The notes below the pieces were generated by a model. The model searched no databases and was not told where the DNA came from. It was given only the letters and a program-made list of their open reading frames with translations. Position numbers and translations under genes: made by a program. Of a stretch of DNA of 64,000 nt, positions 1-64,000 are shown piece after piece. Origin of the DNA: Jatrophihabitans endophyticus. Its GTDB lineage: Bacteria > Actinomycetota > Actinomycetes > Mycobacteriales > Jatrophihabitantaceae. Location of the stretch: NCBI RefSeq assembly GCF_900129455.1, contig NZ_FQVU01000003.1, positions 620,001 to 684,000 of the forward strand, written 5' to 3'. How positions within the stretch are numbered: position 1 is the stretch's first letter; every line of letters begins with the position of its first letter.

Positions 1-35
1 ACCGTCACTCGTCGTCACGATGCCCGACCGCGAGA

Positions 36-851
36 TCACTCGCCGAGCCACTCCACCGCGGCGATCGCCGCGCCGACGATGCCGGCGTCGTTGAGCAGCT
101 GCGCCGGCTCGACGGGCGTGTTCAGCTCGAGCAGCGGCACCCACTTCTCCGCCTTCTTGCTGACCCCGCCGCCGACCACGAACAGATCGGGCGTGAACAA
201 CCGCTCCACGTGCTGCATGTAGGCGTTCACGCGCTTGGCCCAGTGCCGGTAGGACATGCCGTGCTCGTCGCGCACCGACGCCGCGGCGCGGGTCTCTGCG
301 TCGTACCCGTTGAGCTCGAGGTGGCCGAGCTCGGTGTTGGGAACGAGCACGCCGTCGATGAGTAGCGCGCTGCCGATGCCCGTGCCGAACGTCAGCATGA
401 GCACGACGCCCGAGACACCCTTCGCCGCGCCGAAGCGGTCCTCGGCGATCCCCGCCGCGTCGGCGTCGTTGAGCACGGTGACGTCGCTACGGCGGGCGGC
501 GCCCGGGCCGGCGCTCGTCAGCCGGTCGATGGCCTCGGTGAACACCTTGTCCGCGTCGGTCCCGATCCAGGTCGGGTCGACGTTGGCGGCCGAGCGGGCG
601 ACGCCGTGCTTGATGACCGCGGGGAACGTCGCGCCGACCGGGCCGGTCCACCCCGCGTCGGAGACGAGCTGGGCGACGACGTCGGCCACGGCGTCGGGGG
701 TCGCCGGCTGCGGTGTCGGGATGCGCTTGCGCTCGGTGACGAGCGTCCCGGCGGCGGTGTCGACGACGGCACCCTTGATGCCGGTGCCGCCGATGTCGAC
801 GCCGAAGGCTTCACCTGACGTCGCACCTGAGGCGGCTCCGGCTACGGTCAT
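36..851 (-). CDS. ppgK: polyphosphate glucokinase
   Basis: Phosphorylates glucose to glucose-6-phosphate using polyphosphate or ATP in the cytoplasm. The 271-aa ROK-family protein has the phosphate-binding motif [12 protein letters not shown] (about residues 16-27), a second GTGIGSALL loop from residue 156, and ELGHLEL from residue 174. Length matches Mycobacterium PpgK (about 265 aa). The frame stays open far upstream, but homology begins only near [11 protein letters not shown] chose ATG at 851 (MTVAG). An in-frame ATG at 863 is possible. It is divergent from suhB, as in Mycobacterium (Rv2702/Rv2701c). The short intergenic region probably holds both promoters. Confidence 0.93.
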
Positions 852-895
852 GGCTGCAGGCATTAGTACCGGTCGTGATCGGACCTGCCGCGCAG

Positions 896-942
896 GGACA
901 CCGGGGGCGACACCGGGAGGCGAAACCGGCGGCGACACCGGT
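896..942. repeat. degenerate 12-13 bp tandem repeat in ppgK-suhB intergenic region
   Basis: About four imperfect copies of GGCGACACCGG(G/C/T) lie between the divergent starts of ppgK and suhB. They may simply be low-complexity GC sequence. No function can be assigned. Confidence 0.5.
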
Positions 943-966
943 GGTGCGACGTGGTGCGATGGGGGC

Positions 967-1788
967 ATGAGCGAGGAGACGGCGGCACTGGCGGCCCTCG
1001 CCGTCGAGCTGGCCGAGGGCGCGGCCGCCATCGCGCGCGCCGGTCGGGCCGGGAGCTTCGCCGTCGACGCGAAGACCACGGCGACCGACCTCGTCACCGA
1101 GGTCGACCGGCGCGTCGAGCAGTGGCTGGTCGAGCGCATCGCGGCGGCGCGCCCCGGCGACGGCGTGCTCGGTGAGGAGGGCGGCGGTCGCGAAGGGACG
1201 TCCGGCGTCCGCTGGGTGCTCGACCCGATCGACGGCACGGTGAACTTCGTGCTCGGCATCCCGCACTACGCCGTCTCCGTCGCCGCCGAGCTCGCCGGCG
1301 AGGTGGTCGCAGGCGCCGTCTGCAACCCCGAGAACGGCGAGACCTTCCGCGCCCAGCGCGGGGCGGGCGCCTTCCTCGTCACCGGGCGTGGCGCCGAGCG
1401 CCTGCGCGGCCCGCGAGCCGTCCCGCTCGCCCAGGCGGTCGTGGGCACCGGCTTCGGCTACGACGCGCACCTGCGCAGTCGGCAGGCGGCCGCGCTCGGC
1501 ACGCTGCTGCCGCGCATCGGCAACATCCGTCGGCTCGGCTCGGCGGCGCTGGACCTGTGCTTCCTCGCCGCCGGGCGCCTCGACGGCTACTTCGAGGCCG
1601 GTCTCAACGCCTGGGACCATGCCGCCGGCGCGCTCGTCGCACGCGAGGCGGGCTGCGAGGTGACGGGGCGAGACGGTGGCGCGCCGTCACCGGAACTGGT
1701 GGTCGCGGCAGGCCCGGAGCTGGCCGGGGCGCTGCGCGCGGCCGTCGCGGCGGCCGGTGCCGACCGCGTCATCGAGCTCAGCAGCTGA
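967..1788 (+). CDS. suhB: inositol monophosphatase family protein
   Basis: Mg2+-dependent phosphatase acting on inositol-1-phosphate and related sugar phosphates, supplying inositol for phosphatidylinositol lipids and thiols in actinobacteria. The 273-aa protein has the family metal-binding motifs GEE (69-71), DPIDGT (86-91) and WDHAAG (from residue 216). The frame is open well upstream, but the family N-terminus starts at ATG 967 (MSEETAAL). Its 3' end overlaps the convergent cei gene by 11 nt. Order ppgK-suhB-cei-DUF4193 matches Rv2702-Rv2699c. Substrate specificity cannot be read from sequence. Confidence 0.9.
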   Translation: MSEETAALAALAVELAEGAAAIARAGRAGSFAVDAKTTATDLVTEVDRRVEQWLVERIAAARPGDGVLGEEGGGREGTSGVRWVLDPIDGTVNFVLGIPHYAVSVAAELAGEVVAGAVCNPENGETFRAQRGAGAFLVTGRGAERLRGPRAVPLAQAVVGTGFGYDAHLRSRQAAALGTLLPRIGNIRRLGSAALDLCFLAAGRLDGYFEAGLNAWDHAAGALVAREAGCEVTGRDGGAPSPELVVAAGPELAGALRAAVAAAGADRVIELSS

Positions 1789-2437
1789 CCGAGGAACTCG
1801 TCGCCGACGGCGACGTGGTGGCCGGCGGCGTCGAGCGGGGGGCCACGGCGACGTCGTCGCTGCGCAGGGCGGCGGCCACCGCCCTGCTGCTCGCCACCTT
1901 GCGGTACTTCGGTCCCACCGCCACGACCACCGTCGCGGACTTGCTGCTGGTGCCGACCAGCGTGGCGCCGGGGAAGTAGTAGCGCACGAGCGTCGCCGCG
2001 CGCTTGCCGCTCGGACCGAACCGGATCTGTGCCGTGGCCTTGTTCTTCGTGCCGTTGCGGTCGTTGCCGGCCTTGTCGGGAACCTGGAACCCGACGCCCT
2101 GGAGCGTGCGGCGCACCTTGGCCGCCAGCCCGGAGCGCGTCGTCGAGTTGAGGACCTGCAGCGTGATCGTGTCCGGCGCGGGCAGCGTGACCCGGCCCGA
2201 CGAGGACGCCGACGCCGTGGCCGTCGGCGACGGGCACGAGGACGCGTCGGCCCCCGCGGAGTCGTCGCGGTTCACGACCCGCCACCAGACGATGCCGGTC
2301 AGCAGCAGCAGCGCGGCGAGCGCGACGAGGGCCGGCAACGGCCGCCGGACGACGCCGCCGCCGTTCCCGCCGGCACCGCCGCGTGCGCCCGAAGCGGCGG
2401 CCCGCGTCGTCGGCTCGTCGCTCGACCTGCTCGCCAT
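1778..2437 (-). CDS. cei: LytR C-terminal domain envelope protein (Cei-like)
   Basis: Membrane-anchored envelope protein of 219 aa. It has a short Gly/Arg-rich cytosolic N-terminus, one transmembrane segment (about 34-52), a Ser/Thr-rich linker, then an extracytoplasmic LytR_C domain (about 90-180, containing ITLQVLNSTTRSGLAAKV). A low-complexity Ser/Thr tail follows. The start is supported by GAGGAGG eight nt upstream of ATG 2437. In Mycobacterium the positional homologue Rv2700 (Cei) is needed for cell-envelope integrity. Its partner is unknown. It is divergent from the DUF4193 gene. Confidence 0.8.
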   Translation of the reverse strand: MASRSSDEPTTRAAASGARGGAGGNGGGVVRRPLPALVALAALLLLTGIVWWRVVNRDDSAGADASSCPSPTATASASSSGRVTLPAPDTITLQVLNSTTRSGLAAKVRRTLQGVGFQVPDKAGNDRNGTKNKATAQIRFGPSGKRAATLVRYYFPGATLVGTSSKSATVVVAVGPKYRKVASSRAVAAALRSDDVAVAPRSTPPATTSPSATSSSVSC

Positions 2438-2762
2438 CGGCGATGTCCTCCTCGAGTCTGCGGCGGGACCGGGCGTCGCGGGGGTGGCGGCGTGGGTCGC
2501 GCGAGGGGCAAATCGTAACGGCGTGGACGCCGGGAATGCGTTCGGCGGGCCGTGCGTTTGGCGAGGACGCTGACGCGGTACCGTTCCGCGGCCAGCCCCG
2601 TTGCTCGGCGGTGTGATCCGTTGCGGGGAGCGGGCACAAAATCTGGTTCCCGGACGTTCCAGCGCGAGACGGACCGGAACCGTTTACACACAGCTGAGGT
2701 GTGAGCTCCAGACCGAGGGCTCCGCTCGCACGATCGTGGTGACCCCACTGAGGAGTTGACGT
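2438..2762. other. 325-bp divergent intergenic region, no gene
   Basis: Lies between the starts of cei and the DUF4193 gene and must carry both promoters. The only structure I see is a weak hairpin (CACAC/GTGTG, 2687-2703) and a slightly AT-richer patch around 2675-2690. No convincing ORF or RNA gene is present. Confidence 0.6.
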
Positions 2763-3071
2763 ATGGCGACCGACTACGACGCGCCGCGTCGGGGAGATGT
2801 CGACGAACTGAACGAGGACTCGATCGAGGAGCTGAAGGCGCGTCGCGCCGAGGCCCAGTCGGGTTCGATCGACGTGGACGAGACCGAGCTGGCCGAGTCG
2901 CTCGAGCTGCCCGGTGCCGACCTGTCCAGCATGTCCGGTGAGGAGCTCACCGTCCGCGTGCTGCCGAAGCAGAACGACGAGTTCACCTGCTCGTCCTGCT
3001 TCCTGGTCCACCACCGCAGCCGGCTCGCCCGGGAGCGCAAGGGCCAGCTCATCTGCCGCGACTGCGCCTGA
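2763..3071 (+). CDS. DUF4193 zinc-ribbon protein
   Basis: Small acidic protein (102 aa) of the actinobacterial DUF4193 family (Rv2699c position). The N-terminal two thirds are acidic and helical. The C-terminus is a zinc-ribbon-like unit with CxxC pairs at C76/C79 and C98/C101 (TCSSC and CRDC). A good Shine-Dalgarno (GAGGAG, near 2749-2754) precedes ATG 2763. The function is unknown, and RNA polymerase or transcription-related roles have been proposed only by analogy to other actinobacterial zinc-ribbon proteins. It is followed by a strong hairpin terminator. Confidence 0.9.
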   Translation: MATDYDAPRRGDVDELNEDSIEELKARRAEAQSGSIDVDETELAESLELPGADLSSMSGEELTVRVLPKQNDEFTCSSCFLVHHRSRLARERKGQLICRDCA

Positions 3072-3143
3072 CGCGCCGTCGCGGTCGGTGCGGCCGACCG
3101 CTCCACCGCTCGAGAACGCAGCGACTACCCCCGAACGAACGAC

Positions 3144-3178
3144 GAGCCGCCGGGAACCACCGGCGGCTCCGCCGTTTA
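3144..3178 (+). terminator. intrinsic terminator after DUF4193 gene
   Basis: Perfect 10-bp stem GAGCCGCCGG/CCGGCGGCTC with a 6-nt loop (3144-3169), followed by CGCCGTTT. It ends the DUF4193 transcript. Confidence 0.75.
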
Positions 3179-3185
3179 ACCGCGG

Positions 3186-3233
3186 GATCTTCCTGCGGTG
3201 TCGGCGTCCGGCGTCGTGTGGTGCAGGAAGATC
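3186..3233 (-). terminator. inverted repeat downstream of the SDR gene
   Basis: Eleven-bp inverted repeat GATCTTCCTGC (3186-3196) / GCAGGAAGATC (3223-3233) with a 26-nt loop, just 3' of the minus-strand SDR stop. It is a candidate terminator, though the loop is long. Confidence 0.45.
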
Positions 3234-3239
3234 GCGGGC

Positions 3240-4031
3240 TCAGATGGAGGGGCTCAGCCCGGCCCCGCCGTCGACGACGAGGGTCTGGCCGGTGATCCAC
3301 CCCGCGTCGGCGCTGCCGAGGAAGCAGGCGGCGGCCGCGATGTCCTCGGGAACGCCGAGGCGCTGCAGCGGGTACCCGGCGGCGGCGCCGGCCTCGTCCT
3401 GCCCGTACAGCGCCTCGGCGAACCTGGTCTTCACGACCGCGGGGGCGATGGCGTTGACGCGGATGCGCGGGGCGAGCTCGGCGGCCAGCTGCACGGTCAG
3501 CCCGATCAACGCCGACTTGCTCACCCCGTAGTAGGCGATGCCCGGCGCGGGGGTGATGCCCGCCACCGACGCCATGTTGACGATGGCCCCCGTGCCGTCG
3601 GCCCCGAGCCCGGCGCCGACCGCGCGGCGGGTCCAGGCCAGGGCAGCGAGCACGTTGACGTCCATGATCTTGCGCGCTGCGGAGGCCTCGATGTCGAGCA
3701 GCGTCCCGTAGGCGGGGTTGATGCCGGTGTTGTTGACGAGGACGTCGAGCCGGCCGAACTCGCGCAGGGCCGTGTCGACGGCCTCGGCGCAATGCTCCTC
3801 GTCGTCGGCGCGACCGGCGACGGTGCGGGCGTGTTCGGAGCCGAGCAGCTCCAATGCCGCGGTGAGCCCCTCGGGCTTGCGGGCGGTGACGACGACCCGG
3901 CCGCCCTCGGCCACGATGCGCTGCGCGACGGCGAGGCCGATGCCGCGGCTGGCGCCGGTGACGAGGGCGACCCGCCCCTCGTAGCGGCGTCCGAGCGTGA
4001 GCGGTCCGGCGGCGGTGTCCACGGTTGTCAT
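3240..4031 (-). CDS. SDR family oxidoreductase
   Basis: Classical short-chain dehydrogenase/reductase, 263 aa. It has the cofactor motif TGASRGIG (25-32), NNTG (100-103), catalytic Ser155 and YxxxK (Y168, K172), and the C-terminal IRVNAIAP and TLVVDGGAG signatures. It resembles 3-oxoacyl-ACP reductase-like enzymes, but the substrate is unknown. ATG 4031 is preceded by TAGGGT seven nt upstream and no Shine-Dalgarno, so the mRNA is probably leaderless. It sits as an extra gene between DUF4193 and DUF3093, which are neighbours in Mycobacterium. Confidence 0.88.
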   Translation of the reverse strand: MTTVDTAAGPLTLGRRYEGRVALVTGASRGIGLAVAQRIVAEGGRVVVTARKPEGLTAALELLGSEHARTVAGRADDEEHCAEAVDTALREFGRLDVLVNNTGINPAYGTLLDIEASAARKIMDVNVLAALAWTRRAVGAGLGADGTGAIVNMASVAGITPAPGIAYYGVSKSALIGLTVQLAAELAPRIRVNAIAPAVVKTRFAEALYGQDEAGAAAGYPLQRLGVPEDIAAAACFLGSADAGWITGQTLVVDGGAGLSPSI

Positions 4032-4038
4032 GATGCGG

Positions 4039-4044
4039 ACCCTA
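4039..4044 (-). promoter_or_regulatory. -10 hexamer of SDR gene (leaderless)
   Basis: TAGGGT on the minus strand, seven nt before ATG 4031. The spacing places the transcription start at the start codon. Confidence 0.55.
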
Positions 4045-4066
4045 GCCGGGCCGCTGGGACGCGCGA

Positions 4067-4561
4067 TCAGGCGCGGGCGCGCAGCACCGACACCAACCGC
4101 TCGGGGTGGCGGGTGCTCACCACCCAGTACGGCGTGGGGTCGTCCTCGTCGTCGAGCCACACCTGCACGCCGGGACCGATCCAGGGCCGGATCGACACGT
4201 ACGCCGCCGGGTCGCCCTCGCGACCGACCACCAGGCGCAGCGTGCGCGCGTCCAGGGCGACGGCGCCCGTGACGTAGGTCAGCGGAAGGTGGGCGCCGCG
4301 GACCCGCAGCTCGCCGGCCACGACCTCCACCCGGCTGCGGCCGATCCACCAGACGACGCCGGCGGCGAGCGGCAGCATGATCCCGAACGGCAGCCAGACC
4401 GTGAGGTGCAGCCCCGCGACCCGGAACTCGGCCGCGAGCAGGGCGGCCACACCGACCGCCACGAGGTACCACCACCACGGGGTGCGCAGCACCTCGCGGT
4501 ACTCCTCGGCCCGGGCCGCGGCGGGGGCGCGGTCGGCGGGACTGTCGCTGCCGGCGCTCAC
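4067..4561 (-). CDS. DUF3093 membrane protein
   Basis: 164-aa protein with two adjacent transmembrane segments near the N-terminus ([19 protein letters not shown] and [20 protein letters not shown]) and a soluble C-terminal domain ending in [14 protein letters not shown], typical of DUF3093 (Rv2698 position, next to dut). The frame is open to an ATG at 4621, but that start would overlap dut, so I place the start at GTG 4561 ([10 protein letters not shown]). Function unknown. It is divergent from dut with only 25 nt between the start codons. Confidence 0.85.
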
Positions 4562-4572
4562 GTGGTCGAGGG

Positions 4573-4578
4573 TAGCCT
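4573..4578 (+). promoter_or_regulatory. -10 hexamer of dut (leaderless)
   Basis: TAGCCT eight nt before GTG 4587, with no Shine-Dalgarno between. This supports the GTG start of dut. Confidence 0.5.
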
Positions 4579-4586
4579 CACGCGCT

Positions 4587-5099
4587 GTGACTGCCGACGG
4601 CCCGCGGGTGCTCGTGCGCAAGCTGGACGACGGGGTCCCGTTGCCGCTCTACGCGCTGCCCGGTGACGCCGGGGCCGACATCGTGGCGGCCCGGGACGTC
4701 GTCCTCGCCCCCGGTGAGCGCGCCGTGCTGCCCACCGGGCTCGCGCTGGCGGTGCCGACCGGGTACGCCGCCTTCGTGCACCCCCGTTCCGGCCTGGCGG
4801 CGCGGGCCGGCCTCGGTCTGGTCAACGCCCCCGGCACCATCGACGCGGGCTACCGCGGCGAGGTCAAGGTCATCGTCATCAACCATGACACCGCGACACC
4901 GTTGCGGCTGAACCGTGGCGAGCGCATCGCGCAGCTCGTGATCCAGCGCGTCGAACGGGCCCGCTTCGTCGAGGTCCCCGAGCTGCCCGAGTCCGAGCGC
5001 GGCGCGGGTGGTCACGGCTCCACCGGCGGCGCGGCCGCCCTGTCCCCGACCGCGGCCGGCGGACCGGGCCCGTCGCAGTCCCAGGAAGGAAACCAGTAG
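4587..5099 (+). CDS. dut: dUTP diphosphatase (dUTPase)
   Basis: Hydrolyses dUTP to dUMP and pyrophosphate, preventing uracil incorporation and feeding dTMP synthesis. The trimeric dUTPase motifs are all present in 170 aa: DAGADI (27-32), PRSGLA (66-71), the uracil-binding segment [12 protein letters not shown] (81-92), [10 protein letters not shown] (110-119) and the C-terminal lid [10 protein letters not shown] (138-147). A short Gly/Pro/Ser tail follows. GTG 4587 is chosen from the -10 position and homology. The stop overlaps the start of the DUF3710 gene by 1 nt (TAGTG), so the two are translationally coupled. Confidence 0.96.
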
Positions 5100-5734
5100 T
5101 GCCAGGACGACGCAGGCAGAAACGGACCGAGGCGTCCAAGCTCGACGCCACGCCGCCGTGGGAGCAGCGCATCCGCGAGGACGCGGCCGCGACCACGGGT
5201 CCGTTCGACGAGCGGGACGCCCCCGAGGACGAGGTCGCGCGCGTCGACCTCGGGGCGCTGCGCATCCCGGTCGGCGAAGGCTTCGACATCCGCGTCGACC
5301 TCGACGAGACGCGGCAGGTCGTCTCGGCGACGCTCGCCGGCCCCGACGGGACGATGCAGCTCGGCGTGTTCGCCGCCCCGCGCAACGAGGGCATCTGGGA
5401 CGACGTGCGCACCGAGATCGCGGCATCGCTGAACGCGCAGCGCAAGGGCTCGGCCACCGAGCAGGACGGCCCGTTCGGCACCGAGCTGCACGGCACGGTG
5501 CCCGACGAGTCGGGCCGCGGGACGGTGCCGGTGCGCTTCGTCGGCGTGGACGGCCCGCGCTGGTTCCTCCGCGCGATGCTGGCCGGGCCCGTCGCGCAGG
5601 ACGCGGCGTCGGCGCAGCGCTTCGAGCAGGCGCTGCGCGACGTCGTCGTGGTCCGCGGCAGCGAGCCGTTGCCGGTGCGCGAGCCGGTCCCGCTGCAGCT
5701 GCCCGAGGGCGTCGAGCTGCCCGAGCAGGGTTAG
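5099..5734 (+). CDS. DUF3710 protein
   Basis: Soluble 211-aa protein of the DUF3710 family (Rv2696c position, always beside dut). A charged N-terminal arm (GRRRQKRTEASK) is followed by the conserved domain with LRIPVGEGFDIRVDL and LGVFAAPRNEGIWDDVR. Function unknown. GTG 5099 overlaps the dut stop by one base, implying joint transcription and coupled translation. Confidence 0.9.
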   Translation: MPGRRRQKRTEASKLDATPPWEQRIREDAAATTGPFDERDAPEDEVARVDLGALRIPVGEGFDIRVDLDETRQVVSATLAGPDGTMQLGVFAAPRNEGIWDDVRTEIAASLNAQRKGSATEQDGPFGTELHGTVPDESGRGTVPVRFVGVDGPRWFLRAMLAGPVAQDAASAQRFEQALRDVVVVRGSEPLPVREPVPLQLPEGVELPEQG

Positions 5735-5769
5735 GCCAGCGGCGGGGAGCGCCGGCCGGGGCGGCGGTT

Positions 5770-5775
5770 TACGCT
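5770..5775 (+). promoter_or_regulatory. -10 hexamer of OB-fold gene (leaderless)
   Basis: TACGCT seven nt before GTG 5783, with no Shine-Dalgarno. Confidence 0.55.
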
Positions 5776-5782
5776 GGGCGGC

Positions 5783-6166
5783 GTGGGACGCCGAAACTCG
5801 TTGCTGCGCCGCCTCACCGCGAGCGCGGAGTCGTTGGACGCCGTCGACCTGCAGGAAGCGGTCGAGGAGCGTTCGTGCACCTCGGTGTGCGACCTGCGTC
5901 GCGGCGGGTCCGTGCGCGTCGTCGGACGCCTGAAGTCCGTGGTCTACACGCCGAGTGAGACCGTCCCGACCCTCGAGGCCGAGCTCTTCGACGGGTCGGC
6001 CTCCCTCGATCTCGTGTGGCTCGGGCGGCGGCGCATCGCCGGGGTCGAGCCGGGCCGGCGGGTGATGGCGCGCGGGCGCGTCGGCATCCACAACGGCCGC
6101 CACGCCATCTACAACCCCTGGTACGAGCTGCTGCCCGCCGGTTCGCCGGCGGGCGAGCAGGCATGA
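5783..6166 (+). CDS. OB-fold nucleic-acid-binding protein
   Basis: 127-aa single-domain protein with a tRNA-anticodon-binding type OB fold (about 30-110: VCDLRRGGSVRVVGRLKSV, then LEAELFDGSASLDLVWLG, GVEPGRRVMARGRV). It matches the Rv2694c-type OB-fold protein of this locus. It probably binds single-stranded nucleic acid, though the partner is unknown. The stop overlaps the DUF3159 start (ATGA), so the two form an operon. Confidence 0.88.
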   Translation: MGRRNSLLRRLTASAESLDAVDLQEAVEERSCTSVCDLRRGGSVRVVGRLKSVVYTPSETVPTLEAELFDGSASLDLVWLGRRRIAGVEPGRRVMARGRVGIHNGRHAIYNPWYELLPAGSPAGEQA

Positions 6167-6870
6167 CCGACCGTCCCGGGGACGGCGTCGCGGACGGCCC
6201 GGGGGACGGCGTGGAGCCGTCCCCGTCCGGCGCGACGGCTCGACGCGACCTGCGCGAGACGTACCGCACGCAGATGCTCGCCAGCATCGGCGGCTGGCAG
6301 GGCGCGCTGATCACGGCGATCCCGACCACGGTCTTCGTGATCGTCAATGTGGTCACGACGCTGCGCCCGGCCGTCGTCGCGGCGGTGGCGACGGCGCTGG
6401 TGCTGACCGCCTACCGCCTCGTGCGCAAGCAGCCGACGCAGCAGGCGCTGTCCGGGCTCTTCGGCGTGGTCGTCGCCGCGCTCATCGCCGCGCGCACCGG
6501 CGAGGCGCGCGGCTTCTTCCTGCTCGGCATCTGGACCAGCTTCGCCTACGCCGTGCCCTTCGCGATCTCGCTGGTGGTGCGGCGGCCGCTGATCGGGCTG
6601 GCGTGGGAGTTCCTGGATCCCACCCCGACCGCGTCGGACGCGCCGTGGCACCGGCACCGGCCGCTGCTCGTGGCCTACACCTGGGCGACGGCGGCGGCGA
6701 CGCTGGTGTTCCTCGCCCGCGGCCTCGTGCAGTGGCACCTCTACGGCGACAACGCGACCGGGTGGCTCGCCTTCGCGCGGATCGCCATGGGCTACCCGCT
6801 GTTCATCCTCGCCGCCGGCTTCAGCTTCCTCGTCGTCACCCGCGCCCGCCGGCGGCTGGCCGCCGCCTGA
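6163..6870 (+). CDS. DUF3159 membrane protein
   Basis: 235-aa integral membrane protein of the DUF3159 family (Rv2693c position). After a hydrophilic N-terminus come about six hydrophobic segments from residue 38 on, including ALITAIPTTVFVIVNVV and GIWTSFAYAVPFAISLVV. The ATG overlaps the upstream stop by 4 nt, which fixes the start. The conserved neighbourhood of TrkA proteins suggests, but does not prove, a link to ion transport. Function unknown. Confidence 0.87.
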   Translation: MTDRPGDGVADGPGDGVEPSPSGATARRDLRETYRTQMLASIGGWQGALITAIPTTVFVIVNVVTTLRPAVVAAVATALVLTAYRLVRKQPTQQALSGLFGVVVAALIAARTGEARGFFLLGIWTSFAYAVPFAISLVVRRPLIGLAWEFLDPTPTASDAPWHRHRPLLVAYTWATAAATLVFLARGLVQWHLYGDNATGWLAFARIAMGYPLFILAAGFSFLVVTRARRRLAAA

Positions 6871-6905
6871 CGGCAGCGTCCGGCCGACGGCACGGGCGCC
6901 CGGAC

Positions 6906-7565
6906 TCAGGTCGGCAGGACGGCGCCGCGCAGGGCGGGCTCGGCACCGGGCGAGGCGACGAAGAGCAGCTCGTCGCCGGGTTCGAGCGGCTCGTCGGGGT
7001 TCGGCGCGATGACGCGCGGGCCGCGCACGATGCCGACGAGGGTCACGTCCGGCGGGAGGGCGAGATCGCGCACCGGCTGCCCGGACACCGGCGCGTCCTC
7101 GGGCAGCGTGAGCTCGACCAGGTTGGCCTGGCCCTCGCGCAGCCCGAACAGCCGCACGACGTCGCCGACCTCGACGGCCTCCTCGACCAGCGACGCGAGC
7201 ACCCGCGGCGTCGACACCGCGACGTCGACGCCCCACGCCTCGGTGAACAGCCACTCGTTCGCGGGGTGGTTGATGCGGGCGACGACCCGTCGCACGGCGA
7301 ACTCGGTCTTGGCCAGCAGCGACACGACGAGATTGGCCTTGTCGTCACCGGTGGCGCCGACGACGACGTCGCAGTCCTCGAGCCGCGCCTCCTCGAGGTT
7401 GTCGACCTCGCAGGCGTCGCCGTGCAGCCAGTCCGCCCCGACCACCCGCTCCGGGTCGATCTTGCGGACGTCCTTGTCGATGAGCAGCACCTGGTGCCGC
7501 TTCGAGATCAGCTCCCGGGCGATCGAACGCCCGACCGCGCCCGCGCCGGCGATGGCGACCCTCAT
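6906..7565 (-). CDS. TrkA-family potassium regulatory protein (second of pair, CeoC-like)
   Basis: 219-aa cytosolic gating subunit with an N-terminal Rossmann RCK_N domain (MRVAIAGAGAVGRSIAREL, LLIDKD, VVGATGDDKANLV) and a C-terminal RCK_C domain (about 140-215, VTLVGIVRGPRV). It is expected to bind NAD(H)/ATP and gate a K+ transporter. ATG 7565 overlaps the stop of the upstream trkA paralogue (TGATG), so the two are coupled. They correspond to Rv2691/Rv2692 (ceoB/ceoC) and are divergent from an APC permease. Confidence 0.92.
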   Translation of the reverse strand: MRVAIAGAGAVGRSIARELISKRHQVLLIDKDVRKIDPERVVGADWLHGDACEVDNLEEARLEDCDVVVGATGDDKANLVVSLLAKTEFAVRRVVARINHPANEWLFTEAWGVDVAVSTPRVLASLVEEAVEVGDVVRLFGLREGQANLVELTLPEDAPVSGQPVRDLALPPDVTLVGIVRGPRVIAPNPDEPLEPGDELLFVASPGAEPALRGAVLPT

Positions 7566-8230
7566 CACTCGTTCCCTTCCGGCGCGCGGCCGGCGATCTC
7601 GCGCAGGGTGGCGGCGTGCTCGTCGGCGACGGCCATGTAGAGCTTGTCGCCGGACTGGATGAGCGTGGACGGGACGGGCAGCGCGCCGCTGCCGAAACGG
7701 TTGTACAGCGCGGCCCGCGCGCCGGTGGCGACCTCGAAGTCCGTGACCGGTCGGCCGACCCACCCCTCGTGCGGCGCCACGGCCACGATCGCGACGTGAC
7801 CGGACGGGTCGCGCCACGCCTCGGCGGAGGTCTCGCCGAGCACGGCCTTCATCAACCGCGTCGAGGTCCACGGCACCGTGGCGACGGTCGGGATGCCGAG
7901 CCGCTCGTACACCTCGGCCCGCCGGGGGTCGTAGATCCGCGCCACGACGCGGGTGACGCCGAAGGTCTCGCGGGCGACGCGGGCGGCGATGATGTTGGAG
8001 TTGTCGCCGCTGCTCACCGCGGCGAACGCGCCGGCCTCCTCGATCCCCGCCTCGACCAGGGTCTCCCGGTCGAAGCCGACCCCGCGGACCATGCGGCCGG
8101 GGAAGTTCTCGCCGAGCCGCCGGAAGGCGAGCGGGTCCTGGTCGATGACGGCCAGCGTGTGGTCGAGCGGCGCGAGCTGCAGCGACAGCGCGGCCCCTAC
8201 CCGTCCGCACCCCATGATTACGATGTGCAC
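7565..8230 (-). CDS. TrkA-family potassium regulatory protein (first of pair, CeoB-like)
   Basis: 221-aa RCK protein with an N-terminal nucleotide-binding fold (HIVIMGCGRVGAALSLQL, VIDQDP, SSGDNSNII) and a C-terminal RCK_C domain (LIQSGDKLYMAVADEH). The frame is open upstream, but GTG 8230 is preceded by GAGAGG and gives the family N-terminus. It is translationally coupled to the second TrkA gene. The regulated transporter is probably the divergent KimA-like permease. Confidence 0.92.
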   Translation of the reverse strand: MHIVIMGCGRVGAALSLQLAPLDHTLAVIDQDPLAFRRLGENFPGRMVRGVGFDRETLVEAGIEEAGAFAAVSSGDNSNIIAARVARETFGVTRVVARIYDPRRAEVYERLGIPTVATVPWTSTRLMKAVLGETSAEAWRDPSGHVAIVAVAPHEGWVGRPVTDFEVATGARAALYNRFGSGALPVPSTLIQSGDKLYMAVADEHAATLREIAGRAPEGNE

Positions 8231-8303
8231 GACACCTCTCAACGTCCCGCTGGAACGACTGGCAACAGCGGAACACGAGGCTAGCTGGTAGCCGACGACA
8301 ACA

Positions 8304-10421
8304 GTGAAGGGCCGGGCAGGCGGACTCGTGGCCTTGTTACCCCGCGTGCTGAAGCGGATCGTCATCGGCAGCCCGATGTCGTCCGAGCAGGCGGGTCACA
8401 CCCTGCTCAAGAAGCGCCTGGCGCTGCCCATCTTCGCCAGTGACGCGCTGTCGAGCGTGGCGTACGCGACGCAGGAGATCCTGATCGTCCTGACGATCGG
8501 CGGCACCGCGTTCCTCTACCTCGCGCCGTGGATCGCGGCGGCCGTCGTCGTGCTGATGACCGCCGTCGTGCTGTCCTACCGGCAGCTGGTGCGGGCCTAC
8601 CCGACCGGCGGCGGCGACTACGAGGTCGCGTCGAAGAACATCGGCCGCGCGGCCGGGGTGGTGGTGGCGAGCGCGCTCCTCGTCGACTACGTCATGACGG
8701 TCGCGGTGTCGGTCTCGTCCGGCGTCGACAACGTCATCTCGGCCGTCCCCGCCCTCGGCCAGCACCGCGTCCTCATGGCCCTGCTGTTCGTCATGCTGCT
8801 CGCAGCGGTGAACCTGCGCGGGCTCAAAGAGGCCGGGCTGACCTTCGCCGCGCCCACCTACCTGTTCGCCGGCGGCGTCTTCATCATGATCGGGACGGGG
8901 CTGCTGCGCACCGTCCTCGGCGACGCCCCGGTCGCCGAGAGCGCCCACCACCAGATCGAGCCGCACTCGGGGTACGGGTCGCTGGGCCTGCTGGCGCTGA
9001 TGTTCTTCACGCTGCGGGCGTTCTCGTCCGGCTGCACGGCCCTCACCGGTGTCGAGGCGATCGCCAACGGCGTCCCGGCATTCCGGCCGCCCAAGGCCCG
9101 CAACGCGCAGATCACCCTCGCGGCGATGGGTGCGATCGCGGTGTCGATGTTCGTCGGGCTCACCGCGATGGCGCTGATCTCCGACGTCCGGATCACCGAG
9201 GACACCACGACCAGCTGCGCGTTCTCCGACGTCGCCGACAGCGTCTGCGACGACCGGCCGCAGCGGACCGTGATCGCGCAGGTGGCCGGTGCCATCTTCG
9301 GCGGACCGCACTCGGTGGGCTTCTTCTACATCCAGGCCACCACGGCGCTGATCCTGGTGCTGGCCGCCAACACCGCCTTCAACGGCTTCCCGCTGCTCGG
9401 CTCGATCCTGGCGCGCGACAAGAACCTGCCGGCCCAGCTCAACAACCGCGGCGACCGCCTCGCCTACAGCAACGGCATCCTGGCCCTCGCCGTCGTGGCC
9501 GGCTTCCTCATCTGGATCTACGACGCGAACGTCACCCGGCTCATCCAGCTCTACATCATCGGCGTCTTCACCTCGTTCACGCTGGGGCAGAGCGGGATGG
9601 TGCGGCACTGGAACCGGCTGCTGCGCACCGAACGCGACCCGCGGGAGCGGGCGCGGGTGAAGCGCTCGCGGCTCATCAACGGCTTCGGGGCGACGCTGTG
9701 CGCGATCGTGCTGGTGATCGTCGTGCTGACGAAGTTCACGAAGGGCGCGTACCTGGTCCTGATCGCGATGCCGATCCTCTACGTGATCATGCGCGCCATC
9801 AACAAGCACTACGCCCGCGTCGCCGACGAGCTGGCCACGGAGGACACCGGGCTGCTCATGCCGTCGCGCAACCACGTGATCGTGCTGGTGTCCAAGGTGC
9901 ACAAGCCGACGCTGCGGGCCCTCGCGTTCGCGAAGGCGACGCGTCCGGACACGCTGACCGCGCTCACCGTGAACATCGACGACGAGACGACCCGTGCCCT
10001 GCAGGCGGAGTGGGAACGCCACGACCTGCCGGTGGCGCTCACCGTCGTCGAGTCGCCGTTCCGCGAGATCACCCGGCCGGTGCTCGACTACATCAAGAAG
10101 CTGCGGGCAGACCGGCCACGCGACGTCGTCAGCGTGTTCATCCCCGAGTACGTCGTCGGCAAGTGGTGGGAGCAGCTGCTGCACAACCAGTCGGCGTTGC
10201 GGCTCAAGGGCCGGCTGCTGTTCCAGCCCGGCGTGATGGTGACGAGCGTGCCGTGGCAGCTGGAGTCCTCGGCCACCAAGGCGAAACGGCCCATCCCGCC
10301 GGACGGGCCGGCGGCGCCGCGCACCGGAGCGCCGGTGCGCACCCCCGAGGCGATCCCGGGTGCCGTCCCCACCGGCCCGGGCGGGAAGCCCAGCGACGAC
10401 GTCCCGATCACGAGTGGCTGA
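8304..10421 (+). CDS. APC-superfamily permease, KimA-like potassium transporter candidate
   Basis: 705-aa polytopic membrane protein. It begins with a cytosolic stretch MSSEQAGHTLLKKRLALP, then about twelve transmembrane helices (roughly 40-480) including FASDALSSVAYATQEIL and YPTGGGDYEVASKN, and ends with a long soluble C-terminal domain. This layout matches the YdaO/KimA group (high-affinity K+ uptake) rather than amino-acid exporters. Divergence from two TrkA proteins supports K+ as substrate (inference). GTG 8304 is used, with GTG 8328 as an alternative. The stop overlaps the methyltransferase start by 8 nt. Confidence 0.88.
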   Translation: MKGRAGGLVALLPRVLKRIVIGSPMSSEQAGHTLLKKRLALPIFASDALSSVAYATQEILIVLTIGGTAFLYLAPWIAAAVVVLMTAVVLSYRQLVRAYPTGGGDYEVASKNIGRAAGVVVASALLVDYVMTVAVSVSSGVDNVISAVPALGQHRVLMALLFVMLLAAVNLRGLKEAGLTFAAPTYLFAGGVFIMIGTGLLRTVLGDAPVAESAHHQIEPHSGYGSLGLLALMFFTLRAFSSGCTALTGVEAIANGVPAFRPPKARNAQITLAAMGAIAVSMFVGLTAMALISDVRITEDTTTSCAFSDVADSVCDDRPQRTVIAQVAGAIFGGPHSVGFFYIQATTALILVLAANTAFNGFPLLGSILARDKNLPAQLNNRGDRLAYSNGILALAVVAGFLIWIYDANVTRLIQLYIIGVFTSFTLGQSGMVRHWNRLLRTERDPRERARVKRSRLINGFGATLCAIVLVIVVLTKFTKGAYLVLIAMPILYVIMRAINKHYARVADELATEDTGLLMPSRNHVIVLVSKVHKPTLRALAFAKATRPDTLTALTVNIDDETTRALQAEWERHDLPVALTVVESPFREITRPVLDYIKKLRADRPRDVVSVFIPEYVVGKWWEQLLHNQSALRLKGRLLFQPGVMVTSVPWQLESSATKAKRPIPPDGPAAPRTGAPVRTPEAIPGAVPTGPGGKPSDDVPITSG

Positions 10422-11700
10422 GTCGAGCAGCGCCGACGCAGCGGGGTTGTCGGGTCGCACCCTCGAGGTCACCGTGGGCGGTCCCGCCCACGGCGGGTCG
10501 TGCGTCGCGCGCTATCCGGAACCGGACGGGCGGGCGGTGTTCGTCCGACACGCGCTGCCCGGCGAACGGGTGCGGGCGGTGGTGACGTCCGACCGCGGCG
10601 GCGCGTACTGCTTCGCCGACGCCGTCGAGGTGCTCGAGGCCTCGCCGGACCGCGTCGAGCCGCCCTGCCCGTACGCCGGCCCGGGGCGCTGCGGCGGCTG
10701 CGACTGGCAGCACGCGACGCCCGCCGCGCAGCGTGAGCTCAAGGCGGCGGTGATCCGCGACCAGTTCGCCCGGATCGCCCGGCAGGACGTGTCGACGCTG
10801 CTGCACGGCGTGGAGGAGCTGCCCGGAGGTCCGCTCGGCTGGCGCACCCGCAACCTCTACGCGGTGGGCCGCGACGGTCGCGTCGGGCTGCGCAAGCACG
10901 CGTCCCACGAGATCGTGACCGTCGAGCACTGCCCGCTCGGCGTGCCCGGGGTCGCTGACCCGCCGGAGCCGCCCGTGCCGCCGCGTGGGGTGACCGGGAT
11001 CGAGGCGGCGCGCGGCACCCTGCCCGACGTCGCCGTGCTCGCCCACCGCGCCGGCGGCAACCGGCAGCGGCGGGGCCGGCGCCCACCCGACCGGGTCGAG
11101 GTGGTCACCGGCCCGCGGCGGCTGCACCACCACGCCCTGGGCCGGGACTTCCGGGTGGCCGCCGGCGGGTTCTGGCAGGTGCACCCCGCCGCGGTCGAGG
11201 CCTTCGCCGCCGCGCTGCTCGCGGCCGTCCGGCCGGCGGCGGGGGAGCGGGTGCTCGACCTCTACGCCGGGGCCGGCGCGCTGACCGCGGCGCTGGCCGC
11301 GGCGGTCGGGGAGTCCGGCGCGGTCATCGGCGTCGAGTCGTCGCGGACCGCGGTGGCCGACGCCGCCGCGAACCTCGCCGATCTGCCGCAGGCCCGGGTG
11401 CGGCACGGCCGGGTGACCGCCGACGCCCTCACCGACCTCGCGGTGGGGCCGGACGTCGTCGTCCTGGACCCGCCGCGGACCGGTGCCGGCCGCGACGTCA
11501 TGACCGCCCTGATCGGCCTCGGCCCCCGGGCCATCGGCTACGTGGCGTGCGACCCGGCGGCCCTCGCCCGCGACGTCGCGGTGGCCGCCGAGCACGGCTG
11601 GCGGCTCGCGAGCCTGCGCGCGTTCGACGCCTTCCCGATGACCCACCACGTCGAATGCGTGGCCGGTCTCGTCCCGCCCGGCGCGGTGTCGGCGGGGTGA
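10414..11700 (+). CDS. TrmA/RumA-type class I SAM-dependent RNA m5U methyltransferase
   Basis: 428-aa tRNA/rRNA (uracil-C5)-methyltransferase family protein. It has an N-terminal TRAM-like OB domain (HGGSCVARYPEPDGRAVFVRHALPGE), an iron-sulfur motif (CPYAGPGRCGGC plus a distal Cys in EHCPLG), a SAM-binding fold (VLDLYAGAGALT), a VLDPPRTG motif, and the catalytic-cysteine motif YVACDPA. It corresponds to Rv2689c. GTG 10414 overlaps the permease stop by 8 nt. Whether it modifies tRNA or rRNA cannot be told here. Confidence 0.92.
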   Translation: MAESSSADAAGLSGRTLEVTVGGPAHGGSCVARYPEPDGRAVFVRHALPGERVRAVVTSDRGGAYCFADAVEVLEASPDRVEPPCPYAGPGRCGGCDWQHATPAAQRELKAAVIRDQFARIARQDVSTLLHGVEELPGGPLGWRTRNLYAVGRDGRVGLRKHASHEIVTVEHCPLGVPGVADPPEPPVPPRGVTGIEAARGTLPDVAVLAHRAGGNRQRRGRRPPDRVEVVTGPRRLHHHALGRDFRVAAGGFWQVHPAAVEAFAAALLAAVRPAAGERVLDLYAGAGALTAALAAAVGESGAVIGVESSRTAVADAAANLADLPQARVRHGRVTADALTDLAVGPDVVVLDPPRTGAGRDVMTALIGLGPRAIGYVACDPAALARDVAVAAEHGWRLASLRAFDAFPMTHHVECVAGLVPPGAVSAG

Positions 11701-11715
11701 CCGGCCGTCCGGACG

Positions 11716-11721
11716 TAGGAT
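11716..11721 (+). promoter_or_regulatory. -10 hexamer of dxs (leaderless)
   Basis: TAGGAT six nt before GTG 11728, a good match to TANNNT with leaderless spacing. Confidence 0.55.
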
Positions 11722-11727
11722 CGCCGG

Positions 11728-13692
11728 GTGACACGGGTACTGGACGGCCTCACCGGCCCGGCCGACCTGCGGGCCCTGGCCGACGACGATCTCGCCACTC
11801 TCGCCACCGAGATCCGCGACCTGCTGGTCGAGACGGTGGCACGCACCGGGGGGCACCTCGGCCCCAACCTCGGCGCCGTCGAGCTGACGATCGCGCTGCA
11901 CCGGGTGTTCGACTCGCCGACCGAGCCGATCCTCTTCGACGTCGGCCACCAGGCCTACGTCCACAAGATCCTCACCGGCCGGGCCGGGCAGATGCCGACG
12001 CTGCGCCAGGGGGGTGGCCTGTCGGGCTACCCGAGCCGGGCCGAGAGCCCGCACGACTGGATCGAGAACTCGCACGCCTCCACGGCGCTGTCCTACGCCG
12101 ACGGCCTCGCCAAGGCCTACCAGGTGCGCGGCGAGCGTCGCCCCGTCGTGGCCGTCGTCGGCGACGGCGCGCTCACCGGCGGCATGTGCTGGGAGGCGCT
12201 CAACAACATCGCCGCGTCCGACCGTCCCGTCATCGTGGTCGTGAACGACAACGGCCGGTCCTACTCGCCCACGGCGGGCGGGTTCGCGCAGCACCTGGCG
12301 GGGTTGCGGCTGTCGCCGAACTACGAGCGGACGCTGCGCCAGGTCAAGGGCGCGCTCGGGCGGACCCCGGTCGTCGGGGCGCCGCTCTACGACGCCCTGC
12401 ACGGCGTCAAGCGCGGGTTGAAGGACCTGCTGCAGCCGCAGGGCATGTTCGAGGACCTCGGCCTGAAGTACTTCGGCCCCGTCGACGGCCACGACGTCGC
12501 CGCGCTCGAGGCGGCGTTCCGGATGGCCCGCGGCTTCGACGGCCCCGTCATCGTGCACGCCGCCACCCGCAAGGGGTACGGCTACGGGCCGGCCGAGAAC
12601 GACGAGGCCGACCAGATGCACCAGTCCGGCGGTTTCGACCCGGTCACCGGACTCGCGCGCAAGGCCTCCGGCCGGACCTGGACGAGCGCGTTCGGCGAGG
12701 AGCTCGTCGCCATCGGCGAGCGCCGCGACGACGTCGTCGCCATTACCGCGGCGATGTGCGAGCCCACCGGCCTGGGCGCGTTCCTGCGCCGCTTCCCTGA
12801 GCGCACCTACGACGTCGGCATCGCCGAGCAGCACGCGGTCACGTCGGCGGCCGGGCTCGCCTCGGGCGGCCTGCACCCGGTCGTCGCCGTGTACGCGACC
12901 TTCCTCAACCGGGCGTTCGACCAGCTGCTCATGGACGTCGCGCTGCACCGGCTGCCGGTGACCGTCGTGCTCGACCGCGCCGGCGTCACCGGCCAGGACG
13001 GGCCGAGCCACAACGGCATCTGGGACCTCGCGCTGCTGGGCATGGTGCCGGGGCTGCGGCTCGCGGCGCCGCGCGACGAGCCGTCGTTGCGCGAGCTGCT
13101 GCGCGAGGCCGTCGACGTCACCGACGGTCCGACCGTCGTCCGGTTCCCCAAGACCCCCCTCGGCGACGACCTCCCGGCGCTGCGGCGCGTCGGCGACGTC
13201 GACGTGCTGGCCGAACCGGCCGCCGACGCCGCGGCCGACGTGCTGCTGGTCGCGGTCGGCTCGACCGCCGGCGAGGCGCTCGGCGCCGCGGCGGCGGCCG
13301 GTCGTGCCGGCTACTCGGTCCGGGTCGTCTCGCCGCGCTGGGTGACGCCCGTCGACCCTGCCCTGGTGGCCCTCGCCGCCGACGCGGGGCTCGTCGTGAC
13401 CGTCGAGGACGGCGTCGAGACCGGCGGAGTCGGCGCGCGGCTGGCGCAGGCCGTGCGCAACGCGGGGTCCGACGTTCCTACCCGGGAGATCGGCGTACCG
13501 GTACGGTTCCTCGAACACGGCAGCGTGGCGGACGTCAAGGCGTCCGTCGGGCTGACCGTTCAGGACATCGGGCGGCGGGTCGTCGAGTGGGCCGCGTCGG
13601 TGGCGCGGCCCGGCCGCGTCGCGCTGGACGGATCAGGTCAGGACGCCGACGTCGCAACGGTGCGGCGCAGCGGCGACAACGGGGGACAGTAA
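11728..13692 (+). CDS. dxs: 1-deoxy-D-xylulose-5-phosphate synthase
   Basis: TPP-dependent first enzyme of the MEP isoprenoid pathway: pyruvate plus glyceraldehyde-3-phosphate give DXP. The 654-aa protein has [29 protein letters not shown], the TPP/Mg2+ motif GDGALTGGM, the [15 protein letters not shown] loop, and a C-terminal transketolase domain ([11 protein letters not shown]). GTG 11728 fits the promoter position. Supply of C5 units fits the hopanoid operon and fused IspH further along the window. It sits immediately upstream of a two-component system, possibly co-transcribed (18-nt gap). Confidence 0.97.
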
Positions 13693-13709
13693 AGAGCGGG
13701 AGGCCGGGG

Positions 13710-14411
13710 ATGCGGATCCTCGTCGTGGAAGACGAAGTACAGCTTGCGGAGGCCGTCGCGCGTGGCCTGCGGCGTGAGGGAATGGCGGTCGATGTCGCGA
13801 CCGACGGCGACGAGGGGTATCGCAAGGCCGCCCTCACTCGTTATGACGTCGTGGTGCTCGACAGGGACCTGCCCGGGATGAACGGCGACGAGATCTGCCG
13901 CCGGCTCACCGACGAGGGTGTGCTCACCCGCGTCATGATGCTGACGGCCAGCGGGACGGTCGAGGACAAGGTGTCGGGTCTCGCGCTCGGTGCCGACGAC
14001 TACCTCGCCAAGCCGTTCGCCTTCGCCGAGCTCGTGGCCCGAGTGCGGGCGCTCGGTCGGCGCACGACGCCGGCGGCGCCGCCGGTGCTCAGCGCGGGCA
14101 ACATCGAGCTCGACTCGTCCAAGCGCACCGTGACGCGCAGCGGGGAGCTCATCGACCTCACCCGCAAGGAGTTCGGCGTCCTCGAGACGCTGATGATGGC
14201 CGACGGGGCCGTCGTCAGCAGCGAGGAGCTGCTCGACCGCGTGTGGGACGAGAACGCCGACCCGTTCACCACCACCGTGCGGGTGACGATGATGACGTTG
14301 CGCCGCAAGCTCGGCGAGCCCGCGATCATCGACACGGTGGTCGGCTCCGGCTACCGCATCGACCCCAACGTCCTCGGTGCCGAGGCTGAGGGAGCCGGGA
14401 CTCGCCAGTGA
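13710..14411 (+). CDS. OmpR/PhoB-family response regulator
   Basis: 233 aa. It has a receiver domain (1-115) with acidic pocket E7/D8, phospho-acceptor D51 (VVVLDRDLPG), T79 and K101, and a winged-helix DNA-binding domain (about 130-225, LTRKEFGVLETLMM, TTTVRVTMMTLRRKLG). ATG 13710 is preceded by GGGAGG. The stop overlaps the kinase start by 4 nt. The target genes are unknown. Confidence 0.95.
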   Translation: MRILVVEDEVQLAEAVARGLRREGMAVDVATDGDEGYRKAALTRYDVVVLDRDLPGMNGDEICRRLTDEGVLTRVMMLTASGTVEDKVSGLALGADDYLAKPFAFAELVARVRALGRRTTPAAPPVLSAGNIELDSSKRTVTRSGELIDLTRKEFGVLETLMMADGAVVSSEELLDRVWDENADPFTTTVRVTMMTLRRKLGEPAIIDTVVGSGYRIDPNVLGAEAEGAGTRQ

Positions 14412-15604
14412 GGTTCTTCCGCCCGACGCTGCGCCTGCGAATGGCGTTGCTGTACGGCGGTCTCATCTTCCTGGTGGGGATCTCGCTGCTGTTCACCTGC
14501 GCGATCCTGATCAACAACGCGATCAGCGACCTGCCGGTCTACAACAGCAACCAGCCCGTCTACACCCGCGATCCGGACGGCGCCTATCGGCAGATCCCGA
14601 TCCAGCAGGCGGGGCAGGTCGCGCAGGACAGGGCGCTCACCTATTTGCTGCATTCGGGCCTGCTCTACTTCGCGATCATCGTGGTCATCGGCACCACCGG
14701 CGGCTACCTGCTGGCCAAGCAGGCATTGCGTCCGATCGCCCGGTTGACGCAGACGGCCCGCGCGCTGTCGACCGAGACGCTCGACCAGCGCATCAACCTC
14801 GGCGGCCCGGACGACGAGCTGCGCGAGCTCGCCGACACCTTCGACGCGATGCTCGCCCGGCTCGACGCCGCCTTCGACAGCCAGCGGCTGTTCGTGGCGA
14901 ACGCGAGTCACGAGCTGCGCACCCCGCTGTCGGTCATCAGGACCGAGCTCGAGGTCACCCTGGGCGATCCGGACGCCGACGACGAGGAGCTGCGGCGCAT
15001 GGGGTCGGTGGTCGCGAGCGCGACCGACCGCGCCCAGCGGCTGGTCACGTCGCTGCTCAGCCTGGCCCGGCTGCAGGCGGTGAGCGGCAGCGAGCTCGAG
15101 GTCAGCGAGACCGTCGACCTCGCGTGGCTCGTCCCGGCCGCCCTGCACGCCGTGACCGCGGAGGCCGACGAGAAGGGCATCCGCATCGAGACCGAGGTCG
15201 ACTCCGCGCAGACCAGCGGCGACCCGCGGCTGCTGGAGCGACTCATCGGCAACCTGGTGGAGAACGCGATCCGGCACAACGTGCCCGACGGTTGGCTGCG
15301 GGTGACGACCGGGCAGAGCGCGGACAAGGTGTGGCTGCACGTCGCCAACGGCGGGACGGTCATCCCCAACGGCGACGTCGACCGGCTCTTCGAGCCGTTC
15401 CGGCGCGGTGGCCGCATGCGTACCGCCACCCGCGGCGCCGGCCTGGGGCTGGCCATCGTCCGGCTCATCGTCGAGGCGCACCGGGGCAAGCTGCAGGCCG
15501 CCGCCCCGCCGTTCGGCGGTCTCGCGATCCGCGTCGAGCTGCCGCGCGAGCACGACGTCCCCGTCGCGCGGACCGAGCGCGCCGGCGCCGACGCCGTCGC
15601 CTGA
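14408..15604 (+). CDS. sensor histidine kinase
   Basis: 398-aa membrane kinase with two transmembrane helices (about 13-35 and 84-102) flanking a short periplasmic domain of about 50 aa. A HAMP domain (about 103-155), HisKA with phospho-acceptor H168 (NASHELRTPLSVI), and HATPase_c (NLVENAIRHN and GAGLGLAIVRLI) follow. GTG 14408 overlaps the response-regulator stop (GTGA), so they are a cognate pair. The small sensor domain has no recognisable ligand fold. A perfect palindromic terminator starts 7 nt after the stop. Confidence 0.95.
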   Translation: MRFFRPTLRLRMALLYGGLIFLVGISLLFTCAILINNAISDLPVYNSNQPVYTRDPDGAYRQIPIQQAGQVAQDRALTYLLHSGLLYFAIIVVIGTTGGYLLAKQALRPIARLTQTARALSTETLDQRINLGGPDDELRELADTFDAMLARLDAAFDSQRLFVANASHELRTPLSVIRTELEVTLGDPDADDEELRRMGSVVASATDRAQRLVTSLLSLARLQAVSGSELEVSETVDLAWLVPAALHAVTAEADEKGIRIETEVDSAQTSGDPRLLERLIGNLVENAIRHNVPDGWLRVTTGQSADKVWLHVANGGTVIPNGDVDRLFEPFRRGGRMRTATRGAGLGLAIVRLIVEAHRGKLQAAAPPFGGLAIRVELPREHDVPVARTERAGADAVA

Positions 15605-15611
15605 CCTCCAC

Positions 15612-15653
15612 TTTTGGCGGGAGAGCGCAGCATGCTGCGCTCTCCCGCCAAAA
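15612..15653. terminator. 42-bp perfect palindrome, bidirectional terminator
   Basis: Two 21-bp arms, TTTTGGCGGGAGAGCGCAGCA and its exact complement, with no spacer. It lies between the convergent histidine kinase and acid phosphatase genes, with T/A runs at both ends, so it can terminate transcription from either side. It shares its outer TTTTGGCGG arms with the hairpin after hpnH (35941-35988). Confidence 0.85.
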
Positions 15654-15659
15654 CCGTGA

Positions 15660-16511
15660 TCAGGGCAGGTAGTACATCGGGTTGGGCAGCTTGTAGGTGC
15701 GGTTCGCGTACCCACCGGACAGATCGCTGTACTGGTCGCCGAAGTTGGCGACGATGTCGTAGCCCTGCGACTCGATGTACTTACGGGTCAGCGACTTGTA
15801 CTGGATCGTCGTGCAGGTGCGGTTCGCCGACGGCTGGTAGCACGAGCCGTAGATCGGCTTCGTGAGGTCCTTGAGGTAGAGGTTCGCGCTGCTCACGTCG
15901 TAACCCTCGGACGTCAGGTTCTGGATCGTCCCGCTGCGCTGGGCCTCCGGGCGGCCGGTGAGGAAGAAGACCGTGTACCCGCGGGCCTCGGCGTACTTCT
16001 CCAGGTCGACGACGTGCGGGACGGCGCGGAAGACGTTGCCGTTGACGAACGCGGCGTTCGTCGTCGGGTTGTAGACGAAGTTGGAGTAGATCTCGTAGCT
16101 GTACGTGTTCAGCGTCGTGTCGTCGACGTCGAACAGGATCGCCTTCTTGGCCCGCGCCGGGGCGTGGCGGTGCTTGCCGAGGTACTGCTTCGCGCCGCGG
16201 ACGATGCCGCCGACCTCGTGGGCGTAGTTGCCGGTGGGCGAGAACGTGTGCAGCGCGGTGCCGTCGATCGGGTTCGTGCGGTCGGGGTCGACGGTGTCGC
16301 CGTAGTAGCCCTTGATCGCCGTCTTGACCTGGTCGATGTTCTGGATCTGGTCGGCGCGGGCGGGTGTCGTCGGCGGGGGCGGCACGGGGCGGGCGGCGCG
16401 ATCGGCCGTCGCCGAGTTCGACGCGGTCAGGGCGGCGGCGCCGAGCGCGGCGGTCGTGACGGTCACGGCGGCGGCACGCGCCCAGCGCGGCGTGGCGGAG
16501 AGCCTGGTCAT
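15660..16511 (-). CDS. secreted HAD-superfamily (class IIIB) acid phosphatase
   Basis: 283-aa exported phosphatase of the class B/OlpA-like group. An N-terminal signal peptide (Arg-rich start then a hydrophobic run at about 11-30, ending near SNSATADRA) precedes a Pro-rich linker and the HAD domain. Nucleophile motif FDVDDTTL (D128, D130), motif II FFLTGRPE and motif III NFGDQYSDL are intact. It probably removes phosphate from organic phosphates outside the membrane. ATG 16511 gives a proper signal peptide. The frame runs open upstream without homology. Confidence 0.9.
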   Translation of the reverse strand: MTRLSATPRWARAAAVTVTTAALGAAALTASNSATADRAARPVPPPPTTPARADQIQNIDQVKTAIKGYYGDTVDPDRTNPIDGTALHTFSPTGNYAHEVGGIVRGAKQYLGKHRHAPARAKKAILFDVDDTTLNTYSYEIYSNFVYNPTTNAAFVNGNVFRAVPHVVDLEKYAEARGYTVFFLTGRPEAQRSGTIQNLTSEGYDVSSANLYLKDLTKPIYGSCYQPSANRTCTTIQYKSLTRKYIESQGYDIVANFGDQYSDLSGGYANRTYKLPNPMYYLP

Positions 16512-16538
16512 GGTGAAGTGCACCTTTCGTCGTGGAGT

Positions 16539-16579
16539 GCCCCCACCCTGGCTCAGAACCGGGTGTGAGCCAAGGGGGC
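16539..16579. promoter_or_regulatory. inverted repeat upstream of acid phosphatase gene
   Basis: GCCCCC...TGGCTCA (16539-16555) faces TGAGCCA.AGGGGGC (16566-16579) around GAACCGGGTG. It lies 28-68 nt upstream of the phosphatase start and could be an operator, or a terminator/attenuator for the RNase D-like gene read in from upstream. Confidence 0.4.
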
Positions 16580-16669
16580 GTGACGGGGGATTGCTGCCAC
16601 CACGTCCGGGTTCGGACGCCGGCGGCCCGGCTACGAGCGGCAGCGGCGGGACCGGACGGGGCGAGGGCG

Positions 16670-17944
16670 TCAGGAGTCGGCGAGCGCGGCGGCCAGCGGG
16701 TCGGCGGTGAGCTCGACCTGCCACGGCCGGGCGCCGAGCTCGACGAGCCGTGCCCGGACGGCGTCGCCGTCGGCCGGGGCCGGCGGCTGCCAGCACAGCC
16801 GCCGCACGACGTCGGAGGCGAGCAGGTTCTGGGCCAGCACCTGGTGCTGCTGGGCGAGCCGGGACACCGCGTCGCGGGCGGCGGCCAGCCGGGCCGCCGC
16901 GGCCGGGTCGCGATCGCGCCACCGCGCCGGGGCGGGAATGCCGTCACCACCGCCACCGGTGATCGGCGGCAGTTCGTCGTCGGGCAGGGCACGGGCCGCC
17001 TCGAGCGCGCCGAACCAGCGATCGAGCCGGCGCCGCTGGCGCGGGCCACCGAAGACGGGCAGCGCGGTCAGGTCGGCCGGCCGCGCCGGGTTGCGGCGGG
17101 CGGCCTCGACGATGGCGGCGTCGGGCAGCACGCGTCCGGGGGCGACGTCCCGCTCGGCGGCGTACTCGTCGCGGGCGTGCCACAGGGCGCGGACCGCGGC
17201 CAGCTGCGGGCGGCTGCGCAGCTTGTGGATGCCCGAGGTGCGCCGCCACGGGTCGACCCGCGGCGGCGGCGGCGGGGCCAGCCGGACGGCCTCGAACTCC
17301 TGCTGCGCCCACTCCAGCTTGCCGGCCGCCTCGAGCGCCTCGGCGAGCACGTCGCGCAACGGGACGAGCAGCTCGACGTCGAGCGCGGCGTAGACCAGCC
17401 AGTCGTAGGGCAGCGGCCGCGTCGACCAGTCGGCGGCCGAGTGCCCCTTCTCCAGCCCGACGCCGAGGTGCTTCTCGGCCATGGTGCCGAGCGCGACGCG
17501 TTCGTCGCCGAGCAGCCGGCCGGCGAGCTCGGTGTCGAACAGCGACGCCGGACGCAGCCCGAGCTCGGCCAGGCAGGCGAGGTCCTGGTTGGCCGCGTGC
17601 AGGATCCACTCGGCGTCGCCCACGGCCTCGTTCAGCCCGCTCAGGTCCGGTAGCGCGATGGGGTCGATGAGGACGGTGCCCACGCCGGCACGGCGCAGCT
17701 GCACCAGGTAGGCCCGCTGGCTGTAGCGGTAGCCCGACGCCCGCTCGGCGTCGATGGGCATCGGGCCGCGGCCACCGCGCATCGCGGCCACCACGTCGGC
17801 GAGCTTGGCCGCGTCGGTCAACGGCTCGGGCACACCGTCGCGCGGCTCGCGCAGGACGGGGACCGGGGCAGCGGCCGAGGCTTCCGCGTCGTCCGTCGTG
17901 TCGGGCTGCTCCACCGGGGGTTCCGGCGGCGGTTCCGGCGCCAC
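16670..17944 (-). CDS. RNase D-like 3'-5' exonuclease with HRDC domain
   Basis: 424-aa DEDD exonuclease of RNA maturation type (Rv2681 position). The N-terminal exonuclease domain (about 45-215) has DxE at D65/E67 (PIDAERASGYRYSQ), AANQDLACL, FDTELAGRLLG and the final acidic motif YDWLVYAALDVELL. An HRDC domain follows (about 235-310, RRTSGIHKLRSRPQLAAVR). GTG 17944 begins two bases after the DUF3000 stop, so the genes are co-transcribed. Likely role in stable-RNA 3' trimming. Confidence 0.92.
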   Translation of the reverse strand: MAPEPPPEPPVEQPDTTDDAEASAAAPVPVLREPRDGVPEPLTDAAKLADVVAAMRGGRGPMPIDAERASGYRYSQRAYLVQLRRAGVGTVLIDPIALPDLSGLNEAVGDAEWILHAANQDLACLAELGLRPASLFDTELAGRLLGDERVALGTMAEKHLGVGLEKGHSAADWSTRPLPYDWLVYAALDVELLVPLRDVLAEALEAAGKLEWAQQEFEAVRLAPPPPPRVDPWRRTSGIHKLRSRPQLAAVRALWHARDEYAAERDVAPGRVLPDAAIVEAARRNPARPADLTALPVFGGPRQRRRLDRWFGALEAARALPDDELPPITGGGGDGIPAPARWRDRDPAAAARLAAARDAVSRLAQQHQVLAQNLLASDVVRRLCWQPPAPADGDAVRARLVELGARPWQVELTADPLAAALADS

Positions 17945-17945
17945 G

Positions 17946-18578
17946 TCAGGCCGGGGACAGGATGGTCACACCCTCGGGCGGGAGGCCGGCGGCGGTGCAG
18001 AGCAGGTCGACGAAGCCGAGCAGGTGCGGGGCGAGGTCGGCGCTGTCGGCCGTCCAGGACGCGCGAAGCTCCATCGTCACCGAGGTTGCGGGGCCGGCGA
18101 CGTCGCCGAAGCGGGTGGACGTGGTCTGCGTGACGGTGCCGCCGGCGGCCCGGTACGCGGCGCCGTGCTCGTCCAGCGCGCCGGTGAGCCAACTCCAGCC
18201 CACCGTCGGCAGCATCGGGTCGATGCCCATGGCCTCGTCCAGCTCGGCCGAGGCGTAGGCGACGAGCCGCAGGACGCCGTCCCAGGCGTCGTGGCCGCTC
18301 GGGTCGTGCAGCAGGACGAGCCGGCCGGTCGCCAGGTCGACGCCGGCGGCCTCGCCGGTGCCGGCGATCTCGGCGCTGAGCGCGTAGCTGTAGGGCGCGA
18401 GGCGCTGCGGCGGGCGCAGCGCCTCGACCCGGACCTCCGGGCGCACCCGCGTGCCGGTGAGGCTCGCGACGGCGCTGCGGAAGACCTCGGGGGTCGGCTT
18501 GGCCTCGGTGGCGTCGGGCTCGGGCATCGTCACCTGCTCGACGAGGGATTCGGGGAGGGGCTCGACGGGAGAGAGCAT
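17946..18578 (-). CDS. DUF3000 protein
   Basis: 210-aa soluble protein of the actinobacterial DUF3000 family (Rv2680 position). Conserved stretches are RPPQRLAPYSYALSAEI, GRLVLLHDPSGHDAWDG and VGWSWLTGAL. ATG 18578 is used. An internal ATG (MPEPDATEAK) could be the true start. It is in an operon with the RNase D-like gene, and 3 nt downstream of a small Cys-rich gene. Function unknown. Confidence 0.88.
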   Translation of the reverse strand: MLSPVEPLPESLVEQVTMPEPDATEAKPTPEVFRSAVASLTGTRVRPEVRVEALRPPQRLAPYSYALSAEIAGTGEAAGVDLATGRLVLLHDPSGHDAWDGVLRLVAYASAELDEAMGIDPMLPTVGWSWLTGALDEHGAAYRAAGGTVTQTTSTRFGDVAGPATSVTMELRASWTADSADLAPHLLGFVDLLCTAAGLPPEGVTILSPA

Positions 18579-18581
18579 GGC

Positions 18582-18803
18582 TCAGGCCGCATGGCGCGGG
18601 GAACGGACCGCACGGCGTGCGATCGGCCGGCGGCCGGGCAGCGCGAGCTGGATCAACGGGGCGTCGAGCAGCAGCGCGGTGCCGCACTCGACGCAGGCGC
18701 GGTCCGGGCACAGCTCGCCGTGGCCGTCCACGCACGGCGGCGTCTCGGTGAGGCACTCGCGTTCGCAGTGCGGGCAGTACAGGTAGGGCGGTTCGGCCGT
18801 CAC
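18582..18803 (-). CDS. small cysteine-rich (zinc-ribbon-like) hypothetical protein
   Basis: 73-aa protein with seven cysteines in the first 40 residues, including CPHC (10-13) and CVEC (37-40), consistent with a zinc-binding knuckle. A basic tail follows ([16 protein letters not shown]). GTG 18803 is preceded by a strong GAGAGGAG Shine-Dalgarno. Its stop is three bases from the DUF3000 start, so it heads that operon. I do not recognise the family, and nucleic-acid binding is only a guess. Confidence 0.65.
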
Positions 18804-18946
18804 GGCAGACTCCTCTCGGCGCGTCGTCGCGATCGCCCGGTCGAGAGCGACCGGTTCGCGGTCGGGCGAAGGGCCTCAACCTCGCACAGGGTGACGACGA
18901 TCGCCCGCAGGCGCGCCGAGCGGGGGTCGCCCGGCCACGTGGGACG

Positions 18947-20074
18947 ATGGCGGTGATGGAACGCTCGCCCGCCACAGCCCCGTCCGTGCCCCCGTCCGCG
19001 CCCCCGGCCGCGCCCCCGGCCGCGCCCCCGGCCGCCGACCCGGCCAGCTCGCTGCTCGTGCGCGCGGCCCACGGCGCCCCCGGCCCGCACCCGCCCGTCT
19101 GGTTCATGCGCCAGGCCGGCCGCTCGTTGCCGGAGTACCGGGCGCTCCGCGCCGGGACGGCGATGCTCGACGCGTGCCGCGACGCCGCGACGATCACCGA
19201 GGTCACGTTGCAGCCGGTGCGCCGGCACGGGGTCGACGCGGCGATCTTCTTCTCCGACATCGTGGTGCCGCTCGCGGCGATCGGTGTCGGCATCGACATC
19301 GTCGCCGGCGTCGGCCCGGTGGTCGACAAGCCGATCCGCAGCGTGGCCGACCTCGACGCGCTCCGCCCGTTGGAACCGGGGGACGTCCCGTACGTCACCG
19401 ACGCGGTGCGCGCGCTGACCGGCGAGCTCGGCGCCACGCCGGTGATCGGCTTCGCCGGCGCGCCGTTCACGCTGGCGAGCTACCTGATCGAGGGTGGGCC
19501 GTCCAAGGACCACGCCCGGACCAAGGCGCTGATGCACGGCGACCCGCAGCTGTGGCACGCGCTCTGCTCGCGCCTCGGGGCGATCGCCGCCGCGTTCCTG
19601 CGGGTGCAGATCGACGCCGGCGCCGCCGCCGTGCAGCTGTTCGACTCGTGGGCCGGCTCGCTCTCGCTCGTCGACTACGAGCAGTTCGTGCTGCCGCACA
19701 GCCGCGAGGTCCTCGCGCCGCTGGCCGGCACCGTGCCGCGCATCCACTTCGGCGTCGGCACCGGTGAGCTGCTGGCCGCGATGCGCACGGCCGGTGCGGA
19801 CGTCGTCGGTGTCGACTGGCGGGTGCCGCTGGACGAGGCGGCGCGCCGGCTCGGGCCGGGCGCGGTCGTCCAGGGCAATCTCGACCCCGCGCTGCTCGGC
19901 GCCGACTGGCCGGTGGTCGAGCGGGCGGTGCGCCGCGTGGTCGCCGAGGGACGCGCCGCGGCCGGGCACGTGTTCAACCTCGGCCACGGCGTGCCCCCCA
20001 CCGCGGATCCCGACGTCCTGACCCGCATCGTCGAGCTGGTGCACTCCCTCGACGCGGACGGGGCGGGCGCGTGA
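18947..20074 (+). CDS. hemE: uroporphyrinogen decarboxylase
   Basis: Converts uroporphyrinogen III to coproporphyrinogen III. The 375-aa protein has the signature [16 protein letters not shown], the substrate motif [12 protein letters not shown], the loop [17 protein letters not shown], and C-terminal [10 protein letters not shown]. The N-terminus carries an unusual Ala/Pro stretch coded by a 12-bp tandem repeat. ATG 18947 or 18956 could be the start. The stop overlaps hemY by 4 nt (GTGA), so hemE-hemY-hemQ is a coupled operon. Confidence 0.97.
18997..19032 (+). repeat. 12-bp tandem repeat in hemE 5' coding region
   Basis: Three exact copies of CGCGCCCCCGGC, coding for the Pro-Pro-Ala-Ala repeat in the non-conserved N-terminal tail of HemE. 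Copy number is likely to vary between strains. Confidence 0.85.
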
Positions 20075-21510
20075 CCCGCCTCGTCGTCGTCGGCGGCGGC
20101 ATCGCCGGGCTCGCCGCGGCCTGGTTCGCCGCCGAGGCCGGTCTGGACGTCACCGTGCTCGAGGCCGCGCCGCGTGTGGGCGGCAAGCTACGCGTCGAGG
20201 AGGTCGGCGGCGTGCCGGTCGACGTCGGCGCCGAGGCGCTGCTCACCGCCCGCCCCGAGGGCCTCGACCTGCTCGCCGCCGCCGGGCTCGCCGACGAGCG
20301 CATCTCACCGCTGACGACCTCGGCCCGTGTCTGGGCGGGCGGGACGACCCATCCGCTGCCGGCCCGCACGATGATGGGCATCCCCGGCGACGTCGAGGCG
20401 TTGCGCGAGTCCGGCGCGCTGTCCGACACCGCGCTGCAGACCGTCGCCGAGGAGCCGTCGCTGCCGCCGCTGCCGCCGCTGCGACGCGACGTGCCGGTCG
20501 GCTCACTGGTGCGCTACCGCATGGGGGACGAGGTCGCCGACCGGCTCGTCGAGCCGCTGCTGGGCGGCGTGTACGCCGGCAGCGCGGACGTGCTGTCGCT
20601 GCGGGCGACGATGCCCACGCTGGCCGACCGGCTGGCGCAGGGGGGCTCGCTGCTCGAGATCGCCCGCGCCGTCACCGGGGCCGGCGGCACCCGGGCCCCC
20701 GGCGCCGACCCCGGGCGTCCCGTCGTGCCGGTGTTCGCCTCGCTGCGCGGGGGCCTCGGCCGGCTGCCGGCCACGCTCGTGGCCACCGGCCGCTTCGCGG
20801 TGCGCACCGGCGTCACCGTCCGCACGATCAACCGGTCGGCGGCCGGTTTCACGCTCGACTGCGGCGCGGTGCCGCAGGCCGAGCGGATCGAGGCCGACGC
20901 GGTGATCGTCGCGGTGCCCGCGGCCAAGGCGGCGCGCCTGCTCGCCGGCGTCGCGCCCGCCGCCGGCGACGAGCTGGGCGCGATCGAGTCGGCCAGCATG
21001 GCGATCGTGTCCTTCGCCCTCGACGGCGACGCCGACGAGGCCGGGATCCCCGCGGGCAGCGGGCTGCTGATCGGTGCGGGGGAGCGGTTCGCGACCAAGG
21101 CCGTCACGCTGACCAGCCGCAAGTGGCCGGTCGACGCCGACGGCCGGACAGTGCTGCGCGCGTCGGTCGGCCGGCACGGCGAGCCGCACGCGCTGCAGCT
21201 CGGCGACGCCGACCTGGTCGAGATCGTCCGGCGCGACCTCGGCGTGCTGCTCGGGGACGCCGACACCCCGCGGGAGCTGCGCCCGGTCGACGCCGTGGTC
21301 ACGCGCTGGGGCGGCGGCCTGCCGCAGTACGCGGTCGGTCACGTGGAGCGCATCGCCCGCGTGCGGGCCGCGATCGCCGGTGTGCCCGGTCTCGCGGCCT
21401 GCGGCGCGGCCTTCGACGGTGTCGGGGTGCCGGCCTGCATCGCCAGTGCGCGCAGCGCGGTCGACCTCGTCGCCGGCTCGCTGTCGCAGGCGAGGACAAT
21501 GAGGCCATGA
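20071..21510 (+). CDS. hemY: coproporphyrinogen III oxidase / protoporphyrinogen oxidase (HemY, CgoX)
   Basis: 479-aa FAD enzyme that starts with [15 protein letters not shown] (dinucleotide-binding fold) and ELEA-type [14 protein letters not shown], followed by the PPO substrate domain ([22 protein letters not shown]) and C-terminal FAD motif [13 protein letters not shown]. In actinobacteria with HemQ it oxidises coproporphyrinogen III to coproporphyrin III (family knowledge). GTG 20071 and the stop each overlap neighbouring genes by 4 nt. Confidence 0.95.
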
Positions 21511-22271
21511 CCGACGGCACGCCTGTTCCCAGCACCGAGACGACCAGCGCGACCAGCGAGACGACCAGCGGGACGAGCACCGCGCCGAGGAAGGCCCGCG
21601 ACCTCAACGACGTCATCCGCTACACCGCCTGGTCGGTGTTCCGCGTCGCCCGCCCCCTCGGCGAGGCCGAGCGTGCGCCGCTGGCCGAGGAGGTCGCCAC
21701 CCTGTTCGACCAGCTCGCGGCCAAGGACGTCGTCGTGCGCGGTGCCTACGATCTCTCCGCGCTGCGCGCCGACGCCGACATCATGGTGTGGTGGCACGCG
21801 GCCAGCGCCGACGAGCTGCAGGACGCGTACTCCCGCTTCCGTCGCACCCGGCTCGGCACGCACCTGGAGCCGGTCTGGTCGAACATGGCGCTGCACCGGC
21901 CGGCCGAGTTCAACAAGAGCCACGTCCCGGCCTTCCTGGCCGACGAGCAGGCCCGCGCCTACGTCTGCGTCTACCCCTTCGTGCGCTCCTACGAGTGGTA
22001 CCTGCTGCCCGACGAGGAGCGCCGGGCGCTCCTGGTCGAGCACGGTCAGATGGCGCGCGACTACAAGGACGTCCGCGCCAACACGGTGTCCTCGTTCGCG
22101 CTCGGCGACTACGAATGGCTGCTGGCCTTCGAGGCCGACGAGCTGCACCGCATCGTCGACCTCATGCGCCACCTGCGCGGTGCCGGCGCGCGCCGGCACG
22201 TGCGCGAGGAGGTGCCGTTCTACACCGGCCGCCGCCGGCCGGTGACCGAGCTGGTCGACGCGCTGCCGTAA
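21507..22271 (+). CDS. hemQ: coproheme decarboxylase HemQ
   Basis: 254-aa chlorite-dismutase-like protein that decarboxylates iron-coproporphyrin III to haem b. A Thr/Ser-rich N-terminal arm precedes the core, which contains [37 protein letters not shown] and the conserved [16 protein letters not shown] 21507 overlaps the hemY stop by 4 nt. Together with hemE and hemY this is the coproporphyrin-dependent haem branch. Confidence 0.95.
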
Positions 22272-22286
22272 CCGGCGGCCGGCGCC

Positions 22287-23801
22287 CTACCGGCTGCCGT
22301 CGGCACCGGCCGCGGCACCGTCGTCGGCACCGTCGGCGGCGCCGGCGCTGCTGCTCGCCCCGGCGCTGCTGCTCGGCGTGACCGGCCGGTCGACGCCCTC
22401 CGCGGACGAGGAGCTGGTGGCGCTGCGCGAGGTCGACGTCGTCGAGCTCGACGCCGACGTGGTCGGCTCGTCGGGCGTGCTCGGCGCCTCCTCGCTCGAC
22501 GAGGTGCGGGTGCGGGTGCGCGTCCGGCTCGCCTCGGTGGAGGCCTCGGTCTCCTCGGGCTGCTGCGACTGCTGATCCTGCGACGACGACGACGCGCTGC
22601 TCGACGTCGGGGTGCGCGACGTGCTGGTGGACGGGGTCGTGCTGGTCCCGGTGTCGCCGGAGCCGCCGCCGGTGGTCGCCACGGCGATGGCCACGCCGAG
22701 GGCGAGCAGCACCGCCGCGAGCCCGAGACCGACGAGCAGCCCCGTGTTGCGCCGTTTCGGCGCGCCGTGCGTCGCCGACGCCGCTCCCGACGCCGCCCCC
22801 ACCGCCGGCGCTCCGGTGGTCGGCGCGGGCCGCCGGACGGGCGGCGGCGGGACGGCGGCGGGCAGGACCGTCGTGCCGCCGGTCTGTCCCGCGGCGGGGA
22901 TGAACTGGGTGGTCGCGGTCGGGTTGCCGCGGAGCGCGCTCGCGACCTGCGCCGCGGTGGGACGCGCGGCCGGGTCACGCGCGGTCATCGCGGTGAGCAG
23001 CCCCGGCCACGGCTGCGGCAGGGTCGGCGGGATCTCCGGGTCGCGGTCCAGGCGCGCGACGACCGCCTCGATCGGGGTGGGGCCGTCGAAGGACCGGATG
23101 CCGGTGAGCCCCTCGAGCAGGGTCAAGCCGAGCGCGTACACGTCGGCCGCCGGGCCGACGCCCGAGCCGCGGGCCTGCTCGGGGGCGAGGTAAGAGGCGG
23201 TGCCCAGCGTCGAGTCGGCCTGGGTCAGCCGCTCGGCGCCGATCAGCCGAACGATGCCGAAGTCCGACAGCCGGGCCCGGACGTGTTCGGTGCCGGTGCC
23301 CGCGCCGAGCAGGATGTTCGCCGGCTTGACGTCGCGGTGCACCATGCCCTGCTGGTGGACGTAGGCGAGCGCGTCGGCGACCTGCGCGCCGATCAGGCGG
23401 ATCTCGGGCTCGCTGGGGAGCGGTCCGCGCTCGATGCGGTCGCCGAGGTTGGGGCCCTCGACGAGCTCCATCACCAGGTACGCGCGCGCGGCGGGGTCGT
23501 CGGGCCCGGCGACCGAGCCGTCGAACAGCGTGATCAGGTTGGGGTGGTTCAGCCGGGCGAGGGCGTGCAGCTCGGCACGCTGCCGCTCCGCGCCGGCCGC
23601 GGTGTCGGCGGCGGCCGACGGACTGCGGAACACCTTGACCGCCACGTCGCGGTCGAGCAGCTGGTCGTGCGCCCGGAAGACGTCGGCCATGCCGCCCGAG
23701 CCGATGCGGCCGGTGACGTGGTAGCGGTCGGCGATGCGCCAGCCGTCCCCGGCCGGACCGGGCGCGGGGAAGTGCTGCGTCGGGTCGTCGGTGTCCGGCA
23801 T
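22287..23801 (-). CDS. transmembrane Ser/Thr protein kinase (PknB-type)
   Basis: 504-aa eukaryotic-like kinase. The catalytic domain (about 27-290) has the G-loop GRIGSGGMADVF, lysine K56, the catalytic loop HRDVKPAN (H155, D157) and DFG (180-182). Then come a Pro-rich juxtamembrane stretch, a single transmembrane helix near residues 350-375, and an extracellular tail of about 130 residues almost entirely Ser/Thr/Glu/Ala with an RTRTRTR patch. There are no PASTA repeats, so it is not the cell-wall sensor PknB itself. ATG 23801 has GAGGA upstream. Confidence 0.93.
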   Translation of the reverse strand: MPDTDDPTQHFPAPGPAGDGWRIADRYHVTGRIGSGGMADVFRAHDQLLDRDVAVKVFRSPSAAADTAAGAERQRAELHALARLNHPNLITLFDGSVAGPDDPAARAYLVMELVEGPNLGDRIERGPLPSEPEIRLIGAQVADALAYVHQQGMVHRDVKPANILLGAGTGTEHVRARLSDFGIVRLIGAERLTQADSTLGTASYLAPEQARGSGVGPAADVYALGLTLLEGLTGIRSFDGPTPIEAVVARLDRDPEIPPTLPQPWPGLLTAMTARDPAARPTAAQVASALRGNPTATTQFIPAAGQTGGTTVLPAAVPPPPVRRPAPTTGAPAVGAASGAASATHGAPKRRNTGLLVGLGLAAVLLALGVAIAVATTGGGSGDTGTSTTPSTSTSRTPTSSSASSSSQDQQSQQPEETEASTEASRTRTRTRTSSSEEAPSTPDEPTTSASSSTTSTSRSATSSSSAEGVDRPVTPSSSAGASSSAGAADGADDGAAAGADGSR

Positions 23802-23856
23802 AGTCCTCGATTCATGTCCATGCCGGAGCAGGCGTCAAACCCGGCTGTGCCGGTCG

Positions 23857-24300
23857 TCAGCCCGCGGGCTCGTCCTCGAACGTCATCGAGATCGAGTTGA
23901 TGCAGTAGCGCAGGTCGGTCGGGGTGTCGTAACCCTCGCCGGAGAAGACGTGGCCGAGATGGCTGTGACAGGTGGCACAGAGCACCTCCGTGCGGCTCAT
24001 GCCCCAGCTGCGGTCGGTCCGCTCGATCACCTGATCGCCGGCGAGCGGGCTGAAGAAGCTCGGCCAGCCGCAGTGCGAGTCGAACTTCTGCTCGCTGCGG
24101 AACAGCTCCGCGCCGCAGGCGCGACAGCGGTACACGCCGATGCGGTGGTTGTCGGTGTACTCACCGGTGAAGGCGCGCTCGGTGCCGGCCTCGCGCAGCA
24201 CCTCGTACTCCTCGGGGGTCAGCTGCTCGCGCCACTGCTCGTCGCTCTTCGTCACGGGCGCTGCGGGGAGCTGCTCGCTGCGGCTGCTGAAGATGCTCAT
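23857..24300 (-). CDS. msrB: peptide-methionine (R)-S-oxide reductase
   Basis: Repairs oxidised methionine (R-sulfoxide) with thioredoxin. The 147-aa protein has the MsrB zinc cysteines C59/C62 (RCRAC) and C108/C111 (CATC), the HCGWPSFF motif, and the catalytic cysteine C133 in RYCINSISM. ATG 24300 has a -10 hexamer seven nt upstream and no Shine-Dalgarno, so it is probably leaderless. It appears to be monocistronic. Confidence 0.97.
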   Translation of the reverse strand: MSIFSSRSEQLPAAPVTKSDEQWREQLTPEEYEVLREAGTERAFTGEYTDNHRIGVYRCRACGAELFRSEQKFDSHCGWPSFFSPLAGDQVIERTDRSWGMSRTEVLCATCHSHLGHVFSGEGYDTPTDLRYCINSISMTFEDEPAG

Positions 24301-24307
24301 GCCCTCG

Positions 24308-24313
24308 ACGGTA
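24308..24313 (-). promoter_or_regulatory. -10 hexamer of msrB (leaderless)
   Basis: TACCGT on the minus strand, seven nt before ATG 24300. Confidence 0.55.
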
Positions 24314-24321
24314 CCGAGTGC

Positions 24322-24576
24322 TCACCACATGCGGACGATGCCGACGACGCCGTAGACGATCGTCAGGGCGACCCCCAGCAGGATCAGCCAGACGACCACC
24401 TTGGCCGCGGTGCGCTTCGGGCCGGACAACCGGGCCAGCCCCGCGCCGAACGCTGCCATGTTCTGCAGCTCGCCGTCGGCGGTGTTGGGGTTCGCCGTCC
24501 GGCCCCACGCGCCGTCGACGTAGGGGGCGCGGGCGGGGTCGTCCCACGTCCCGTCGTCGTCCTCGTCGGTGCGCAT
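24322..24576 (-). CDS. small single-pass membrane protein
   Basis: 84-aa protein. It has an acidic N-terminus (MRTDEDDDGTWDDPAR), a middle segment LQNMAAFGAGLARLSGPKRTAAK, and one C-terminal transmembrane helix (VVVWLILLGVALTIVYGVVGIV). Family not recognised. ATG 24576 has TACCCT six nt upstream, consistent with a leaderless transcript, and codon use is typical of the genome. The gene is independent of the larger open frame on the same strand. Confidence 0.7.
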   Translation of the reverse strand: MRTDEDDDGTWDDPARAPYVDGAWGRTANPNTADGELQNMAAFGAGLARLSGPKRTAAKVVVWLILLGVALTIVYGVVGIVRMW

Positions 24577-24582
24577 CGCCCC

Positions 24583-24588
24583 AGGGTA
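24583..24588 (-). promoter_or_regulatory. -10 hexamer of small membrane protein gene
   Basis: TACCCT on the minus strand, six nt before ATG 24576. Confidence 0.5.
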
Positions 24589-24602
24589 GGCGCGCCGCGG
24601 GG

Positions 24603-25511
24603 TCAGGTCGGGGCGGTGGCGGGGGTCGGCATCGGCTCGTCGGACGCGTTCACCCGGGCCAGCAGCGGCGAGCGCGCCAGGACGACCACGCCGGCGCCGA
24701 CGCCGAGTGCGCCCGCGGTGGCCGGGGCCAGCCACCAGCCGGAGCGCGTCGCCTCGTCGAAGACCAAGACGCCCCAGAAGATGGAGACGAGCGGATCCAT
24801 GAGCGTGAAGCCGGGCTGGGCCGCCAGCAGCGGGCCGAGGTGCAGCGCCCACTGCACCAGCACCAGCCCGGCGACGCCGAAGCCGACCGCGGTGTAGGTC
24901 TGCCACGTCGTCAGCACGCCGGCGAGGCCGTGTCGCTCGCCCTGCTCGATCGTCTCCTTGATCATCGTCGCGGTGAGGCCGAAGCTGGTGCCGGCCGCGG
25001 CACCGAGGCACGCGGTACGCCAGACGGGGCGGCCGCGCTGGCCCGCTCCGACGAGCAGCGCGATCGTCGCTGCGGTGGCACCGCCGGCCACGAGGTAGAC
25101 GCGGTGCGAGACATCGGTCGCGTCGCCGGGCTGCGGCGCGAGCGCCGCGATGAAGACGATCATGCCGGCGGTCATCGCCAGGATGCCGCCCCACTCGGGG
25201 CGGCCGAGGCGGCTGCCGAACACCCTGGACGCCACCAACAGCGTCAGCGGCACCTCGAGCGTGATGATCGGCTCGACGGCCGACAGCTGGCCGTAGCCGA
25301 GTGCGACCGCCTGCAGGACGAACGAGCCCACCAGGCCGCCGAAGCCGAGCAGCCACGTGGGGGAGCGGACGAGGTCGAGCAGGAACCTCGGCCCGAACGC
25401 ACGGTCCGGACCGTTCGCCAGCCCCGCCTTGCGCTGCATGACGTTCGCCATCGCCACGCCCATCGCGGACAGCGCCGCGGCGACGTAGCTGACGACGTCG
25501 GCGAGCGTCAT
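24603..25511 (-). CDS. DMT-superfamily (EamA-like) transporter
   Basis: 302-aa polytopic membrane protein of the drug/metabolite transporter type with about nine or ten helices in two repeats (VVSYVAAALSAMGVAMANVMQ; LLGFGGLVGSFVLQAVAL; EPIITLEVPLTLLVASR; DPLVSIFWGVLVFDE). Substrate unknown. ATG 25511 overlaps the aminotransferase stop by 4 nt, so the two are a coupled operon, divergent from the hopanoid genes. A role linked to hopanoid or amino-compound export is only inference from location. Confidence 0.88.
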   Translation of the reverse strand: MTLADVVSYVAAALSAMGVAMANVMQRKAGLANGPDRAFGPRFLLDLVRSPTWLLGFGGLVGSFVLQAVALGYGQLSAVEPIITLEVPLTLLVASRVFGSRLGRPEWGGILAMTAGMIVFIAALAPQPGDATDVSHRVYLVAGGATAATIALLVGAGQRGRPVWRTACLGAAAGTSFGLTATMIKETIEQGERHGLAGVLTTWQTYTAVGFGVAGLVLVQWALHLGPLLAAQPGFTLMDPLVSIFWGVLVFDEATRSGWWLAPATAGALGVGAGVVVLARSPLLARVNASDEPMPTPATAPT

Positions 25512-26905
25512 CGCTGCCGGCGTTCGCCGAGGGTGTTGGTGGTGAGCGTCCGGGCGAAGTCGCGGGTCAGCCGGCTGCCCCGGTGCGCCTCGGCCATCAC
25601 GTCGGCGAAGGCGGCCAGGAACCGCTCCACCTCCCGCTCGCCGATCGTCAACGGCGGGATCAGCTTGATGACCTCGATGTGGTCCCCCGAGACCTGCGTG
25701 AGGATGCGGTGGTCGTGGAACAGGGCGTGGACCACCGTCTGCGCGAAGAGCCCCTTGCGGGCGACGCGGAGCGCGTGCCAGTGCGCGCGCAGCCGCCGCG
25801 ACTCGGGCCGGCCGAACTCGATGCCGATCATCAGGCCCCGGCCGCGGACGTCGGCGATCAGCTCGTAGCGCTGCGCGAGCTCGACCAGGCCGTCCTGCAG
25901 CTGCGTGCCGACGGCGCGTGCGTTCGCGACGACGTCCTCGTGCTCCAGCACGTGCAGCGTCGCCAGCCCGACCGCCATCGCCTGCGCGTTCGAGCCGAAG
26001 GTCGAGTCGTGCACGAGCACGCGGTCCATCGAGGAATACACCTTGGCGAAGATCTCCTCGCGGCCCAGGGTGGCACCGACCGGGACGTACCCGCCCGACA
26101 GCGCCTTGGCGGTGGCCACGAGATCGGGCTCGACCCCGTCGTGCTGGAAGGCGAAGAAGTCGCCGGTGCGCCCCAGCCCGCACTGCACCTCGTCGGCGAC
26201 GAGCAGGGCGCCGGCGTCGTGCACCACGCGCTGGGCGTCGGCGAGGAAACCGGGGGGGCTCACCGCGACGCCCTTGCCCTGCACCGGCTCGACGAGGAAC
26301 GCCGCGACGTCGCCCTTCGCGAGTTCGCGCTCCAGTGCGCGAATGTCGCCGAACGGGATCGCGGTGTCGGGCAGCAGCGGGCCGAACCCCTTGCGGAAGT
26401 CGGCGCCGCCGTTCACCGACAGCGCGCCGGTCGTCAGGCCGTGGAAGGCGCCGCGGCAGTACACGATCCGGCGCCGCCGGGTGGCGTAGCGGGCGAACTT
26501 CAGCGCGGTCTCGACGGCCTCCGCGCCGCTGTTGCCGAAGTAGACGCGGTCGAGGTGCGGCACGCGGGCCAGCAACGCCTCGGCCAACGGACCGGCGAGC
26601 ACGGGCGCGTCGAACTGGGTGAGGTCGGCCAGCCCGAGGTCGACGACGTCGTGCAGCGCCTGCCGCACGACGGGGTGGTGTCGGCCCAGCGCGAACACGC
26701 CGAACCCCGCGAGCATGTCCAGGTAGTCGCGGCCGTCCTCGTCGAACAGGTACGCGCCCTCCGCGCGCACGTAATGCCGGTCGAAGCCGATGGCGTGCAG
26801 CATGCGCGGCAGCTGCGGGTTCAGCACCGCGCGGTGCAGGTCGTAGCGCTCGGGCTCGCGCTCGCGCGCGACGTCCGCGAGCCGGAAGGGTTCGCCGTCA
26901 CCCAT
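25508..26905 (-). CDS. class III PLP aminotransferase, candidate HpnO
   Basis: 465-aa fold-type I aminotransferase with NSGAEAVETALKFAR (from 125), ADEVQCGLGR with D238, and PLP lysine K267 in TAKALSGGYVP. HpnO, which forms aminobacteriohopanetriol, belongs to this class and is encoded beside hopanoid operons in Streptomyces. Here the gene is divergent from hpnC. That makes HpnO plausible, but ornithine- or putrescine-type specificity cannot be excluded. ATG 26905 has GGAGAGG seven nt upstream. An upstream in-frame ATG at 26962 is less likely. Confidence 0.85.
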   Translation of the reverse strand: MGDGEPFRLADVAREREPERYDLHRAVLNPQLPRMLHAIGFDRHYVRAEGAYLFDEDGRDYLDMLAGFGVFALGRHHPVVRQALHDVVDLGLADLTQFDAPVLAGPLAEALLARVPHLDRVYFGNSGAEAVETALKFARYATRRRRIVYCRGAFHGLTTGALSVNGGADFRKGFGPLLPDTAIPFGDIRALERELAKGDVAAFLVEPVQGKGVAVSPPGFLADAQRVVHDAGALLVADEVQCGLGRTGDFFAFQHDGVEPDLVATAKALSGGYVPVGATLGREEIFAKVYSSMDRVLVHDSTFGSNAQAMAVGLATLHVLEHEDVVANARAVGTQLQDGLVELAQRYELIADVRGRGLMIGIEFGRPESRRLRAHWHALRVARKGLFAQTVVHALFHDHRILTQVSGDHIEVIKLIPPLTIGEREVERFLAAFADVMAEAHRGSRLTRDFARTLTTNTLGERRQR

Positions 26906-27101
26906 CGCGTGCCTCTCCGTCGTCTCGTCGTCCCGCTCGGTGTCGGACGGCTGCGGGAGCATCGTCGCGACATCCCACTAATACCGCGTACGGGGTCGCC
27001 TCCGGATGCAATCCTGATACGGGGGTAAGTTCAAAGTAGTTAGCTTGCCTAAAGGCTTCGACGTTCCGGGGGGAGCGGGTCGTACGGACGTGAGGACGAG
27101 G
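26906..27101. promoter_or_regulatory. divergent promoter region between aminotransferase and hopanoid operon
   Basis: The 196-bp gap is notably AT-richer around 26975-27055 than its surroundings. It includes an interrupted palindrome TTAG-CTTGC-CTAA near 27040-27052. It should hold the promoters of both the aminotransferase-EamA pair and hpnC. I see no confident -10/-35 pair. Confidence 0.5.
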
Positions 27102-28037
27102 ATGCCGGACGGAGCGGGTGACCGCGCGCGTGCAGGAGACGCACGCGCAGGAGACGCGCGCCCCGCCGACCCGTCCGACGTGCTGGGCATGATCGCCGCG
27201 GGCGCGGCACGGCGGATGAACGGCGAGAACTTTCCCGTCGCGCTGCGGGCGCTGCCCCGCGCCGTCCGTGACGACCTCGCCGCGACCTACGTGTTCGCGC
27301 GCTTCGTCGACGAGATCGGCGACTCCGCGCCGGGGGGTCCGGACGCCCGGCTCGCGCTGCTCGATCTCGTCACGGCCGACCTGGACGCGCTGCCCGAGCG
27401 GGCGACGCTGCCGCCGGTGGCCGGCCTCGCCCGCATGGTGACCGAGCACGACGTGCCGCTCGATCCGTTCCGGGAGCTCGTCGAGGCCAACCGTCTCGAC
27501 CAGCGCCGCTCGTCCTACGCCGACCTCGCCGAGCTGCTCGGCTACTGCCGCCTCGCCGCGGCGCCCGTCGGTCGCATCGTGCTGTACCGCGCCGGGGCGG
27601 CCGACGATCGCTCGATCGCTCGCTCGGACGACGTCTGCGCGGCGCTGCAGATCCTCGAGCACTGTCAGGACGTCGGCGAGGACGCCCGGGCCGGTCGCGT
27701 CTACCTGCCGCAGGACTCGCTCGCCGCCGAACGGGTGGCACCGGAACGACTCCGCGGCGGCATCACGCCCCCGGGCCTGCGTCGGGTGGTGGCCGAGCAG
27801 GTGGCGCGCTCGCGGGAGCTGCTGCGTTCCGGGCCGCCGCTGGTGCGCGGGCTGCACGGCTGGGCCCGCCTCGCCGTGGCCGGGTACGTCGCCGGCGGCC
27901 TGGCCACCGCCGACGCGCTCGACGCGGCCGACCACGACGTGCTCGCGGTCGCGGTGCGCCCCTCGACGGCGCGGACGCTGCGGCACGCCCTGCGGCTGCT
28001 CGCGGGCCGCCCCGGGCGTGACGGACGGTCGGCATGA
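27102..28037 (+). CDS. hpnC: squalene synthase HpnC
   Basis: First step partner of the HpnCDE squalene pathway: converts presqualene diphosphate (made by HpnD) to hydroxysqualene. The 311-aa trans-isoprenyl synthase has FARFVDEIGD (65-74) and the second acidic motif LQILEHCQDVGEDARAGRVYLP. ATG 27102 has GAGGACGAGG just upstream. ATG 27045 is also in frame but lacks a Shine-Dalgarno and adds only low-complexity sequence. Start of the hopanoid operon; the stop overlaps hpnD (ATGA). Confidence 0.92.
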   Translation: MPDGAGDRARAGDARAGDARPADPSDVLGMIAAGAARRMNGENFPVALRALPRAVRDDLAATYVFARFVDEIGDSAPGGPDARLALLDLVTADLDALPERATLPPVAGLARMVTEHDVPLDPFRELVEANRLDQRRSSYADLAELLGYCRLAAAPVGRIVLYRAGAADDRSIARSDDVCAALQILEHCQDVGEDARAGRVYLPQDSLAAERVAPERLRGGITPPGLRRVVAEQVARSRELLRSGPPLVRGLHGWARLAVAGYVAGGLATADALDAADHDVLAVAVRPSTARTLRHALRLLAGRPGRDGRSA

Positions 28038-28930
28038 CGGCCGCGAGCCCCGACGCGGTGCGCGCCGCCTACGCCGAGTGCGAGCGCATCACCCGCGAGC
28101 AGGCCCGCAACTTCGCGTGGGGCATCCGGCTGCTGCCCGCGCCCAAACGCACCGCGCTGTCGGCGGTCTACGCGTTCGCCCGCCGGGTCGACGACATCGG
28201 CGACGGCACGCTGCCCGTCGAGCGCAAGCGGGCGCTGCTGGCCGAGGCCCGCGCCGCCGCGACCGCTCCGGAGCGTCACCCCGACGACCCGGTGCTCGTC
28301 GCGCTGGCCGACGCCGCGGCCCGGCTGTCGATCCCGCTCGCCGCGTTCGGCGAGCTCGTCGACGGCTGCGAGCTGGACGTCACCGGGCACACCTACACCG
28401 ACCTCGACGACCTCGTGCGGTACTGCCGCTGCGTGGCCGGGTCGATCGGCCGGCTCTCGCTCGGCGTGTTCGACCCGCGGCTGTCCGGCGCCGACGCCGC
28501 CCGGGCGGCCGAGCTCGCCGACGCGCTCGGCGTCGCGCTGCAGCTCACGAACATCCTGCGCGACGTCCGCGAGGACCTCACCACCGGCCGCGTGTATTTG
28601 CCGGCCAAGGACCTCGAGCTGTTCGGGGTACGGCTCGCGCTCACCGCCGACGGTGCGCTCGACCCGTGCGACGGCGGGCTGGCCGAACTGGTCCGCTTCG
28701 AGGCCGCGCGGGCGTGGGGGTGGTACGACCGCGGGCTCGAACTGCTCGACGTCCTCGACCGCCGCAGCGCCGCCTGCTGCGCGGCGATGGCCGGGATCTA
28801 CCGCGAGCTGCTCGAGCGCATCGCCGCCGACCCGCGCCGTGTCTTCACCGCCCGGCTCTCACTGCCCACGCCGGTCAAGGTGCGGGTCGCGGCCCGATCC
28901 CTCGCGGGGGTGGGCCGTGACCGGCACTGA
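28034..28930 (+). CDS. hpnD: presqualene diphosphate synthase HpnD
   Basis: Condenses two farnesyl diphosphates to presqualene diphosphate. The 298-aa protein has both aspartate-rich motifs, RRVDDIGDG (51-58) and NILRDVREDLTTGRVYLP. The N-terminal REQARNFAWGIRLLP is typical of HpnD/CrtB. ATG 28034 overlaps hpnC by 4 nt, and its own 3' end overlaps hpnE by 14 nt. Confidence 0.95.
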   Translation: MTAASPDAVRAAYAECERITREQARNFAWGIRLLPAPKRTALSAVYAFARRVDDIGDGTLPVERKRALLAEARAAATAPERHPDDPVLVALADAAARLSIPLAAFGELVDGCELDVTGHTYTDLDDLVRYCRCVAGSIGRLSLGVFDPRLSGADAARAAELADALGVALQLTNILRDVREDLTTGRVYLPAKDLELFGVRLALTADGALDPCDGGLAELVRFEAARAWGWYDRGLELLDVLDRRSAACCAAMAGIYRELLERIAADPRRVFTARLSLPTPVKVRVAARSLAGVGRDRH

Positions 28931-30326
28931 CACCGAGACCGACACCGAGACCGACACCGACGGCAGGGTCGTCGTCGTCGGGGGCGGGCTGGCGGGCATC
29001 GCCGCGGCGCTGCACTGCGCCGACGCCGGCCGGCCGGTGACGCTGTACGAGAGCCGGCCGCGACTCGGCGGTATGGCGTTCTCCTTCACCCGCGACGGGC
29101 TCTCGGTCGACAACGGCCAGCACGTGTTCCTGCGCTGCTGCGACGCCTACCGCGGGCTGCTCGACCGGCTCGGTGTCACCGAGCGCACCACGCTGCAGCG
29201 CCGCCTCGACATCGCGGTGCTGCGCCCCGACGGCCGATCGGCCCGGCTGCGACGCACCGCCGGCGTGCCCGCGCCCGCGCACCTGACGCCCGCGCTGCTG
29301 CGCTACGGCCTGCTCTCGCCGGTCGACCGGGCCCGGGCCGCGCGGGCCGCGGTGGCGCTGCGGCTGCTCGACGCGGCCGACCCGCGCCTGGACGCCCGCA
29401 CCCTCGGCGACTTCCTGCGACACCACGGCCAGAACCGCGCGACCGTCGACGCGCTCTGGGGGGTGCTGGCCACCGCCACGCTGAACCTGCCACCGGACGA
29501 CGCGTCGCTCGCGCTGGCGGCGAAGGTGTTCCGCACCGGCGTGCTCGACCGTGCGGCCGCCGGGGACGTCGGCCACGCCGTCGCGCCGCTGGGTGACCTG
29601 CACTCCATTGCCGCCCGCCGCGCGCTGACCGCCGCCGGGGTCGACGTCCGGCTCGCGCACCACGTCACCGCCGTGCGCGCCGGCGCCGGCCCGCTCGCCG
29701 TCACCGTCCGCGTCCGCGGCACCGAGACGACCGTGCACCCCGCGTCGGTGGTGCTGGCCGTCCCACCCCGGGTCGCCTGTCGCACCGCACCCGAGCTCGC
29801 CGCCGTGCCGGCCGGACGGTGCGCGCGGCTGGGCACCAGCCCGATCGTCAACGTGCACGTGCACTACGACCGGCGGGTCACCGACCTGCCGTTCGCCGCC
29901 GCGGTCGACTCGCCCGTGCAGTGGTTCTTCGATCGCACCGAGAGCTCCGGGCTCGCCGCGCGCCGACCGGGCGCGCAGTACCTCGCCGTCACGGTCTCTG
30001 CGGCGGACGACATCATCGACACCACGAGCCCGGTGCTGCAGCAGCGCTTCGTCGCCGAGCTCGCGCGGCTGTTGCCCGGTGCCGAACAGGCCGACGTCCT
30101 CGATGTGTTCGTCACGCGGGAACGGCACGCGACGTTCCGGCAGTCGCGCGGCAGCGGCGCCCTCCGGCCGACCGCCGATTCCGGGTTGCCCGGGGTGTGG
30201 CTCGCAGGGGCATGGACCGACACCGGCTGGCCCGACACGATGGAGGGTGCGGTGCGCAGCGGAATAACCGCCGCGCGGGCGGTGTCAGAGCCCACGGCCG
30301 CCGAGACGATGGGGAATCTCGCATGA
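28917..30326 (+). CDS. hpnE: hydroxysqualene dehydroxylase HpnE
   Basis: FAD-dependent oxidoreductase that reduces hydroxysqualene to squalene. The 469-aa protein has RVVVVGGGLAGIAAALHC (from residue 17), VTLYESRPRLGGMAFSF, NGQHVFLRCC, and C-terminal GVWLAGAWTDTGWPDTMEGAVRSG. The first 16 residues are a Thr/Asp/Glu repeat encoded by a 12-bp tandem repeat. GTG 28917 lies inside hpnD, and the stop overlaps the next gene by 4 nt. Confidence 0.94.
   Translation: MTGTDTETDTETDTDGRVVVVGGGLAGIAAALHCADAGRPVTLYESRPRLGGMAFSFTRDGLSVDNGQHVFLRCCDAYRGLLDRLGVTERTTLQRRLDIAVLRPDGRSARLRRTAGVPAPAHLTPALLRYGLLSPVDRARAARAAVALRLLDAADPRLDARTLGDFLRHHGQNRATVDALWGVLATATLNLPPDDASLALAAKVFRTGVLDRAAAGDVGHAVAPLGDLHSIAARRALTAAGVDVRLAHHVTAVRAGAGPLAVTVRVRGTETTVHPASVVLAVPPRVACRTAPELAAVPAGRCARLGTSPIVNVHVHYDRRVTDLPFAAAVDSPVQWFFDRTESSGLAARRPGAQYLAVTVSAADDIIDTTSPVLQQRFVAELARLLPGAEQADVLDVFVTRERHATFRQSRGSGALRPTADSGLPGVWLAGAWTDTGWPDTMEGAVRSGITAARAVSEPTAAETMGNLA
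28929..28960 (+). repeat. 12-bp tandem repeat in hpnE 5' end
   Basis: Two full copies and one partial copy of GACACCGAGACC, at the hpnD/hpnE junction, encoding the TDTETDTETDTD leader of HpnE. Confidence 0.8.
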
Positions 30327-31393
30327 TCACCCGACTCGACCCGACCCGCCGCGACGAGACGGCGCGTCCCGCGACACCTGTGGCGATCGACCGCGCCCGC
30401 GAGCTGGTGGAGCCCGCGCTGCACGCGGCCGTCGACCTGTTGACCGACTCGCGCATGCGGCTGATCGCCGGCTACCAGCTCGGGCTGTGGGACGCCGCCG
30501 GCGAGCGCGCGCCCGGCGGCCGCGGCAAGGCGGTGCGTCCCGCCCTCGTGCTGCTGGCCGCCCGCGCCGTCGGCGGGCGCGCCGAGGCGGGCGTCCCCGG
30601 CGCGGTGGCGGTCGAGCTGGTGCACAACTTCTCGCTGCTGCACGACGACATCATGGATCGCGACGTCGAGCGCCGGCACCGGCCGACCGGCTGGGTCGTC
30701 TACGGCGAGGGGCAGGCGATCCTGGCCGGCAACGCCATGCTCGCCGCCGCGCTCGAGACCCTGCTGCGCGACGACCCGCACCACGACCGGACCGTCCCCG
30801 CCCTGCTCGCCTGCGTGCAGCGGCTCATCAGCGGCCAGTCCGCCGACCTCGCCCTCGAACGCGACGACACCGCGGCGATCGAGGACGTGCTGGCCATGGA
30901 GGACGGCAAGACCGCGGCCCTCATCGCGAACTCGCTCGAACTCGGCGCGCTCGCCGCCGGCGCCGACACCGCCGTCGTGGCGCGGCTCGCCGAGGCCGGC
31001 CGGCTCGCCGGGCTGGCCTTCCAGCTCGTCGACGACGTCCTCGGGGTCGTCGGCGACGCGTCGGTCACCGGCAAGTCGTCCTCGTCGGACATCCGCGCCG
31101 GCAAGCGCAGCGTTCCGGTCGTGGCGGCGCTGCGGTCGGGGACGCCCGAGGGCGACGAGCTCGCCGACCTGCTCCGCGCCGCGCCGCCCGAGACCGACGT
31201 CGAGGTCGAGCGGGCGGTGCGCCTCGTCGTCACCGCCGGCGGCCTGGACTGGGCGCGGCGCGAGGCCGAACGGCTGCTCGCTGCCGCGCACCAGGAGCTC
31301 GCGGCCGCCGGCCTGGGTGCCGACACCGCGACCCACGACGCAGCCCAGGATCTCGCCGAGGTCCTGGACTTCCTGGTCCGACGCGATTGGTGA
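30323..31393 (+). CDS. polyprenyl (farnesyl-type) diphosphate synthase of the hopanoid operon
   Basis: 356-aa trans-prenyltransferase that should supply C15 farnesyl diphosphate for HpnD. First aspartate-rich motif HDDIMD (D108-D112) with RHRPTGW, second motif FQLVDDVLGVVGD (237-245), plus GKAVRPALVLLA and GQSADLALE. Product length is inferred from context; bulky-residue rules before DDxxD were not resolved. ATG 30323 overlaps hpnE by 4 nt. A counterpart occupies the same position in Streptomyces hopanoid clusters. Confidence 0.9.
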   Translation: MITRLDPTRRDETARPATPVAIDRARELVEPALHAAVDLLTDSRMRLIAGYQLGLWDAAGERAPGGRGKAVRPALVLLAARAVGGRAEAGVPGAVAVELVHNFSLLHDDIMDRDVERRHRPTGWVVYGEGQAILAGNAMLAAALETLLRDDPHHDRTVPALLACVQRLISGQSADLALERDDTAAIEDVLAMEDGKTAALIANSLELGALAAGADTAVVARLAEAGRLAGLAFQLVDDVLGVVGDASVTGKSSSSDIRAGKRSVPVVAALRSGTPEGDELADLLRAAPPETDVEVERAVRLVVTAGGLDWARREAERLLAAAHQELAAAGLGADTATHDAAQDLAEVLDFLVRRDW

Positions 31394-31437
31394 GCCCACA
31401 CCACGACGACGAGCACGACAGAGGGGAGCACTCCGCG

Positions 31438-33375
31438 GTGACAGCGAGCGAGACGCACGGCGGTACCGACATCCGGTCCGACGCGACGGCGGCCCTGCGC
31501 GCGGCGCGCGCGCATTTGGTGTCACGCCAGGCCCCGGCCGGGTGGTGGAAGGGGGAGCTGCGCACCAACGTGACGATGGACGCCGAGGACCTCCTGCTGC
31601 GCCGCTTCCTCGGCATCCTGCGTCCCGAGGAGCTCGCGCAGTCGGCGCGCTGGATCCGCCGCGAGCAGCGTGCCGACGGCACGTGGGCCACGTTCGTCGG
31701 CGGTCCCGGTGACCTCTCCACCACGATCGAGGCCTACGCCGCCCTGCGTCTCGCCGGCGACGAGCCGGCCGCCCCCCACATGCAGCGGGCCGCCGCCTTC
31801 GTCCGTGCCGAAGGGGGCATCGAGGCCAGCCGCGTCTTCACCCGCATCTGGCTGGCCCTGTTCGGCGAGTGGTCGTGGGACGACCTGCCCGCGATGCCGC
31901 CCGAGGTCGTGCTGCTGCCGTCCTGGGCGCCGCTGAACGTCTACGACTGGGGCTGCTGGGCGCGCCAGACGGTCGTGCCGATCACCGTGGTCGCCACGCT
32001 GCGGCCGGTCCGGCCGCTGCCGTTCACGTTGGGCGAGCTGCACGGCGACCGTGCGCCGCACCCGGTGCGCGGTGGTCTCGTCGGCACCGGGTTCACGCTG
32101 CTCGACCGCGTCCTCAAGCTCTACGAGAAGGCCCCGATCCAGCCCGGCCGCGGCTTCGCGATGAAGCAGGCGGCCGAGTGGATCATCGCCCGCCAGGAGG
32201 ACGACGGCGGGTGGGGCGGCATCCAACCGCCGTGGGTGTACTCGATCCTCGCGCTCCACCTGCTCGGGTACTCCCTCGACCACCCGGTGCTCTCGGCCGC
32301 GGTCGCCGGGCTGGACACCTTCCTCGTGCACGAGGCGACCGCCGACGGCATCGAACGGCGGCTCGAGGCCTGCCAGTCGCCGGTGTGGGACACCTGCCTC
32401 GCCGCGAACGCCCTGCTCGACGCGGGGGCGACGATCGACGACCCGGAGCTCGCGCAGTCGGTCGAGTGGATCCTCGGCGAGGAGATCCAGCGTCGCGGCG
32501 ACTGGGCGGTGCGGCGGCCCGGTGTCGACCCCGGCGGCTGGGCCTTCGAGTTCGCCAACGACGGCTACCCCGACGTCGACGACACCGCCGAGGTCGTGCT
32601 GGCGCTGGACCGCGTCAAGGACGACCTCCCCGCGGTGAAGGCCGCCGTGGAACGCGGCATCGCGTGGGTCAAGGGCATGCAGTCCAGCGACGGCGGCTGG
32701 GGCGCGTTCGACGCCGACAACACCCGTCGGCTGGTCGAGAAGCTGCCATTCTGCGACTTCGGGGCGGTCATCGACCCGCCCTCGGCCGACGTCACCGCCC
32801 ACGCCGTCGAGATGCTGGCCCGCTGCGACGACCCGGCCGGTCTCGCGGCCCGCCGCGGCGTGCGGTGGCTGCTCGCCGCGCAGGAGGACGACGGCTCCTG
32901 GTTCGGGCGCTGGGGCAACAACTACGTCTACGGCACCGGCGCCGTCGTGCCCGCCCTCGTGGCGGCGGGGGTGCCGACCGCCGACCCGGCCGTGCGGCGC
33001 GCGGTCGACTGGCTGGTCGCGCACCAGAACGCCGACGGCGGCTGGGGTGAGGACCTGCGCTCCTACGTCGACGACGCGTGGCGCGGGCGCGGCGAGTCCA
33101 CTCCCTCGCAGACGGCGTGGGCGCTGCTCGCGCTGCTCGCCGCGGGCGAGTCCGGACCGGTCGTCGACGCCGGCGTCGCCTGGCTGGTCGGCGACCAGCG
33201 GCCCGACGGCGGCTGGGACGAGGAGTCCTACACCGGCACCGGCTTCCCGGGCGACTTCTACATCAGCTACGAGATGTACCGCCTCGTGTTCCCGATCAGC
33301 GCCCTGGGCCGCTACCTGGGCGAGGACACGGGGGGCGCCACCGCGACCGCGGGAGCGGAGGTGCGCGACTGGTGA
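31438..33375 (+). CDS. shc: squalene-hopene cyclase
   Basis: Membrane-associated cyclase converting squalene to hopene/hopanol. The 645-aa protein has the catalytic DXDD motif as D379-V-D-D382 (GYPDVDDTAEV), several QW repeats (RQEDDGGWGG, MQSSDGGWGAFD, QEDDGSWFGRWG, HQNADGGWGED, QRPDGGWDEE) and the C-terminal FYISYEMYRLVFPISALG. Length matches the Alicyclobacillus enzyme (631 aa, DVDD at 374-377). GTG 31438 has a good GAGGGGAG site. A GTG at 31390 overlapping the previous stop is an alternative that adds 16 residues. Confidence 0.96.
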   Translation: MTASETHGGTDIRSDATAALRAARAHLVSRQAPAGWWKGELRTNVTMDAEDLLLRRFLGILRPEELAQSARWIRREQRADGTWATFVGGPGDLSTTIEAYAALRLAGDEPAAPHMQRAAAFVRAEGGIEASRVFTRIWLALFGEWSWDDLPAMPPEVVLLPSWAPLNVYDWGCWARQTVVPITVVATLRPVRPLPFTLGELHGDRAPHPVRGGLVGTGFTLLDRVLKLYEKAPIQPGRGFAMKQAAEWIIARQEDDGGWGGIQPPWVYSILALHLLGYSLDHPVLSAAVAGLDTFLVHEATADGIERRLEACQSPVWDTCLAANALLDAGATIDDPELAQSVEWILGEEIQRRGDWAVRRPGVDPGGWAFEFANDGYPDVDDTAEVVLALDRVKDDLPAVKAAVERGIAWVKGMQSSDGGWGAFDADNTRRLVEKLPFCDFGAVIDPPSADVTAHAVEMLARCDDPAGLAARRGVRWLLAAQEDDGSWFGRWGNNYVYGTGAVVPALVAAGVPTADPAVRRAVDWLVAHQNADGGWGEDLRSYVDDAWRGRGESTPSQTAWALLALLAAGESGPVVDAGVAWLVGDQRPDGGWDEESYTGTGFPGDFYISYEMYRLVFPISALGRYLGEDTGGATATAGAEVRDW

Positions 33376-34919
33376 CCCCGGCCGAGCCCACCGTCGATGC
33401 GGCCCGCGGGCCGCTCCTGGTCGTGGCCGCGCTGCGCAGCGAGTACGCCGCGCTCGCCGGCCGGGTGGCCGGCGCGCGCCTCGAGCGGTGCGGCATGGGG
33501 CCGGCACGGGTGGCGGCCTGGCTCGCCGCGCGCCCCGACGCCCCACCCCCCGGGGCCGTCGCCGTCGCGGGTGTCGCCGGCGGGCTCGACCCGTCCCTGC
33601 GCCCCGGGGACGTCGTGGTGGCGAGCGAGGTCCGCGGCACCGCGGGGCGCGTCGCGCTCCGGGCCGCCGCGCCGCTCGTGGCGGAGCTCCGCCGCCTCGG
33701 CCTGCGCGTCCGCTACGGGCCGGTCCTCACCACCGACACGCTCGTCGGCGGACCCGACGAGCGCGAGCGGCTCGCCGCGACCGGCGCGCTCGCCGTCGAC
33801 ATGGAGTCCGCACCGCTGGCGCGCGCCTTCGCCGAGCGCGCTCCCGGCGTGCCGGTCGCGGTCGTGCGCGTCGTCGTCGACACCGCGACGGTCCCGGTGT
33901 TCCGCGCCGCGACCGTCGGCAACGGGGTGCGGGCCCTGCGCACGCTGCGCCGCCTCGGCCCGGCGCTCGACGCCTGGGCCCGGCTCGCCGGCCCGCGCAG
34001 CGTGGTGCTCGCCGAGCCGCGTTCGTTCTGCGCCGGCGTCGAGCGCGCGATCGACATCGTCGACCTCGCGCTGCAGCGCTACCAGCACCCGGTGTACGTG
34101 CGCCGCCAGATCGTGCACAACGCCCACGTCGTGCGCGACCTCGAACGCCGCGGCGCGGTCTTCGTCGACGAGCTGGGCGAGGTGCCCGACGGCACGACCG
34201 TCGTCTTCTCCGCCCACGGCGTCGCCCCGGCCGTCCGCGACGAGGCCGCCCGGCGCGACCTGTTCGTCATCGACGCCACCTGCCCGCTGGTGGCCAAGGT
34301 CCACGCCGAGGCGCGCCGCTTCGCCGCCCGTGGCGACACCGTGCTGCTGATCGGGCACGACGGCCACGACGAGACCGAGGGGACGCTCGGGGAGGTCCCC
34401 GGCCGCATCACGCTGGTGCAGTCCCCGGCCGAGGCCGAGCAGGTCGCCGTCGCCGACCCGGGCAAGGTCTCGTTCCTCATGCAGACCACGCTCGCCGTCG
34501 ACGAGGCCGCCGATACCGTCGACGTCCTGCGCCGCCGCTTCCCGGCCGTCGAGTCCTCGGCGACCGACGACATCTGCTACGCGACGACCAACCGGCAGCA
34601 GGCGGTGCGCGAGGTCGCGGTCGACGCCGACGTCGTCATCGTCGTGGGGTCGCGCAACTCGTCCAACTCGCTGCGCCTGGTCGAGGTCGCGCAGCGCGCC
34701 GGCACCGCCGCCCACCTGGTCGACGACGCCACCGAACTCGCACCCGAGTGGCTCACCGGCGCCCGTCGCGTCGGCGTCACCGCGGGCGCGTCCGCACCAC
34801 CGCACCTCGTCGACGAGGTCGTCGGAACGCTGCAGGCCCTCGGCCCGGCCGAGGTCACCGAGCGGGTGCATACCCGGGAAGACATCACGTTCACCCTCCC
34901 GAAGGGAGTTGTCGGCTAA
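33372..34919 (+). CDS. fusion protein: HpnG nucleoside phosphorylase domain + IspH (HMBPP reductase)
   Basis: One 515-aa frame. Residues about 1-205 are a PNP/UDP-phosphorylase fold (LVVAALRSEYAAL, VAGVAGGLDPSLRPGDVV, VLTTDTLVGG, AVDMESAPLARAF), as in HpnG, which removes adenine from adenosylhopane. Residues about 212-515 are a complete IspH, the [4Fe-4S] enzyme reducing HMBPP to IPP/DMAPP, with cluster cysteines C220 (RSFCAGV), C304 (DATCPLV) and C402 (DDICYATTNRQ). Cys spacing of 84 and 98 matches E. coli IspH (84, 101). No stop or obvious internal Shine-Dalgarno separates them. GTG 33372 overlaps shc by 4 nt, and the stop overlaps hpnH by 1 nt. Confidence 0.93.
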   Translation: MTPAEPTVDAARGPLLVVAALRSEYAALAGRVAGARLERCGMGPARVAAWLAARPDAPPPGAVAVAGVAGGLDPSLRPGDVVVASEVRGTAGRVALRAAAPLVAELRRLGLRVRYGPVLTTDTLVGGPDERERLAATGALAVDMESAPLARAFAERAPGVPVAVVRVVVDTATVPVFRAATVGNGVRALRTLRRLGPALDAWARLAGPRSVVLAEPRSFCAGVERAIDIVDLALQRYQHPVYVRRQIVHNAHVVRDLERRGAVFVDELGEVPDGTTVVFSAHGVAPAVRDEAARRDLFVIDATCPLVAKVHAEARRFAARGDTVLLIGHDGHDETEGTLGEVPGRITLVQSPAEAEQVAVADPGKVSFLMQTTLAVDEAADTVDVLRRRFPAVESSATDDICYATTNRQQAVREVAVDADVVIVVGSRNSSNSLRLVEVAQRAGTAAHLVDDATELAPEWLTGARRVGVTAGASAPPHLVDEVVGTLQALGPAEVTERVHTREDITFTLPKGVVG

Positions 34920-35935
34920 TGCCGGTTCCGTTGAAGCAGGCCCTGCGCATCGGTTGGTACGGGATCAACCAGCGCTACCTCAGACGCCGCGACAAGTTCC
35001 CGTTCGTCGTCGAGCTGGAACCGCTGTTCGCGTGCAACCTGGCGTGCAACGGCTGCGGCAAGATCCAGCACCCGCACGACGTCCTGCGCCAGCGCATGCC
35101 CGTCGGGAAGGCGGTCGCCGCCGTCGAGGAGTGCGGAGCGCCCGTCGTCTCGATCGCCGGCGGCGAGCCGCTCATGCACCCGCAGATCGACGAGCTGATC
35201 GACGAGCTGGTCAAGCGCAAGAAGTACGTCGTGCTGTGCACGAACGCCGAGCTCGTCCGCAAGCGGTGGGACCGCTTCGACATCAAGCCGTCGGAGTACC
35301 TGTCGTTCGCGATCCACATCGACGGCCTGCGCGAGCGGCACGACGAGTCGGTGTCGAAGGAGGGGGTCTTCGACGAGGCGATCGAGGCCATCAGGTTCCT
35401 CAAGGCCAAGGGCTTCACCGTCACGACCAACTCGACGTTCTTCAACACCGACACGCCGCAGACGATCATCGACGTGCTGAACTTCCTCAACGACGACGTC
35501 GAGGTCGACAGCATGATGATCTCGCCGGCGTACGCGTACGAGAAGGCGCCCGACCAGGACCACTTCCTCGGCGTCACCGAGACGCGCGAGCTGTTCGCGA
35601 AGGCCTTCGGCGACGGCAACCGCAAGCGCTGGCGGCTCAACCACTCGCCGCTGTTCCTGGACTTCCTCGAGGGCAAGCGCGACTTCGGCTGCACCGCGTG
35701 GGGCATCCCGTCCTATTCGCTGCTGGGGTGGCAGAAGCCCTGCTACCTGATGTCGGACGGCTACGTGAAGACCTACAAGGAGCTCGTCGAGACGACCGAC
35801 TGGGAGTCCTACGGCCGCGGCCGCGACGAGCGGTGCAACAACTGCATGGCGCACTGCGGGTACGAGCCCACGGCCGTCCTCGCCACCATGGGCTCGCTCA
35901 AGGAGGGCCTGCGCGCGTTGCGCGAACAGGGCTGA
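34919..35935 (+). CDS. hpnH: adenosyl-hopene transferase HpnH (radical SAM)
   Basis: Joins the 5'-deoxyadenosyl group of SAM to diploptene, giving adenosylhopane, the first step of C35 hopanoid side-chain building. The 338-aa protein has the radical SAM triad C39-x3-C43-x2-C46 (FACNLACNGCGK), GGEPLMHP, and a C-terminal Cys cluster (RCNNCMAHCGYEP). Start ATG 34919 shares one base with the preceding stop (TAATG). The product is the substrate of the HpnG domain just upstream. Followed by a strong terminator. Confidence 0.96.
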   Translation: MPVPLKQALRIGWYGINQRYLRRRDKFPFVVELEPLFACNLACNGCGKIQHPHDVLRQRMPVGKAVAAVEECGAPVVSIAGGEPLMHPQIDELIDELVKRKKYVVLCTNAELVRKRWDRFDIKPSEYLSFAIHIDGLRERHDESVSKEGVFDEAIEAIRFLKAKGFTVTTNSTFFNTDTPQTIIDVLNFLNDDVEVDSMMISPAYAYEKAPDQDHFLGVTETRELFAKAFGDGNRKRWRLNHSPLFLDFLEGKRDFGCTAWGIPSYSLLGWQKPCYLMSDGYVKTYKELVETTDWESYGRGRDERCNNCMAHCGYEPTAVLATMGSLKEGLRALREQG

Positions 35936-35940
35936 CCCTC

Positions 35941-35988
35941 CGCTTTTGGCGGCACAGCGCTTAATACCGCGCTGTGCCGCCAAAAGCG
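35941..35988 (+). terminator. 20-bp-stem terminator ending the hopanoid operon
   Basis: Perfect stem CGCTTTTGGCGGCACAGCGC / its complement (35941-35960 and 35969-35988), loop TTAATACC. It begins 5 nt after the hpnH stop. The outer CTTTTGGCGG arms are shared with the palindrome at 15612-15653, but the inner stem differs. Confidence 0.85.
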
Positions 35989-35989
35989 T

Positions 35990-35995
35990 TAGCGT
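35990..35995 (+). promoter_or_regulatory. -10 hexamer of LigD-like polymerase gene (leaderless)
   Basis: TAGCGT seven nt before ATG 36003, immediately after the terminator stem. Confidence 0.5.
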
Positions 35996-36002
35996 GCGGG
36001 GC

Positions 36003-37022
36003 ATGGCGTCGTCCACGCCCGCGGAGGAGGTCCAGGTCGGGCCGCACGCGGTGCGCATCACCAACCCCGACCGGGTCTACTTCGCCGCGCGCGGCGAGAC
36101 CAAGCTGGACCTCGTCTCCTACTACCTGTCGGTGAGCGACGGCATCGTGCGCGCGCTGCGTGAGCGGCCGTGCATGCTGCACCGCTACCCGACGGGCACC
36201 GACGGCGAGAAGATCTACCAGAAGCGGTTGCCCAAGGGCGCTCCCGACTGGGTCGAGACCGTCGAGGTCACCTTCCCGTCGGGGCGGACGGCCGACGAGC
36301 TGTGCGTGACCAGGGCGGCCGACGTCGTGTGGGCGGTGCAGATGTCGACCGTGGAGTTCCACCCGTGGCACTCCCGGCGCGCCGACACCGAGAAGCCCGA
36401 CGAGTGGCGCATCGACCTCGATCCCGGCCCGGCGGCGGACTTCACCGACTGCCAGCGCGTCGGGGCGGTGGTGCACGAGGTGCTCGACGAGCTGGGCGCG
36501 GTCGGGTGGCCCAAGACGTCCGGGTCCAAGGGCGTGCACGTCTACGTGCGCATCGAACCGCGCTTCGGCTTCCGCGAGGTACGCCGCGCGGCGCTCGCGT
36601 TCGCCCGCGAGGTCGAGCGCCGCGTCCCCGAGCAGGTCACCACGAACTGGTGGAAGGAGGAGCGGCCCGACGGCGCCGTCTTCCTCGACTACAACCAGAA
36701 CGCCCGCGACCGCACCATCGCCGCGGCGTACTCGGTGCGGGGCTCGGCCGTGGGCCGGGTGTCGGCGCCGGTGACGTGGGACGAGCTGCCCGACGTCGAG
36801 CTGGACGACTTCACCATCGCGACCATGCCGGCCCGCTTCGCCGAGCTCGGCGATCTGCACGCCGGCATGGACGACGCGGTGTGGTCGATCGAGCCGTTGC
36901 TGGAGTGGGCCGAGCGCGACGAGACCGACCGCGGCCTCGGCGACGCGCCCTACCCGCCGAACTACCCGAAGATGCCGGGCGAGCCGATGCGCGTGCAGCC
37001 GAGCAGGGCGCGCAAGCGCTGA
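36003..37022 (+). CDS. LigD-type primase/polymerase domain protein (stand-alone)
   Basis: 339-aa archaeo-eukaryotic primase-like polymerase, related to the polymerase domain of LigD used in non-homologous end joining. The metal-binding motif is DLDPGP (D138, D140). SGSKGVHVYV (173-182) and KRLPKGAPDWVETV are typical. No ligase or nuclease domain and no ku gene is nearby, so it resembles the stand-alone PolDom proteins of actinobacteria (Mycobacterium PolD1/PolD2 type). ATG 36003 is supported by the -10 position. The last codons lie in a 23-bp tandem repeat. Confidence 0.9.
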   Translation: MASSTPAEEVQVGPHAVRITNPDRVYFAARGETKLDLVSYYLSVSDGIVRALRERPCMLHRYPTGTDGEKIYQKRLPKGAPDWVETVEVTFPSGRTADELCVTRAADVVWAVQMSTVEFHPWHSRRADTEKPDEWRIDLDPGPAADFTDCQRVGAVVHEVLDELGAVGWPKTSGSKGVHVYVRIEPRFGFREVRRAALAFAREVERRVPEQVTTNWWKEERPDGAVFLDYNQNARDRTIAAAYSVRGSAVGRVSAPVTWDELPDVELDDFTIATMPARFAELGDLHAGMDDAVWSIEPLLEWAERDETDRGLGDAPYPPNYPKMPGEPMRVQPSRARKR

Positions 37023-37069
37023 CGAGCCGGGCGCGCAAGCGCTGACGGGCAGGGCGCGCAAGCGCTGAC
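37006..37069 (+). repeat. 23-bp tandem repeat spanning the ligD-like stop codon
   Basis: Three exact 18-bp cores GGGCGCGCAAGCGCTGAC at 37006, 37029 and 37052 (period 23 bp). The first copy contains the gene's last codons and its TGA. The others lie downstream, as if the gene end were duplicated twice. Confidence 0.9.
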
Positions 37070-37086
37070 CCCGCGCGCGGACGGCG

Positions 37087-37278
37087 TCAGGGTGTGGGGT
37101 CGACCCCGATCTGGCCGGCGCGGATCTCGTCGTCGCCGCCGAAGGCGTTCGGGTCCCCGGCCGCGGCCGGCTCGTCGGCCGTGGGCTCGTCCTCGACGGC
37201 CGGGGCGGTGCTGTCGTGTTCCGGACGCGCGGTGCCGCGGTCGTCGTCGGGTGCGTCGGGCGTCTCGTTGCTCGTCAT
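37087..37278 (-). CDS. small acidic hypothetical protein
   Basis: 63-aa, strongly acidic and probably disordered (MTSNETPDAPDDDRG..., DEPTADEPAAAGDP), ending GGDDEIRAGQIGVDPTP. Family not recognised. ATG 37278 is preceded by GAGGTGAGG, a usable ribosome-binding site. It stands alone between ald and the LigD-like gene. The composition makes it less certain than neighbours, but the start signal is good. Confidence 0.5.
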   Translation of the reverse strand: MTSNETPDAPDDDRGTARPEHDSTAPAVEDEPTADEPAAAGDPNAFGGDDEIRAGQIGVDPTP

Positions 37279-37360
37279 CCCTCACCTCTACCCATCCGCG
37301 ACGATGTCGGTCGCGGGACAGTGGTGACCGGCGGCGCGACGGCGCGCCGTGCCGCGGCCG

Positions 37361-38485
37361 TCACGCGAGGACGTCGGCGACCTCGACCGCGTCGTACCCG
37401 TGGGCCTCGGCTACCGGCGCGTTGGTGAGCCGGCCCTCGTGGGTGTTGAGACCCAGCGCGAGCGGCCGGTCGCTGCGCAGTGCGTCGCGCCAGCCGCGGT
37501 TCGCGAGCTCGACGGCGTAGGGCAGCGTGACGTTGGTCAGCGCGTACGTCGAGGTGTGGGGGACGGCGCCGGGCATGTTGGCGACGCAGTAGAAGACCGA
37601 GTCGTGCACGGGGTAGGTGGGCTCGGCGTGCGTGGTGGGACGCGAGGCCTCGAAGCAGCCGCCCTGGTCGATGGAGATGTCGACGAGCACCGAACCGGGC
37701 TTCATCCGCGACACCAGCTCGTTGCTGACGATGGTCGGCGCCTTGGCGCCGGGGACGAGCACCGCGCCGATGACGAGGTCGGCGTCGAGCACCGCCTTCT
37801 CGACCTCGTAGGCGTTCGACGCGACCGTCTGGCAGTGCCCCTGGTAGATGGCGTCCATCTGCCGCAGCCGCGCCACGTTCTTGTCGAGCAGCAGCACCTC
37901 GGCCTGCATGCCGAGTGCGATCGCGGCGGCGTTCTGGCCGGAGACGCCGGCCCCGATCACCACGACCTTCGCGGCGTAGACGCCGGGGACGCCGCCCATC
38001 AGCGTGCCGCGGCCGCCGCCCTGGCGCATCAGGTGGTACGAGCCGACCTGCGGGGCGAGCCGGCCCGCGACCTCGGACATCGGCGCGAGCAGCGGCAGCG
38101 ACCCGTCGGGCAGCTGCACCGTCTCGTACGCGATCCCCGTCGTCCCGGCGGTCAGCAGCGCGTCGGTGCATGCCTTGTCGGCGGCGAGGTGCAGGTAGGT
38201 GAACAGCACCTGGTCCTTGCCGCGCAGCTGCATGCGCGGGTACTCCTCGGCGATCGGCTCCTTGACCTTGAGGACCAGGTCGGCGCTGCCCCAGACGTCC
38301 TCGGCGGTGGGGACGATCCGCGCACCGGCGGCGACGAAGGCGTCGTCGGGGATCGCGGAGCCCACCCCGGCCTCGTGCTCGATGACGACCTCGTGGCCGT
38401 TGCGGGTGAGCTCGTGCACGCCGGCCGGCGTGATGGCCACCCGGAACTCGTTGTTCTTGACCTCGCGCGGGACGCCGACGAGCAT
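37361..38485 (-). CDS. ald: alanine dehydrogenase
   Basis: NAD-dependent interconversion of L-alanine and pyruvate plus ammonia. The 374-aa hexamer-type protein starts MLVGVPREVKNNEFRVAITPAGV and has LVLKVKEPIAEEY, the catalytic-His segment YLHLAAD, MSEVAGRLAPQ, the NAD fold VVVIGAGVSGQNAAAIALGM and VDISIDQGGCFE. ATG 38485 has CAGGAGA upstream. It is divergent from an Lrp/AsnC regulator, the arrangement of ald-aldR in mycobacteria, where AldR controls ald in response to alanine. Confidence 0.96.
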   Translation of the reverse strand: MLVGVPREVKNNEFRVAITPAGVHELTRNGHEVVIEHEAGVGSAIPDDAFVAAGARIVPTAEDVWGSADLVLKVKEPIAEEYPRMQLRGKDQVLFTYLHLAADKACTDALLTAGTTGIAYETVQLPDGSLPLLAPMSEVAGRLAPQVGSYHLMRQGGGRGTLMGGVPGVYAAKVVVIGAGVSGQNAAAIALGMQAEVLLLDKNVARLRQMDAIYQGHCQTVASNAYEVEKAVLDADLVIGAVLVPGAKAPTIVSNELVSRMKPGSVLVDISIDQGGCFEASRPTTHAEPTYPVHDSVFYCVANMPGAVPHTSTYALTNVTLPYAVELANRGWRDALRSDRPLALGLNTHEGRLTNAPVAEAHGYDAVEVADVLA

Positions 38486-38571
38486 CGCGTTCTCCTGACT
38501 CGGGGGAGCGGAATCTCGGCTCAGGATGAAGGAAACGCGTGCGATGCTCCACCAGGGTGAACAAGATTCTG

Positions 38572-38577
38572 TAGATT
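38572..38577 (+). promoter_or_regulatory. -10 hexamer of aldR-like gene (leaderless)
   Basis: TAGATT six nt before GTG 38584. The 98-bp ald/aldR gap around it is locally AT-rich (GAACAAGATTCTG) and is the expected AldR operator region. Confidence 0.5.
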
Positions 38578-38583
38578 GCCCTC

Positions 38584-39096
38584 GTGTCGTCGGAAGCCGC
38601 GAACCGCCTGTCGAGGCCGCCGGCCCGCTCGAACAATCTTCGGGACGAAGTGGACGACGTCGACCTGCGCCTGCTGCGCGAGCTCGCCGCGGACGCCCGG
38701 CTGCCCAACAACGCGCTCGCCGCCCGGGTGGGCATCGCGCCGTCCACCTGTCTGGGCCGGGTGCGGGCGCTGCGCGAGCGCGGCGTCATCCGCGGCTACC
38801 ACGCCGACGTCGACCCCGCCGCCCTCGGCCGTCCCATCCAGGCGATGATCGCCGTCCGGCTGCAGTCGACGGCGCGTGGGCACATCTCGGAGTTCATGGC
38901 GCGCATCGCCGAGCTGCCCGAGGTGCTCAACGTCTTCTTCCTCGGCGGGGCCGACGACTTCCACGTCCACATCGCGGCGACGAGCAGCGAGAACCTGCGC
39001 GACTTCGTCGTCGTCAACCTCAGCGCCAACCCCGATGTCGCGCTGACCGAGACCAACCTGATCTTCGAGCACGTCCGCGCCGGCCTCACCCACTGA
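38584..39096 (+). CDS. Lrp/AsnC-family regulator, AldR-like
   Basis: 170-aa transcription regulator with an N-terminal winged helix-turn-helix (about 26-80, VDLRLLRELAADARLPNNALAARVGIAPSTCLGRVRALRERG) and a C-terminal RAM ligand domain (about 90-165). It is divergent from ald and so probably activates ald when alanine is present, as in Mycobacterium (inference from context). GTG 38584 fits the leaderless promoter. Shares a terminator hairpin with the convergent downstream gene. Confidence 0.92.
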   Translation: MSSEAANRLSRPPARSNNLRDEVDDVDLRLLRELAADARLPNNALAARVGIAPSTCLGRVRALRERGVIRGYHADVDPAALGRPIQAMIAVRLQSTARGHISEFMARIAELPEVLNVFFLGGADDFHVHIAATSSENLRDFVVVNLSANPDVALTETNLIFEHVRAGLTH

Positions 39097-39120
39097 CCCG
39101 GCGGGTCCGCCGCGGGTCAG
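39093..39120. terminator. bidirectional terminator overlapping two stop codons
   Basis: Inverted repeat CTGACCCG (39093-39100) / CGGGTCAG (39113-39120) with an inner GCGG/CCGC. Its arms contain the TGA of the aldR-like gene and the TGA of the convergent gene. Confidence 0.6.
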
Positions 39121-39986
39121 GCGCGGGGCGAGGCGAAGACGCCGTCGGGGAAGGCGCCGGCGGCGACGGCGCGGCGGCTGAGGTCGCGGCCGAGCTCGTG
39201 CAGCCGCGCCGTGCGCTCGGCGCCGAGCGCGAGCCAGGGGGCGGTGTCCATCCGGTCGGTGGCGTCCTCCAGGTCGGCCCGCAGGGCCGCGCCGGCCGCG
39301 GTCGGCCCGCCGTCGCCGTCGAGCAGCCCGCGCTCGCGCAGCCCCGCGACGGCGGCGGACCACTGCTCGTCCGACCAGCCCCGGCTGAGCTTCGCCGCCG
39401 GCTCGGTGAAGCCGCGTCCCGTGGCGGTGTGGGTGACCAGCGCCTCGAGGCCGGTCAGGCCGGTGGCCAACAGCGCCGCCAGGTGTCCGTCGCCGCGGTG
39501 CTCGCGCAGCAGCGTGATCGCGTGCCAGAACACGAGGTGGGGTGCGTCGGGCCAGGGCAGCGACGCGTGCGCGGCGTAGAGCGGACGGGCCTCGGGGCGC
39601 AGCTCGACCGTCGCCGCGCGGGCGAGCTCGGCCGCCTCGGCCAGCGGCGCCCCGGTCACGACGTCCTCGCCGAGCAGGCGGCGCAGCGCCCGGTCGACCA
39701 CCCGGTAGCGGGCGGCCAGGATCGTCTCGCAGGACGCGAGCTCCCACGCCCGCGGGATCGCCCGCGTCACCAGGGCGGGGCTGAAGTTGAAGAAGGTCGC
39801 GACGACGACGTCGGCGGGCACCGGGCCCATCGCCGCCGCGCGGCTCGCGAAGTAGTGGTAGCGGGTCCGGTCGAGGCCGACGGCCCGGTACTCCTCGCCG
39901 CCCTCCGGCGCGAAGTAGACGAGCGCGTGCAGCGGCTCCAGGGCGCGATGCACACGGGCGGGGGACGGTCCGGGAGCGTCGGTCAC
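39117..39986 (-). CDS. SCO6745-family protein
   Basis: 289-aa soluble, mostly helical protein matching the actinobacterial SCO6745 family by its conserved segments (ALVYFAPEGGEEYRAVGLD, YFASRAAAMGPVPADVV, ATFFNFSPALVTRAIP, LRERGLLDGDGGPTAAG). The C-terminal part resembles a winged-helix unit. Biochemical role unknown. GTG 39986 has TAGGGT six nt upstream, so a leaderless mRNA is likely. Confidence 0.85.
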   Translation of the reverse strand: MTDAPGPSPARVHRALEPLHALVYFAPEGGEEYRAVGLDRTRYHYFASRAAAMGPVPADVVVATFFNFSPALVTRAIPRAWELASCETILAARYRVVDRALRRLLGEDVVTGAPLAEAAELARAATVELRPEARPLYAAHASLPWPDAPHLVFWHAITLLREHRGDGHLAALLATGLTGLEALVTHTATGRGFTEPAAKLSRGWSDEQWSAAVAGLRERGLLDGDGGPTAAGAALRADLEDATDRMDTAPWLALGAERTARLHELGRDLSRRAVAAGAFPDGVFASPRA

Positions 39987-39992
39987 CCACCG

Positions 39993-39998
39993 ACCCTA
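39993..39998 (-). promoter_or_regulatory. -10 hexamer of SCO6745-family gene (leaderless)
   Basis: TAGGGT on the minus strand, six nt before GTG 39986. Confidence 0.55.
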
Positions 39999-40042
39999 GC
40001 CGCCGACTGAACCGCCCCAGGTCGTTGACCGTTGAACCAGAT

Positions 40043-40621
40043 ATGCCCACCGAGATCGGCGGCCTGCCCGCCCACGTCCTGCTCATCCACGCGATCGTGG
40101 TGCTCGCTCCGCTGGGCGCCCTGTTCACCATCCTGTCGGCCGTGTGGCCGGCGGCCCGGCACAAGCTCGGCGTCATCTCGCCCCTGACGTGTCTGGTCGT
40201 GCTGGCCCTCGTCCCGGTCACCACGAACGCGGGCGAGTGGCTCGAGGACAGGCTCACCGAGAACGGGCCGAACGCGGCGATCGAGAAGCACGCCGACCTC
40301 GGCGACACGTTCCTGTGGTTCGCGATCGGGCTGTTCGTCGTCTCCGCCGCGGTGTGGTGGGTCGGGCGGGTCGACGACCGGGCCGCGGCCACCCGCCCCG
40401 AGGCCACCCGCCCCGAGGCCGACGGCACGGGCGGCCCGGGCGGCCCGGGTGCGACGGCGACGGCGGTGCGTCCGACGGCCCGCACCGCGGTGCCCGTCGC
40501 CGTGCGCGTCGCGGTGGCGGTGGTCGCGATCGCGGTGTCGCTCGTGACGGTGTGGCAGCTGTACCGCATCGGCGACACCGGGGCCGACGCCACGTGGGAC
40601 TTCGTCCAGAAGCTGAAGTAG
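40043..40621 (+). CDS. DUF2231 membrane protein
   Basis: 192-aa membrane protein of the DUF2231 type, starting MPTEIGGLPAHVLLIHAIVV. It has four hydrophobic helices (about 15-32, 43-60, 89-108, 150-172) separated by a Pro/Thr/Gly-rich loop with a repeated EATRPE motif. A few His/Glu residues in the helices are conserved in this family. Function unknown. ATG 40043 gives the family N-terminus; the open frame extends 18 nt upstream from a TTG. Confidence 0.85.
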   Translation: MPTEIGGLPAHVLLIHAIVVLAPLGALFTILSAVWPAARHKLGVISPLTCLVVLALVPVTTNAGEWLEDRLTENGPNAAIEKHADLGDTFLWFAIGLFVVSAAVWWVGRVDDRAAATRPEATRPEADGTGGPGGPGATATAVRPTARTAVPVAVRVAVAVVAIAVSLVTVWQLYRIGDTGADATWDFVQKLK

Positions 40622-40784
40622 CCGCGCCGCCCGACCGGGTTCGGCACCGCCGGCCCGGACCCGGGTGGTGGCCGCCGGTCGATGTCACCGCGGCGTTCAC
40701 CGGGTGGCCACCCCGCCGTGGCTGTCGGGCCATCCGCGCGCCCCAGGGTCGAGGACGTCCGTCGTCCCGTCCCAGGAGCGTGCC

Positions 40785-42395
40785 GTGCCCCGAGTCCGTC
40801 CCGTCGTCGCGATCGTCACGCTGGCCGCGGCGGCCGTCGCCGGGGTGGCCGCGGTCGGCCCCGACGCGGCCGCCCACGCCGTGGCCCAGGCACGTGCCGA
40901 CACCTTCACCGTCCGCGCCGGCCAGCCGTTGCAGGTGGGCGGAGCCGGCGTGCTGCGCAACGACCGCGGTGACCTCACCACCGTCGTCGCCCACACCGCG
41001 CCCGCCCACGGCACGCTGGCGCTGCAGCCCGACGGCTCGCTGCGCTACGCCCCCGCGGCCGGTTTCACCGGCACCGACACCTTCCGCTACACCACCACCG
41101 ACGCGGTGCACCTGTACCGCACCGACCTGCCGCCGCTGGCCACGATCGACGGCGTCCGCATCACCGGCGGCGCGTACGGCTCGGCGCTCACCCCCGTGCC
41201 CGGCTACCGCGACCAGTTCTACGGGCTCACCGACCGTGGCCCCAACGTCGACGGCCCGAACGGCAGCAAGGTCGAGGCGCTGCCGGACTTCGTCCCGGCC
41301 ATCGGCCGGTTCCGCCTCGCGCACGGCACGGCCACGCTGCTGCAGCGCATCCCGCTGCGGGCAGGGGACGACACCCCCTACGACGGACAGGTGAACTGCG
41401 CGGCGAGCACCGGCGAGACGATCCTCGACCTGCAGGGCCGGACACTGCCGTGTCGCGACACCGGCTACGACCCGGAGGGCCTCGTCGCGCTGCGGGACGG
41501 CACATTCTGGGTCTCCGACGAGTACGGCCCGCTGCTCACGCACTTCGACCGCACCGGGCGGCAGCTCGGTCGGCTCGCCCCCTTCGACCATTCGCTGCCG
41601 CGCGAGCTCGCCAACCGCGTCCCCAACCGCGGCATGGAGGGCCTGACCGTGACGCCGGACGGCAACACCCTCGTCGGCATCATGCAGTCGGCGCTGCAGC
41701 AGCCGGACCTGACCAAGAACCCGAAGAACGTCGCGCCGATCCGCATCGTGACCGTCGACCTCACCACGCTGCGCACCCACGAGTACCTCTACCTGCTCGA
41801 CGATCCCGACTCCACCGGCACCGCCGCCAGCGAGATCACGGCGCTCTCGGCCCACGAGTTCCTGGTCGACGAGCGCGACGGCGACCTCGAGCCGGGCGCG
41901 ACCAAGAAGCTCTACCGGGTCGACGTCTCCCGCGCGACCGACGTCGGCCCCGCGGCGCGGGTGCCGGGTGCCACCTACACGGCGACGAAGGGCGGCCTGC
42001 TGCTCGGCGCGTCCGCGCAGACCGTGGAGGGACTCGTGGGCAAGAGCGACACCGCGACCGCGCGCTCGCTGCTCGCCGGCGCCGGGGTGACCGTCGCGAC
42101 CAAGACGCTCGACGTCGACCTCGGCGCGCTCGTCACCGGCCTCGACCCGAACGGTGGCTTCTTCGGCCACGACAAGGTCGAGGGCGTCGCGACGACCGAT
42201 CGCGGCCGCACCCTGGTCGTCGCCAACGACAACGACTTCGGCGTCGACGGGCTCGCGAACGACGCCCCGCCGTTCCGGCTGCACGCCAAGACCCTGCCCG
42301 ACGGCACGCAGGACGACGGCGAGTACCTGACCGTCGACACCGACCGCCTCGACCACCCGACGACGTCGGCGACGGTGACGATCGTCGTGCGGTGA
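40785..42395 (+). CDS. secreted esterase-like phytase family protein
   Basis: 536-aa exported protein. A signal peptide (VPRVRPVVAIVTLAAAAVAGVAAVG) is followed by a cadherin-like/Big domain (about 30-100, ADTFTVRAGQPLQVG, LRYAPAAGFTGTDTFRY) and a large phytase-like esterase domain (about 105-530, YGLTDRGPNVDGPNG, GYDPEGLVALRDGTFWVSDEYGP, RGMEGLTVTPDG, VEGVATTDRGRTLVVANDND). It probably hydrolyses phosphate esters outside the cell, though the substrate is unproven. GTG 40785 has AGGAG eight nt upstream. Confidence 0.88.
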   Translation: MPRVRPVVAIVTLAAAAVAGVAAVGPDAAAHAVAQARADTFTVRAGQPLQVGGAGVLRNDRGDLTTVVAHTAPAHGTLALQPDGSLRYAPAAGFTGTDTFRYTTTDAVHLYRTDLPPLATIDGVRITGGAYGSALTPVPGYRDQFYGLTDRGPNVDGPNGSKVEALPDFVPAIGRFRLAHGTATLLQRIPLRAGDDTPYDGQVNCAASTGETILDLQGRTLPCRDTGYDPEGLVALRDGTFWVSDEYGPLLTHFDRTGRQLGRLAPFDHSLPRELANRVPNRGMEGLTVTPDGNTLVGIMQSALQQPDLTKNPKNVAPIRIVTVDLTTLRTHEYLYLLDDPDSTGTAASEITALSAHEFLVDERDGDLEPGATKKLYRVDVSRATDVGPAARVPGATYTATKGGLLLGASAQTVEGLVGKSDTATARSLLAGAGVTVATKTLDVDLGALVTGLDPNGGFFGHDKVEGVATTDRGRTLVVANDNDFGVDGLANDAPPFRLHAKTLPDGTQDDGEYLTVDTDRLDHPTTSATVTIVVR

Positions 42396-42409
42396 GCCCG
42401 GCCGTGCGC

Positions 42410-43336
42410 TCAGGCGAGCCGGTCGGCCAGCGCCTGGCCGAGGTGGTGCCCGGACAGCCATGCCGACTCCACCCGCGGCGCGCCCTGCGGGCACCAGGTG
42501 TCGGTGCACAGCCCGAGCGGCCGGCCGGCGTACTCGGTGAGCCCGAACGGTTCGTCCCCGTGCGTGCCGACGGGTTTGGCGAAGGTCCACCGCTGGGCGT
42601 GCGTCCACTCGGGGGCGGCGGTCGCGCCCAGCAGGCTGCCCATCGCGTCGAGCAGCAACGGCACCACCGCGTCGGGCGCGTCGAGGTGGCAGCGGGCCAG
42701 GTCGGGCACCGCGTGCGCGACCAGCACGGCGGCCCCGTCGCCGCGGCGCGCGCCGTCGTCGGCGATCAGCGATACGGCGGGGTGGTCGTTGACGAAGGCG
42801 GCGTCGAACGGCTCCCACTCGCGGCGTGACCAGCCGGCGGCGACGCTCACGACCGGGTCGAACTCGACCCAGTCCGAGGCGTCGGGGACGAGGCGGCGGG
42901 CCTGCGGGTCGGGCATCGCGAGGACGACCGCGTCGTGGTCGAGCTCGGCCGCGGAGACGAGCTCGGTCCCGAGCTCGGCCGGGACCGGCAGGACGTCGCG
43001 CACCAGCGATCGCAGCCCGTCGGGCGCCGCGTACCGCATGGGTCCGGACGTCGTCGACCGGCCGTCGTCGCCGAGGACGGTGAAGGTGTCGGTCCACTCG
43101 CGGGCGAGACCGCGGGCGACCCAGTCGGCGACCAGCGCGGCGAAGCCGTCGTCCTTGGCGGTGAGGTACGCGGCGCCGAGGTCGACCCGGCGGCCGTGCA
43201 GCACCGGCGCCGCCATGCGCCCGCCGGGCGCGCGGCCGCGCTCGACGACGGTGACGTCGATCCCGCGGTCGGCGAGGACGCGCGCGCAGGCCGCACCCGC
43301 CATCCCGGCTCCGACGACCGCCACCCGCGCTGTCAC
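42410..43336 (-). CDS. FAD-dependent oxidoreductase (amine oxidase/renalase-like)
   Basis: 308-aa flavoprotein with RVAVVGAGMAGAACARVLAD at the N-terminus, VTVVERGRAPGGRM, DLGAAYLTAKDDGFAALV, and C-terminal LSGHHLGQALADRL. The pattern matches renalase-like NAD(P)/FAD-binding proteins. The substrate is not identifiable. GTG 43336 has TACGGT six nt upstream and an overlapping purine-rich GGTGGA. No operon partners. Confidence 0.85.
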   Translation of the reverse strand: MTARVAVVGAGMAGAACARVLADRGIDVTVVERGRAPGGRMAAPVLHGRRVDLGAAYLTAKDDGFAALVADWVARGLAREWTDTFTVLGDDGRSTTSGPMRYAAPDGLRSLVRDVLPVPAELGTELVSAAELDHDAVVLAMPDPQARRLVPDASDWVEFDPVVSVAAGWSRREWEPFDAAFVNDHPAVSLIADDGARRGDGAAVLVAHAVPDLARCHLDAPDAVVPLLLDAMGSLLGATAAPEWTHAQRWTFAKPVGTHGDEPFGLTEYAGRPLGLCTDTWCPQGAPRVESAWLSGHHLGQALADRLA

Positions 43337-43342
43337 GCGTCC

Positions 43343-43348
43343 ACCGTA
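43343..43348 (-). promoter_or_regulatory. -10 hexamer of FAD oxidoreductase gene (leaderless)
   Basis: TACGGT on the minus strand, six nt before GTG 43336. Confidence 0.5.
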
Positions 43349-43406
43349 TCCGGGTGGGGAACGTTCCCCGGTGCGGTACGGCGCACGGGCAGGCAGGCTC
43401 GACGTC

Positions 43407-43874
43407 ATGACGTCGCTGATCGGAGCCGGCCTGCTCGCCTTCCCGGTGCTCGTGGGGTCCATCCTCGGGCTCGTCTTCCGCAGTCAACGGCGCCGGGCCC
43501 GCGCCGCCGTGACGGTGCCGGCCCACTGGGCGACGGCGCAGGGGACAGTCGTGGCCGAGGAGAGCGGCTACGTGCCGACGGGGGGTCTGGGCAACACGGT
43601 CTTCGTCCGGCGCCCGATCGTGCGGTACCGCACCGCCGACGGCCGGGACGTCACCTTCCGCTCCGACGTCCACGCCTCCTTCATGCCGCGCCCGGGGCAG
43701 GACGTCGCGGTCCGCCACGACCCGGTCGACCCGGAGCGTGCCCGGATCGCCGCGCAGTCGCTGCCCCGGGCCAACGACGTCGCGGCCGGGGTCGTGTGGA
43801 TCGTGCTGCTCGTGTTGTTCGCGCCCATCGCGGCGGTGTGCGGATTCGTCGGGTGGTACATGCTGACGAGATGA
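43407..43874 (+). CDS. DUF3592 membrane protein
   Basis: 155-aa protein with an N-terminal helix (LIGAGLLAFPVLVGSILGLVF), a beta-rich extracytoplasmic DUF3592 core (ATAQGTVVAEESGY, PIVRYRTADGRDVTFRSD, GQDVAVRHDPVDPERARI) and a C-terminal helix (GVVWIVLLVLFAPIAAVCGFVGWY). Function unknown. ATG 43407 starts the family N-terminus. The stop overlaps the SRPBCC gene by 4 nt. Confidence 0.88.
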   Translation: MTSLIGAGLLAFPVLVGSILGLVFRSQRRRARAAVTVPAHWATAQGTVVAEESGYVPTGGLGNTVFVRRPIVRYRTADGRDVTFRSDVHASFMPRPGQDVAVRHDPVDPERARIAAQSLPRANDVAAGVVWIVLLVLFAPIAAVCGFVGWYMLTR

Positions 43875-44425
43875 GCACCCCTTCCGGACCGAGCGGCGAG
43901 CTGCCGCGCACCCACGAGGACTCGATCGTCGTCGCGGCGGCGCCGGACGCCGTCTACGCGCTCGTCTCCGACGTCACCCGCACCGGCGAGTGGAGCCCGG
44001 TGTGCGTCGGCTGCGAGTGGGACGACGGCGCCACCGGGCGCGTGGGGGACTGGTTCACCGGCCACAACCGCACCCCGGAGCGCGAGTGGAGCACCCGCTC
44101 GCAGGTCGTCGCCGCCGAGCCAGGCCGCGCGTTCGGCTGGGCCGTGGGCGAGGGCTGGGTCGTGTGGCGCTACGCGCTCGAACCGGTCGCCGGCGGCACC
44201 CGGCTGACCGAGTCGTGGGAGTTCCCATCCGCCGGCATCGCACGCTTCCACGAGCTGTACGGCGAGCGGGCCGACGCCCAGATCGCCGACCGCACGCAGC
44301 ACGCGCTGCGCGGCATCCCGGCCACGCTCGCGGCCATCAAGGCGATCGCGGAGCGCGAGGCCGGTGCTGCGGGCGGCGCAGACCCCGGTCCGAGGGGGAC
44401 TAGAGCCGCTCCCAGGCCTCGGTGA
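43871..44425 (+). CDS. SRPBCC (polyketide cyclase/START-like) family protein
   Basis: 184-aa SRPBCC-fold protein. Typical N-terminal strand and helix (EDSIVVAAAPDAVYALVSDVTRTGEWSPV), a middle sheet (GDWFTGHNRTPEREW, RAFGWAVGEGWVVWRYALEPV, GGTRLTESWEF) and a long C-terminal helix. Such folds bind hydrophobic ligands, and the ligand here is unknown. Coupled to DUF3592 by ATGA overlap. The tail overlaps the convergent aminotransferase by 26 nt. Confidence 0.88.
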   Translation: MSTPSGPSGELPRTHEDSIVVAAAPDAVYALVSDVTRTGEWSPVCVGCEWDDGATGRVGDWFTGHNRTPEREWSTRSQVVAAEPGRAFGWAVGEGWVVWRYALEPVAGGTRLTESWEFPSAGIARFHELYGERADAQIADRTQHALRGIPATLAAIKAIAEREAGAAGGADPGPRGTRAAPRPR

Positions 44426-45800
44426 GCACCGAGCGCAGGATCTGCTCCATCTCGTCGAACTCGGCCTGCCCCACGACGAGCGGCGGCGAGAGCTGGATGA
44501 CGGGCTCGCCGCGGTCGTCCGCGCGGCAGTACAGCCCCGCCTCGAACAGCGCGCGGGAGAGGAACCCGCGCAGCAGCCGCTCGGACTCGTCGGCGTCGAA
44601 GGTCTCCTTGGTCGCCTTGTCCTTGACCATCTCGATGCCGTAGAAGAACCCGTCGCCGCGGACGTCGCCGACGATGGGCAGGTCGAGCAGCTTCTCCAGC
44701 GTCGAGCGGAACGCACCCTCGTGCTGCAGCACGTGTTGGGTGAGGCCCTCGCGTTCGAAGATGTCGAGGTTCTTCATGGCGACCGCGGCCGAGACCGGAT
44801 GGCCACCGAAGGTGTAACCGTGCGCGAAGGTGGCGTCGCCGGTGAAGAACGGCTCGGCCACGCGGTCGCTCACGACGGTGGCGCCGATGGGGGAGTAGCC
44901 GCTGGTGAGGCCCTTGGCACAGGTGATGATGTCGGGCACGTAGCCGAACTTGTCGCAGCCGAACATCGTCCCGAGCCGACCGAAGGCGCAGATGACCTCG
45001 TCGGACACCAGCAGCACGTCGTGCTTGTCGCAGATTGCGCGAAGTCGCTCGAAATAGCCGGGCGGCGGGGGGAAGCAGCCGCCGGAGTTCTGCACCGGCT
45101 CGACGAAGACCGCCGCGACGGTGTCGGGGCCCTCCATCTCGATGGCGATGTCGATCTGGTCGGCGGCCCACCGGCCGAAGGCCTCGAGATCGTCGCCGTG
45201 CTCCGGCGCCCGGTAGAAGTTGGTGTTCGCGGCCTTGTGGGCGCCGGGGACGAGGGGCTCGAAGAACTTCTTGGCGTCGGGGATGCCGGTGATGGACAGC
45301 GCGCCCTGCGGCGTGCCGTGGTAGGCGATCGACCGGCTGATCACCTTGTGCTTCATCGGCTTGCCGGTGAGCTTGAAGAACTGCTTGGCGAGCTTCCACG
45401 CGGTCTCGACGGCCTCACCGCCGCCGGTGGTGAAGAAGACCTTGTTCAGGTCGCCCGGTGCGTAGGCGGCGAGCCGGTCGGCCAGCTCGACGGCCGGTGG
45501 GTGCGCGTAGGACCACAGCGGGAAGAACGCCAGCTCGCGCGCCTGGTCGTAGGCGGCGCGGGCGAGCTCCTCGCGGCCGTGCCCGGCCTGCACCACGAAC
45601 AGCCCGGCGAGGCCGTCGAGATAGGCCCGGCCGTCGGCGTCGTACACGCGCGCGCCGTCGCCGCGCACGATCGTGGGCACCGGTGCCGAGGCGTAGGACG
45701 ACATGCGGGTGAAGTGCATCCACAGGTGTTCGCGGGCCTTGGCCGACAGGTCGCCGACGTCGTGCGTGGCACCGCTGGTCTCGATCGGGGTGGTGGTCAT
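44400..45800 (-). CDS. class III PLP aminotransferase (putrescine/GABA-type)
   Basis: 466-aa fold-type I aminotransferase with FTTGGGEAVETAWKLAKQF, AYHGTPQGALS, AVFVEPVQNSGGCF, the DEVICAFGRLG motif and a PLP lysine in ITCAKGLTSGYSP. Closest in pattern to putrescine/beta-alanine/GABA-pyruvate aminotransferases. It shares one base with the upstream Lrp gene (TGATG) and sits with an APC permease and a saccharopine-dehydrogenase-like gene, suggesting uptake and catabolism of a diamine or amino acid (inference). Confidence 0.92.
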   Translation of the reverse strand: MTTTPIETSGATHDVGDLSAKAREHLWMHFTRMSSYASAPVPTIVRGDGARVYDADGRAYLDGLAGLFVVQAGHGREELARAAYDQARELAFFPLWSYAHPPAVELADRLAAYAPGDLNKVFFTTGGGEAVETAWKLAKQFFKLTGKPMKHKVISRSIAYHGTPQGALSITGIPDAKKFFEPLVPGAHKAANTNFYRAPEHGDDLEAFGRWAADQIDIAIEMEGPDTVAAVFVEPVQNSGGCFPPPPGYFERLRAICDKHDVLLVSDEVICAFGRLGTMFGCDKFGYVPDIITCAKGLTSGYSPIGATVVSDRVAEPFFTGDATFAHGYTFGGHPVSAAVAMKNLDIFEREGLTQHVLQHEGAFRSTLEKLLDLPIVGDVRGDGFFYGIEMVKDKATKETFDADESERLLRGFLSRALFEAGLYCRADDRGEPVIQLSPPLVVGQAEFDEMEQILRSVLTEAWERL

Positions 45801-46264
45801 CAGCGAGCTCCCCAGTTGTAGGTCTGCTTGACGAGCTTGAGGTAGACGAAGGACTCGGTGCGCACCACGCCCTCGATGGTGCGGATGCGGCCGTTGACGA
45901 GGTCGAGCAGGTGGGCGTCGTCCTCGACGACGACCTCGGCCAGCAGGTCGACCGACCCGGCGGTGACGACGATGTAGTCGACCTCGTCGAGCTCGCGCAG
46001 CCGGTCGGCGACGGCCTCGATGTTGCCCGAGGTCGTGATCGCGAGCATGGCCTGCCGGGCCAGCCCGGTGCGCAGCGGGTCGGTGACGGCGACGATCTGC
46101 ATCACGCCGGTGTCGACCAGCTTCTGCACCCGCTGCCGGACCGCGGCCTCGCTCAGCCCGACCGCCTTGCCGATGGTCGCGTACGGGCGCCGGCCGTCCT
46201 CCTGCAGCTGCTCGATGATCGCGCGGGAGATGTCGTCGAGACCGCCGCGTGGCGCGGATGTCAT
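45800..46264 (-). CDS. Lrp/AsnC-family transcription regulator
   Basis: 154-aa regulator: N-terminal HTH (about 8-60, LDDISRAIIEQLQEDGRRPYATIGKAVGLSEAAVRQRVQKL) and a RAM ligand-binding domain (about 70-150, AMLAITTSGNIEAVADRLREL, SFVYLKLVKQTY). It is translationally coupled to the aminotransferase gene, which it probably controls. A perfect 8-bp inverted repeat lies 26-57 nt upstream of its start. Confidence 0.94.
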   Translation of the reverse strand: MTSAPRGGLDDISRAIIEQLQEDGRRPYATIGKAVGLSEAAVRQRVQKLVDTGVMQIVAVTDPLRTGLARQAMLAITTSGNIEAVADRLRELDEVDYIVVTAGSVDLLAEVVVEDDAHLLDLVNGRIRTIEGVVRTESFVYLKLVKQTYNWGAR

Positions 46265-46289
46265 CGCATCAACCCTTCGTAGCTACGCG

Positions 46290-46321
46290 ATCCGTTGCGG
46301 CGACGGTATCAGACAACGGAT
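46290..46321. promoter_or_regulatory. candidate Lrp operator (inverted repeat)
   Basis: ATCCGTTG (46290-46297) and CAACGGAT (46314-46321), separated by 16 nt, just upstream of the lrp start and overlapping the permease stop. It may be an autoregulatory site or a weak terminator. Confidence 0.45.
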
Positions 46322-47910
46322 TTCGATCCAGGGGCTGCCGATTCGGTGTCCGGCACGAGGGTGGGGGTGTTCGCGTTCAACGTCTCGCCGCGGAAGAAGG
46401 CCGGTGCCTTGGCCCGCCAGAGGGCCATCAGCACGAGACCGATCACGAAGGTGCCGATGCCGATGAAGAAGACGCCGCCGATGTGCCAGTGCGGGGGGAA
46501 GGGCAGCAGCCAGCCGGTGTAGCTCGAACTCACGTCGCTCGGCGCCAGCCAGGAGTCCTTGATGCTCCAGATCATCGCGAAGAGCAGGATCACGCCGCCC
46601 AGGAAGGGCAGCAGGCCCTGGAAGACGAAGTTGCGGGGGCTGCTGGTGAGGTTGCGCCGGTAGTACCAGGCGCAGGTGAAGCCGGTCATGCCGTAGTAGA
46701 ACGCGATCATCATGCCCAACGCGGTGACGCAGTCGGCGATGATCGAGCCGTCGCTGCCGAGGAAGTTGATCGCCGCGTAGAGCGCGATCGAGACGCCGCC
46801 GAACGTGAGCGTCGAGACCGTCGGCGTGAGGAAGCGCGGATGCGTCCGGGCGAACGAGTCGGGCAGCGCCTTGTAGACCGCCATCGACAGCGAGGTGCGC
46901 GCCGTCGGCAGGATCGTCGTCTGCGTGGACGCCGCGGCCGAGGTCAGCACCAGGAACAGCAGCAGGTGCGTCATGACCGAGCCGTAGGTGCCGCCACCGA
47001 AGACGGCGTGCCCGAGCGGGCTGAAGATGTCGCTGGCGTTGTGGGAGTTGTTGAGCCCGATGCCCTTGTCGCCCACGCCGGCGAAGGACTGGCTCGACAG
47101 GGTCAGCAGGACGTAGGTGACGAGCAGCAGCACGGTCGAGAGCACCGCGGCGCGCCCCGGGGTCTTGCCCGGGTCGGCGGTCTCCTCGTTCACCGCGACG
47201 GCGGAGTCCCAACCCCAGTAGATGAACAGCATGAGCACGAGGCCGCGCACGAAGGACGAGAAGTCCGAGACGGCGAAGGGGTTGAACCAGTCCCACGACA
47301 TGCCGATCGCCTGTGGTCCGGCCGTGCCTGCGCCGACCTTCATGAGTGCGGTGATCGCGAAGATCAGCAGCACGATGATCTCCAGGACGAGGAACACCTT
47401 CTGCAGCCACGCCGACAGCTCGACGCCGACGTAGCAGATCAGCGTCATCACGGCGATCCACGCGATGCCGACGAGCAGGACCCGGCCGTCGACGGCGTTG
47501 CTGCCGATGCCGTCGGCGTTGAAGAGCAGGAACAGGTACTGCGCGGCCACCTGCGCGAGGCTGGCCATGACCAGGATGTCGGCGGCGATGATGCCCCAGC
47601 CGCCGAGCCACCCGGTCTTCGGTCCGAAGGCACGGGTGGCCCAGGTGAAGGTCGTGCCGCAGTCCGGGTCGGCCTTGTTCAGCTCCTGGTAGCCGATCGC
47701 GGTGAAGAGCATGGGGATGAAGGCGAGGAAGACGATGATCGGCGACTGCACGCCGACGAACGCGACGATGAAGCCGAGCGTGGCGGCGAGGCTGTAGGCC
47801 GGCGCGGTCGACGCGACGCCGATCACGACGGTGGACGCCAGTCCCAGCGCGCCGGACTTCAGGCCCTTGCCGACGGGTCCCTCGGGATCCTGCCTCGTCA
47901 ACAGCGTCAC
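46309..47910 (-). CDS. APC-family amino-acid/polyamine permease
   Basis: 533-aa membrane transporter with about twelve helices, beginning GALGLASTVVIGVASTAPAYSLAATLGF and containing CGTTFTWATRAFGPKTGWLGGW and YWGWDSAVAVNEETADP. C-terminal polar tail. GTG 47910 has GGGGGA six nt upstream and places the family N-terminus well. An upstream TTG (47976) extends the frame without homology. Likely imports the substrate of the downstream aminotransferase. Same strand as the Lrp and aminotransferase genes. Confidence 0.9.
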   Translation of the reverse strand: MTLLTRQDPEGPVGKGLKSGALGLASTVVIGVASTAPAYSLAATLGFIVAFVGVQSPIIVFLAFIPMLFTAIGYQELNKADPDCGTTFTWATRAFGPKTGWLGGWGIIAADILVMASLAQVAAQYLFLLFNADGIGSNAVDGRVLLVGIAWIAVMTLICYVGVELSAWLQKVFLVLEIIVLLIFAITALMKVGAGTAGPQAIGMSWDWFNPFAVSDFSSFVRGLVLMLFIYWGWDSAVAVNEETADPGKTPGRAAVLSTVLLLVTYVLLTLSSQSFAGVGDKGIGLNNSHNASDIFSPLGHAVFGGGTYGSVMTHLLLFLVLTSAAASTQTTILPTARTSLSMAVYKALPDSFARTHPRFLTPTVSTLTFGGVSIALYAAINFLGSDGSIIADCVTALGMMIAFYYGMTGFTCAWYYRRNLTSSPRNFVFQGLLPFLGGVILLFAMIWSIKDSWLAPSDVSSSYTGWLLPFPPHWHIGGVFFIGIGTFVIGLVLMALWRAKAPAFFRGETLNANTPTLVPDTESAAPGSKSVV

Positions 47911-48031
47911 ATCGTCCCCCAGGTCGCGGCGTTCAGCGGTCAGTGCGTTTATCGCAGCTTGCAGTGTCGTCGGCAAGGGTTTCGCGCGTGTAACAACATG
48001 TCGACCATGGATTCCGCAGCACCCGGGCGGT

Positions 48032-48037
48032 TAGGGT
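48032..48037 (+). promoter_or_regulatory. -10 hexamer of saccharopine-dehydrogenase-like gene (leaderless)
   Basis: TAGGGT seven nt before ATG 48045, with no Shine-Dalgarno. Confidence 0.55.
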
Positions 48038-48044
48038 CCGTCGC

Positions 48045-49259
48045 ATGCGCATCCTCATCCTCGGTGCCGGCGGCGTGGGTTCCGCCGCGGCCGGCATCCT
48101 CGCCCGCAGACCCTTCGCCGATCACGTGGTCGTGGCCGACTACGACCGCGCCCGCGCCGCAACCACCGTCACCGCGTTGGCCGACGACCGCTTCGTCGCC
48201 GCGCAGCTCGACGCGTCCGACCAGCGGGCCGTCGAGGCGCTGCTGCGCGACGAGCGGATCGACGCCGTGCTGGGCGCGACCGACCCGCGCTTCACGATGC
48301 CGATCTTCCGGGCGGCGCTGGCCGCCGGGGTCCACTACCTCGACATGGCGATGTCGCTGTCGCGCCCGCACCCGGACGAGCCCTACGCCCGGACCGGGGT
48401 GAAGCTCGGCGACGAGCAGTTCGAGCTCGCCGCCGAGTGGGAGGCGTCGGGGAAGCTGGCGCTCGTCGGCATCGGGGTCGAGCCGGGGCTGTCCGACGTC
48501 TTCGCCCGCTACGCCGCCGATCATCTGTTCGCCGAGATCGACGAGCTCGGGGTGCGCGACGGCGCCAACCTCGAGGTCGCCGGGTACGAGTTCGCGCCGT
48601 CGTTCTCCATCTGGACCACGATCGAGGAGTGCCTCAATCCGCCGGTCGTCTTCGAGAAGGACCGCGGCTGGTACACCACCGAGCCGTTCAGCGAGCCGGA
48701 GGTCTTCGACTTCCCCGACGGCATCGGCCCGGTCGAGTGCGTGAACGTCGAGCACGAGGAGGTGCTGTTGATGCCGCGCTGGGTGGACGCCAAGCGGGTG
48801 ACGTTCAAGTACGGCCTCGGCGACGAGTTCATCGGGGTGCTGAAGACCCTGCACAAGCTGGGTCTGGACTCGACGGAGAAGGTGAACGTCGGCGGGGCGC
48901 AGGTGTCGCCGCGCGACGTCGTCGCGGCCTGCCTGCCCAACCCCGCGACGCTTGGCGACCGGATGACCGGCAAGACCTGCGCCGGGCTGTGGGTCACCGG
49001 CACCGGAAAGGACGGCGCGCCGCGCTCGACCTACCTGTACCACGTGGTCGACAACGAGTGGTCGATGCGCGAGTACGGCGCGCAGGCGGTCGTGTGGCAG
49101 ACGGCGGTGAACCCGGTGGTGGCCCTCGAGCTGATCGCCACCGGCGTGTGGTCCGGCGCCGGCGTGCTCGGCCCCGAGGCCCTCGACGCAGTGCCGTTCC
49201 TCGAGCTGCTGGCGGGGGAGTACGGCTCGCCGTGGGGTCAGCAGGAGCTGAGCGGCTGA
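48045..49259 (+). CDS. saccharopine dehydrogenase-like oxidoreductase
   Basis: 404-aa NAD(P)-dependent protein with an N-terminal Rossmann fold (MRILILGAGGVGSAAAGILAR, VVVADYDRARA, GATDPRFTMPIFRAALAAGVHYLDMA) and a C-terminal saccharopine-dehydrogenase domain (GIGVEPGLSDVFARYA, VGGAQVSPRDVVAACLP). Candidate roles are lysine catabolism or carboxynorspermidine-type polyamine metabolism. Divergence from the permease/Lrp/aminotransferase group fits an amine pathway. Specificity is not resolved. Confidence 0.88.
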   Translation: MRILILGAGGVGSAAAGILARRPFADHVVVADYDRARAATTVTALADDRFVAAQLDASDQRAVEALLRDERIDAVLGATDPRFTMPIFRAALAAGVHYLDMAMSLSRPHPDEPYARTGVKLGDEQFELAAEWEASGKLALVGIGVEPGLSDVFARYAADHLFAEIDELGVRDGANLEVAGYEFAPSFSIWTTIEECLNPPVVFEKDRGWYTTEPFSEPEVFDFPDGIGPVECVNVEHEEVLLMPRWVDAKRVTFKYGLGDEFIGVLKTLHKLGLDSTEKVNVGGAQVSPRDVVAACLPNPATLGDRMTGKTCAGLWVTGTGKDGAPRSTYLYHVVDNEWSMREYGAQAVVWQTAVNPVVALELIATGVWSGAGVLGPEALDAVPFLELLAGEYGSPWGQQELSG

Positions 49260-49282
49260 ATCCGGTCGCCGGGGTCGGCAGT

Positions 49283-49302
49283 AACCTACGGCAGCGTAGG
49301 TT
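49283..49302. promoter_or_regulatory. perfect operator palindrome upstream of desaturase gene
   Basis: AACCTACG-GCAG-CGTAGGTT: 8-bp arms, 4-nt spacer, 25 nt upstream of the desaturase start. The form is typical of sites for TetR-family lipid regulators. The cognate regulator is not in the window. Confidence 0.7.
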
Positions 49303-49326
49303 TCTTCCGACCCCGAGGTGCGCGAC

Positions 49327-50325
49327 GTGACGATGCTCGAACCCGCGGACACCGACGCCGGCGTCCAGGCCCGGTTGCTGCACGACCTCGAGCCCGTGGT
49401 GGCCGAGAACCTCGACCGGCACCTGCGCACCGCCAAGCCGTGGCACCCGCACGACTACGTGCCGTGGAGCCGGGGACGGGACTTCGCGTTCCTGGGCGGG
49501 GAGGACTGGCGCCCCGAGGACTCGCCGCTGGACCCGGTCGCGCAGGTGTCGATGACGGTCAACCTGCTCACCGAGGACAACCTGCCCTCCTACCACCGCG
49601 AGATCGCGACCCGCTTCGGGCGCGACGGCGCGTGGGGCGAATGGGTCGGCCGGTGGACGGCCGAGGAGGGGCGGCACGGCATCGCGCTCCGCGACTACCT
49701 CGTCGTGACCCGCGGCGTCGACCCGGTGGAGCTCGAGAACCTGCGGATGACCCACATGCAGGCCGGCTACGACTCCGGGGACAAGACGGCGCTGCAGGCC
49801 GTCGCCTACGTGTCGTTCCAGGAGCTCGCGACCCGGGTCTCGCACCGCAACACGGCCGCCGCGACGGGTTGTCCGTTGGCCGAGCAGCTGCTCGCCCGCG
49901 TCGCCGCCGACGAGAACCTGCACATGGTCTTCTACCGCAACCTGGTCGCCGCGGCGCTGGACCGCGCGCCCGACGCGACGATGGCCGCGATCCGCGACGA
50001 GGTCGTCGGGTTCGCGATGCCCGGGCAGGGGATGCCGAACTTCCTGCGCAACTCGGCGACGATCGCCAAGGCCGGGATCTACGACCTGCGACTGCACCAC
50101 GACGACGTCGTGGCGCCGGTGCTGCGGTTCTGGCAGGTGTTCTCGCGCACCGACTTCGGCCCGGCCGGCGAGCAGGCGCGCGAGGAGCTCGCCGCGTTCA
50201 TGGCCGGGCTCGACGCCCAGGCGAGCCGCTTCGTCGAGAAGCGCGAGCGGCAGCGCGAACGCGACGCGGACCGCGCTACTGGCGCCAGGAGTGCTTCCGG
50301 CGCTGCCGGTCGACCAGCAACATGA
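49327..50325 (+). CDS. acyl-ACP desaturase (stearoyl-ACP desaturase family)
   Basis: 332-aa soluble di-iron desaturase that would introduce a double bond into acyl-ACP, like mycobacterial DesA proteins. Iron-ligand motifs are WTAEEGRHGIALRDYL (EExxH) and ADENLHMVFYRNL (second ExxH). N-terminal LEPVVAENLDRHL and PWHPHDYVPWSRGRDF are family hallmarks. GTG 49327 is chosen because GAGG lies eight nt upstream; GTG 49318 is an alternative. The 3' end overlaps the convergent DUF2631 gene by 50 nt. Confidence 0.92.
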   Translation: MTMLEPADTDAGVQARLLHDLEPVVAENLDRHLRTAKPWHPHDYVPWSRGRDFAFLGGEDWRPEDSPLDPVAQVSMTVNLLTEDNLPSYHREIATRFGRDGAWGEWVGRWTAEEGRHGIALRDYLVVTRGVDPVELENLRMTHMQAGYDSGDKTALQAVAYVSFQELATRVSHRNTAAATGCPLAEQLLARVAADENLHMVFYRNLVAAALDRAPDATMAAIRDEVVGFAMPGQGMPNFLRNSATIAKAGIYDLRLHHDDVVAPVLRFWQVFSRTDFGPAGEQAREELAAFMAGLDAQASRFVEKRERQRERDADRATGARSASGAAGRPAT

Positions 50326-50554
50326 CGAACAGGATGCCGGCGGAGATGCCGAGGAAGAGCGCGCCCTGCAGGTTGTAGTGCGTCGAGGTCATCATCAGCA
50401 GCAGGATGACGATCGACACCCAGCCGCCGATGCGGGCGCCGCGGCCCCACTCGCCGTGCCAGCCCCAGTCCTCGGGGTGCTCGTCCGGGGGGTGGTGCTT
50501 GTAGTCGTCGGGCAGGGTCAGATCGGGCTGCTCGCTGCCGGGCTTGAGGGCCAC
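50276..50554 (-). CDS. DUF2631 membrane protein
   Basis: 92-aa protein with the DUF2631 motif HPEDWGWHGEWGRGARIGGW followed by two hydrophobic helices (VSIVILLLMMTSTHYN and ALFLGISAGILFVMLLV) and a basic tail. Function unknown. GTG 50554 has CAGGAG eight nt upstream. Its end overlaps the desaturase 3' coding region on the other strand. Confidence 0.85.
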   Translation of the reverse strand: MALKPGSEQPDLTLPDDYKHHPPDEHPEDWGWHGEWGRGARIGGWVSIVILLLMMTSTHYNLQGALFLGISAGILFVMLLVDRQRRKHSWRQ

Positions 50555-50642
50555 GTTCGTGCTCCTGTCGGGCGGTCGTCCACCGGGTCGTCGCGCGTGC
50601 CGACACGCGGGACGCCCTCATTCTGGCACCCCGTCCGGTCGC

Positions 50643-50648
50643 TACCGT
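50643..50648 (+). promoter_or_regulatory. -10 hexamer of namH (leaderless)
   Basis: TACCGT six nt before ATG 50655, with no Shine-Dalgarno. Confidence 0.5.
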
Positions 50649-50654
50649 GATCGC

Positions 50655-52307
50655 ATGCGTATCACCGGTTGCGGCCACGCGAGCGTGTTCCTCGAGACCG
50701 CCCATGGCACCGTCCTCACCGACCCGTGGGTGAACCCCGCGTACTTCGGTTCCTGGTTCCCGTTCCCCGACAACTCCGGGCTGGACTGGGACACGCTGGG
50801 CAAGGCCGACTACCTGTTCGTCTCGCACCTGCACCGCGACCACTTCGATCCCGAGACCCTGCGCAAGCACATCTCGAAGAAGACGACGGTGCTGCTGCCG
50901 GAGTACCCGACCTCCGAGCTCGAGGACTCGCTGCGCGACTGTGGCTTCACCTCGTTCGTCAAGCCGCGCTCGGGTGAGGTGGTCGACCTCGACGGGCTCG
51001 AGATCATGATCCAGGCGCTGACGTCGCCGACCGACGGGCCGATCGGCGACTCCTCGCTGTGGCTGTCCGACGGCCACTACCGCGTCCTCAACCAGAACGA
51101 CGCGCGTCCGTCGGAGCTCTCGGAGTTCCGCGAGCTCGGGCCCGTCGACGCGTACCTCATCCAGTTCTCCGGCGCGATCTGGTTCCCGATGGTGTACGAG
51201 CTGCCGCAGCGGGCGAAGGCGGCGATGGGGCTGACCAAGCGGGAGCGGCAGTTCGACCGCACGCTGCGCTACATCGAGGAGATGGACGCCCGCTTCGTCT
51301 TCCCGACCGCGGGGCCGCCCTGCTTCCTCGACGACGAGCTGTGGGGCTTCAACGACATCTTCGGTGACGAGTCGAACATCTTCCCCGACCAACTCGTCTT
51401 CCTCGACTGGCTGCGCGAGAAGGGGCACGACGAGGGACGGCTGCTGCTGCCCGGCACGCGGGCCGACGTCACCGACCCGGCCTGCTCGGTCGTGCACCCG
51501 TACGAGCCCCAGACCATCTACGCCTCGAACGAGACCAAGACCGCCTACCTGCGCGACATGAAGGAGCGGCGGCAGCCCGAGGTCGAGGCCGCGAAGGCGA
51601 CCTGGCCGCACCCCGAGATCGACATCCTGGCCTCGCTGCAGGAGTGGTTCACCCCGCTGCTCGAGGCGTCGGTGCACATCGCCGACGGCATCGACGGCGG
51701 CGTCCGCTTCACCTTCGAGGACGCACCTGTCGAGGAGGGTGGACGCGGCGACGTCGACATCCTGATCGACTTCGTCGAGCGCAACGTCCGCCCCTACGAC
51801 GGGGAGAAGGTGCGGTACCGGTTCCGCACGCGGCGCGCGTACGTCGAGCAGCTCATCGCCGAGCACGAGATCGACTGGGTGAACTCGCTGTTCCTGTCGT
51901 GCCGGTTCTCGGCCCAGCGCATCGGCCCGTACAACGAGTTCGTCTACGTGTTCTTCAAGTGCCTGTCCGAGGAGCGGCTCAACTACGCCGAGGGCTGGTT
52001 CCTCGAGCAGAACTCCGCCCAGGCCGCCGAGACCATCGTGCTCGCCGACGACGACGGCACCCGCTGGGAGATGCAGCGCCGCTGCCCGCACCTCAAGGCC
52101 GACCTCTCCCGCTTCGGCACGGTCGCCGACGGCGTGATGACCTGTCAGATGCACGGCTGGAAGTGGCGGCTCTCGGACGGCAAGTGCCTGAGCTCGGTCG
52201 GCCACGACCTGCGCTGCGCCCCCGAAGGCGAGTCGGTCCCCGGTGCCGAGCCGGTGCCGCACGACGCGCACCGCGGTCATCACGACGCCGAGGCCGAGTC
52301 GGCCTGA
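50655..52307 (+). CDS. namH: Rieske/MBL-fold UDP-MurNAc hydroxylase NamH
   Basis: 550-aa two-domain oxygenase. The N-terminal metallo-beta-lactamase fold has HxHxDH (H58, H60, D62, H63; FVSHLHRDHFD). The C-terminal Rieske [2Fe-2S] domain has CxH (C477, H479) and CxxH (C497, H500; CQMHGWKW). This architecture and length match mycobacterial NamH (Rv3818), which hydroxylates the N-acetyl group of UDP-MurNAc to give N-glycolyl muramic acid in peptidoglycan. CMP-Neu5Ac hydroxylases are related, but sialic acid genes are absent here. Monocistronic. Confidence 0.85.
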   Translation: MRITGCGHASVFLETAHGTVLTDPWVNPAYFGSWFPFPDNSGLDWDTLGKADYLFVSHLHRDHFDPETLRKHISKKTTVLLPEYPTSELEDSLRDCGFTSFVKPRSGEVVDLDGLEIMIQALTSPTDGPIGDSSLWLSDGHYRVLNQNDARPSELSEFRELGPVDAYLIQFSGAIWFPMVYELPQRAKAAMGLTKRERQFDRTLRYIEEMDARFVFPTAGPPCFLDDELWGFNDIFGDESNIFPDQLVFLDWLREKGHDEGRLLLPGTRADVTDPACSVVHPYEPQTIYASNETKTAYLRDMKERRQPEVEAAKATWPHPEIDILASLQEWFTPLLEASVHIADGIDGGVRFTFEDAPVEEGGRGDVDILIDFVERNVRPYDGEKVRYRFRTRRAYVEQLIAEHEIDWVNSLFLSCRFSAQRIGPYNEFVYVFFKCLSEERLNYAEGWFLEQNSAQAAETIVLADDDGTRWEMQRRCPHLKADLSRFGTVADGVMTCQMHGWKWRLSDGKCLSSVGHDLRCAPEGESVPGAEPVPHDAHRGHHDAEAESA

Positions 52308-52361
52308 CGGGCAGGCGTCCTGGGTCGGGAGATCGGCCGGCGGGCGTCGGCGGACTGTCGA

Positions 52362-52398
52362 GTCTCGGGACTTCGCTCACGGACCGATGTCCCGAGAC
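52362..52398 (+). terminator. hairpin downstream of namH
   Basis: Perfect 10-bp inverted repeat GTCTCGGGAC / GTCCCGAGAC with a 17-nt loop, 54 nt after the namH stop. A probable terminator, without a clear T-run. Confidence 0.5.
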
Positions 52399-52470
52399 AA
52401 CCCGTGTCAGCACTGTCCCGGGGCACGACTCGGGCCTGTGGACAACCGCTGATGAGAACGCATCTGTCGA

Positions 52471-52476
52471 TACGCT
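52471..52476 (+). promoter_or_regulatory. -10 hexamer of HNH gene (leaderless)
   Basis: TACGCT six nt before GTG 52483. No Shine-Dalgarno is present, so the HNH-tRNA transcript probably starts at the start codon. Confidence 0.5.
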
Positions 52477-52482
52477 CTGCTG

Positions 52483-53223
52483 GTGTCTCGCTCGCCACGC
52501 TGGTCCGACGACGACCTCGCAGCCGCGGTGGCGGCGAGCACGTCGCTGGCCGAGGTGTGTTCGAGACTGGCCCTACGACCTGGCGGCGGCACGTACGCGA
52601 CCCTTCGGCGGCACATGGCGCGGCTGGCCGTGAACGACGACCATCTGCCGAAACGGGTGGACGGTCGGTTGCGCACACGCCGGCGATGGTCCGACGACGA
52701 GCTGCGTGCGACGGTCGCGCGGAGCACATCGCTCGCTGAGGTGCAGCGCGCGCTGGGGTACCGACCCAGCGGCGGAATGCACCGCGCGCTTTCTTCCCGC
52801 ATCCGTATGCTCGGCATCGATACGAGCCACTTCACCGGCCAGGGGTGGTCCCGTGGTCAGCCCCCTGCCTCCGCGTTCGTCGCCCGGCCGCTGGACGAGA
52901 TCCTGGTCGCTGGATCCGTCTACGACAGTGCCCGGTTGCGACGGCGGCTCATCGCGGCCGGCCTGAAGCACCCGCACTGTGAGCGATGTCGTCTGGTCGA
53001 GTGGCAGGGGGAGCTGTTGCCGCTGGCGCTCGACCACGTGAACGGTGACAGCACCGACAACCGGCTCGAGAACCTCCGTATCCTTTGCCCGAACTGTCAC
53101 GCGCTCACCGACACGTGGTGCGGGCGTAATCGCGGCCGGCGTACTCCAACAGGTAGAGAGGGCAGGTTTAGGTCCTGTGCAGTGCGGGTTCGAATCCCGC
53201 CGCCGGCACCACCGTCGACGTAG
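52483..53223 (+). CDS. HNH endonuclease with tandem DNA-binding repeats; frame runs through a tRNA gene
   Basis: 246-aa frame. Two related repeats of about 60 aa (from residue 4, RSPRWSDDDLAAAVAAS..., and about 65, RRRWSDDELRATVARS...) look like helix-turn-helix/homing-nuclease-associated units. The HNH nuclease core follows: CERC (about 167-170), LALDHVNGDSTDNRLENLRILCPNCHALT with the D-H and N residues and CxxC zinc pair. Family-like sequence ends near CGRNRGR. Residues 218-246 are encoded by the overlapping tRNA gene and end 12 nt beyond it. Leaderless GTG start. Target unknown. Confidence 0.85.
   Translation: MSRSPRWSDDDLAAAVAASTSLAEVCSRLALRPGGGTYATLRRHMARLAVNDDHLPKRVDGRLRTRRRWSDDELRATVARSTSLAEVQRALGYRPSGGMHRALSSRIRMLGIDTSHFTGQGWSRGQPPASAFVARPLDEILVAGSVYDSARLRRRLIAAGLKHPHCERCRLVEWQGELLPLALDHVNGDSTDNRLENLRILCPNCHALTDTWCGRNRGRRTPTGREGRFRSCAVRVRIPPPAPPST
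53135..53211 (+). tRNA. tRNA with UAG anticodon but short variable arm (noncanonical tRNA-Leu-like)
   Basis: Cloverleaf of 77 nt including encoded CCA: perfect 7-bp acceptor GCCGGCG/CGCCGGC, U8 (53142), D-arm with CTC/GAG and G18-G19, anticodon stem GCAGG/CCTGT, loop TTTAGGT giving anticodon TAG (53169-53171), variable loop of only 5 nt (GCAGT), T-arm GCGGG-TTCGAAT-CCCGC, discriminator A and CCA (53209-53211). UAG reads CUA (Leu), but bacterial tRNA-Leu normally has a long variable arm, so charging identity is uncertain. It lies inside the 3' end of the HNH reading frame, same strand. Confidence 0.85.
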
Positions 53224-53324
53224 GCGTCCAGAGTTCACCCGGACGCCTCCTGAGGGTCTTGGGTGGCGACGCCCAGGCGGCGCATACTGTGAGTCCCACG
53301 TGAAGTCGATCCGCGGAGCCCCCG

Positions 53325-54530
53325 ATGCGCCGATCCGTCCTCGCGGCTGCCGCCGCTGCCCTGTGCCTGCCCGCCGTGGGGCTCGACGCCGCGCCCGCCG
53401 CGTCGGCCGCGTCGTCGTCGACGGTGCGGCTGGCACCCGGCGTGACCCTCACGCACTCGGTGTTCCGGCTGAAGTCCGGCGGTCACTCCTACCCCGAACG
53501 GGTGTGGACCCTGCGGGCCCGGCTGTCGGCTCACCTGCAGCTCGACGCCGCGAGCCCGAGGAACGTGATCGGAGCTGCCCGGCAGACCACGCTGACCCTC
53601 GGCCGACAGGAACGGGCGGTCGCCGGCATCAACGGCGACACGTTCTACTTCCCCGACGCCGCCGCCGTGCCCCGGGCCGGCATCACGCACGGCGGCCGCG
53701 TCCTCAAGTCCGCCCTGGTCGGCAAGAACGCGGTGCTGTACGCCACGAGCTCGGGGCGGGTCGCGATCGGCGACCCGGGTTTCCGGGGCCGGATCAGCAC
53801 GACCGACCGCACCGGCAAGGCCCGCAGCTTCGGCATCACCTCGCGCAACTCGATCGAGAACGCGGCCAACGGCGGCATGGCGTTCGTCGACCGTGCGGTG
53901 CTCACGTCCTCGCTGCGCAAGGCACCGCAGCGGCGCACGTCCTGTGCGGTGGTCCGGCTCGCCGAGCGGGGCGGCGACAGCTACCGGGTCACCTCGATCG
54001 CGGCGAAGGCGACGAAGTACACCCGGGCCGCCGCCGGCACGCACGCCCTCGTCTCGTGCGCGTCCTCGACGGCCGGCTGGATCCGCAGCGCGCTGCGCAC
54101 CGGCCAGGACCTCACGCTGACGGCCGGTTATCGCGTCCGCGGCATCACCACGCTGCTGAGCGGCGTGCGGCAGCTGATCCGCGGTGGCAAGCGGTTCACC
54201 GACCGCACCGGGCTCAACGTCTACGGCAACTCGATGAAGCCCGAGACGTTCGGCTGCGTGCTGCGCGACGCGCGGACGGTGCTGCTCGGCGTCGTCGAGG
54301 GCGACCGGTCCGGGCGGGCCGGCATGACCTACGCACAGCTGACGACGTACCTGCTCGCTCGCAAGTGCCGCTCGGCGCTCGTGTTCGACGGCAGCGGGTC
54401 CAGCACCCTGGTCGCCCAGCGCCCGGCGAAGCACCTGGCCGTGCAGAACCTCACCACCGCGTCCGATCCGACGGACAAGGGGAAGCGATTGCGCAAGGTC
54501 GTGAACGGGCTGTTCCTCGTCCGCCGCTGA
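53325..54530 (+). CDS. secreted phosphodiester glycosidase (NAGPA-domain) protein
   Basis: 401-aa exported protein: signal peptide (RRSVLAAAAAALCLPAVGLDAAPAASAA) followed by a domain of the NAGPA/phosphodiester-alpha-N-acetylglucosaminidase family. Family marks are AVAGINGDTFYF, YGNSMKPETFGCVL, a late GVVEGDRSGRAGMTYAQLTTYL and the signature VFDGSGSSTLV. It probably cleaves a glycosidic phosphodiester or envelope polymer outside the membrane, though the substrate is unknown. ATG 53325 gives the signal peptide. No operon partners. Confidence 0.85.
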   Translation: MRRSVLAAAAAALCLPAVGLDAAPAASAASSSTVRLAPGVTLTHSVFRLKSGGHSYPERVWTLRARLSAHLQLDAASPRNVIGAARQTTLTLGRQERAVAGINGDTFYFPDAAAVPRAGITHGGRVLKSALVGKNAVLYATSSGRVAIGDPGFRGRISTTDRTGKARSFGITSRNSIENAANGGMAFVDRAVLTSSLRKAPQRRTSCAVVRLAERGGDSYRVTSIAAKATKYTRAAAGTHALVSCASSTAGWIRSALRTGQDLTLTAGYRVRGITTLLSGVRQLIRGGKRFTDRTGLNVYGNSMKPETFGCVLRDARTVLLGVVEGDRSGRAGMTYAQLTTYLLARKCRSALVFDGSGSSTLVAQRPAKHLAVQNLTTASDPTDKGKRLRKVVNGLFLVRR

Positions 54531-54549
54531 CACCGACGGCGGCGGGCGC

Positions 54550-54885
54550 TCAGCGCGCGCAGTCGATGCAGCGGTCGGTGCCCGGCCGCGCCGCGAGCCG
54601 CTCGGCACCGATCGGCCCACCACAGCCGGCGCAGCGGCCGTAGTCACCCCGTTCGGCCCGGGCGAGCGCGGCGTCCAGCTCGCCGACTCGGGCGACGGCC
54701 CGGTCGAGCAGGGACTGCGCCTGCGCCCGTTCGAAGCCGATCGTCGCGCCCTCGGGGTCGTGCTCGTCGTCGCCGGTCGTCGACGACGCCGAGGCGATCA
54801 CGTCGTCGAGCTCGCGACGCAGGTCGGCCACCCGCTCGGCCGCCGCGGCCCGGGCGGTGGCGAGCTCAGTCGAGCCCGAGGTCAC
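54550..54885 (-). CDS. TraR/DksA-type zinc-finger protein
   Basis: 111-aa protein with a coiled-coil helical N-terminal part (about 5-80, ERVADLRRELDDVI, RAVARVGELDAALARAERG) and a C-terminal zinc finger C85-x2-C88...C106-x2-C109 (GRCAGCGGPIGAERLAARPG, RCIDC). DksA-like proteins bind the RNA polymerase secondary channel, but many short actinobacterial relatives are uncharacterised. GTG 54885 overlaps the end of prxQ by 20 nt, so the genes are co-transcribed. Confidence 0.88.
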   Translation of the reverse strand: MTSGSTELATARAAAAERVADLRRELDDVIASASSTTGDDEHDPEGATIGFERAQAQSLLDRAVARVGELDAALARAERGDYGRCAGCGGPIGAERLAARPGTDRCIDCAR

Positions 54886-55339
54886 GGCGCAGCTTGGCCA
54901 CGTGCCCGGTGGCCTTGACGTTGTACCGGGCCTGCTCGACCACGCCGTCCTCGTCGATGACGAACGTCGAGCGGATGACGCCGGTGACGGTCTTGCCGTA
55001 CATCGTCTTCTCGCCGAACGCGCCGTAGGCGCCGAGCGTCGTGCGGTCCGGGTCGGAGAGCAGCGGGAAGGTGACGCCGTCGCGGTCGCGGAACTTCGCG
55101 AGCTTCTCCGGCTTGTCGGGCGAGATGCCGAGCACGGTGTAACCGGCCGCGCCCAACGAGTCCAGGCTGTCGCGGAAGTCGCACGCCTGCTTGGTGCAGC
55201 CCGGCGTCATGGCCGCCGGGTAGAAGTAGACGATCACCTTGCGACCGCGCTGGTCGTGCAGCGAGACCGTGGTGCCCTCGGCGTCGGGCAGGGTGAAGTC
55301 CGGTGCGGTGTCGCCCGGGGCCAGGCGCGGCGTCTGCAT
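54866..55339 (-). CDS. bcp: thioredoxin-dependent peroxiredoxin (PrxQ/BCP)
   Basis: 157-aa thiol peroxidase that reduces hydroperoxides. The motif TPGCTKQACDF holds the peroxidatic Cys48 and, five residues on, the resolving Cys53 typical of the BCP/PrxQ group. DFTLPDAEGTTVSL and VIVYFYPAA also fit. ATG 55339 starts the family N-terminus. The open frame upstream has no homology. First gene of a two-gene unit with the DksA-like gene. Confidence 0.95.
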   Translation of the reverse strand: MQTPRLAPGDTAPDFTLPDAEGTTVSLHDQRGRKVIVYFYPAAMTPGCTKQACDFRDSLDSLGAAGYTVLGISPDKPEKLAKFRDRDGVTFPLLSDPDRTTLGAYGAFGEKTMYGKTVTGVIRSTFVIDEDGVVEQARYNVKATGHVAKLRRDLGLD

Positions 55340-55443
55340 GCCAGCAAGGTAGCTGGGAACCCTTTCCCATGGTCGCGGCCCCCGCGCGTTCCTAGCGTCG
55401 AGCACGAGACGAACGCCCGACCCGCAGCGACCAGGGAGATCCC

Positions 55444-55848
55444 ATGCACCCCGACACCGCACCGCGCCAGCCGCACTCCCTCCCGTCCCGTCCCGAGCCG
55501 CAACGACCGGTGCTGGGCGTGCGCGACGTCCCCGTCCCGGTGTGGGTGGCGCTCGCGCTGGGTGCCGTCGGCTTCGTCCTGCGCGTCAGCTTCCAGGAGA
55601 TCGTGGTGGGCACCGGGGTCGGCTACTCGTGCACCTACACCGACATCGCCGGTTTCGGCTTCGCCGTGGCGCTGGTCGGCTGCACGGTCGCGGCGTGGCG
55701 TTCGTGGTCGGCCCGGGCGGCCGCGTGGCGCATCCCGGTGCCGTTCATGGCCGTCTTCACCGTCGTGGCGCTGGCGCTGGCCGTGGTGCACGCGCTGCGC
55801 GGCAACGGGACGATCATGAGCCCGTGCGACTCGCATCCGATGCCCTGA
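55444..55848 (+). CDS. small polytopic membrane protein
   Basis: 134-aa protein: proline-rich hydrophilic N-terminus (about 30 aa), then three hydrophobic helices (PVWVALALGAVGFVLRV; DIAGFGFAVALVGCTVAAW; VPFMAVFTVVALALAVVHAL). Family not recognised. ATG 55444 has CAGGGAGATCCC upstream, a usable ribosome-binding site. Function unknown. Confidence 0.7.
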   Translation: MHPDTAPRQPHSLPSRPEPQRPVLGVRDVPVPVWVALALGAVGFVLRVSFQEIVVGTGVGYSCTYTDIAGFGFAVALVGCTVAAWRSWSARAAAWRIPVPFMAVFTVVALALAVVHALRGNGTIMSPCDSHPMP

Positions 55849-55910
55849 TGCGCGTCACCCCGTGGCGCCGTCCCCACTAGGCTGGTCCGGAGCCGACGAG
55901 AGGACCCCCT

Positions 55911-56138
55911 GTGCCCGAGCGCAGCGCCGAGGACATCAAGCGCGACATCGAGCGTTCCCGCGCCGACCTCGCGACCGCCGTCGACAAGCTCGCCTACCGC
56001 GGCAACCCCAAGCGGATCGCCGAGAACGCGAAGCAGAGTGCGAAGGACCGGCTCGCGACCCCGCAGGGGCAGGCGGTCGTCGCCGCCGTCGGCGCGCTGG
56101 TGCTCGTGCTCGTCGTCCGCCGCGTCCGCAAGCGCTGA
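55911..56138 (+). CDS. DUF3618 protein
   Basis: 75-aa protein with the DUF3618 start SAEDIKRDIERSRADLATAVDKLAYRGNP, an amphipathic middle and a C-terminal membrane helix (QAVVAAVGALVLVLVV) with a basic end. Such proteins are usually found beside envelope-stress or phage-shock-like genes; function unknown. GTG 55911 with GAGAGGA about 10 nt upstream. Confidence 0.88.
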   Translation: MPERSAEDIKRDIERSRADLATAVDKLAYRGNPKRIAENAKQSAKDRLATPQGQAVVAAVGALVLVLVVRRVRKR

Positions 56139-56242
56139 TCGGCCCCTCGGCCGCCGACGGCGCGCCGGGGTCCATACGGTGAACGGCGGGCGAACTCCGG
56201 GCGTTAGGCTCCGGTGACCGTGCCCGTGAGCCGAGGAGCACC

Positions 56243-56860
56243 GTGGCCTTCCGCATGACCCCGCGCGACAACGCGTTCTACTCGATGTTCACCGAGGCCG
56301 GGCGCAACGTCGCCGACGCCGTCACGGTGCTCGGCGGGTTGACCGATCCGAACGCCAACCGCGCGAGCATCGCCAAGGACCTGCGCGATCGCGAGCACGC
56401 CGGCGACGCCGTCACCCACCGCATCATGCGGCAGCTCAACACCAGCTTCGTGACGCCGTTCGACCGCGAGGACATCTACCGCCTCGCCTCCGCGCTCGAC
56501 GACGTCGTCGACGCCGTCGAGGGCGCCGCGGACTTCATCGTGCTCGCCGACGTCGGCAAGCTGCCGCCGCTCATGACCGAGCAGATCCAGCTGTTGCAGC
56601 GCTCGGCGGACGAGACGGCAGAGGCGATGGCACGGCTGAAGACCCTGCGTGACCTCGAGCCGTACTGGATCGAGGTGAACCGGCTCGAGAACGAAGCCGA
56701 CCGGGTGTACCGCAAGCTGCTGTCCAAGCTGCTCAGCGGCGACTACGACGCGTTGACGATGGTCAAGCTGCGCGAGGTCGCCGACGGCTTCGAGGAAGCC
56801 GCCGACGCGCTCGAACACGTCGCGCACGCGGTCGAGACCATCGCGGTCAAGGAGTCGTAG
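56243..56860 (+). CDS. DUF47 (PhoU-like) phosphate transport accessory protein
   Basis: 205-aa helical protein of the PhoU-like DUF47 family that accompanies Pit transporters (RMTPRDNAFYSMFTEAGRNV, DLRDREHAGDAVTHRIMRQL, DREDIYRLASALDDVVDAVEG, EEAADALEHVAHAVETI). It probably modulates the phosphate permease encoded 6 nt downstream. GTG 56243 has GAGGAGCACC upstream. A leader with TAGGCT -10 lies near 56206. Confidence 0.94.
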   Translation: MAFRMTPRDNAFYSMFTEAGRNVADAVTVLGGLTDPNANRASIAKDLRDREHAGDAVTHRIMRQLNTSFVTPFDREDIYRLASALDDVVDAVEGAADFIVLADVGKLPPLMTEQIQLLQRSADETAEAMARLKTLRDLEPYWIEVNRLENEADRVYRKLLSKLLSGDYDALTMVKLREVADGFEEAADALEHVAHAVETIAVKES

Positions 56861-56866
56861 GCCGCC

Positions 56867-57865
56867 GTGAGCAGTACCGCCCTCGTGGTGGTGATCGTCG
56901 TGGTCGCGCTCGGCTTCGACTACACCAACGGGTTCCACGACAGCGCCAACGCCATCGCCACCTCGATCTCGACCAAGGCGCTGACCCCGCGGGTCGCGCT
57001 CGCCATGGCCGCGGTCGCCAACGTCGTCGGCGCCCTCATCTCCGTCGAGGTCGCCAAGACCATCGGCGGCGGCATCGTCGTGCCCGCCGTCGGCCGCTCG
57101 GGCCTGGTCATCGTGCTCGCCGCGCTGTTCGGGGCGATCGTGTGGAACCTCGGCACCTGGTACTTCGGGTTGCCGTCGTCGTCCTCGCACGCGCTCATCG
57201 GCGCGCTGCTCGGCGCCGGGCTCGCCGGCTCGGAGAGCGTCCACTGGGACGTCCTCGTCGACAAGGTCGTCATCCCGATGGTCGCCTCGCCGCTGATCGG
57301 GTTCGCGGTCAGCTACCTGTTCATGGTGTTGCTGCTCTGGGTGTTCCGCAAGGCCAACGCCGTCCGCGCCAACCGCAACTTCCGCTGGGCGCAGATCGCC
57401 TCCGCCGCGACGATGTCCTTCGGCCACGGCACGCAGGACGCGCAGAAGACGATGGGCGTCATCTTCCTGGCCCTGACGATCAACGGCGACCTCGCCAAGG
57501 GCGACGACATCCCGTTCTGGGTGATCATCTCCTCGGCCCTGGCCATCTCGTTGGGCACGTACTCCGGCGGCTGGCGCATCATGCGCACGCTGGGCCGCCG
57601 GATCATCTCGCTCACGCCGGTCAGCGGTTTCGCCGCGCAGACGGTCGCCAGTGGCGTGATGCTCGCGACCGCCCACTACGGGCTGCCGGTGTCGACGACC
57701 CACGTCATCTCGTCCTCGATCATGGGTGTCGGTTCGACGCGGCGCTTCTCCGCGGTGCGCTGGGGAGTGGCGGGCAACATCGTCGTCGCGTGGGTGCTGA
57801 CCATCCCGGCCGCCGCGGCGGTCGCCGCGGTCGTGTTCTACGTGCTGCACCCGCTGCTCAAGTAG
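56867..57865 (+). CDS. pitA: low-affinity inorganic phosphate transporter PitA
   Basis: 332-aa Pit-family permease (metal-phosphate:H+ symport). It has both PD001131-type repeats, FDYTNGFHDSANAIATSIST near the N-terminus and AATMSFGHGTQDAQKTMGV in the second half, plus GLPVSTTHVISSSIMGVG. About ten membrane helices. GTG 56867 follows the DUF47 stop by six bases, so one operon. The 3' end overlaps pxpC on the opposite strand by 8 nt. Confidence 0.96.
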   Translation: MSSTALVVVIVVVALGFDYTNGFHDSANAIATSISTKALTPRVALAMAAVANVVGALISVEVAKTIGGGIVVPAVGRSGLVIVLAALFGAIVWNLGTWYFGLPSSSSHALIGALLGAGLAGSESVHWDVLVDKVVIPMVASPLIGFAVSYLFMVLLLWVFRKANAVRANRNFRWAQIASAATMSFGHGTQDAQKTMGVIFLALTINGDLAKGDDIPFWVIISSALAISLGTYSGGWRIMRTLGRRIISLTPVSGFAAQTVASGVMLATAHYGLPVSTTHVISSSIMGVGSTRRFSAVRWGVAGNIVVAWVLTIPAAAAVAAVVFYVLHPLLK

Positions 57866-58715
57866 CCCGGCGACCGTCCCGACGACCGGCGGAATCACGG
57901 CACCACCGCAACCGGACCGGGTCGCCCGGGCGCAGCTGCGCGACGGCGCCGAGGTCGGCGATCACGCCGATCACCGGGTAGCCACCGGTCACGGGCGCGT
58001 CCGGACCGAACACCAGCGGCCGGCCGTCACCGGGCACCTGCACCGCCCCGGGCAGCACCGCCTCGCTGGGCAGCTCGTCGTCGCGCGCCCGTTCCAGCGG
58101 CGGGCCGTCGAGACGCACGCCGACGCGGTCGGACTCGGCCCGCACCCGCCAGGTGGTCGTCACGAGCGCGCGGCGGCCCGCCGGCGTGAACCAGTCGTCG
58201 CGGGGGCCGGGGCGGACCGCGAGCGTGGCCGGGGCGAGCCGTCCCGGTGCGGACTCCGCGCCGCTCACCGGGCCGAGCTCGCGGCCGGTGGCGATCCGGT
58301 CACCGGCACGCAGCACCGGCGGCCCGAGCCCGCTGAGCGTGTCGGTCGAGGCCGACCCGAGTACCGGGTCGACGGCCACGCCCCCGCGGAGCGCGAGGTA
58401 GCTGCGCAGCCCGGTCGCCGGCGTCCCCAGCCGCAGCCATCCGCCGGCGGGGAGCGTGACGGCGACGCCCCAGGCCGCGCCCGGGCACGGCGCCCCGGTC
58501 AGCGCGAGCGTCACCGCCCGGTCGGTGCGCACCGCGAGGCCCCCGAGGACGATCTCGATGCCCGCCGCGCCGGGGTCGTTGCCCACGAGTCGGTTCGCCA
58601 GCCGCAGCGCCGCGGCGTCGAACGCGCCCGAGTGCGGCACGCCCAGTGCCGCCCAGCCCGGCCGGCCACCGTCCTGCACGCTCGCCGCCGGGCCGGTCGC
58701 GAGCACCTCGATCAT
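57858..58715 (-). CDS. pxpC: 5-oxoprolinase subunit PxpC (biotin-dependent carboxyltransferase fold)
   Basis: 285-aa subunit of ATP-dependent 5-oxoprolinase, which opens pyroglutamate to glutamate. Family motifs: VQDGGRPGWAALGVPHSGAFD, ANRLVGNDPGAAGIEI, YLALRGGV, ESDRVGVRLDGPPLER, VFGPDAPVTGGYPVIGVI. ATG 58715 overlaps the pxpB stop by 4 nt. Order pxpA-pxpB-pxpC on the minus strand is standard, with all three genes close or overlapping. Confidence 0.94.
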   Translation of the reverse strand: MIEVLATGPAASVQDGGRPGWAALGVPHSGAFDAAALRLANRLVGNDPGAAGIEIVLGGLAVRTDRAVTLALTGAPCPGAAWGVAVTLPAGGWLRLGTPATGLRSYLALRGGVAVDPVLGSASTDTLSGLGPPVLRAGDRIATGRELGPVSGAESAPGRLAPATLAVRPGPRDDWFTPAGRRALVTTTWRVRAESDRVGVRLDGPPLERARDDELPSEAVLPGAVQVPGDGRPLVFGPDAPVTGGYPVIGVIADLGAVAQLRPGDPVRLRWCRDSAGRRDGRRAT

Positions 58716-59323
58716 CTGCGGACCGCCCGGAACCGCACCCGCGTGCCCGGCACCAGCAGCGCCGGCGGGTCCCGGTCGGCGTCCCAGAGCGGCGCGTCGG
58801 TGTGCCCGAGCAGCCGCCAGCCACCGGGGGACGGGCGGGGGTAGACCCCGGTGAACTCGCCGGCGATGCCGACGGCACCGGCCGGGACCCGGGTGCGGGG
58901 CTCGGCCAGCCGGCCGGCGTGCAGAGCGGGATCGAGTCCGGACAGGTAGCCGAACCCCGGGACGAACCCGCAGAACCCGACCACGTAGTCGCCGCCGGCA
59001 TGCGCGCGGACGAGCGCGTCGGTGTCGAGGCCGAGCTCGGCGGCGGTGCCGCCGAGGTCCGCGCCGTCGTACGCGACGTCCAGGGTGACGACGGCCGCGT
59101 CGGACGGCCCCGGCGCCGTCGGGCCGACGTCGAGCGTCCGGAGCGCGGCGGTGAGGTCGGGCAGGACCGACCCGTCCGTGGCGACGACCAGCGCCGTCCG
59201 GGCGGCCGGGACGACCTCCACGACCCCGGCGAGCCGTCGGGCGGCGGCCGCGAGGGCGAGGACGTCCTCGTCGCCGGTCACCTCGGCCAGGACGGCGCTC
59301 TCGCCGTAGCGTCGCAGCCGCAT
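58712..59323 (-). CDS. pxpB: 5-oxoprolinase subunit PxpB (allophanate-hydrolase subunit 1 fold)
   Basis: 203-aa subunit with the KipI/allophanate hydrolase motifs: LRRYGESAVLAEV, VTLDVAYDGADLGGTAAELGLD, VGFCGFVPGFGYLSGLDP, RTRVPAGAVGIAGEFTGVYP and GGWRLLGHT. It works with PxpA and PxpC on pyroglutamate hydrolysis. Its stop overlaps pxpC by 4 nt, and it starts 16 nt after pxpA ends. Confidence 0.95.
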   Translation of the reverse strand: MRLRRYGESAVLAEVTGDEDVLALAAAARRLAGVVEVVPAARTALVVATDGSVLPDLTAALRTLDVGPTAPGPSDAAVVTLDVAYDGADLGGTAAELGLDTDALVRAHAGGDYVVGFCGFVPGFGYLSGLDPALHAGRLAEPRTRVPAGAVGIAGEFTGVYPRPSPGGWRLLGHTDAPLWDADRDPPALLVPGTRVRFRAVRR

Positions 59324-59339
59324 GCCGAGCTCGCCGGCC

Positions 59340-60113
59340 TCAGTCGGCGAACGGGGTGAGGGCGAGACCCGCGCCGAGCAGGGCGGCGCGCACCGCGTGC
59401 GCGAGCCGGACCGCGCCGGCGGTGTCGCCGTGCAGGCACAGCGACCGGGCGGCGACCGGCACGACGGTGCCGTCCGTGCTCTCGACCTCGTTCGCGACGG
59501 CGAAGCGGACGGCCCGAGCGACCACCGCGGCGGTGTCGGTCACGACCGCGCCGGCCTCGTCGCGAGGGACCAGCCGGCCCTGCGCGGTGTAGGCGCGGTC
59601 GGCGAAGGCCTCCGCGACGAACGGCAGCCCGGCCGCGTCGGCCGCCTCGGCGAGGGCCGAGCCGGGTAACGCCAGCAGCGGCAGTCGCGTGTCGTAGGCC
59701 GCGACCGCCTCGGCGACGGCGCGGGCCTGCCCGGGGTCGTCCACCGCCGTGTTGTAGAGCGCGCCGTGCGGCTTGACGTAGCGCACCCGCGTGCCGGCGG
59801 CCCGGGCGAAGCCGTCGAGCGCGCCCAGCTGGTAGAGGACGTCGGCGGCCAGCTCGTCGGGGGCGACGTCCATGCGCCGACGGCCGAACCCGGCGAGGTC
59901 GCGGTAGCTCACCTGGGCACCGATCGCGACGTCCCGCGCCGCCGCGGCGGCGCAGACGCGACGCATGGTGACCGGGTCACCGGCGTGGAAGCCACACGCG
60001 ACGTTGGCGCTGGTCACCAGGTCGAGCAGGGCGTCGTCGTCGCCGAGGCGCCAGACGCCGAAGCCCTCGCCGAGGTCGGCGTTGAGGTCGATCCGCGCGA
60101 CGGCCCCGCTCAT
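59340..60113 (-). CDS. pxpA: 5-oxoprolinase subunit PxpA (LamB/YcsF family)
   Basis: 257-aa YcsF-family subunit. Signatures: IDLNADLGEGFGVW, VTSANVACGFHAGDPVTM, AQVSYRDLAGFGRR, VKPHGALYN, EAFADRAYTAQGRLVPR and LCLHGDT. It forms the 5-oxoprolinase with PxpB/PxpC. Start ATG 60113 has TACCGT six nt upstream, so the operon transcript is probably leaderless. Divergent from efeU. Confidence 0.96.
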   Translation of the reverse strand: MSGAVARIDLNADLGEGFGVWRLGDDDALLDLVTSANVACGFHAGDPVTMRRVCAAAAARDVAIGAQVSYRDLAGFGRRRMDVAPDELAADVLYQLGALDGFARAAGTRVRYVKPHGALYNTAVDDPGQARAVAEAVAAYDTRLPLLALPGSALAEAADAAGLPFVAEAFADRAYTAQGRLVPRDEAGAVVTDTAAVVARAVRFAVANEVESTDGTVVPVAARSLCLHGDTAGAVRLAHAVRAALLGAGLALTPFAD

Positions 60114-60119
60114 CGGGCC

Positions 60120-60125
60120 ACGGTA
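60120..60125 (-). promoter_or_regulatory. -10 hexamer of pxpABC operon (leaderless)
   Basis: TACCGT on the minus strand, six nt before ATG 60113. Confidence 0.55.
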
Positions 60126-60168
60126 GCGCCGGTGCGTGCGGTGCGCGCCGCGTCCTCGGTTACCCTGC

Positions 60169-60187
60169 TGAGGCGAGCCTTACCTAG
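60169..60187. promoter_or_regulatory. candidate iron box upstream of efeU
   Basis: TGAGGCGAGCCTTACCTAG matches 13 of 19 positions of the DtxR/IdeR consensus TTAGGTTAGGCTAACCTAA and lies 23 nt upstream of the efeU start. Confidence 0.55.
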
Positions 60188-60210
60188 GTCGAGCGAAGGG
60201 GTCGAGGCGC

Positions 60211-61812
60211 ATGCTGCCGAGCTTCGTGATCGGCCTCCGCGAGGGCCTCGAGGCCGCGCTCATCGTCGGCATCATCGCCGCCTTCCTCCGTAAACAGGGC
60301 CGCCGGGACCTGCTGCGGTGGGTGCTCGTCGGGGTCGGCGTCGCGGTCGGCCTCTGTCTCGCCGCCGGCATCACGCTCCGCGCGTACTCGCAGAACCTGC
60401 CGCAGCGCCAGCAGGAAGGGCTCGAGACCGTCATCGCGGTGCTCGCGATCGCGATGGTCACCTACATGGTCGTGTGGATGCGCAGGAACTCGCGCAACCT
60501 CAAGGGCCAGCTTGAGGGCCTCGCCTCCGACGCGATGAGCGGCGCCGGCAACGCCGGCCGCGCGATGGTGCTCATGGCGTTCCTCGCGGTGATCCGCGAG
60601 GGCCTCGAGACGGTCGTCTTCCTCCTCGCCGCCTTCAACGAGACGGCCACCGGCTCGCGGGCCGGGGTCGGTGCGGTGCTGGGGATCGCCATCGCCGTGG
60701 CGCTCGGCTACGGCATCTACCGCGGCGGCGTCCGACTGAACCTGTCGAAGTTCTTCCGGATCACCGGCTTCGTGCTCGTCCTCGTGGCCGCGGGCCTGGT
60801 CGTCAACGCCTTCCGCACCGCTCACGAGGCCGGCTGGGTCGACTTCGGGCAGGGCCGCACCGTCGACCTCAGCTGGCTGGTCCAGCCCGGCTCGGTGCAG
60901 TCGTCGCTGCTGACCGGCATGCTCGGCCTGCAGCCGCGGCCGGTCGTCGTCGAGGTCGTCGCGTGGCTGGTCTACCTCGTGCCCGTCGGCGTCTACGTCG
61001 TCTGGCCGCCGGGACGTCCGGTGCCGGTGCGCAGCGCCGTGCGGGCCGGCCTCGCCGTCGCCGTGGTGGGCGCGCTCGCCGCCACCGTGCTCGTGTTCGT
61101 CGCCCCCGACCGCCCCGCGACGAGGCCGCTCACCACCGCCGGCGACGGCGGGGGAGCGGTCACCGCGCAGGTGCGGTCACGCACCGCGCAGGGTGCCGTC
61201 GTCCGGACGCAGCGGCAGGCACCCGTCACCGGGCGGGTCGGTGCCGCGGTGGACCTGCGGATGCGCAGCGACGGCACGCAGGAGCACCGCGGCGTGCCGG
61301 CCGACCGATTCACCACCGCCGCGATGCCGGGCACGGCCGCCGCCGGCGAGCCCCGCACGCTGAGCCTGGACCGGATCGCGGCGCTCAACGGCGCCCGCAT
61401 CCCCGTCGGCGTCCGCTACCGCGACGGCCGGATGCCGGTCACCTACCGCGACACCGTCACCGCGACCAGCTGGCTCGACCCGCGCACCTCCCGCGTGCTG
61501 GACGTCGCGTGGAGCGAGCGCGTCACCGTCGTCGCCGGGACCCCGACCAACAACGCCACCCTCGCCCGGCCGCTGCACAGCGCGACCCGCACCCTGCCGG
61601 CGACCACCGTCGCGCGGGCCGCCGCGGCGGCCCGCGCCGACCACGAGGACCTCGACCGGCGTTCGGTGCTGCGGGCGGCGGCCGGGTGGAGCGGCGCGAT
61701 CGCGCTCGCCGGGCTCGTCGTGGCGCTCGGCTTCCTGGTGGCCGCCCGGCGGCGCCGCCGGACCGCGGACGTGACCGCGGCCGCAGGGGATCGGGACCTC
61801 GTCGCCTCCTAG
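60211..61812 (+). CDS. efeU: iron permease EfeU (FTR1 family) with extracellular C-terminal extension
   Basis: 533-aa protein. The FTR1 iron permease part (about 1-275) has seven helices and the two REGLE ferric-binding motifs (R10-E14, R129-E133). After a further helix (about 280-300) comes an extracytoplasmic segment of about 190 residues (RYRDGRMPVTYRDTVTATSW, LDPRTSRVLDVAWSERVTV) and a last helix (WSGAIALAGLVVALGFLV). This C-terminal half resembles the DUF3068 type of surface domain and is absent from E. coli EfeU. Imports iron with EfeO and EfeB. Confidence 0.92.
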   Translation: MLPSFVIGLREGLEAALIVGIIAAFLRKQGRRDLLRWVLVGVGVAVGLCLAAGITLRAYSQNLPQRQQEGLETVIAVLAIAMVTYMVVWMRRNSRNLKGQLEGLASDAMSGAGNAGRAMVLMAFLAVIREGLETVVFLLAAFNETATGSRAGVGAVLGIAIAVALGYGIYRGGVRLNLSKFFRITGFVLVLVAAGLVVNAFRTAHEAGWVDFGQGRTVDLSWLVQPGSVQSSLLTGMLGLQPRPVVVEVVAWLVYLVPVGVYVVWPPGRPVPVRSAVRAGLAVAVVGALAATVLVFVAPDRPATRPLTTAGDGGGAVTAQVRSRTAQGAVVRTQRQAPVTGRVGAAVDLRMRSDGTQEHRGVPADRFTTAAMPGTAAAGEPRTLSLDRIAALNGARIPVGVRYRDGRMPVTYRDTVTATSWLDPRTSRVLDVAWSERVTVVAGTPTNNATLARPLHSATRTLPATTVARAAAAARADHEDLDRRSVLRAAAGWSGAIALAGLVVALGFLVAARRRRRTADVTAAAGDRDLVAS

Positions 61813-61819
61813 CCGTTGG

Positions 61820-61838
61820 TTAGGTTAGGCTGCCCTGG
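61820..61838. promoter_or_regulatory. iron box (DtxR/IdeR site) upstream of efeO
   Basis: TTAGGTTAGGCTGCCCTGG matches 15 of 19 consensus positions, with a perfect left half, between efeU and efeO. It implies a separate iron-repressed promoter for efeO-efeB. Confidence 0.75.
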
Positions 61839-61884
61839 CCCAGGCCGCCGCCGGGCGCCGAACGTCGCACCTGGAGACCGTGTC

Positions 61885-63123
61885 ATGTCCACGCCCTCGC
61901 CGTCCGCCCCGGTTCCGTCCCGCGCGCGCGGCCGTCTCGCCGTCGTCCTCGCGGGGACCGCGCTCGCTGCGGTCACGCTCGCCGCGTGCTCGTCCTCCGG
62001 CGGCGACGCCAGCGGCAACCCGAGCTCGACGACGAGCGGCGGCACGGCCACCAAGGCCGCCGGCAACTCGCGCGTCGCCACCGTCACCGTCACCCAGGCG
62101 AACGGCTGCACGTCGGACCGGCAGACCCTGGCCGCGGGCGCGATCACCTTCAAGGTGACGAACAAGGACGCGGCGGGCGTGACCGAGGTCGAGCTGCTGG
62201 CGGGCCAGCGCATCCTCGGCGAGAAGGAGAACCTGCCCCCGGGCTTCAGTGGCGAGTTCAGCGTCAACGTCACCGCCGGCACGTACCAGCTGTACTGCCC
62301 GGGCGCGACGCCCGAGAAGCGTCCGCTCACCGTGACCGGCAAGGCCGCCGGCACCGGCGACACCACCGTCGCGGCGCTGCTCGCGCAGGGCACGAAGGGC
62401 TACGGCAACTACATCAACACCCAGGTGACGGCGCTCGTCGCCGCCGTGGCCAAATTCGACACCGCGCTGCACGGCACCGACCTCACCGCCGCGCAGAAGG
62501 CCTACATCGCCGCCCGGCCGTTCTACGAGCGCATCGAGCCCGTCGCCGAGTCCTTCGTCATCGGCAAGGACTCCGTCGACGCCGACATCGACATCCGCGC
62601 GGGCGACGTGCCGGCCTCGCAGTGGCGCGGCTTCCACCGCATCGAGAAGTCGCTGTTCCAGCAGAAGACGCTCAAGGGCATGGGTGACTACGGCGACAAG
62701 CTGGTGGCCGACGTCAAGCGGCTGCAGGGCCTGACGAAGAACCTGACCTACAAGCCGACCGAGCTCGCCAACGGCGCGCAGGGACTGCTCGACGAGGTCG
62801 CGGCCAGCAAGATCACCGGCGAGGAGGAGCGCTACTCGCGCGTCGACCTGCTCGACTTCGCCGGCAACGTCGAGGGCGCCGAGCAGGCGTTCGCGCAGCT
62901 CCAGCCCGCGCTCGACAAGATCGACGCGACGCTCGGCAAGACCATCACCCAGCGCTTCACCGCGCTCTCGACGCTGCTGGACAAGTACAAGACCGATGCG
63001 AACCCCTCGGGCTACAAGCTGTACAACGACCTCACCGCCGCCGACAAGCGCGGCTTCGCGGCCGCGGTGAAGGCGGTCCAGGAGCCGCTGGCCAAGGTGT
63101 CCAGCAAGGTCGCCAACGCCTGA
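61885..63123 (+). CDS. efeO: iron uptake lipoprotein EfeO
   Basis: 412-aa lipoprotein: signal peptide with lipobox LAAC (Cys35), Ser/Gly/Thr linker, cupredoxin-like domain (about 62-140, VTQANGCTSDRQTLAAGAITF, TAGTYQLYCPG), then the imelysin/M75 domain (from about 155, GYGNYINTQVTALV) with the iron-binding HxxE motif (FHRIEKSLF). Captures iron at the outer face and delivers it to EfeU. ATG 61885 has GGAG about 8 nt upstream and its own iron box. Confidence 0.96.
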   Translation: MSTPSPSAPVPSRARGRLAVVLAGTALAAVTLAACSSSGGDASGNPSSTTSGGTATKAAGNSRVATVTVTQANGCTSDRQTLAAGAITFKVTNKDAAGVTEVELLAGQRILGEKENLPPGFSGEFSVNVTAGTYQLYCPGATPEKRPLTVTGKAAGTGDTTVAALLAQGTKGYGNYINTQVTALVAAVAKFDTALHGTDLTAAQKAYIAARPFYERIEPVAESFVIGKDSVDADIDIRAGDVPASQWRGFHRIEKSLFQQKTLKGMGDYGDKLVADVKRLQGLTKNLTYKPTELANGAQGLLDEVAASKITGEEERYSRVDLLDFAGNVEGAEQAFAQLQPALDKIDATLGKTITQRFTALSTLLDKYKTDANPSGYKLYNDLTAADKRGFAAAVKAVQEPLAKVSSKVANA

Positions 63124-63181
63124 GCGGGCGCGCAGCCGCGGCCCGGCGGTTGCGCCGCCCGCGGGTAATCTCGGGGACGCG

Positions 63182-64000
63182 ATGAACGACGACGCTCACG
63201 ACGCCGGCCCAGGCCGCGACGGTCCGAGGAACCCCAGCCGGCGCCGCTTCCTCGGTGGTGCCGCCGGCGCCGCCGGGGCGCTGGCCGCCGGTGGGGTCGG
63301 TTTCGGGGTCGCCCGGGCCACCGAGTCCGAGGCGGCCGCCGCTCCGGCCGCCACGCACCGCGTTCCGTTCTACGGTCGCCACCAGGCGGGCATCGCCACG
63401 CCGGCCCAGGACCGGCTCGCCTTCGCCGCGTTCGACATCACCGCGGTCGACGTCCAGGACGTCCAGGTGATGCTCGGCACGTGGGCCGCCGCGGCGTCGC
63501 AGCTGACGAAGGGGCTGCAGGTCGGTGCGGTCGAGGTGAGCCCGGATCGGCCGCCGATCGACACCGGCGAGGCGCTCGGGCTGTCGCCGGCCAACCTGAC
63601 GATCACGGTGGGCTTCGGGCCGTCGCTGTTCGACGACCGCTTCGGGCTGGCGGCCAAGCGCCCGGCCGCGCTCGCCCCCATCCCGGCGCTCCCCGGCGAC
63701 ACCCTCGACCCGCAGCGCAGCGGCGGCGATCTCTGCGTGCAGGCGTGCGCCGACGACCCGCAGGTGGCCTTCCACGCGATCCGCAACTTCGCCCGGCTCG
63801 CGCGCGGCACGGCGGTCATGCGCTGGTCGCAGCTCGGCTTCGGCCGGACCTCGTCCACGTCCCGGTCGCAGGACACCCCGCGCAACCTCATGGGGTTCAA
63901 GGACGGCACCAACAACATCAAGGACGAGGACACCGACGAGCTCGACCGCTTCGTCTGGGTGGGCCGCGAGACCGACCAGCCGTGGATGCGCGGGGGCAGC
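63182..64000 (+). CDS. efeB: iron uptake DyP-type peroxidase EfeB (3' truncated by window end)
   Basis: 273 residues visible before the window ends; frame still open. Tat signal with twin arginines SRRRFLGGAAGAAGAL (about 19-34) then the DyP peroxidase fold (HQAGIATPAQDRLAFAAFDI, GDLCVQACADDPQVAFHAIRN, and the GxxDG motif GFKDGTNN with D241). The haem-ligand His lies beyond the end. Oxidises ferrous iron or deferrochelates haem in the EfeUOB system. ATG 63182 has TAATCT 10 nt upstream. Confidence 0.95.
   Translation, partial: MNDDAHDAGPGRDGPRNPSRRRFLGGAAGAAGALAAGGVGFGVARATESEAAAAPAATHRVPFYGRHQAGIATPAQDRLAFAAFDITAVDVQDVQVMLGTWAAAASQLTKGLQVGAVEVSPDRPPIDTGEALGLSPANLTITVGFGPSLFDDRFGLAAKRPAALAPIPALPGDTLDPQRSGGDLCVQACADDPQVAFHAIRNFARLARGTAVMRWSQLGFGRTSSTSRSQDTPRNLMGFKDGTNNIKDEDTDELDRFVWVGRETDQPWMRGGS

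Follow-up and report, generated by a model that had tools for sequence, protein, structure and literature searches.

A probable homing-type HNH endonuclease gene with a putative promoter for the adjoining tRNA-Leu(UAG) gene within its coding sequence

We propose, with a probability of roughly 0.7, that the gene described here encodes a free-standing homing-type HNH endonuclease from a family specialised on tRNA genes, in this case that of tRNA-Leu, and that it is retained through a promoter embedded in its coding sequence. The window, i.e., the whole stretch of 64,000 nucleotides that was analysed (contig 3, 620001-684000), comes from a 4.48 Mb actinobacterial genome, and the features of interest are collected in Table 1. 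An earlier note on this DNA had described a nuclease-tRNA unit that is no chance neighbour and may be selfish or homing; linkage to tRNA-Leu indeed holds across Actinomycetota and phages, and a selfish, homing character fits best.

Table 1. Coordinates (window numbering) of the nuclease-tRNA unit, its putative control elements and its neighbours
Feature	Position	Strand	Remark
Degenerate LexA (SOS) box AGAACGCATCTGTCG	52455..52469	+	Exact CGAACN4GTTCG at the same place in 17/33 homologues by script
-10 (TACGCT) of leaderless HNH promoter	52471..52476	+	6 nt ahead of GTG
HNH endonuclease gene	52483..53223	+	GTG start, 246 aa as read
N-terminal three-helix (HTH-like) repeat 1, residues 7-49	52501..52629	+	AlphaFold helices 9-17, 22-28, 37-48
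Three-helix repeat 2, residues 69-110	52687..52812	+	AlphaFold helices 71-80, 84-90, 97-110
HNH core: C166/C169, D184-H185, N193, N197, C202/C205, H206	52978..53100	+	Invariant in 28 homologues
-10 (TATCCT) of putative tRNA promoter, in codons R199-I200-L201	53079..53084	+	CGT invariant in 31/31
tRNA-Leu(UAG), short variable loop, CCA encoded, acceptor GCCGGCG (Pseudonocardia-type)	53135..53211	+	ARAGORN; Rfam 53.5 bits
DksA/TraR-like zinc-finger gene	54553..54860 (approximate)	-	In relative G006, 21 nt separate the end of this stretch from the native tRNA
bcp-like peroxiredoxin gene, which adjoins tRNA-Leu(UAG) by synteny in relatives	54866..55339 (start approximate)	-	

The protein itself is readily placed among the nucleases of the beta-beta-alpha metal type, since both the HNH and the zinc-cysteine residues are invariant in the 28 homologues compared, and it matches the phage family PHROG 10822 ('HNH endonuclease') at 2.6e-56. 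The two WSDD repeats pointed out in the earlier note are real and were modelled as two three-helix units ahead of the HNH fold, while the conserved part of the protein stops near residue 214 (nt 53124), the remainder being mostly tRNA read as protein. General models were less informative: the Pfam HNH_3 score was 21.3 bits, under the cut-off of 24.8, none of the NCBIfam models matched, and fold comparison returned weak HNH matches only (e.g., EcoKMcrA, ScoMcrA and Cap5), none with E < 0.001. PADLOC gave homing-endonuclease and ZorE-like HNH matches for the family, and identity with ZorE of Type II Zorya was rejected, as the match is confined to the HNH part and the homologue in G016 reached 23.8 bits against a cut-off of 600.

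Homologues were collected by protein similarity only, tRNA linkage being no part of the criterion, and yet a first scan already placed a tRNA-Leu directly 3' of the gene in Pseudonocardia, Streptomyces, Nitriliruptorales, Hymenobacter and Patescibacteria. Across 250 genomes of the window's order, a tRNA-Leu lay within approximately 620 nt in all 30 loci read (460 nt or less in 28), and downstream on the same strand in 29 of them. The family occurs in 65 of 101 Streptomyces genomes, where 30/30 loci read have the nuclease gene, in one copy or two in tandem, before tRNA-Leu(UAG), and tRNA-linked homologues of actinobacteria are nearly always directly 5' of a tRNA-Leu on the same strand. At the level of the phylum, tRNA-Leu (CAA, UAA or UAG) was found at 19 of the 22 loci with room for it and tRNA-Gln at three. 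In phages, tRNA-Leu was the nearest tRNA, on either side, for 36 of the 43 HNH genes with a tRNA at 200 nt or less, against a background of 12.5%, a comparison whose p-value is inflated because the phage loci are related. No match to the family was found in plasmids, and for the Bacteroidales homologues Rfam found neither a tRNA nor another RNA alongside. Variants of the arrangement were also observed: in family f15 (L227, L229, L230, L236, L239, L241-L243) a gap of about 420-460 nt separates the gene from a long-loop tRNA-Leu(UAG) downstream; in the f7 family of the order a divergent relative sits just 3' of tRNA-Thr(UGU) at 11/11 loci (L459-L469); and four members or weak relatives (L485, L487, L488 and L471) adjoin tRNA-Gln (three) or tRNA-Pro (one), possibly through retargeting.

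The sequence ahead of the tRNA may explain the persistence of this association. The earlier note saw no obvious promoter between nuclease and tRNA, which proved wrong: the coding sequence of the nuclease contains, 50 nt from the tRNA, a -10 hexamer conserved at the nucleotide level, and the part of the gene carrying this hexamer is retained in decay remnants. The Arg199 codon of the N-L-R-I-L-C-P-N-C-H segment is CGT in 31/31 sequences of the codon alignment (KL 2.31 vs 0.62 in the next column), and this invariant CGT yields TATCCT or TATTCT about 50 nt ahead of the tRNA in homologues. Where the gene has decayed, its tRNA-proximal end survives the loss of other parts (remnants L197, L198, L173 and L205; in L198 the -10 reads TACGCT), and in Pseudonocardia loci devoid of the nuclease TAnnnT-like motifs occur on the 5' side of the tRNA. 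It is therefore probable, judging from these patterns of conservation, that the nuclease gene holds the promoter of the adjoining tRNA. A read-through transcript from the nuclease promoter may exist in addition.

The distribution within Pseudonocardia fits a homing gene. The nuclease stands at the 5' end of the tRNA, intact, decayed or as a remnant, in 40 of 48 loci and is absent from eight, and the coexistence of these states within one genus is the pattern of gain, decay and loss expected of such genes; this is a stand-alone gene beside a conserved gene, sporadically present and prone to decay and loss, as free-standing homing endonucleases are. On the other hand, the actinobacterial unit may be old and mostly vertically inherited at the bcp-tRNA-Leu locus, so that its mobility at present is conjectural.

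Comparison with relatives bears on the origin of the copy in the window. In relatives the tRNA follows a bcp-like gene, from which a DksA-like gene separates it in G006, and all 12 distinct tRNAs of the window's own family at this native locus have the acceptor GGGGCCG. The tRNA of the window instead shares the acceptor GCCGGCG with 46 of 55 Pseudonocardia-type tRNAs, and its identity is up to 86% to Pseudonocardia tRNAs vs at most 73% to those of its own family; at the native tRNA place, G016 and G022 have a different HNH lineage, 44-47% identical. The phylogenetic tree groups the nuclease of the window with Pseudonocardia (SH-aLRT 91%), although an AU test did not reject its joining with the HNHs of its own family (p 0.125). 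Nuclease and tRNA are inverted relative to their flanks, which are a Rieske gene on one side and the DksA-like and bcp-like genes on the other. Homology to G006 begins again at 54557, at a distance of 21 nt from the 5' end of the native tRNA, and no remnant of the native tRNA was found at the locus. A plus-strand ORF at 54857, considered as the syntenic neighbour, was discarded for being antisense to the bcp-like gene. Sequence comparison thus shows that the native tRNA-Leu(UAG) has been replaced by one of the Pseudonocardia type, which probably came in as a pair with the nuclease. Simple gene conversion is no explanation for the inverted copy, and co-acquisition followed by local inversion would be the simplest account, with the order of events being conjectural.

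A homing cycle can be envisaged from these elements. In an allele free of the element, the N-terminal helical repeats would probably bind DNA within the tRNA gene or next to it, and the HNH domain would cut; repair of the gap would then bring in a copy of the nuclease gene together with its tRNA. LexA would probably induce the nuclease upon DNA damage in a large part of the Pseudonocardia clade, at a time when recombination is available. Because the insert would displace the tRNA's own promoter, the element carries a replacement, presumably active, within its coding sequence, and a cell could then not delete the element cleanly without losing the decoding of CUA. In the window, the nuclease and its Pseudonocardia-type tRNA would have replaced the native tRNA together, by whichever route.

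A special and non-exclusive form of this homing explanation, which we regard as possible but tentative, is a natural cleave-and-rescue system, in which cutting by the nuclease eliminates the host's own tRNA-Leu(UAG) gene while the linked, diverged tRNA serves as an uncuttable replacement, so that the pair spreads and cells come to depend on the invader; repeated replacement might likewise have diversified tRNA-Leu(UAG) in Streptomyces and Pseudonocardia. It agrees with the probable replacement of the native tRNA by the pair in the window, and also with the lack of a second UAG tRNA in the genome, since of its 45 tRNAs the linked one alone has this anticodon and reads the rare leucine codon CUA. 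This tRNA is, moreover, unusually diverse where the nuclease is common: its identity among 17 Pseudonocardia genomes is 81.5% vs 91.6% for the UAA tRNA, and in Streptomyces carrying the nuclease 30/30 tRNA-Leu(UAG) sequences are distinct, with short and long variable loops mixed, while a control GAG tRNA in other genomes (the set caught by the first UAG pattern in Streptomyces lacking the nuclease) showed 98.1% identity. Twenty Streptomyces genomes lacking the nuclease yielded 15 UAG tRNAs, about nine of them near one canonical form and some of these directly after a bcp-like gene; nuclease remnants lie beside three of the 15, persisting by tRNAs of the cassette type. Nuclease type and tRNA type are correlated (r 0.21, p 0.0005, uncorrected for species history). 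Such diversity would be the trace expected from replacement by linked tRNAs, but it could also stem from relaxed constraint on a tRNA for a rare codon, and identical tRNAs exist with and without the nuclease (L183/L187 and L194/L191), which speaks against the idea.

Some further observations concern these tRNAs. Short variable loops are found in the UAG and UAA tRNAs of the genome and not in its other three tRNA-Leu genes; the short loop was rejected as a mark of the element, since relatives without the nuclease share it. Streptomyces loci L342-L359 have two tandem HNH genes before a mostly short-loop tRNA-Leu(UAG), the loci with a single gene being long-loop. One Pseudonocardia tRNA of the UAA type (G135:C1:555873) has acquired the anticodon UAG by one change (TTAGAAGGG) and is a possible second UAG tRNA. 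Elsewhere in the window, a tRNA-Leu(cag) called by ARAGORN at 2661-2731 (minus strand) lacks Rfam support and is probably false, and a match to ASdes, an sRNA family of M. tuberculosis, at 49666-49733 (77.7 bits, antisense in a fatty-acid desaturase gene) may merely reflect desaturase homology.

The regulation of the nuclease bears on a less likely view, that of a domesticated enzyme with a host role, in the response to DNA damage or in defence against phages carrying tRNA-Leu, merely parked by the tRNA. Its promoter is leaderless-like, the -10 hexamer ahead of the GTG reported in the earlier note being confirmed, and in the Pseudonocardia clade it often has a LexA box: the exact motif lies 13-14 nt ahead of the start codon in 17 of 33 genes of that clade, and none of the 2055 control windows has it. 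Two further genes, for which the script called a different start, have the box or a near copy, and the motif matches the Streptomyces consensus tCGAAC-N4-GNNCGa (PMC9380542); the copy in the window is degenerate. These boxes, the purifying selection on the nuclease (median dN/dS 0.32, 0.16 for the closest pair), its wide presence in Streptomyces and the PADLOC matches would all suit a host function; the boxes and the selection also count in favour of homing. However, the box is missing from one subclade, no exact copy was found in Streptomyces, in other families of the order or in phage homologues, decay and loss are frequent in Pseudonocardia, and domestication does not explain why tRNA-Leu is the partner in several phyla.

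We consider improbable, and more so than domestication, the model of the earlier note, in which nuclease and tRNA share one leaderless transcript, RNase P releases the tRNA and leaves an HNH mRNA with no stop codon, and tRNA maturation competes with nuclease synthesis. The reading frame does continue without a stop across the whole tRNA, called by both ARAGORN and Rfam, and ends 12 nt past it, as had been stated. This is unremarkable, because the 45 tRNA genes of the genome, taken as a chance control, have 58 open frames out of 135 on the same strand (43%), and ORFs of at least 100 codons run through six of its tRNAs, the tRNA-Leu(UAG) of the window among them. Nor is reading of the full tRNA conserved, most homologues stopping inside the tRNA or ahead of it. 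Relative to the tRNA, with negative values lying inside it, the 32 full-length homologues stop at -10 in 11 cases (tRNA bases 8-10, UAG), at -1 in seven, at -36 to -38 in nine (the anticodon itself), at -89 to -92 in three, at 0 in one and at +12 in one, so that only 3/32 reach more than 80 nt into it. The gene simply takes whichever in-frame stop comes first, be it at tRNA bases 8-10, the anticodon or later, and given these stop positions and the frequency of open frames we rejected the idea that the frame crosses the tRNA by design. Since the stop lies inside the tRNA in 30/32 of the Pseudonocardia clade, RNase P acting on a read-through transcript would take it away there, a point in favour of the proposal; it fails for Streptomyces, whose genes stop 10-69 nt ahead of the tRNA where measured, so competition between the two products cannot be the general purpose of the unit. 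The conserved -10 also speaks against a shared transcript as the sole source of tRNA, though two f9 loci (L225 and L244) have no -10-like TAnnnT within 75 nt ahead of the tRNA and would suit the model. As for a chance neighbour with a chance open frame, the commonness of open tRNA frames makes the second half plausible, but the linkage in the order, in Streptomyces and across the phylum refutes the first and leaves this reading practically no credit.

The closest precedents are the free-standing HNH and GIY-YIG homing endonucleases of phage T4 (mob and seg genes; intronless homing), likewise stand-alone nucleases between genes on the same strand, and likewise with the promoters of downstream genes embedded in their coding regions, which favours their retention (PMC2988022). 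Unlike them, the unit of the window is chromosomal and actinobacterial, adjoins the sole reader of a codon and had its tRNA exchanged with the nuclease, and one clade of its family has a LexA box. SegB of T4 and T6 also acts on tRNA genes, inside which it cuts (PMC13096335), and promotes the inheritance of the tRNA region (PMC2988022, PMC13096335), but it has a GIY-YIG fold, is restricted to phages and acts on a tRNA cluster instead of one isoacceptor. The phage HNHs of PHROG 10822 belong to the same sequence family and adjoin tRNA-Leu as well, differing in that the tRNA may lie on either side. Horizontally acquired tRNA clusters of mycobacteria have HNH genes among their tRNAs, and a short-loop tRNA-Leu(TAG) has been noted in them (PMC6582537), although these clusters are large, phage-derived and located beside normal tRNAs, not built on a single, sole tRNA. 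The cleave-and-rescue reading resembles the engineered Cleave and Rescue gene drives, as outlined in PMC7951863, in joining a nuclease to a recoded rescue of an essential gene; those are synthetic and CRISPR-based, whereas the pair in the window is natural and its cutting hypothetical. In the literature covered, which is incomplete, we found no description of HNH/tRNA-Leu pairing in actinobacterial chromosomes.

The family brings together a large number of poorly annotated phage and actinobacterial HNH genes with one probable kind of target, the tRNA genes. If our reading is true, it becomes understandable how a selfish nuclease gains a permanent place in cellular chromosomes: it would possess the promoter of an irreplaceable tRNA, and perhaps the tRNA gene as well. 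This would provide a testable reason for the strong variation of one tRNA gene between Streptomyces species, and a natural counterpart to the engineered toxin-antidote gene drives.
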